Virus record (IMG/VR): IMGVR_UViG_3300017714_000171
Span: 1-23,849 of that record
Reading direction: 5' to 3' (one strand)
DNA from: a virus
DNA: 23,849 bases
Below are positions 1 through 23,849 of the stretch, piece by piece. Each line of letters starts with the position of its first letter. Positions within the stretch are counted from its first letter, which is position 1. The notes under the pieces were generated by a model, which worked only from the letters and a program-made list of their open reading frames with translations, did no database searches and was not told the DNA's origin. The position numbers and the translations under genes were made by a program.

Positions 1-1484
1 GTCCAATTTCTGAATGTCATTGTACCTTTTAAATTAGCTTCAGCTTCAATATCATTTAAATAATCATCTTCTTGTGTATTAGTTGTAGTAATATTACCTA
101 ATCTACCCTCTAGATTTTGAATATGATGAATCATCTCATGTGCAAATGAACGTACAATATCCTTGGGATGTCTGCCTTCAGTGTATAGCACGATTGTTTG
201 TGTTTCCGGGTTATAATACGCTGTTTTACCGAGGAATTCACGTGCATTTTCACTATCACCATCAACAAATTCAACTGTAGGTAAAGGTTCTATATTGTAC
301 CCTTTATCTAACATATGTTGGGTTAATTGCATTATTCTACCCTTAATATCTATATCTTTAGAATATGAAGCATTTTCATTTAAATTATCTAAATTATATG
401 AAGTTTGGATTAAATGTCCTGCACCTAATTTTTTTAGCAAATTAGATAAATTACCAAATGATATACCTGATTCTTCCATTGCATCCCTAAAGCTAATATC
501 TCCATTTATAATTCTTTTAGCATATCCTAATGGTGAAAAATCTTCTTCCTTTAATTCATTATATCCTGAACCATAAGGGGCAGCTTTACCATCTTCGGGA
601 TCATTTTCTTCTAAAAATGCTGTAGGGGTAACTATATTACTTAATTTAATTAATTTAAGTAAAAGTAAAACTAATGAACCTGCGGGGATTGCAAATATTG
701 CGGCTCCAAATACTCCTTTAAGAATATCTTTAAGTTGTTCTTTAATTTGTTGTTTATCTAAATCAGTAAGTTCTATTTCACCTTTAGCAGCTTTAACTAA
801 AAGGCTAAATGCATCTTTTGTTTCTTTACCTTCTTGTTTTAATTTTTCAAGAAATATTTTAAATTTTTTCTTAATATCAGATACATTAGGAAGTTTTAAT
901 TCATTGATAACACTTGATACCATTTGAATTATTTCTTCTTTTTCAGAATCTGTTAGTTGTTTTGGGAAATAAGTAATAAATTCTTCATTATTACCTGATA
1001 AGGCTGCTTTACGGGCCATTGTCCCACTTACACCCCCAGTAGTTTGAACTCTAACTGGGATAGCTTTTTTACTATATTTTTTAGCATATGTACTACGTTC
1101 AGCTACATCTTTATCATCTTCTTCATTATCGGGACGAGCACCTATAAAGATATAAACATCTTCATCTTGATGATCTTGTAAATATGTTTTAATATAAGAA
1201 AATGGGGATTGTACTTTAATAATTTGAGTAGAAACAGGAATTATTTTTTTATACATTTCCCAAATTTTAACTGCTTCTTCTTGTGTAATACCATTTCGTT
1301 CACCACTACCTACAAGGATTTGAACTTGTTTTACTTGGGGGTTTTCTTTAAGACCTTGTAAAACTACTTCAAGATGTCCTTTTGTTGGAGGTTTAAAACC
1401 ACCCCCAAATAAAGCTACAGTATCTAAAGATTCATCACCTTCATTAAGAATGCCATCTACTAAATATTTAGTTAATTGATTCAT
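1..1484 (-). CDS. Nucleotidyltransferase / LETM1-like / HExxH metallopeptidase fusion protein (3'-truncated by window edge)
   Basis: I translated this by hand from the ATG at 1484-1482; the frame stays open for 494 codons to base 1, so the C-terminus is missing. Residues about 21-165 look like a cytidylyltransferase-type nucleotidyltransferase (NMN adenylyltransferase superfamily): GGFKPPTKGH at 28-37 matches the FxPxHxGH nucleotide-binding loop, with T in place of the first His, and SGTMARKAL-like residues at 153-162 match the second ISSTxxR motif. Residues about 200-295 (long helix, then KDILKGVFG, IPAGS, LLLLKLI and TPTAF) resemble the LETM1 ribosome-binding-like domain, including a hydrophobic segment at 261-279. 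Residues about 400-494 carry HEMIHH (449-454), a zincin HExxH, and E480 in DIEAEA as likely third zinc ligand. The start overlaps the kinase stop (TAATG), so the two are coupled. The N-terminal helix ends in LNE (13-15). The nucleotidyltransferase and zincin assignments are firm at superfamily level; LETM1 is moderate; substrates are unknown. Confidence 0.8.
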   Translation of the reverse strand, partial: MNQLTKYLVDGILNEGDESLDTVALFGGGFKPPTKGHLEVVLQGLKENPQVKQVQILVGSGERNGITQEEAVKIWEMYKKIIPVSTQIIKVQSPFSYIKTYLQDHQDEDVYIFIGARPDNEEDDKDVAERSTYAKKYSKKAIPVRVQTTGGVSGTMARKAALSGNNEEFITYFPKQLTDSEKEEIIQMVSSVINELKLPNVSDIKKKFKIFLEKLKQEGKETKDAFSLLVKAAKGEIELTDLDKQQIKEQLKDILKGVFGAAIFAIPAGSLVLLLLKLIKLSNIVTPTAFLEENDPEDGKAAPYGSGYNELKEEDFSPLGYAKRIINGDISFRDAMEESGISFGNLSNLLKKLGAGHLIQTSYNLDNLNENASYSKDIDIKGRIMQLTQHMLDKGYNIEPLPTVEFVDGDSENAREFLGKTAYYNPETQTIVLYTEGRHPKDIVRSFAHEMIHHIQNLEGRLGNITTTNTQEDDYLNDIEAEANLKGTMTFRNW

Positions 1485-2281
1485 TATGAATTTAAAAATT
1501 GTGCTATTCGCATTTGTGCTTCATCTTTAGACATTGTATACTCAATTACATCGTATACAAAATCATCACTTAACATAGCTTGAATTTCTTTTTTATCTTG
1601 TGCATTTCGCTCATCTGATTTCTTCTGTTGAGCTGGAGTTTTAGGTTTTGTGTTTTTAGGTGAGAAAGGTTTGAGATATTTATCTATAATCTTATCTATA
1701 TCTTGCATCCTATCATCTAATGTATTAGCTACAGCAACGAAATTATTACCAAATAAATCAGCATATTTAGGTAAATTTTCAGTTACACCTTTCCAAGTAC
1801 GCATTACAATTGCAGGTGCTAAACTTCTATCTTCACCACCTGATTTTCTATATCTATCTTGGTTTTGGCTTAATGAACGTTGTAGATCAGTATAAACATA
1901 AAGCATAAATACATCGTATCCAGCTTCTTCAAGTTGAGATTTTAGTTCTGCTGTTTTATTATATGAAGCAGCTGTACCATCTAGGACAAAGGATTGTTTA
2001 CCATCTATTACACCTTGCAACTCACCTTTAAATTCTTTATTAGCTGCAGCCATTGCTTTAGCTTGTTCGCTTCTCTCTTCAGGTGTAGCATTTTTAAGAT
2101 CTAAAGTAACATTAGCTTGTTTAAGTTTATTAATAAATGTATTATCGATGTTTAGTACTTTTAAACCTTTAAGATCTAACCCACTTAAAATATATCCTTT
2201 ACCAGCTCCAGGGGCACCTGCTAATATGATTGCTTTAGGTTTACCTTGCACTTCATTTAATAATTGTACCAATGATATCAT
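1484..2281 (-). CDS. P-loop kinase, AAA_33/zeta-toxin-like
   Basis: This is a 265-aa P-loop NTPase. A Walker A motif, GAPGAGKG, sits at residues 22-29 after the strand AIILA, and FVLDGTAA further on fits a Walker B/hhhD strand as in zeta-toxin and polynucleotide-kinase-like phosphotransferases. A later basic stretch (QDRYRKSGGEDRS) fits the lid region with phosphate-binding arginines. The C-terminal ~50 residues are lysine-rich and charged. The first ten residues, before the kinase fold, form a short hydrophobic helix ending in LNE. It follows the exonuclease after 24 bp that contain a copy of the TAATATTTATAA motif, and its stop overlaps the next start. No antitoxin-like partner is beside it, so toxin-antitoxin function is unlikely; a phage kinase acting on nucleotides, sugars or nucleic-acid ends is equally possible. 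Kinase fold confident, substrate unknown. Confidence 0.75.
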   Translation of the reverse strand: MISLVQLLNEVQGKPKAIILAGAPGAGKGYILSGLDLKGLKVLNIDNTFINKLKQANVTLDLKNATPEERSEQAKAMAAANKEFKGELQGVIDGKQSFVLDGTAASYNKTAELKSQLEEAGYDVFMLYVYTDLQRSLSQNQDRYRKSGGEDRSLAPAIVMRTWKGVTENLPKYADLFGNNFVAVANTLDDRMQDIDKIIDKYLKPFSPKNTKPKTPAQQKKSDERNAQDKKEIQAMLSDDFVYDVIEYTMSKDEAQMRIAQFLNS

Positions 2282-2296
2282 GAATTTAGTGTTTTG

Positions 2297-2308
2297 TTAT
2301 AAATATTA
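2297..2308 (-). promoter_or_regulatory. Putative late promoter motif upstream of the kinase gene
   Basis: The coding strand reads TAATATTTATAA followed by C, 15 nt before the kinase ATG. It overlaps the stop codon (TAA, 2308-2306) of the upstream exonuclease gene. The 12-mer is identical to those at 7564, 16656, 19283 and 22484. Promoter function is inferred from recurrence and position. Confidence 0.55.
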
Positions 2309-3091
2309 TAACTTTCTTTTAGCTTGCGTTCTAAATTCGGTAAAGACAGGTGAATGTCTAGGGTTTTCTAAATCAAATAATTTTTTAACAGTCATAAAAA
2401 TATCAATGTTTTCTTCTTGTGTACGTTTTGATTCATACATTTCCCATCCTTTACCTTGAATTTTACCTGTTGCAGCTTTACGTTTATTAGATTTTAACCA
2501 AAGTACACCATAACGATCTGCTTTTTTACCATAACATTCTTCATAGCATTTACCATAAATAGCTGTTTGTAAGTCATAAGTTGTCTGAAGATGGTTTGAT
2601 GTTTTAAAATCAATAATCCAAAGTTCTGTCTTACCATCAATTTCAATTTCACATACCATATCACAAGTACCTGCTACTTTGATTTCATCTGAAAATAAGT
2701 GTACTTCGGTTTCAATTAGTTTTGGATTATATTCTTCCCAAAAATCAACAAAGCGTAAGAACATTTGCCATACTAATGGGTCATATTGTGGGTTGCCTGA
2801 TGGTGATAAGAAGTTTAGTTCTTTACCATTTAAATAATCCTCAATCATCTCGTGGGTTTGAGTACCTTGTTCACCTGCTTTTTTAACAATATATTCAGCA
2901 GAATAACCTACTTTTTTCAACCAATCTTCAAAGAATTTACCCTTAGGATAAGAACCTAAAACGTATGTGATTGATGGATAATACTTTCCATTTCTACGGT
3001 AGTACCGTGAATCTGGCATAGTAATTTGTTTTGCATCTTCAGAAACTTCTAGGATTCTGTTGTAAGAGTGTTTAATTTGTTTTTTACTCAT
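2306..3091 (-). CDS. PD-(D/E)XK exonuclease, RecB/Cas4-like
   Basis: This 261-aa protein has the full order of motifs of a RecB-family PD-(D/E)XK nuclease: H80-E81 in THEMIEDYLNG, acidic residues E127/E129 in LIETEVHLF, D144 in VAGTCDMV, D161-F-K163 in IIDFKTS, and the QxxxY motif Q175-Y179. Those residues bind divalent metal and cut DNA. In phages such proteins act in recombination, DNA end processing or host DNA breakdown. There are no cysteines arranged for a Cas4-type iron-sulfur cluster. The start overlaps the primase stop by 4 bp, so the two genes are probably co-translated, which suggests a shared role in replication or recombination. It has no late-type motif of its own. The family call is strong; the exact DNA substrate is not known. 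Confidence 0.82.
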   Translation of the reverse strand: MSKKQIKHSYNRILEVSEDAKQITMPDSRYYRRNGKYYPSITYVLGSYPKGKFFEDWLKKVGYSAEYIVKKAGEQGTQTHEMIEDYLNGKELNFLSPSGNPQYDPLVWQMFLRFVDFWEEYNPKLIETEVHLFSDEIKVAGTCDMVCEIEIDGKTELWIIDFKTSNHLQTTYDLQTAIYGKCYEECYGKKADRYGVLWLKSNKRKAATGKIQGKGWEMYESKRTQEENIDIFMTVKKLFDLENPRHSPVFTEFRTQAKRKL

Positions 3092-4014
3092 AGTAATTGT
3101 AACTTCTTCTCCATTAAATCATATTGACTTAAGGGAAGCGTATTTTGAATTAATTTAGTGAAATTTTTAAATCCCATTTCACTTGGGTCTTTCCCTTTGA
3201 GTTCTACTAAATAGACCTCTTTACCTTGATTTATAAAATATTCTGCAAATTTATGTGCTTGTTTCATAGCATCTGTATCTAAAGCTATATAAATTTTTTC
3301 AACTGTAGATTGAACTATTTTTTTCATTAAACTATCTTGAATGTTTTTGCCTAAAAGTGGTATAGCATTTCGTTTTATAGCAATTGCATCAAATGGACCT
3401 TCACATAACACTAAAGGTAAATCAAAATTTATAAATAATTCAAATGGAATAATATCTCTTGATGCTTCTGGATTGCGATATTTAATATATGGTTCTTTTT
3501 CAAATGAACGACCTGTAAAATAATTTAAGTTACCATTAGCATCATATGATGGAATTATAATCATTTTAGAATATCTACCACTTTCACAATATCCTATATT
3601 ATATTTTATAATATCATCTTCTCCAATATTTCTTGATTTTAAATATGCTTTAGCATGTCTAGCAATTAAATCATTATTAGATATTAATGGTTTATATTCT
3701 TTAGGGAGTGTTACTGATTTTGTAATTGTATAATCTGAGACTTCAGAGCCAGTTTTAACTAACTTTTTTAATTCTGTGAATTTATCAGGGGATGCCTTTA
3801 CTTGTTTAAATAAACTACTAATTGTTTTTCCTCGTTTATCACAAGCCCAACAATGCCAAGGATTATTTCCTTGTTTGTTTTCGGTGTAATTAATTTCTAA
3901 TTTAGGTTTGTGGTGATTACAAAAAGGGCAATTATGTGCTTGATTGCCTCTAGCTGTTCGTTTACCAGAACCTAAAACAGAGTTAACGAGGTTAACTAAT
4001 AGTTCATTTACCAT
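3088..4014 (-). CDS. DNA primase, DnaG/T4 gp61-type (zinc ribbon + TOPRIM)
   Basis: A 308-aa primase. The N-terminal zinc-binding domain has CPFC (C29, C32) and CWAC (C55, C58), the standard template-recognising ribbon. The catalytic core is TOPRIM: LVLCEGPFDA gives the conserved glutamate E205, IALDTDA gives D246 and D248, and GKDPSE follows near 274-279. The protein would lay down RNA primers for the lagging strand, working with a replicative helicase that is not in this window. The ATG at 4014 gives a short helix before the zinc ribbon, as usual for phage primases. It starts 24 bp after the GIY-YIG nuclease stop, with no copy of the TAATATTTATAA motif, and its end overlaps the exonuclease gene. 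This is one of the most secure calls in the window. Confidence 0.9.
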   Translation of the reverse strand: MVNELLVNLVNSVLGSGKRTARGNQAHNCPFCNHHKPKLEINYTENKQGNNPWHCWACDKRGKTISSLFKQVKASPDKFTELKKLVKTGSEVSDYTITKSVTLPKEYKPLISNNDLIARHAKAYLKSRNIGEDDIIKYNIGYCESGRYSKMIIIPSYDANGNLNYFTGRSFEKEPYIKYRNPEASRDIIPFELFINFDLPLVLCEGPFDAIAIKRNAIPLLGKNIQDSLMKKIVQSTVEKIYIALDTDAMKQAHKFAEYFINQGKEVYLVELKGKDPSEMGFKNFTKLIQNTLPLSQYDLMEKKLQLL

Positions 4015-4038
4015 AAGTCGTAATGTACGAACAATTAT

Positions 4039-4488
4039 TTAAACATCAAAGTCACGAGTGAAGAACTTTCCAAGAATATTATCATTAAAAAATTCTTCGG
4101 GTTTTTCTAAAACTTGATATATCATTTGATATTTTACTTCATAATATGTTAATAATTTTTTTGTGGGGGCACAAATTAAAATATGTCTATCAAAATTTTC
4201 TTTTGGTTCTGTTTCGTATAATTCTTTTAGATATTTATTTGAACCCCAATATGTTTTCCAATTTGATTCTTTAACTGCTAATTTATATGCAGGTCTACGT
4301 CCTACTACACCTTCGTATTCTTTAAGTTCTTTTTTGCCTAATTTTACTTTAGTAGTATTCTGAAGTATTTTTTTACCAATATAAGCTTTTTCTGTAGGTT
4401 TATGAGTTATCATATATACAAAGCCATAAGTTTCATCTGGAAAATCTGAAATATTTTCCATTATTAAGTTTTTATAAGTCCAATTCAT
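4039..4488 (-). CDS. GIY-YIG family nuclease
   Basis: A 149-aa protein with the GIY-YIG fold near its N-terminus: GFVYMI (22-27) supplies the GIY half and AYIGKK (35-40) the YIG half. R64/R65 in VGRRPAYK and E117 in TYYEVKYQ are the likely catalytic arginine and metal-binding glutamate. The C-terminal NDNILGKFF (136-143) resembles the ending of a family common in marine T4-like phages, as I recall it. It begins 1 bp after the stop of the preceding structural gene, so it is read with the virion block although it is an enzyme. I see no separate DNA-recognition domain such as NUMOD or zinc finger. It could be a free-standing homing endonuclease or a nuclease acting on host DNA or on phage junctions. 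An in-frame Met at residue 10 is a less likely start. Confidence 0.75.
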   Translation of the reverse strand: MNWTYKNLIMENISDFPDETYGFVYMITHKPTEKAYIGKKILQNTTKVKLGKKELKEYEGVVGRRPAYKLAVKESNWKTYWGSNKYLKELYETEPKENFDRHILICAPTKKLLTYYEVKYQMIYQVLEKPEEFFNDNILGKFFTRDFDV

Positions 4489-4489
4489 G

Positions 4490-5854
4490 TTAAAGATCTA
4501 AATTAATAATAATTGTAGTATCTGTTGTAGTAGAAGATTGTAGGGGTTGAGCTAATTTACCTACAGCTATTAAATTTTGAAAATCATCATATAAACCAAC
4601 AGTAGTAATATATGGTGAAAAATAAGAACCTGTAGCAAAGTTATATAGTGTTTCCCCTGCAGAATTGAATGTCCCAATTGGACTGGATATTGATATACTT
4701 CCTGAAGTTATAGATGGATTTGTACTAAAATTAAATTCATTTTCTCTAATAGCACATTTATATTCAGCTTCTAATATTGTTGTTGCTGAAAGGAATGAAG
4801 ATGTTACATTATAAGCATTTGTAAGGTTTCGGTGAGGAAGTGATGTGTTAGTTAAAACAGCCATTCCATGCTCATATATAATATTTCCTACATTTTCATT
4901 TACTACTATGGTTCCACTTCCTTCAGCTGATTCGCTTTGAAATGTAACTGTTATAGTATCTGAAGGATCTGGATTATTACTTGAAGTGAAGAATCCATTA
5001 GTTCCATTATCCGCAAATATATTTAACCCATCAGCATCAAAATAATCTAAATCTGTTCCTTGAAGACTAGCAGTTATATACCCTGTATTTACTCCTATTT
5101 GCCCAATATAAAATGGAGATTCAGCTGGGGGGTCATAAGTAATGGATGTTACTACATAACCAGAAGGAATACTTAAACCTGGGGGTATTAGGTTTAATCT
5201 ATTAAAACCTCCAGGAAAAATACCTGGGTCTATTTCTTCGGCAAAAGTTGCAAAATTTGCATTTGTAGATCCTGAAAATACACTTCCAGAATTCCATGTG
5301 TAAGAAGAAGAAGCATAAAGATTACCTTCCCCATCATCTAATATGGTTAAACGAGTACTTGAAGTATCTTGATATTCAAATTTAAATGAAGTTGGTTGTA
5401 TATATTCTCCAAATAATTTTGATGGGATTGATATAACTGAAAGTTCTGCATTAGATGCAGTTGGGAAATGTCTAGATGCTGTTAAAGTACTAGATAAATA
5501 ATTATAATAACTTGGTGTATTATATGATCCCGAAATTTCTTCCCTTTGAATTGCTGTTCCTGGGTCACCCCAACTTGATGATAAAAAGTTAGAATAATAT
5601 AATTCTTTTACAGAATCATATACTTGTCTTTGATATAAAGATTGTGAGTGACCTGTAGTAGGATCAGTAGCAGTTTCAAATAATGAACCACTAAGATTTT
5701 TACCCATAAACCTATCTATACCTACAAATTGCTTATAGGTATGGTATTCACTCTCATCAGCGTAAAATTCGCTATTTTCAAATGAAAACTGTTTATTAAC
5801 AGTAAAGGGGACAAGCTTTATGTCCTTGGCTAAAAATTGTTTGAATGCACTCAT
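4490..5854 (-). CDS. Virion structural protein, paralogue of the preceding gene
   Basis: A 454-aa Ser/Thr/Gly/Asn-rich protein with no enzyme motif. Its last ~90 residues contain EFNFSTNPS, SGS, TTVGLYDD, LIAVGKLAQPL and a final IINLDL. The same elements in the same order close the 341-aa protein encoded just upstream (EFNYSENPS, TTVGLYND, LVAVAKLSRPL, IKLDF), so the two share a C-terminal domain and probably arose by duplication. Both begin with a short A/S-FKQ sequence. The middle is beta-rich and unlike the paralogue. It likely forms part of a tail fibre or a baseplate-attached decoration. It is read in the block that starts at 7551, 4 bp after the 341-aa gene and 1 bp before the GIY-YIG gene. 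Function beyond a virion component is not visible. Confidence 0.65.
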   Translation of the reverse strand: MSAFKQFLAKDIKLVPFTVNKQFSFENSEFYADESEYHTYKQFVGIDRFMGKNLSGSLFETATDPTTGHSQSLYQRQVYDSVKELYYSNFLSSSWGDPGTAIQREEISGSYNTPSYYNYLSSTLTASRHFPTASNAELSVISIPSKLFGEYIQPTSFKFEYQDTSSTRLTILDDGEGNLYASSSYTWNSGSVFSGSTNANFATFAEEIDPGIFPGGFNRLNLIPPGLSIPSGYVVTSITYDPPAESPFYIGQIGVNTGYITASLQGTDLDYFDADGLNIFADNGTNGFFTSSNNPDPSDTITVTFQSESAEGSGTIVVNENVGNIIYEHGMAVLTNTSLPHRNLTNAYNVTSSFLSATTILEAEYKCAIRENEFNFSTNPSITSGSISISSPIGTFNSAGETLYNFATGSYFSPYITTVGLYDDFQNLIAVGKLAQPLQSSTTTDTTIIINLDL

Positions 5855-5858
5855 TCAT

Positions 5859-6884
5859 TTAAAAGTCTAATTTAATGCGTACTAACGTTTCTTTTGTAAA
5901 ATCTTTTTCTAATGGTCTTGATAATTTTGCTACTGCTACTAAATCATTAGTATCATTATACAAACCTACCGTTGTAGCATAAGTTTGAGGATTATTAATA
6001 AAAGATTGGAATAGTACTTCACCACTAGAACCTGAAATAAATGATGGGTTTTCTGAGTAATTAAATTCTTGGTTTTGTGCTCTAACAAATATAAAATCTG
6101 AAGAAATAGTTTCTTGTGAATTTAATAAAAAGGATTTACCTCTATTAATAGTAGCAAATAATTTTGAATTATTATTATCATCTGTATTGCTACTTCTAGC
6201 TGTACCTAATGTAATACCTTCTTGAGGTGCTATATCTAAAGCAGCAGCATTTAAAAGTGCTACACCAATGTCTGGAAGTAGTAAACCATACGAACCTGAA
6301 CTAGCAGTATATCCATTAGCATTTAATTGTGTATCTGCTACACCGTTAGATCCTGATATTAATTGATAAACTCTACCAGCACCATTAAATTCTACTACTG
6401 TTACTTCTTGACTATTATCTGTTAAATCTAATTGTCTGTTTGCAGCTGAACCTGATAATGTTAAATTAAATGAACCTAAAAATAATTCTTGTTTATATTG
6501 GGCTCTTTCAAAATTAAGAACATAAAAATCTGATTGTGTTACACCACCAAACACAAATTGAGCGTTTTCATCTTCTAAAACTAAACTTCTATATTGACCA
6601 TAAAGTGATCTTGTAGGTGATTGTCCATTAACAGCTGAATCAAATAATAAACTACCACTACCATTAGCATTAGCGTATGCAATATCAAATTGGATGGCGG
6701 CACTATCTTCAGATGAAGCTGTTTGGTAAACTGATAAAAAATAATCTCCAGCTGAAGATGCTGCTTGAGTTGATGAAGTGAAAAAGGTAGTTAATGTTGG
6801 GTTACCTGTACTCCATAATGTCCCAGCTACTGAATCTGAGGAGATTACAAAATCTGAGGGTTGTAATTGTTTAAATGATGCCAT
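5859..6884 (-). CDS. Virion structural protein with conserved TTVGLYND C-terminal domain
   Basis: A 341-aa beta-rich, Ser/Asn/Gln-rich protein without signal peptide, membrane segment or catalytic motif. Residues ~270-341 form the domain shared with the next gene: EFNYSENPSF, then SGSSGEVLF, TTVGLYND, LVAVAKLSRPL and terminal RIKLDF. From memory, this ending recurs in structural proteins of uncultured marine T4-like phages; a search is needed to confirm it. The start codon follows the 218-aa gene by 10 bp with an A-rich leader and no Shine-Dalgarno sequence. Its position right after a conserved structural gene and before its paralogue points to a tail or baseplate component. The two products may form alternating or hetero-oligomeric parts. 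The evidence supports a structural role only. Confidence 0.65.
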   Translation of the reverse strand: MASFKQLQPSDFVISSDSVAGTLWSTGNPTLTTFFTSSTQAASSAGDYFLSVYQTASSEDSAAIQFDIAYANANGSGSLLFDSAVNGQSPTRSLYGQYRSLVLEDENAQFVFGGVTQSDFYVLNFERAQYKQELFLGSFNLTLSGSAANRQLDLTDNSQEVTVVEFNGAGRVYQLISGSNGVADTQLNANGYTASSGSYGLLLPDIGVALLNAAALDIAPQEGITLGTARSSNTDDNNNSKLFATINRGKSFLLNSQETISSDFIFVRAQNQEFNYSENPSFISGSSGEVLFQSFINNPQTYATTVGLYNDTNDLVAVAKLSRPLEKDFTKETLVRIKLDF

Positions 6885-6894
6885 TTTCTATTTT

Positions 6895-7551
6895 TTAATT
6901 AGTTTGAGTAATTGTTACGGGGATTGTTATTCTTGCTCCTGAATCTCTACCAATTACTGTTAATGTAGTATATAAAGCTGTGTTATTACCAAATAAAGTA
7001 TTAACTGTGGTTGCTCTTAATGTAATTGAAGTACCAATAACTGTTTTAGAAACTGAGGTTCCTAATGTAGTTGTTTGGTTAGCAGCTGCAGCTTGTGGGG
7101 TGTCAATTCCTGTTGCTGTAAATTCAGCCATTGTTCTAATATCACCAATAGTTGCTGTATACCCTGAAGATTCAAATAATTGATTATCACCTAAATAATT
7201 TAATGTTTGTGGTGTAATTGCTAATGAAGCACCTTGTCTTAAGGTAATTGCTGTATAACCGACATCAAGTACAGGCATTTTAGCTGTTCCTCTTGGTAAA
7301 GTAACAAGTTTATACTTCATTGATTGCATTTCATTTGGAATTGCTTCAATTAAAGGTAAATTTTCAATAGCTTGACCATAAAAAGCAGATCCTGAAGGAT
7401 GATTAGGATTATACAATGTATAATCTATTTCATCATCTCCTAAAGCAAATTGTGTTATAGTAAAAGAACCATCACCTTTAGCAAGTAATTCTCTTCCTTT
7501 TGTTGTTAAGATAGCATCAACTGTTACTACGTTATTATTTAAGTATCCCAT
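6895..7551 (-). CDS. Conserved T4-like phage structural protein (tail/baseplate)
   Basis: A 218-aa protein beginning MGYLNNNVVTVDAILTTKG, followed by GRELLAKGDGSF, ITQFALGDDEIDY, and LYNPNHPSGSAFYG. I recognise this N-terminus as a widely conserved structural family in marine T4-like phages, normally encoded beside tail and baseplate genes; that is recall, not a search. The TKGRELLAxGxGxFxITxFALGDDEIDY pattern also resembles the N-terminal attachment part of tail-fibre proteins. The C-terminal half is Thr/Ala-rich and predicted beta. It is the first gene after the 77-bp gap with two copies of the TAATATTTATAA-type motif, so it probably leads a transcription unit with the two paralogues and the nuclease. 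Precise placement in the virion is not known. Confidence 0.7.
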   Translation of the reverse strand: MGYLNNNVVTVDAILTTKGRELLAKGDGSFTITQFALGDDEIDYTLYNPNHPSGSAFYGQAIENLPLIEAIPNEMQSMKYKLVTLPRGTAKMPVLDVGYTAITLRQGASLAITPQTLNYLGDNQLFESSGYTATIGDIRTMAEFTATGIDTPQAAAANQTTTLGTSVSKTVIGTSITLRATTVNTLFGNNTALYTTLTVIGRDSGARITIPVTITQTN

Positions 7552-7563
7552 GGGTGTATTTTA

Positions 7564-7575
7564 TTATAAATATTA
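7564..7575 (-). promoter_or_regulatory. Putative late promoter motif upstream of the 218-aa structural gene
   Basis: Coding strand TAATATTTATAA followed by T, 12 nt before the ATG at 7551. It is one of five identical copies at unit boundaries. The spacing equals that of the 16656 copy and differs by 1 nt from the 19283 copy. Function is inferred. Confidence 0.6.
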
Positions 7576-7581
7576 TCGTTG

Positions 7582-7594
7582 TATAAATATATTA
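7582..7594 (-). promoter_or_regulatory. Variant copy of the intergenic motif
   Basis: Coding strand TAATATATTTATA, a variant with two extra bases, 30 nt upstream of the ATG at 7551 and 6 bp from the exact copy. It could be a second weak promoter or chance in A/T-rich DNA. Confidence 0.3.
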
Positions 7595-7628
7595 AAGTTT
7601 TATTTGTTGTCCAAGCTATATTAAACTA

Positions 7629-10600
7629 TTAATTACCTGCATTAGATTTTATAATAGCTGATACAGCTTCATCTTTATTATCTGTTAGTTTCTTTGTTAC
7701 AAATTCTGATATTGTTGTACCAGGTGATGTACTTCCTTCTGGTTTATCTGTATCAATTAATACATATGAAGCATCATCTACATATCTTCTTAATAAGAAG
7801 TGTTGTTCATTTGCAGCTGTAGACATTGAATCATTTAATAGAATTTTAAGTAATCCATCAGATTCTTCACTTGGTAATTTTACAGCTGAAATCATTCTAG
7901 TATAAGCTTCAGCTCCATTAAACCTAATTTCATCTCCTACTTCAACTGTAAAGTTTTGAATTATAGGATCAAATTCTGGTCTTGGATCATCTGTGCTATT
8001 TACATTTGATTGTTCCCAAGTTTGAACTTGTCTAGATCCATAAGCTGAAGATAAACCTAAAGATCCTGTTAACCATAATCTATCCCAGTTACTACCTGAA
8101 GTCCAATACATAGGATCTGAGGAACCATTTGGATTTATTTGGTTAATTGATGAGAAAGAATCATTAAATCCTGATCCCCCTGTTGCAGCATTAAAAACTT
8201 TTGTTGTACCTGATACACTAGCATCATAAATTACTTTTACTGTATCTCCACTTTCAAAGTTTTGGAATCCTGTATCTAAATTAAATACGTTGGTTACACT
8301 TCCACCCCCTCCAAAAGAATCTTGGGCTAAAATCATATCTTGTGTAGGAGTACCAGATGTCCAATTTTTAACAATATAAACTACAACTGTTCCTCCAGCT
8401 GAAAAAAATCTTAAACCTAATTGAGCTAAGAATTTAACGGGGGAATTTGTATCACTTGAAAATGTAAATGTATCCGTTGAATTAGACCATTGAGCATTAG
8501 CTAATGTATCATTATTCCAACTTGAATATAGATTTACCCCATTAGCAATAGTTGGAGTATTATCTACTGTATTTGTTGAACCAAACTGGTAATTGTTTAC
8601 AGTAAATGAACCAGTATCAAATTGTATGGAACCACTATTAGAACTTCCATATCCATTTGCTCCTGCAAATGTACTACCACTATCAGAATACAATAAAGCA
8701 TCAACTCTTGTACCACCTCTTATAATAGTTTTACCACCATTTAATTCATTCATAGGTGTTTCAAATCGTGTAGGATCATCTAAATTAATAAGTACTGTTT
8801 CTCCAGTTTGGAAAGAATTTTGGGTAATATATAAAGATGAACTATCAGGTGGAATAGTATTCCCATCCTGATCTACTAAAAATTGTACGTGAGCTAGTGT
8901 TTTATTGTTTAATTCTGGGGATGTACCATTAAAGAAATCACAATATGCAAAAAATGTTTTTTCTCTACTTACAGTAGGTAATTTACCAAATGTATTTTGA
9001 GAACTATAGGTAACCCCATCAGGTGCTGTTGTAGGAGCCCAAATATTAAATTTAGGGGAAGATGTTCTTGAACCATTATATCTAGGATTAATTTGACTTA
9101 ATGTAGTATAATTTGAATTTTGAACAGATGCAAAAGGTGCAGTACCATTTAAAATTGCTTCTTCATTTATTGCTGTATATTGGCTTGTGGCATAATCTAC
9201 ATCATAATATAATGTTCCTGGTCTATCTTTAGTAGCATTTCCTTGTAAAACATCACAATCTGAATTTAAAAAATCTCCTGGGGCGTTTGATTGGTAAACA
9301 TTATCAAATGGTGAACCTTGTCTATAATTTGGGGAAGATCCATTAGGTGAATCTTGATTAAAATCTGCTATAATACTATATCCATCCCACGTTTGAGTTC
9401 CCCCACCAAACATTGCTGGTTGTCCAATAACAAAAGAAGATTTTACTTGAGTATAATCATTGAAGACAAACCCAAAATAATATCTAACATCTGCATCTGT
9501 AGATTGGCTAATGGTTGCTTGAAAATTCGAATCATCATAAGGTGTAGCAACTAAACCTAAACTATGGGATGTTGAGGTATTTAATTTATAATATTGATTT
9601 AAAGGATCAGCTAATATTACTCTATTTTGTGGGTTATCTTCATAAAATCCTTTTGATTCTATTATACAAAATTGTACTTTTGCTTCGTTTGAACCCGAAT
9701 CCCACGATCCACTTCCTGCTAATGCAGTCCATCCTACATTTGCATTAAAATTAAAATTAGGGGGAACATAACCAGCTTGCATGTTTAACATGCTAGCATT
9801 AGTATAAAAATTATAAAATTCACCAAACTCAGGATTCCACAAACTGCTTGTTGGAAAATTTTGAGTTTCTCTAAAATTAAAATGAGCTGTACTACCACTA
9901 CCATTAGCCGCAGTTGATGTTACTGTATTTTGAGCACTTAAAGGAAAAAATGTTTTATTTTGGTAGTTAGGATCAGCAGTATAATTAATTAAAAAAGATT
10001 GGGTTGGAAATAATTCAGCATTTATATTAAACCTACCGCCTGTTTCTAATGTCATCCCCACACTAAAAGATCTATCTACATTAACATTATTTGTAAAAGT
10101 GGGAAATTGAGCAACATTACTTACTCGATAAAGTAAATCAGAACCTAAATCTGTTGGGGGTGCATCAAATTGATATACTACAGGTCCAATATCATCTGAA
10201 AGTGAAGAGAATGAATTTAATGAAAATAATTCATTAGTTAAAAATTCACCATCATTATTATATTTTGAAATTCTTATTAATTCAACCTGACCTCTAGTAC
10301 TACTATTACCCTTTCCATAGAAGTATGTATATCCATTAACCATAGGAGTATTAACAGGATCTGTAAATCTACTCTCATTTGTAACTGATGAAGTATTATT
10401 AAATATAGATGCTGTGAAAGCAATTGTGTTTGGTAATCCATGTAAATAAACAAAACATCCAGGACTCAATTCACCATCTTCTACAACATATTCAGATCCA
10501 CTATATTCACCATTATAAAATTCTTCTTGTTTAGAGTTAATAGTTTCAAATATACCTCCTATTGTATCTAAAGATTGTGTAAATGATTGGGTTAAGTTTG

Positions 10601-13600
10601 TAACTGGTATTCCTGATGGTAATTCTGTACCTATACTTTGTTCATATGGGTTATTTGCTATTTGATTATAAACATTTGGTCCACCACCAGCACCCCCTTT
10701 AATAGACCCAATTGAAACTGATCCACTAAGAGCTAAATCTTTAACATTATAATCAACCATTGTATCATCAGCTGATCCTGTACCTTGTACTCTTGCAATT
10801 TTAGTTGTTGGGTTTACTTTAACGTGTGGGTATCTACTTCTTTCAAGTAAATGTTGTTTAATAACAACCCCAGTTGATAAAGATGATTTAGCAGGAACAA
10901 AATCCTTAATCATTTTAAACAATGAATTATCAAAAAATCTAATAAGTCTTATATAATCAAAGGCATTATAATTTGATGTATATTTTTCAAAATATTCTCT
11001 TGAGAATTGAGTTAAATCTTGATAATCTGTTCTATAAGGAACATTTTCATTTTTAGTAAATTCGTAGAAATTTGGATTAGTACTTCTAGTATAGAAATTA
11101 TAACGATTATCTCCTATTTTTTCACCCAAATTAAAATAACCAATTTGTTCAATTATATCATCATTAATTTCATTTTGTGGAGAAAATGCAACCTCAATTG
11201 AATTAACATCTGGTGTAAATGATTGTGATAGAGGTAATTGTTGTTCAATACTTCTATATTGAGATAATACTTGATTACTACCACTTGGTAAAATTTGAGT
11301 TCCAACTTTTACTTTATCTGTAATTCTATTTCTAATACCTGCCGCTGGTTGATCTAAAAAGATATATTCAGTATTAGGTACAAATATTGGAGTAGTATTA
11401 TAAGCAAAATTACTATTACCTGATTGAAAAGATTGTGTTACTTCCCAAGACCCTGTGATTTTTGGGTGGATAGATTCAAGTGAACCTGAATCTAATTCTG
11501 AGCCTAAAGGTGCTCTAAATATTAATTCTAATGGAGATGAGTTTAATGTATTACCCTCTGATGAAAGAGGATTTTGAACATAATCATTAAATACAGACTC
11601 ACTTAAAGCTGGTTTATAATATCTAATTTCTTGTAAACTACCTGAAAAATATTCATTACTACCACTAGCAAATGTACTAGTTGCAGCATTTTCCCATAAA
11701 GTATTAACTTCTTGAATTGAGGAAGATGCTTGAAAACCTATGTATGAGGCATCATCTCCAATGTATATTTTATTTTTAGCATATAAATCATACCCAGTAC
11801 TACCACTATTAATTAATACTGACCACCAACCATCATCAAATAAAGGTAAGTAAACACTTGCACTAACTGTTAAATCTGTTGGGTCTGGGTATAATCTTAA
11901 ATATCCATAATCTTTATATGTACTAACTATTGAACCTGAATATGAACCTGAAGTTAATCCTGAATTTTCATATTCTAAGTTTAAAGCAATTCCATTATCT
12001 GTAGACCATAAAGATTGAGTAAAATGCTCTGTAGGTGCTCCATCACTTTTAAATCTAAATTCAACAGCACTTGGTCTACGATTTTCAGCTCCCCATGTAG
12101 AATTTACTTCAAAATTACTACTTACAAAATTTGAGCCTGATGTATAAAATCCATAATTAAATTTATTATACCAATAATCCCAATCGTTTGAATTATCTCT
12201 ATCTTTACCCCCAAATTCACTAACACGTAAAATTGTATTAGGTATACCATAAGAAGCAATTAAAGCTTTAATACCAGGTATAGTACCTTTTTTCTTAAGA
12301 AGATATGGTAAATTATGATATAAACGTTTATATATCGATTTATTAACGTCGTTTAATGGAGTAATAGCAGAAGATGCCGTTACATATGTAGTAATAAGTT
12401 CTGAACCTGTATACGGTAAAAGACTACCTGAAGGAGTAATACCTAAAAATGCTGAGTATAAATTATCTGATGAAAATTGGTTTTGGTAGATTTTTAAACC
12501 AAAATCTCTAACTGCTTGTGCTACTAAATCTTTAGAAATACCAAAATTTAATCTATTATCAGCATCAAATTTATTAGTAACATCTTTTAAATATATCCAA
12601 ATATTATCAAAATGTTGACCTAACATTTCTACAAATAATTGGTAAGGTTCATTTTGAGAATCATTTAAAACAAACTCGGGCATTGCATATAAAAGATTGT
12701 TTTCATTTTCAGCATCATATTGTGAAGCTGATAAAGCCATACCTCCATAGGGACCATAAGGAAATATATTATTAGGAATAATTGTACCTTCTACACTATT
12801 TCCAATCCAATTTAATACTTCAGTTGAACCTGTAGAGTATAATTTAAATGGGGGTTCTGCATTTTGTTTAGGCCATGCAGTACTACTACTTTCATAATAT
12901 AAATAATATTCATAACCATCAAAGTTTTTAATAATATTATCTATTCTATGTTGTGAAGCTGCTTTACTTTCTGATATATAAAATGATGCTGATGTATCTC
13001 CAGTTATTTTAAAATCAAAATTGATTAAATCATTAGTATTATCCTCAATTTGAGATACTTTAGTATAAAAATTTAATAATCTCTGTTCAGCCGAACTATA
13101 TTGAATAAAATTGTTAAAATCTGTATAATCAACATTAATTGATATTCCTTTTTCATCTAATAAACTATTAACTTGTTGGAATGAACTTGTTAAATTTGTA
13201 GCAATAATGTCATTTATAGAACCTAAATCTGTAGAATTATTAATTTCACTTTGAATTTGGAGATTTGTATTAGGTCCTTTTAAGAATGGAACACTATCAA
13301 TTTCTTCAATTGGTGATATTAAATTTACATTATAAGCTACAGGATCTGAAATTTTTAAAGTTACCCAACAAGTTGATTTTGTATTAAATGATGGGGGTAA
13401 TGGTTCGTATAATTTAATTACAATTGATCCTTCATATAAAACAGCATTAACAGCTATTATAATTTGATTATCACCAAAATTTAAGTAAAATTCATTAAAA
13501 TAATCTTCTCCTTCTAAACTTTCTTTAAATGATGGAAATGCTTCTAAAGCACCTTGAATAACATTACTTTCTAATTTTATTTCAGTTCTATCTGTTGATA

Positions 13601-13961
13601 ACTCTGAAATGTAGAATGTATTATTAACATCACTATTTAGTTGGTTTTGGAAAAAATTATAAACTACATTATATTGTCCTACATCATACCCTGTATTAAT
13701 TAAGTCTTCTTCAGGATGAAGATCCATTGTTGAAAAACCTCCTAAATTTGTAATTGAAGGATCTTCTGTAAATGAATAACCTGGGAAGTTATAATTTGAG
13801 GATAATAAATTAGAATTAGCATCATATATAAAATATTCAACTAAACTTCCACTAGGTTCAAATATTGAAGTCACTTCAAAATTTGGAACAATATCATAAT
13901 CTTCAAAAGTATAATCTTGAATCGCAAACTTATCTGGGGATATTTGGGTAATTGTTGACAT
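7629..13961 (-). CDS. Giant tail/baseplate structural protein with LamG-like domain
   Basis: A 2110-aa protein, the largest in the window. The first ~500 residues are mostly beta with Asn-rich segments. Around 545-590 is a helical motif, KRLYHNLPYLLKKKG and GIKALIASYGIP, ending in RVSEFGGKD, which I recall as conserved in large structural proteins of marine T4-like phages. Residues ~615-795 look like a concanavalin A/LamG jelly roll (EFRFKSDG, GWWSVLINS, YIG, FSGSLQEIRYY), a fold that often binds glycans. Around 1000-1045 comes RLIRFFDNSLFKMIKDFVP and SLSTGVVIKQHLLER, another block I recall from the same family. The remaining ~1000 residues are Ser/Gly/Asn-rich beta repeats. Size and position downstream of gp25/gp6 suggest a baseplate wedge (gp7-like position) or a fibre-bearing tail protein. 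It follows the 141-aa gene by 3 bp. The structural role is confident, the T4 equivalent is not. Confidence 0.75.
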   Translation of the reverse strand: MSTITQISPDKFAIQDYTFEDYDIVPNFEVTSIFEPSGSLVEYFIYDANSNLLSSNYNFPGYSFTEDPSITNLGGFSTMDLHPEEDLINTGYDVGQYNVVYNFFQNQLNSDVNNTFYISELSTDRTEIKLESNVIQGALEAFPSFKESLEGEDYFNEFYLNFGDNQIIIAVNAVLYEGSIVIKLYEPLPPSFNTKSTCWVTLKISDPVAYNVNLISPIEEIDSVPFLKGPNTNLQIQSEINNSTDLGSINDIIATNLTSSFQQVNSLLDEKGISINVDYTDFNNFIQYSSAEQRLLNFYTKVSQIEDNTNDLINFDFKITGDTSASFYISESKAASQHRIDNIIKNFDGYEYYLYYESSSTAWPKQNAEPPFKLYSTGSTEVLNWIGNSVEGTIIPNNIFPYGPYGGMALSASQYDAENENNLLYAMPEFVLNDSQNEPYQLFVEMLGQHFDNIWIYLKDVTNKFDADNRLNFGISKDLVAQAVRDFGLKIYQNQFSSDNLYSAFLGITPSGSLLPYTGSELITTYVTASSAITPLNDVNKSIYKRLYHNLPYLLKKKGTIPGIKALIASYGIPNTILRVSEFGGKDRDNSNDWDYWYNKFNYGFYTSGSNFVSSNFEVNSTWGAENRRPSAVEFRFKSDGAPTEHFTQSLWSTDNGIALNLEYENSGLTSGSYSGSIVSTYKDYGYLRLYPDPTDLTVSASVYLPLFDDGWWSVLINSGSTGYDLYAKNKIYIGDDASYIGFQASSSIQEVNTLWENAATSTFASGSNEYFSGSLQEIRYYKPALSESVFNDYVQNPLSSEGNTLNSSPLELIFRAPLGSELDSGSLESIHPKITGSWEVTQSFQSGNSNFAYNTTPIFVPNTEYIFLDQPAAGIRNRITDKVKVGTQILPSGSNQVLSQYRSIEQQLPLSQSFTPDVNSIEVAFSPQNEINDDIIEQIGYFNLGEKIGDNRYNFYTRSTNPNFYEFTKNENVPYRTDYQDLTQFSREYFEKYTSNYNAFDYIRLIRFFDNSLFKMIKDFVPAKSSLSTGVVIKQHLLERSRYPHVKVNPTTKIARVQGTGSADDTMVDYNVKDLALSGSVSIGSIKGGAGGGPNVYNQIANNPYEQSIGTELPSGIPVTNLTQSFTQSLDTIGGIFETINSKQEEFYNGEYSGSEYVVEDGELSPGCFVYLHGLPNTIAFTASIFNNTSSVTNESRFTDPVNTPMVNGYTYFYGKGNSSTRGQVELIRISKYNNDGEFLTNELFSLNSFSSLSDDIGPVVYQFDAPPTDLGSDLLYRVSNVAQFPTFTNNVNVDRSFSVGMTLETGGRFNINAELFPTQSFLINYTADPNYQNKTFFPLSAQNTVTSTAANGSGSTAHFNFRETQNFPTSSLWNPEFGEFYNFYTNASMLNMQAGYVPPNFNFNANVGWTALAGSGSWDSGSNEAKVQFCIIESKGFYEDNPQNRVILADPLNQYYKLNTSTSHSLGLVATPYDDSNFQATISQSTDADVRYYFGFVFNDYTQVKSSFVIGQPAMFGGGTQTWDGYSIIADFNQDSPNGSSPNYRQGSPFDNVYQSNAPGDFLNSDCDVLQGNATKDRPGTLYYDVDYATSQYTAINEEAILNGTAPFASVQNSNYTTLSQINPRYNGSRTSSPKFNIWAPTTAPDGVTYSSQNTFGKLPTVSREKTFFAYCDFFNGTSPELNNKTLAHVQFLVDQDGNTIPPDSSSLYITQNSFQTGETVLINLDDPTRFETPMNELNGGKTIIRGGTRVDALLYSDSGSTFAGANGYGSSNSGSIQFDTGSFTVNNYQFGSTNTVDNTPTIANGVNLYSSWNNDTLANAQWSNSTDTFTFSSDTNSPVKFLAQLGLRFFSAGGTVVVYIVKNWTSGTPTQDMILAQDSFGGGGSVTNVFNLDTGFQNFESGDTVKVIYDASVSGTTKVFNAATGGSGFNDSFSSINQINPNGSSDPMYWTSGSNWDRLWLTGSLGLSSAYGSRQVQTWEQSNVNSTDDPRPEFDPIIQNFTVEVGDEIRFNGAEAYTRMISAVKLPSEESDGLLKILLNDSMSTAANEQHFLLRRYVDDASYVLIDTDKPEGSTSPGTTISEFVTKKLTDNKDEAVSAIIKSNAGN

Positions 13962-13964
13962 ATA

Positions 13965-14390
13965 TTATGATCGATTTCTTGTTTCTCCTTTTAAAGTTGC
14001 AAGGGGGTCTTGTACTATAATTTGTCTTGCTTCTAAATTTTGAGTATTAGTATTTGCTAATTCTAATTGTAAATCTAATTTTTCTTCATTTAATGTTAAT
14101 ATTTCTTGTCTTAATGAAGCAATTTCATCTAATAAAGCTTGAATTTCTGCATTTATTTTATCGTAATTAATATACTCACCACTAGTCTCAACTAAATAAG
14201 TATGAGAATTAGTAGCACCTTCTTTTGGGATTTCATAAAATAACCTATCATATTCAGCAAAAAATTCATCCACATTCATAGCAGGAACCTCCACGGGAGT
14301 TGGAGGTATAAGCTGTGTGAAAGAAGTATCTACTGTTTTTAAAAAATCTTCTTTATTAAAAACATTTTTATTTAGGTCAAGTCTTTTCAT
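13965..14390 (-). CDS. Small coiled-coil virion-associated protein
   Basis: A 141-aa protein. Residues ~42-75 are aromatic and acidic (EFFAEYDRLFYEIP, then SHTYLVETSGEYINYD). Residues ~76-122 show a clean heptad pattern of Leu/Ile (EIQALLDEI, LRQEILTLNEEKLDLQLELA), so it should form a parallel coiled coil. There is no membrane segment or catalytic motif. It overlaps the 395-aa gene by 1 bp (TAATG) and precedes the giant protein by 3 bp, a tight arrangement suggesting stoichiometric coupling. It may be an adaptor, or a chaperone for the giant protein, as small coiled-coil proteins often sit beside tail-fibre genes. I do not recognise a T4 equivalent. Confidence 0.6.
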   Translation of the reverse strand: MKRLDLNKNVFNKEDFLKTVDTSFTQLIPPTPVEVPAMNVDEFFAEYDRLFYEIPKEGATNSHTYLVETSGEYINYDKINAEIQALLDEIASLRQEILTLNEEKLDLQLELANTNTQNLEARQIIVQDPLATLKGETRNRS

Positions 14391-15577
14391 TATCCGTTAA
14401 TTACTTTAAAGTAATATTTATTATCTAAAACATATTCATTTCCTCCTAAACTACTTGATATTAAAATTTTATAATATCTTTCAGGTTCTAAACCATCCAT
14501 GTAAATATCAAAATATCCAGAAGATGAATCAGCACTTATTCTAGTATAAGTGGGGTCGAAATTAACAACAAATAAGTTGGTATCCAAGTCTTTTATAGCA
14601 TAAGTTGAACCTTCTGGGAGGTAGTAATTTTCTGTGTATATTGATGCTGTTTGAAACACAACATCAGGATATTCAGGACGTGAATTTACTCTAAATCTAT
14701 TTACAGCATTTTGGTTAAATTGTCCTGGATTTTGTGCTATTGAAACATAAGGGGTTGATGAAGTAAGAATTGATTGAGAACCTGTGTCAGGTAACCATGA
14801 AAAATCATCCCATCTAAATTCTAATTGAGGTGGGTATATAGTTGAAGTATCAACTGTAAAATATTTTAATTCAGGTTGAACATCAAAACTTGATACAAAT
14901 TCTTGACTTCCTGTAAGTTTAACTAAAAACCCATTATTTGGAATTGCCGAACCCGTATTATTAACACCTGCAAATTGATATACTAATTCTGTTACATCTT
15001 GAGTTACATCTAAATCACTTCTAAAATTAAAAGTAACTGATGAGGATAAATCCCAACCATGGGCTGTTGAACCATTTGTTGTTTCAGTATACCAAACACC
15101 ACCACCGGCTTCAACTGAGCTTGTAACAAATGATCCTGTGTAGTTACCATAAGCATTTGTAAATGGATCCCCAGCAGGTAACCATCTTGTTGAGCCTGAG
15201 TATCCGGCCCAAATCCAACTACACCCATTAGTTGTTAAAGGTGAATCTAAATAAAGACCAGTACCCATATCCCAAGGTTTAGCTAATACATGAATATCAA
15301 TTGTAGTATTAAATGCTAACCCTGTTGCTTTAGATGAAAATAAATTCAAATATGCTTTCCAAGATGTACCTGCATTATCATCTATTAAGTTATCAAGTAC
15401 ATTTCCTACTTCTGTGTTATTAAATTGTATTAAAAAACGAGATACTTGAGGGTTTGGGGTAGTTGGAGCAAAAGCAGTAGCCGTAGATTCCATTTGAGAA
15501 TCTAGACCTGTATTCATTTGTGGAAATAATGAATATAACGTTGCGTCTTTTTCCGGAAATAATTTATATACTGCCAT
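14390..15577 (-). CDS. Virion structural protein with DNRLRE/CBM96-like N-terminus
   Basis: A 395-aa beta-rich protein. Its first residues, AVYKLFPEKDATLYS and then MNTGLDSQME, followed by SRFLIQFN, follow the pattern of DNRLRE/CBM96-type jelly-roll domains (D-A-T-L/I-Y ... N-x-G ... RxLIxFD). The middle is aromatic and Gly/Ser-rich (CSWIWAGYSGSTRWLPAGDPF), and the C-terminal ~100 residues, including GLEPERYYKILISSS, look like a fibronectin- or Ig-like beta domain. No catalytic residues are evident. It starts 13 bp after the 350-aa repeat protein with an A-rich leader and ends in a TAATG overlap. The setting, between gp6-like and the giant tail protein, fits a baseplate wedge or fibre-attachment protein (gp8-like position), but I cannot assign the homologue. 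Confidence 0.6.
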   Translation of the reverse strand: MAVYKLFPEKDATLYSLFPQMNTGLDSQMESTATAFAPTTPNPQVSRFLIQFNNTEVGNVLDNLIDDNAGTSWKAYLNLFSSKATGLAFNTTIDIHVLAKPWDMGTGLYLDSPLTTNGCSWIWAGYSGSTRWLPAGDPFTNAYGNYTGSFVTSSVEAGGGVWYTETTNGSTAHGWDLSSSVTFNFRSDLDVTQDVTELVYQFAGVNNTGSAIPNNGFLVKLTGSQEFVSSFDVQPELKYFTVDTSTIYPPQLEFRWDDFSWLPDTGSQSILTSSTPYVSIAQNPGQFNQNAVNRFRVNSRPEYPDVVFQTASIYTENYYLPEGSTYAIKDLDTNLFVVNFDPTYTRISADSSSGYFDIYMDGLEPERYYKILISSSLGGNEYVLDNKYYFKVING

Positions 15578-15590
15578 TGTTTATTTTTTA

Positions 15591-16643
15591 TTAAATTGTT
15601 GCGTCATATCCTTTTTCTTCATTGCTTTCAACAATATTATTTTTTGGAGTAAAAGGTACTGAATTTACATTTTGGGCTGATCCTATAGGGGTTAAATCTA
15701 AACCACCAGCTTCAAAATAAGGATTTTGAGGAGTATATGTATGTAATGTTTGAGTAATTACTCCTCCTCCCTGGCCATTCATACCTGCAATACTTCCAAC
15801 TCCTAAACCTCCAGCACGTGTTACTGTATATTGTCCTGAATTAAAGGATTTTTTAGATTGATCTACTATTCTACGAGGACCTCCTGAACCTCCTTGTTCT
15901 GTTCCTGCTTCATCTGAAGCTATATCTAATGCTGTAATTTTAAGTGAGCCTAAATCTTTAACTTCTCCCCCAGGTTCTACTTTTACTAAATCTGATTCTT
16001 GTTCACCTGGAGTTATATATCCTTGTCCTTTTTTAGGGGTATATTGAGGTTGGAATCCTTTTTTACCACCACCACTTATTCCAACAATTGCAGGGTCATT
16101 ATTTTCTAAATCTAAATCCCCATCAAATGCATCGGTAAGAGTTGGAAGAGTTGGGTCTGTGGTAGGATATAATTTACCTCCTGTTTTACTACCTTGCTCA
16201 CTATTTACAAATTCATTAGCATTTGGTCCCCAGTTTTGCACAAAAGTTGAATTTCTTCCATTTGTTTTAGGGAAAAATGTTTTAGGGTCAGTTTCAATAT
16301 CTAATTGATCAGGACCATCAAAAGCAGCATCATCAAGTAAACCATTATGGGCTGGGCTATTAATGAATTCATCTGTAGGGGTATAATTTTGGTTATGATT
16401 ATATAATGGAACATTTTTGGGACCATTATTTTCTAAATCTAAACCTTCAATTCCATCAAACCCTTCATCTTTTAATAAACCTGTACTTTTATCTCCTTCA
16501 GGGCTATCTTTAAATTTATTTTGGGGAGTATAAGTATGTTGATGCCCATAATTACTAGCATTAATAGGACCACCAGATGGTGCTCCATCTTCTAAGTCGA
16601 AATTTGTTTTATCAAAGCTATGTAATAATTCTATAAAGGGCAT
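15591..16643 (-). CDS. Low-complexity repeat protein in the baseplate operon
   Basis: A 350-aa protein rich in Gly, Asn, Pro, Asp and Thr, probably largely disordered. Two short motifs alternate. The first is an acidic (F/L)D(L/I)E motif, often preceded by FDG, at residues 15-20, 68-75, 114-120 and 177-184, with weaker copies at 239 and 315. The second is Y-T-P, usually followed by a short polar stretch and then F/Y, at 38-40, 87-89, 201-203 and 303-305, with variants WGP (138-140) and FTP (331-333). That gives about six of each. There is no membrane segment or enzyme motif. It leads a unit, 12 nt after a TAATATTTATAA copy, and is followed by structural genes. A role as linear-motif scaffold or connector in a sixfold baseplate is plausible, but this is only inference. 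I do not recognise the family. Confidence 0.6.
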   Translation of the reverse strand: MPFIELLHSFDKTNFDLEDGAPSGGPINASNYGHQHTYTPQNKFKDSPEGDKSTGLLKDEGFDGIEGLDLENNGPKNVPLYNHNQNYTPTDEFINSPAHNGLLDDAAFDGPDQLDIETDPKTFFPKTNGRNSTFVQNWGPNANEFVNSEQGSKTGGKLYPTTDPTLPTLTDAFDGDLDLENNDPAIVGISGGGKKGFQPQYTPKKGQGYITPGEQESDLVKVEPGGEVKDLGSLKITALDIASDEAGTEQGGSGGPRRIVDQSKKSFNSGQYTVTRAGGLGVGSIAGMNGQGGGVITQTLHTYTPQNPYFEAGGLDLTPIGSAQNVNSVPFTPKNNIVESNEEKGYDATI

Positions 16644-16655
16644 ATTTTTATTTAA

Positions 16656-16667
16656 TTATAAATATTA
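16656..16667 (-). promoter_or_regulatory. Putative late promoter motif upstream of the repeat-protein gene
   Basis: Coding strand TAATATTTATAA followed by T, 12 nt before the ATG at 16643, in the 28-bp gap after the gp6-like stop. It is an exact copy of the four other intergenic motifs. Function is inferred. Confidence 0.6.
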
Positions 16668-16671
16668 AAAA

Positions 16672-18528
16672 TTAATAGGATACCACGCGTCCCTTAATAT
16701 CTTGTTCGGGGTATTTTACTTCAAATATAGATGGATCAATGGATGGATAAAGTACACCATCTATTGTAGCACCCTCAATATCATAACCATATTCAGAATA
16801 TCCATTATCTACACCACTAAGATTATTAAAATATACATTTTTAACAGTTTGAACACCTTCAATAACATCTAGAGCTGCATAAATATCCCTAAATATAATA
16901 GGTTGATTTATTTGCCATCTATTAATACTAAAAAAGGTTGTTAAAGTGTTAATACATCTTAAAATTACTTCATTACTATTATAGTTAGGTAATACAATAA
17001 TTTCAAAATTTACCCCAATATTAATAATATATCCATTTTTTATTGAAACAGCATCATTAATCATACGATATTGAGAGAGATATGTTTTAAGGTTATTTTT
17101 CAAAGCTTCGGAAGGTTGTCTTAAATGTCTAGATCTATCATAAGAAAGACAGTATAAATCCAATGCAGCAATTTTTTCTTCTGGTGTTGTATTATTAGCT
17201 AATTTTGGAGAAGCAAAAACTTTAGCAATTGAACCATATTTAGAAGGTAAACTTAAAGCTCTAACTAAATAATCATCTTGTGTTACAGTTCTTGCTTGTG
17301 AATTAAACTGAGCCATAGAGTTTTGTCTAATTTCTTCTGCGGAATCTCCATCACCACCACCATCTGCAGCTATGGGGTTATTTATTTGAATTGAATTAAA
17401 TACGTAATTAGCAGTAGTAGGATCTAATTCATTACTAATAAATGAAAACTCACTAGATTGTAATTGGTTAAGTACATTTGCTTGAACATTTGCTTGAACT
17501 CCACCTCCAGTTAAATATCTAATAGATAATGTTGTATTAGATGGAGATATACCATAACTATCTGTAAATAAGAAATTTGATGGTGAAAATGATGTGGTTA
17601 ATTTATTTTCTTCAAATGGCAATCCTAACCCTACATTATCTGGATTTGGGACTATAGTCTCATCATTATTATTAACAACTCCAGAACCAAATTGGATTTG
17701 TAAAGTTGAAGGGCCTATAAAACGAGTTGCAAATCTTCTATCTGCTTGTTTTAGTCTAAGTAAATAAGGGGCATCATCTGCATCTTCAGTAAAATTAGGA
17801 TCATTTGTATTAGTATTTCTAATAGAATCAAATACAACATCTTGTGCTAAATAATCTACTTCATACCATTCATTACCATCACTATCAAAACAATCTAAAA
17901 TTTCAACGATATTAGATGCATTAATTTCTACTGTTTGAAATTGTTGGGGACTACCAAATGAAAAATCTTGAACATTTATTAAAGATGATACAGCACTTCT
18001 TGTTTTCTTTAAAAGAAAATATTCTGGATTATTTCCATTTACACTATATACTGTAACTTCTGTTGGGTCATTTGAACTTGAAAAACTAAAATCTACACTA
18101 GTATTTATTAAAAATGGGGAGATTGATTGTAATTCTGAACCTATTTGTGCTTGTGCTGGTAATTGAACAGCATAAGAAAAATCAGGGATATAAACTGATC
18201 CACTTAAAATTGAAGGTACTTGTTGATAAAATTCAATATCAACAGAAGATACATTAGTTACATTAGGTCGATACCCCATCATGTAAGCTAAATTATATAA
18301 ATTATTTTCTTGACGAGCAAACTGAAGGAAATTTTCTTGAATTTGGTTATCTAAATAAAATGAAAGAACATCACCAACATATGAAGCCATTTCCATAAAC
18401 ATCATACCTGGGGATGATGGGGTAAAATCTGTATAAGTATTAGGATAATAAGTTTTGGCGTACTCAACTAACTGTTGATTAAGTGTTGAAAAATCCTTAT
18501 TTAAATATTTTATATTTTTAGTTTCCAT
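16672..18528 (-). CDS. Baseplate wedge protein, gp6-like (baseplate J family)
   Basis: A 618-aa protein. The N-terminus is characteristic of T4 gp6-type wedge proteins: YLNKDFSTLNQQLVEYAKTY, then TDFTPSSPGMMFMEMASYVGDVLSFYLD, then EARQ-like FLQFARQENNLYNLAYMMGYRP. The central part has the baseplate-J elements SAEEIRQNSMAQFNSQARTV and DYLVRALSLPSKYGSI. The C-terminal region (LNNLKTYLSQYRMINDAVSI, RDIYAALDVIEGVQTVKNV) is the conserved gp6 tail. In T4, gp6 forms the inner ring that holds the six wedges together and, with gp25 and gp53, links to the sheath. It begins directly after the gp25-like stop with no gap, the same pairing as in T4 and cyanophages. A very secure functional call. Confidence 0.9.
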   Translation of the reverse strand: METKNIKYLNKDFSTLNQQLVEYAKTYYPNTYTDFTPSSPGMMFMEMASYVGDVLSFYLDNQIQENFLQFARQENNLYNLAYMMGYRPNVTNVSSVDIEFYQQVPSILSGSVYIPDFSYAVQLPAQAQIGSELQSISPFLINTSVDFSFSSSNDPTEVTVYSVNGNNPEYFLLKKTRSAVSSLINVQDFSFGSPQQFQTVEINASNIVEILDCFDSDGNEWYEVDYLAQDVVFDSIRNTNTNDPNFTEDADDAPYLLRLKQADRRFATRFIGPSTLQIQFGSGVVNNNDETIVPNPDNVGLGLPFEENKLTTSFSPSNFLFTDSYGISPSNTTLSIRYLTGGGVQANVQANVLNQLQSSEFSFISNELDPTTANYVFNSIQINNPIAADGGGDGDSAEEIRQNSMAQFNSQARTVTQDDYLVRALSLPSKYGSIAKVFASPKLANNTTPEEKIAALDLYCLSYDRSRHLRQPSEALKNNLKTYLSQYRMINDAVSIKNGYIINIGVNFEIIVLPNYNSNEVILRCINTLTTFFSINRWQINQPIIFRDIYAALDVIEGVQTVKNVYFNNLSGVDNGYSEYGYDIEGATIDGVLYPSIDPSIFEVKYPEQDIKGRVVSY

Positions 18529-18936
18529 TTATTCAAATGTTAAATTTAGTTCGTCTGTTATTCCAAATGATTTTATACTATATGAAATAGTTACTCTAAT
18601 AGTATTAAGATCTTCACTTCCTATTACATTTATCCCATCTAAATTAATATTTGGAAAATTTTGCCTCATTTCAAATGATATTTTTTCTTTTAAAAGATCA
18701 TAATCAGATTCAGTTGCTGTTTGAAATATATCTTCTCTTAAATTAGCCCCAAAATTTGGGCGAAAAGGTCTTTCACCTTTATTTGTTAAAAAAAAGTTTA
18801 TTAAGTTTGATTTAGTTTGATCTTTTGTAGTAAAATTTTGATTAAAGACAGCATTAGCATTAAAAGGTAATCCAACACCTAATGCTTGATTCTTATTAAG
18901 ATCAGCTGGGAATCTATTTGCTATTCTTTGTGCCAT
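18529..18936 (-). CDS. Baseplate wedge protein, gp25-like
   Basis: A 135-aa protein of the GPW/gp25 family. The hallmark is TNKGERPFRPNFGANLRE, the conserved G-E-R/EPR-type motif that lies at the sheath-baseplate junction, followed by FQTATESDYDLLKEKI and a C-terminal beta stretch (NTIRVTISYSIKS). In T4, and in related contractile injection systems, gp25 sits at the wedge core and starts sheath polymerisation together with gp6 and gp53. The length matches the family (about 130 aa). It overlaps the 111-aa gene by 1 bp (the ATG shares the stop's last base) and abuts the gp6-like gene. Secure. Confidence 0.92.
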   Translation of the reverse strand: MAQRIANRFPADLNKNQALGVGLPFNANAVFNQNFTTKDQTKSNLINFFLTNKGERPFRPNFGANLREDIFQTATESDYDLLKEKISFEMRQNFPNINLDGINVIGSEDLNTIRVTISYSIKSFGITDELNLTFE

Positions 18937-19271
18937 TATTTATTATTTAAAAGACTCATAATTTGATCCATTCCTAAATCTCCTTCAGGTAAAGCACCAT
19001 TTGCAGGATCTACAGGTCTTGGAACAAACTTTCCTGGGGAATTTGTTGTATGAGTTGATCCTCCACCCATCATTTCATCCATAATGTTTTTATATTCTGC
19101 CTTAGCATTAATTGTAGGTTGAGAAGATAGTTGTGGGGTAGGTATCGAAACATTTTCTGATACTACAGTTTTAGGTGAGCGAACAGCTTCTAAAAGAATA
19201 TCTTTTAATTCTTCTTGAATAGCTTCTTTAACAGCTTCTTTGATCATTTTTTTAAGTTCTGTAGACTTCAT
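18936..19271 (-). CDS. Small protein with amphipathic helix leader, between spike and gp25 genes
   Basis: A 111-aa protein. Residues 1-30 form a strongly amphipathic Lys/Glu helix (MKSTELKKMIKEAVKEAIQE, then ELKDILLEAV), ending in LLE at 26-28 followed by Ala. The rest is Ser/Pro/Gly-rich and probably flexible, with a small helix AEYKNIMDEMM and a C-terminal GDLGMDQIMSLLNN. I do not recognise the family. Similar helix leaders recur on proteins of related phages, as I recall. It leads a transcription unit: a TAATATTTATAA copy lies 11 nt upstream and the gp25-like gene overlaps it by 1 bp. Candidate roles are an internal head protein processed after LLE or a minor baseplate protein. Neither is proven. 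Confidence 0.55.
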   Translation of the reverse strand: MKSTELKKMIKEAVKEAIQEELKDILLEAVRSPKTVVSENVSIPTPQLSSQPTINAKAEYKNIMDEMMGGGSTHTTNSPGKFVPRPVDPANGALPEGDLGMDQIMSLLNNK

Positions 19272-19282
19272 TGTATTTTTGA

Positions 19283-19294
19283 TTATAAATATTA
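19283..19294 (-). promoter_or_regulatory. Putative late promoter motif upstream of the 111-aa / gp25 / gp6 unit
   Basis: Coding strand TAATATTTATAA followed by T, 11 nt before the ATG at 19271, in the 38-bp gap after the 527-aa gene. Exact copy of the other four. Function is inferred from recurrence and spacing. Confidence 0.6.
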
Positions 19295-19309
19295 AATTTT
19301 TAACTTATT

Positions 19310-20893
19310 TTATAGGATTGTTGATGAAACAAATGTCCATTTTTGGAATAATGGATCCCAACGATATGTGTCTTTTTGTATTTTATTCCTTATTTCTATT
19401 TTTTTATCTCTAAATTCAGTTTTATTTCCACCCCCACTTGAAAATGGAGCATAAGAAATTGTATGTTTTACCCATTTGTCAGAGGTTCCTCCTAAAAATC
19501 TCCAGGCTTGACCCCTCCTAAATACAACTTCCCCATTTACTGAGCCTGGTCGTCCAATAGGAGAATATAAATTACTATTCCCACCACCAAAACTAGTTGC
19601 ATTGGCAACACCTGCAATTGTAGATACTGAAGTTTCAGTTGATTGGGTTGATACTTCACTTACTTTTTGTTTAAGAGTTTTAAAATTTTCATTAGCAAAT
19701 GTTAATATATCTTTTATTTGTTTAAGTTTTTTATTTAATTTTACTTTTTTAGGGGTTGATGATGAGGTAGTTATTCCTTTTGTTTCAAGAAATTTATCAT
19801 TTGAAGCTTTAACAGGATCTATTGTTTTTAATGCCTCATATGCTGAAATTGTTATATTATATAATTGTCTTATTTCTGGGAGTGCTTTATGTTGGTCTCT
19901 TTTTGATACTCCAAAAAATACAGTACTAACTTTTTTAAGGAATTCTCTTTCTCTAAAACCTGCTTGAACTTTTTGGAGTTCATAATTTTCTTCTATTTCA
20001 ATTTCTTGTAATTTAGCTTCATTAGCTAATCTAGCTAATTCTAATGAATCAGTTTGATTAATTTGAAATTGAATAGCATCTATTAATACTTGAGTTGATG
20101 AACTAAAGGAAAAAGGTGTTACTATTTTTACTCCTTCTTCATTAGTTCCAATTGCTCTACGGCTAGGAAATGAAAATTGATTTCCTGCATCATTATCTAA
20201 TATAATAGTAAATCCTTTATAAACTATAGGATTATTAGAATTTGGACTTAACCTACTTTCTAAAGTTTCATTAACATCTGTATTTTCACCTTCAGCACTA
20301 TTATTGGGGTTATTACTACTCCCTGTAGTATCTTGTGAAGATAAATCTATACCTAAATTTTGAAAAAATTCTTCTTTTTCTAGATCTGTCATTCCTTCAG
20401 TTTCGGATTGCAAACACCCTGCAAGTAACCCATCTAATGCTGCTAATTTTGCATTAACATTTGCTAATGTACTAGTTATAATTTCTAATGATGGAGCAAT
20501 TTGTGAAGTTACACCACCAAATTCTTTAAGTAAAACCCCTAAAATATCTAAAGTATCTGAAAATCCATTAATAACATTAAGAGGGATACCTACACCCGGA
20601 GGAACGGAAGTTGGTAATGGGAGTGCTTTAATTAAAGTTACCCCAGCTTTAACTCCTGTTACTATACCATCTATAGTATTACCTGTACTGCTTAAAGATG
20701 TTAATGATGTTTCAATTTGTGTAACAGCTTGGGATAATTGATTTTTTTGTTCAAGAATTTTATCTAACTCCGCTTTTGGGGGACATACACCTTCAAATCT
20801 AGCTATAATAGGATCTATTGCTAATTCAAATTTTACCGCAGATTTAACTGCATTTTTTACTAAAAGTGCTACTATACCTCCAAGACCTGCCAT
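19310..20893 (-). CDS. Structural protein between spike and wedge genes, unassigned
   Basis: A 527-aa protein. The N-terminal ~180 residues are mostly helical with a hydrophobic start (LGGIVALLVKNAVKSAV), then FEGVCPPKAELDKILEQKNQ and long Ser/Thr/Leu helices. Residues ~280-345 and ~375-415 have coiled-coil-like charge patterns (ELARLANEAKLQEIEIEENY, KLNKKLKQIKDILTFANENF). The last ~80 residues are a compact aromatic beta domain (VFRRGQAWRFLGG, RWDPLFQKWTFVSS). There is no enzyme motif. It overlaps the spike gene by 1 bp (ATG/stop), so it is likely made in step with the spike and is a candidate baseplate hub or spike-associated protein. Its helical N-terminus could suggest a short tape-measure-like role, but it is far too short to set a myovirus tail length alone. 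The family is not recognised. Confidence 0.6.
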   Translation of the reverse strand: MAGLGGIVALLVKNAVKSAVKFELAIDPIIARFEGVCPPKAELDKILEQKNQLSQAVTQIETSLTSLSSTGNTIDGIVTGVKAGVTLIKALPLPTSVPPGVGIPLNVINGFSDTLDILGVLLKEFGGVTSQIAPSLEIITSTLANVNAKLAALDGLLAGCLQSETEGMTDLEKEEFFQNLGIDLSSQDTTGSSNNPNNSAEGENTDVNETLESRLSPNSNNPIVYKGFTIILDNDAGNQFSFPSRRAIGTNEEGVKIVTPFSFSSSTQVLIDAIQFQINQTDSLELARLANEAKLQEIEIEENYELQKVQAGFREREFLKKVSTVFFGVSKRDQHKALPEIRQLYNITISAYEALKTIDPVKASNDKFLETKGITTSSSTPKKVKLNKKLKQIKDILTFANENFKTLKQKVSEVSTQSTETSVSTIAGVANATSFGGGNSNLYSPIGRPGSVNGEVVFRRGQAWRFLGGTSDKWVKHTISYAPFSSGGGNKTEFRDKKIEIRNKIQKDTYRWDPLFQKWTFVSSTIL

Positions 20894-22119
20894 TATATTG
20901 TTTTATTTTGTTTAGAAAGTAAAGTATTTAATTGTGCTTTATAACTAGTAAGTAATGTTTGGGATGCAACTGCTTGGGCATTTAATGGAGCAAAGGGAGC
21001 TCCTGGGGGTAATGAAACCAAAGCACTTAATTGGGTATTAATAGCATTCATTTCATCTATTAATTTACCCATAAGTTCAATTGTTTTATTTCCTAACATT
21101 AAAGCTTCAGTAGCATCTTTACTACCTAATAATATAGAACTCGCGTCTACTATATGTTCTTCAGTGTCTATATTCACGCTATCTACAGAATTCATGTTAA
21201 TCGACGTAGCTGAAGAAAGCATAATATGATCCGTTTTACTATTAAGTAATATGCGATCAGAATTAGCTATAACTTGTGTACCTACATATTGATTAGGTGT
21301 TTCTGGGGGTGTTGAATATGAATTATAATTTGAACTTGCTATTTCTATTGGTATTTGTTGTGTAGAAGTCATCCAAATAGATGATAAATCTTTATTTATA
21401 TCTTCTACTACAGGAACCCAACCATCTGGGTTATTATCTGGGTCTTCACCATTACGTAAAATGGTAATTGGGTCACCATTTTCACCAGTTTCAGACCAAT
21501 CATTTACTGATCCTGTAACTGTTGAACCAAACCTAACACTATTACCCCATCTACCCTCATATATTACATCACCTTCAAAAGGTAATAATGGGTTTATATT
21601 TGATCGTTCTACAAATGTAGAACCTAAATTAATTTCAGTACTACCATCTTCAATTCTTCTAACATTACCAGCAGCTGATGATGTATAATCTGCTTTTTGG
21701 TTTTCTTCTAGTGTTAAACCATTAGGTAAAGCATTATGGTGTTGACTATTCCAAACATTTATTGTATTAAAATAATATAATTCTTCACTTGTACCCCCTA
21801 ATTGGTTATTTGGGTTGGGGAGGGAAAAGGTATATACTATTTCATTTATAAGAGGGAGTTGTTTTGAATTTGATAATGCAGGTTTGGCTTTTTCATCAGA
21901 TGTTTGTTCCCCAAATACAGGTGCTTGAGTAGATTGAAAAAAAATTGTACCTAAACCATTCCAACCTCCAACTTCTTCAAATCTAGGATGTGAATCGTTT
22001 AAAACTATGTCTACAACTCTAACAGGGGAGATAGTTGTACCACCCCCACCTCCACTAGATGTATCACCTGGAGATATGATATCACTCCCTAACCCTGAAA
22101 GACCATATCTTAAATCCAT
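20893..22119 (-). CDS. Baseplate central spike protein, gp5-like without lysozyme domain
   Basis: A 408-aa protein. After a Gly-rich leader (residues 20-30), VRVVDIVLNDSHPRF and GGWNGLGTIFF (33-61) form an OB-fold start as in T4 gp5 and VgrG. FEGDVIYEGRWGNSVRFGST (181-200) is the conserved turn of phage spike hubs. At 287-333 there are alternating I/L-x-S/N repeats (RILLNSKTDHIMLSSATSIN, VNIDTEEHIVDASSILLGS), the pattern of the gp5 C-terminal triple-stranded beta-helix. The end is helical (ELMGKLIDEMNAINTQL). No lysozyme catalytic region lies between the OB fold and the helix, unlike T4 gp5. It would form the trimeric tip that pierces the outer membrane. It overlaps genes at both ends by 1 bp. 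Good confidence. Confidence 0.82.
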   Translation of the reverse strand: MDLRYGLSGLGSDIISPGDTSSGGGGGTTISPVRVVDIVLNDSHPRFEEVGGWNGLGTIFFQSTQAPVFGEQTSDEKAKPALSNSKQLPLINEIVYTFSLPNPNNQLGGTSEELYYFNTINVWNSQHHNALPNGLTLEENQKADYTSSAAGNVRRIEDGSTEINLGSTFVERSNINPLLPFEGDVIYEGRWGNSVRFGSTVTGSVNDWSETGENGDPITILRNGEDPDNNPDGWVPVVEDINKDLSSIWMTSTQQIPIEIASSNYNSYSTPPETPNQYVGTQVIANSDRILLNSKTDHIMLSSATSINMNSVDSVNIDTEEHIVDASSILLGSKDATEALMLGNKTIELMGKLIDEMNAINTQLSALVSLPPGAPFAPLNAQAVASQTLLTSYKAQLNTLLSKQNKTI

Positions 22120-22463
22120 TATTTTTTATTTTTATCTGCAATTTTATTTATCTCAGATAAAAGTTGATCTTTTTCTTCCTGTGAAATTCCAAAACTTTCA
22201 TCTCCATTTGCTTCAGCTTGTAAAGCACGTTGGACTATAGTAGTCATTCTAATAAGTAAATCATCATTTTTAACCCCAATATCCATATATTCTTTAATAA
22301 GGGGTACTATAAGAGTTGCATCTCCTATATCTGAAATAAGTGGTTTTAATTCGGTTATTAATGCACCGATTTGTCCTTCTTTTTTCTTTTGATTATTATA
22401 AATTTCTTCAAGAAGATCCGAAAATTTTTTCTTTCCAAATACTATTTTATCTAATTGTGACAT
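22119..22463 (-). CDS. Small helical protein of unknown function, between late sigma and spike genes
   Basis: A 114-aa protein, almost entirely helical, acidic/basic and without cysteines or membrane segments. Segments are GKKKFSDLLEEIYNNQKKKEG, LITELKPLISDIGDA, PLIKEYMDIGVKNDDLLIRM, TIVQRALQAEANG, and a charged end (SEINKIADKNKK). I do not recognise a named family. Position right after the gp55-like gene would be compatible with a late-transcription co-activator (T4 gp33), but no gp33 motif is visible, and a baseplate assembly role is as likely because it overlaps the spike gene by 1 bp. A TAATATTTATAA copy lies 20 nt upstream of the start, so it leads the spike unit. Confidence 0.5.
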   Translation of the reverse strand: MSQLDKIVFGKKKFSDLLEEIYNNQKKKEGQIGALITELKPLISDIGDATLIVPLIKEYMDIGVKNDDLLIRMTTIVQRALQAEANGDESFGISQEEKDQLLSEINKIADKNKK

Positions 22464-22483
22464 AATACATACATTCTAGTTTA

Positions 22484-22495
22484 TTATAAATATTA
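22484..22495 (-). promoter_or_regulatory. Putative late promoter motif upstream of the spike unit
   Basis: Coding strand TAATATTTATAA followed by T, 20 nt before the ATG at 22463, just past the gp55-like stop (TAG, 22501-22499). Its flanks, AGTTT on one side and AACT on the other, make it nearly palindromic. Exact copy of the other four motifs. Function is inferred. Confidence 0.55.
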
Positions 22496-22498
22496 AAA

Positions 22499-23224
22499 CT
22501 AAAAGTTTGTATATCCGTGTTCTAAATAAAATGTATAGTTCTTTTTAAAGATAGCATATAACTTATCTGCTATTTTTGTAATTTTAGGAGTTTTTACATT
22601 AACTTGTTCTCGAATAAAAATATACAATGCTTTTTTATTAAATATTTCAATGTTTTCTCTTTTTCGAAATAATTCTAATATGGCATCTGCTATTTTAGCA
22701 TCAATTTCTTTAGGAAATAATTCATAAATATTTTCAGTAACATATTCTACAAACTCTTCAATATAATCTGAAAGTGGGTCTCTAGCATCATCTGGAGATG
22801 GTGTATAAGAATGATTTGGATCTTCTAATAAATTTTCATAAGGAGATTTATCAATTCTTTTTTTATAATTTTTTTGATTTGATAATATTAAATATCTTTT
22901 TACTATAGTCCCAAAATAAGAATATGCTTTTGCTCCTCTGGTTGGGTCAAATAAATGTATTTTAGATAATAAAAATGTAATTACTTCATGTTGTAAATGT
23001 TCAATTTCATCTACTTCAGTGTAGTAAAACTTAAATGTATGGATTATATTTTCAGTAAGTTTAAAAAATGGATAGTGGATATGGTCTTGATATATTTTAC
23101 TTCTTTCTTCTTCATCGACTGTAGCGTCTAAACCATTATATTTAACAATAGCATCTTCTGTTTCCTGAGTAAAATAATTTTTTGACTTAGGCCTCCTTTT
23201 CTTTTTCCTTATAATTGAATCCAT
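22499..23224 (-). CDS. Late-transcription sigma factor, T4 gp55-like
   Basis: A 241-aa protein. Residues ~55-125 form a sigma-70 region 2-like block: FFKLTENIIHTFKFYY, EIEHLQHEVITFLLSKIH, LFDPTRGAKAYSYFGTIVKR and YLILSNQKNYKKR. This matches the core-binding and promoter-melting region of T4 gp55, which reads FDETKYKNPHAYITQ at the equivalent place. Residues ~208-231 (VNVKTPKITKIADKLYAIFK) look like a short helix-turn-helix end. It is longer than T4 gp55 (185 aa). The N-terminus is very basic (RKKKRRPKSK). In T4, gp55 directs host RNA polymerase to late promoters of TATAAATA type. It overlaps the upstream gene by 1 bp, and the first putative late motif follows immediately. Confident on sigma family; the gp55 role is likely. 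Confidence 0.8.
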   Translation of the reverse strand: MDSIIRKKKRRPKSKNYFTQETEDAIVKYNGLDATVDEEERSKIYQDHIHYPFFKLTENIIHTFKFYYTEVDEIEHLQHEVITFLLSKIHLFDPTRGAKAYSYFGTIVKRYLILSNQKNYKKRIDKSPYENLLEDPNHSYTPSPDDARDPLSDYIEEFVEYVTENIYELFPKEIDAKIADAILELFRKRENIEIFNKKALYIFIREQVNVKTPKITKIADKLYAIFKKNYTFYLEHGYTNF

Positions 23225-23505
23225 TACATATCTTTAATTCTAAACTCATTCAAAATCATTTGAAGTTTTTGTATTTCTTTAAAAAACCATCCAATTTCAT
23301 CATCTGATTTGAATAATCCTTTTTCGTCAATTACTTTTAAACGTTTATCTGATTCCTCAATAGCTGTTGTTAGCTTATTTAGATATTTCATATATCCTAC
23401 TAAAATATCCTCTTGTTTTTCATTTTTACGCATTAAGTTAAAAGTCGTAAACCCAAGGAGTACGACTATAACTGATAAAATTGATATTATTACTGTTGTG
23501 ATCAT
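23224..23505 (-). CDS. Small single-pass membrane protein with coiled coil
   Basis: A 93-aa protein. Residues ~3-22 (TTVIISILSVIVVLLGFTTF) are one strongly hydrophobic transmembrane helix starting right at the N-terminus, followed by basic NLMRKNEK, so the C-terminal part should be in the cytoplasm. The rest is a charged helix with coiled-coil tendency (KLTTAIEESDKRLKVIDEKG, GWFFKEIQKLQMILNEF). There is no lipobox, holin-like second helix or enzyme motif. It overlaps the HD hydrolase by 4 bp and the sigma gene by 1 bp. It could tether or modulate the host envelope or the polymerase, but nothing in the sequence says which. Existence as a gene is well supported by overlap and composition; function unknown. 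Confidence 0.6.
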   Translation of the reverse strand: MITTVIISILSVIVVLLGFTTFNLMRKNEKQEDILVGYMKYLNKLTTAIEESDKRLKVIDEKGLFKSDDEIGWFFKEIQKLQMILNEFRIKDM

Positions 23506-23849
23506 AACTTATCAAATAAATTTTTCAACCCTTCACTTTTAATTTCACCTAAGGCTTTATTTTTTGTAGAAGCAATGTGTTGTTTTTTATTATTGTTACC
23601 CAATGTAAAATTACTCTTGCTAGCATCCAAGTTATTCTTAAATTTAGGTAACCATTCAATTTCAAACTCAATTCTTGCTGCCATCATATCTGCCTGATGT
23701 AGTATAAATGGTAGTGAAGTTCTTGGTTTAGTTTCTGGCATAAATGATTTTAGATACTTTTCATTTGCTGGATCATATAAACCATCATGTGTTTGAATAG
23801 CCATCATTTCATTAAATGTATACTTAACATCATGTTCCTGGAGTAAAAA
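23502..23849 (-). CDS. HD-domain metal-dependent hydrolase, C-terminal part (5'-truncated by window edge)
   Basis: The frame remains open beyond the internal Met-Met at 23807 to the window edge (upstream residues read LLQEHDVKYTFNE), so the true start lies outside. The visible part has EMMAIQTHDGLYDPAN, the typical last third of phage HD phosphohydrolases, with LPFILHQADMMAARIE giving the final metal-binding Asp of the HD fold, then a basic, flexible end. Such phage enzymes often act on nucleotides (5'-nucleotidase or dNTP hydrolase type). The catalytic HD pair itself is upstream of the window, so activity cannot be judged. It overlaps the membrane-protein gene by 4 bp (ATGA). From memory, HD hydrolases are frequent near late-gene regulators in marine T4-like phages. 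Confidence 0.7.
   Translation of the reverse strand, partial: FLLQEHDVKYTFNEMMAIQTHDGLYDPANEKYLKSFMPETKPRTSLPFILHQADMMAARIEFEIEWLPKFKNNLDASKSNFTLGNNNKKQHIASTKNKALGEIKSEGLKNLFDKL

What the first reader, a model, noticed from the sequence alone, without database searches (positions are those of the whole stretch)
1..1484. Three-part fusion: nucleotidyltransferase, LETM1-like segment and zinc metallopeptidase
One reading frame joins a GGFKPPTKGH nucleotidyltransferase, a segment like the LETM1 ribosome-binding domain (KDILKGVFG, IPAGS, TPTAF) with a hydrophobic stretch, and an HEMIHH zincin with E480 as third ligand. LETM1 domains are known mainly from mitochondrial inner-membrane proteins, so one in a phage enzyme is unusual. 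The combination suggests a multi-step effector acting on NAD(P) or nucleotides, a membrane or ribosome, and a protein target.
Basis: partly seen in the sequence, partly recalled or inferred. Interest (0 to 1): 0.75.

Follow-up and report, generated by a model that had tools for sequence, protein, structure and literature searches.

The report
Head-packaged phage effector polyprotein
A phage of marine Bacteroidota makes one long protein that strings together an adenylyltransferase, a membrane segment related to the mitochondrial protein LETM1 and a zinc protease, and its layout suggests that it is packed into the virus head, cut into separate pieces by the head protease and injected with the DNA.

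Summary
ORF 3-1484(-) is 494 aa, cut short by the contig end, and encodes (i) a CoaD/NMNAT-fold adenylyltransferase (20-195), (ii) a real LETM1-related segment (~197-290) and (iii) an HEMIHH zincin (371-494). It is not an assembly chimera: relatives share the order. The LETM1 similarity covers only the membrane-proximal part of the family (Pfam positions 1-54 of 229), not the ribosome-binding domain.

The larger finding lies around it. About 90 non-redundant relatives form a shuffling, polyvalent protein family (HAD, polyA polymerase, Zn-ribbon, second zincin, ART and others). Module boundaries are specifically enriched for [L/I]xE, the cleavage motif of the T4 head protease gp21. A gp21 homologue is present in 12 of 14 related contigs tested. 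Several unrelated genes of these phages, including the kinase next to this ORF, start with a 10-residue tag in the register of the T4 capsid-targeting sequence.

Best reading: a head-targeted polyprotein cut in the prohead into separate injected effectors, one of them a LETM1-like membrane peptide. Packaging, cleavage and the role of the LETM1-like peptide are inferred; I found no virion proteomics for these phages.

The parts
1440..1484 (-). N-terminal tag, residues 1-15 (MNQLTKYLVDGILNE|G): amphipathic helix ending in LNE, candidate capsid-targeting sequence and gp21-type cleavage site
   Evidence: Helix 3-14 in the model; all 62 distinct N-terminal extensions found before the NT domain in relatives contain [LIVMF]xE; hydrophobic positions 4, 7, 8 as in the T4 CTS
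900..1439 (-). Residues 16-195: adenylyltransferase (CoaD/NMNAT fold) with GGFKPPTKGH (28-37) and VSGTMAR (152-158), ending in INE195
   Evidence: phrog_3041 E 3.7e-9; Foldseek E 4e-4 and VIA Z 16.9 to CoaD
606..899 (-). Residues 196-293: LETM1-related module, two amphipathic helices, a hydrophobic stretch interrupted by PAGS (267-270), TPTAF, then LEE293
   Evidence: NF040639 E 6.6e-10 for the isolated segment, 34/36 copies match; AF2 of the module alone pLDDT 83.8; Kyte-Doolittle mean 2.4 at 258-276
546..605 (-). Residues 294-313: disordered linker NDPEDGKAAPYGSGYNELKE, ends in candidate site LKE313
   Evidence: pLDDT < 50 at 287-311; GKAAPYGSGY also occurs in the small immuto protein gp187, which matches 21 family proteins
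375..545 (-). Residues 314-370: short helical spacer, no family found, ends in candidate site LNE370
   Evidence: pLDDT < 50 at 362-372; L002 lacks this stretch and joins the linker directly to the zincin
3..374 (-). Residues 371-494: zincin metallopeptidase, HEMIHH 449-454 and E480/E482; truncated by contig end
   Evidence: DUF6782 E 0.014; ligand residues conserved in about 69 copies; found in most relatives
1484..2281 (-). Neighbouring zeta-toxin-like P-loop kinase with N-terminal tag MISLVQLLNE|V (2252-2281) in exact T4 CTS register
   Evidence: PF06414 E 1.6e-18; strict tag in 50 of 60 members of this gene family

Best explanation
It is a polyvalent internal head protein of a T4-like phage of Bacteroidota (nearest cultured relative: Flavobacterium phage immuto). 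An N-terminal amphipathic tag carries it into the prohead core, as in the T4 internal proteins and Alt. During head maturation the phage's gp21-type protease cuts it after LxE in the linkers, releasing the adenylyltransferase, a ~98-residue LETM1-like membrane peptide, the zincin and further C-terminal modules. These stay in the head and enter the host with the DNA. There the adenylyltransferase would rebuild a dinucleotide cofactor (NAD or CoA type), the LETM1-like peptide would insert in the inner membrane, and the zincin would cut host or phage proteins. Shown here: domains, module shuffling, LxE at module boundaries, tags in T4 register, presence of protease and gp23 in relatives. Inferred: packaging, cleavage, injection and each module's activity in the cell.
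For: Shuffling breakpoints found without reference to LxE (BLAST alignment ends, 643 in 90 proteins) have [LI]xE within 5 residues in 42% against 13% for random positions; [LI]xD, [LI]xK, [LI]x[NQ], [AG]xE and [KR]xE are not enriched. After merging homologous junctions it is still 32% against 13%, 0 of 300 random draws as high. In the window protein the LxE sites that fall between modules lie in low-confidence linkers (287-311, 362-372) or at helix ends (residues 15, 195); most others lie in helices. LETM1-like copies inside a polyprotein are followed at once by hydrophobic-x-E in 14 of 19 clusters; the two copies that end a protein have none. gp21 homologue in 12 of 14 and gp23 in 11 of 14 related contigs. 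gp23 propeptides end in Q[LI][VLI]xE, and most of the protease homologues have LxE-like strings near both ends, as discussed for T4 gp21. T4-register tags in 72 of 674 distinct N-termini against 1.7 expected, in about six unrelated gene families but in none of 163 exonuclease, primase, phrog_447 and tail genes. In immuto 22 of 30 head-block genes have an N-terminal LxE against 32 of 142 early genes, p 2e-7. Modules occur both inside the polyprotein and as separate, often tagged genes (HAD: MIKLVDLLKE|, MYKLTDLYKQIKE|). gp21 motif L/I-x-E and CTS positions 4, 7, 8, 10 from PMC9026906.
Against: No mass-spectrometry or virion data for these phages were found. 58-68% of breakpoints have no [LI]xE close by. 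Some relatives start directly at the NT domain without a tag, as does a HAD stand-alone gene in L026/L028. The stand-alone LETM1-like ORF in L133 has no tag. The window lacks its own protease and gp23 genes, being a 24-kb fragment. LxE is a short motif.
Confidence: 0.68

Rival explanations
1. Packaged polyvalent protein, but not cut by gp21: the LxE sites at module junctions are relics of gene fusion (each module brought its own targeting tag along), or the built-in zincin does the processing, as proposed for other polyvalent proteins.
For: Modules exist as separate genes with their own tags, so fusion would leave tags at junctions, and DPFGLN..ARELA tag-like segments do sit inside the protein. 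Iyer et al. 2017 propose autoprocessing by zincins (PMC5512222).
Against: LEE/LNE directly after the LETM1-like TPTAF is kept while the next module changes, which points to selection on the site. No similar enrichment for other motifs.
Confidence: 0.17
2. An ordinary cytoplasmic enzyme made after infection: NMN adenylyltransferase for NAD salvage with accessory domains, as annotated in immuto (NadR).
For: The NT domain has intact motifs and the fold of CoaD/NMNAT; the immuto record calls it nicotinamide mononucleotide adenylyltransferase.
Against: Constant swapping of unrelated modules, head-type tags and a position in the late block leading to portal, protease and gp23.
Confidence: 0.1
3. One reading: a single multi-domain effector whose LETM1-like ribosome-binding domain docks on the ribosome or membrane while the other two domains act.
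For: LETM1 relationship is real.
Against: Only the membrane-proximal 54 positions of PF07766 are covered, no RBD; disordered linkers and exchangeable modules.
Confidence: 0.05

Closest known systems
Polyvalent proteins (Iyer et al. 2017, PMC5512222)
   Same: Large phage proteins that combine unrelated enzymatic domains, with zincin metallopeptidases as hub; predicted to be injected with the DNA. One relative here carries the Pfam domain ART-PolyVal.
   Different: T4-like targeting tags and gp21-type LxE sites between modules point to cutting by the head protease. A text search of that paper found neither LETM1 nor cytidylyltransferase.
T4 Alt and internal proteins IPI-IPIII with capsid-targeting sequence
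   Same: N-terminal ~10-residue tag, hydrophobic at 4, 7, 8 and Glu at 10, cleaved after LxE by gp21 (PMC9026906; T4 N-terminal letters from memory); the neighbouring kinase fits exactly.
   Different: T4 proteins carry one functional unit each; here a string of modules with internal sites. The window protein has a 15-residue variant tag with Asp at position 10 and LNE at 13-15.
LETM1-related biofilm-associated protein (NF040639) of Bacteroidota
   Same: C-terminal ~80 residues align over the phage module, ending in LPSAF.
   Different: The bacterial protein is ~400-430 aa with another N-terminal part; the phage uses only the C-terminal module, in the middle of a polyprotein.
LETM1 (mitochondrial inner membrane cation/proton exchanger)
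   Same: Shares the membrane-proximal stretch at the start of PF07766 through the bacterial relatives.
   Different: No ribosome-binding (14-3-3-like) domain; exchange activity not shown.
phrog_3041 / phrog_395 phage cytidyltransferases
   Same: Same NT domain.
   Different: No PHROG covers the LETM1-like module.

Membership tests
HIGH-superfamily adenylyltransferase (CoaD/NMNAT type) | Rossmann-like fold with (G/S)xFxPxTxGH and ISSTxxR-type motif | tested here: met
   GGFKPPTKGH, VSGTMAR; VIA Z 16.9 to CoaD
HIGH-superfamily adenylyltransferase (CoaD/NMNAT type) | Substrate (NMN, NaMN, phosphopantetheine) | not testable with these tools
   CoaD, NadD and NMNAT structures all match
LETM1 family | Membrane-proximal hydrophobic segment ending in (L/T)PSxF | tested here: met
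   NF040639 in 34/36 copies, best E 3.8e-16; bacterial relatives above the PF07766 cut-off
LETM1 family | Ribosome-binding domain downstream (rest of PF07766) | tested here: not met
   PF07766 covers only profile 1-54 in bacterial relatives, 2-38 in the phage segment; after TPTAF the phage proteins continue with unrelated modules
LETM1 family | Cation/proton exchange | not testable with these tools
   needs transport assay
Zincin metallopeptidase | HExxH plus downstream Glu | tested here: met
   H449 E450 H453 H454, E480/E482 conserved in about 69 copies; geometry not measured; Pfam support weak (DUF6782 E 0.014)
Polyvalent proteins | Multi-domain phage protein with disparate activities, shuffled architectures | tested here: met
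Polyvalent proteins | Delivered into the host with the DNA | not testable with these tools
   no virion proteome found
T4-type capsid-targeted internal protein | 10-residue N-terminal CTS, hydrophobic 4/7/8, Glu10, LxE | tested here: inconclusive
   Strictly met by 8 family members and 50/60 neighbouring kinases; the window protein itself has a longer variant with LNE at 13-15
T4-type capsid-targeted internal protein | Phage encodes a gp21-type prohead protease | tested here: met
   PF03420 in 12 of 14 related contigs and a prohead protease annotated in immuto; the window itself is too short to contain it

The most novel reading that the evidence does not exclude
A phage delivers a string of effectors as one polyprotein that its own head protease cuts, and one released piece is a free-standing LETM1-like membrane peptide that changes the ion or proton balance of the host inner membrane at the start of infection.
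Probability: 0.2. Interest if true: 0.85.

Novelty: new variant of a known kind. Interest (0 to 1): 0.63.

Why it matters
If right, it joins two known ideas, polyvalent injected proteins and T4 head proteolysis, into one testable mechanism: a viral polyprotein cut inside the capsid into several injected enzymes. It gives a simple rule (tag plus LxE) to read the injected proteome of uncultured T4-like phages, and it brings a LETM1-related membrane module into phages, where I found no earlier report in the papers searched.

Tried and rejected
PF07766 alone would have rejected LETM1 (E 1.1 whole protein, 0.084 segment); NCBIfam and bacterial intermediates rescued it. Assembly chimera rejected by collinear relatives. 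PDB sequence searches of the whole protein and of the LETM1-like profile gave nothing useful, and Foldseek of the LETM1-like model gave no match below E 1; the zincin did not appear in the listed whole-model matches, but it was not folded alone. A search for the missing C-terminus with a 30-base probe found 12 other contigs; I did not identify a continuation of this contig. Papers on phage LETM1: none found; papers on the immuto virion: none.

Full report
What is there. The frame at complement 3-1484 is real, 494 aa, and cut by the contig end. Gene order in the window is primase, exonuclease, kinase, NT fusion. In Flavobacterium phage immuto, the only cultured phage with a match to this protein in the collection, it is primase, exonuclease, a nucleotidyltransferase-like gene, NT fusion, HAD phosphatase, followed downstream by terminase, portal, prohead protease and gp23.

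Domains. Residues 20-195 fold as a CoaD/NMNAT-type adenylyltransferase (AF2 pLDDT mostly above 85; VIA Z 16.9, 153 residues, 2.5 A), with phrog_3041 E 3.7e-9. Substrate cannot be told. Residues 371-494 are a zincin: H449, E450, H453, H454, E480, E482 are conserved in every one of about 69 aligned copies that covers them, but curated families match only weakly. Residues ~197-290 match NCBIfam NF040639 (LETM1-related) at E 8.2e-9, and 34 of 36 aligned phage copies match it, best 3.8e-16. A scan of the species-genome collection found Bacteroidota relatives: ~420-aa proteins that end in this module (for example ...LLPSAFKDNEIEE; L137, L138, L140) and one stand-alone 120-aa protein among chromosomal genes (L136). 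The two large ones tested reach PF07766 above its cut-off, but only over positions 1-54 of 229. So this is the membrane-proximal LETM1 segment, not the ribosome-binding domain. NF040639 is found at E <= 0.001 in 18 of 148 sampled genomes of the phylum, 12 above its cut-off. No PHROG covers the module.

The LETM1-like module is mobile. It occurs in 54 viral loci, 49 distinct copies: mostly right after the NT domain, but also after other NT domains (PGRFQPFGKHH, L102, L108, L113), before a ligase-like domain (by eye, L121, L131), in a contig of 380 kb (L125), and as a 105-aa stand-alone ORF (L133:3977-4294). Two 735-kb uncultured phage records hold a weak match (E 3e-5).

The surrounding protein is a shuffling family. 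Relatives keep NT and zincin, but the stretch between them and everything after the zincin vary: HAD phosphatase, polyA polymerase, superoxide dismutase, plastocyanin-like, ART-PolyVal, Zn-ribbon, second zincin. This matches the polyvalent proteins of Iyer et al. (PMC5512222).

LxE at the joints. T4 gp21 cuts after L/I-x-E (PMC9026906). I located joints without looking at motifs, from the ends of local alignments between relatives. [LI]xE lies within 5 residues of 42% of 643 joints against 13% for random positions; five control motifs show no excess. With homologous joints merged (121) it is 32% against 13%, none of 300 random draws reaching it. In the window protein the joints fall at LNE15, INE195, LEE293, LKE313 and LNE370: three lie in or next to low-confidence linkers, the other two at helix ends, while most LxE strings inside domains lie in helices. 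After the LETM1-like ...PSAF, hydrophobic-x-E is kept in 14 of 19 internal clusters although the next module differs, and is missing in the two copies that end a protein.

Tags. The T4 capsid-targeting sequence is 10 residues; positions 4 and 7 matter for targeting, 8 and 10 for cutting (PMC9026906). The pattern hydrophobic 4, 7, 8 and Glu10, which T4 IPIII and Alt satisfy (their N-termini written from memory), occurs in 72 of 674 distinct N-termini against 1.7 expected after shuffling. It marks about six unrelated gene families, chiefly the kinase next to this ORF (MISLVQLLNE in the window), and none of 163 exonuclease, primase, phrog_447 or tail genes. Many of the 72 are homologous kinases, so the number of independent cases is the number of families. 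In immuto 22 of 30 genes of the head block have an N-terminal LxE against 32 of 142 early genes (p 2e-7). Related contigs carry the protease (12 of 14) and gp23 (11 of 14). The gp23 propeptides examined end in Q[LI][VLI]xE, and most protease homologues have LxE-like strings near both ends. Modules of the polyprotein also exist as separate genes, and most of those HAD genes have their own tag.

Mechanism. The simplest account is a head-targeted polyprotein cut in the prohead by the gp21-type protease, its pieces retained and injected. This is inference from sequence; no virion data were found. The role of each piece is a further step: cofactor adenylylation is likely for the NT domain, membrane insertion is plausible for the LETM1-like piece (hydrophobic mean 2.4 over 19 residues), the zincin target is unknown.

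Limits. LxE is short, many joints lack it, some relatives lack a tag, the contig is truncated, and the protease is not in the window itself. Junction sites could be fusion relics, or the zincin could do the cutting.

Noticed in passing
window 1484-2281 (-): Zeta-toxin-like P-loop kinase with an exact T4-register capsid-targeting tag (MISLVQLLNE|V); 50 of 60 members of this gene family have the strict tag, so it may be an injected kinase.
   Followed up: partly
L082 (immuto) genes 179, 194, 195; also L073:9888, L046:9408, L118, L119: A second shared N-terminal tag, (N)FDLKKFLVENKLTxNSxLLxE, fronts several small proteins of different length and content.
   Followed up: no
family proteins, e.g. 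L001, L008, L037, L054 (C-terminal halves): Internal tag-like segment KDPFGLNxYARELAxGL...LxE precedes the second zincin or HAD module, as if an N-terminal tag were built in.
   Followed up: partly
L136:3917-4279: Stand-alone 120-aa LETM1-like protein among chromosomal genes of a Bacteroidetes MAG.
   Followed up: partly
L133:3522-4294: A Zn-ribbon protein with an acetyltransferase-like tail (by eye) and a stand-alone LETM1-like ORF overlap by four bases; the next gene starts MANIKSFETFVNE.
   Followed up: no
members of A6: Single relatives carry superoxide dismutase and plastocyanin-like domains as polyprotein modules, odd cargo for a phage head protein.
   Followed up: no
window 4039-4488 (-): Gene matches phrog_447 'NAD synthetase' but also homing-endonuclease PHROGs; the phrog_447 label may be wrong.
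   Followed up: no
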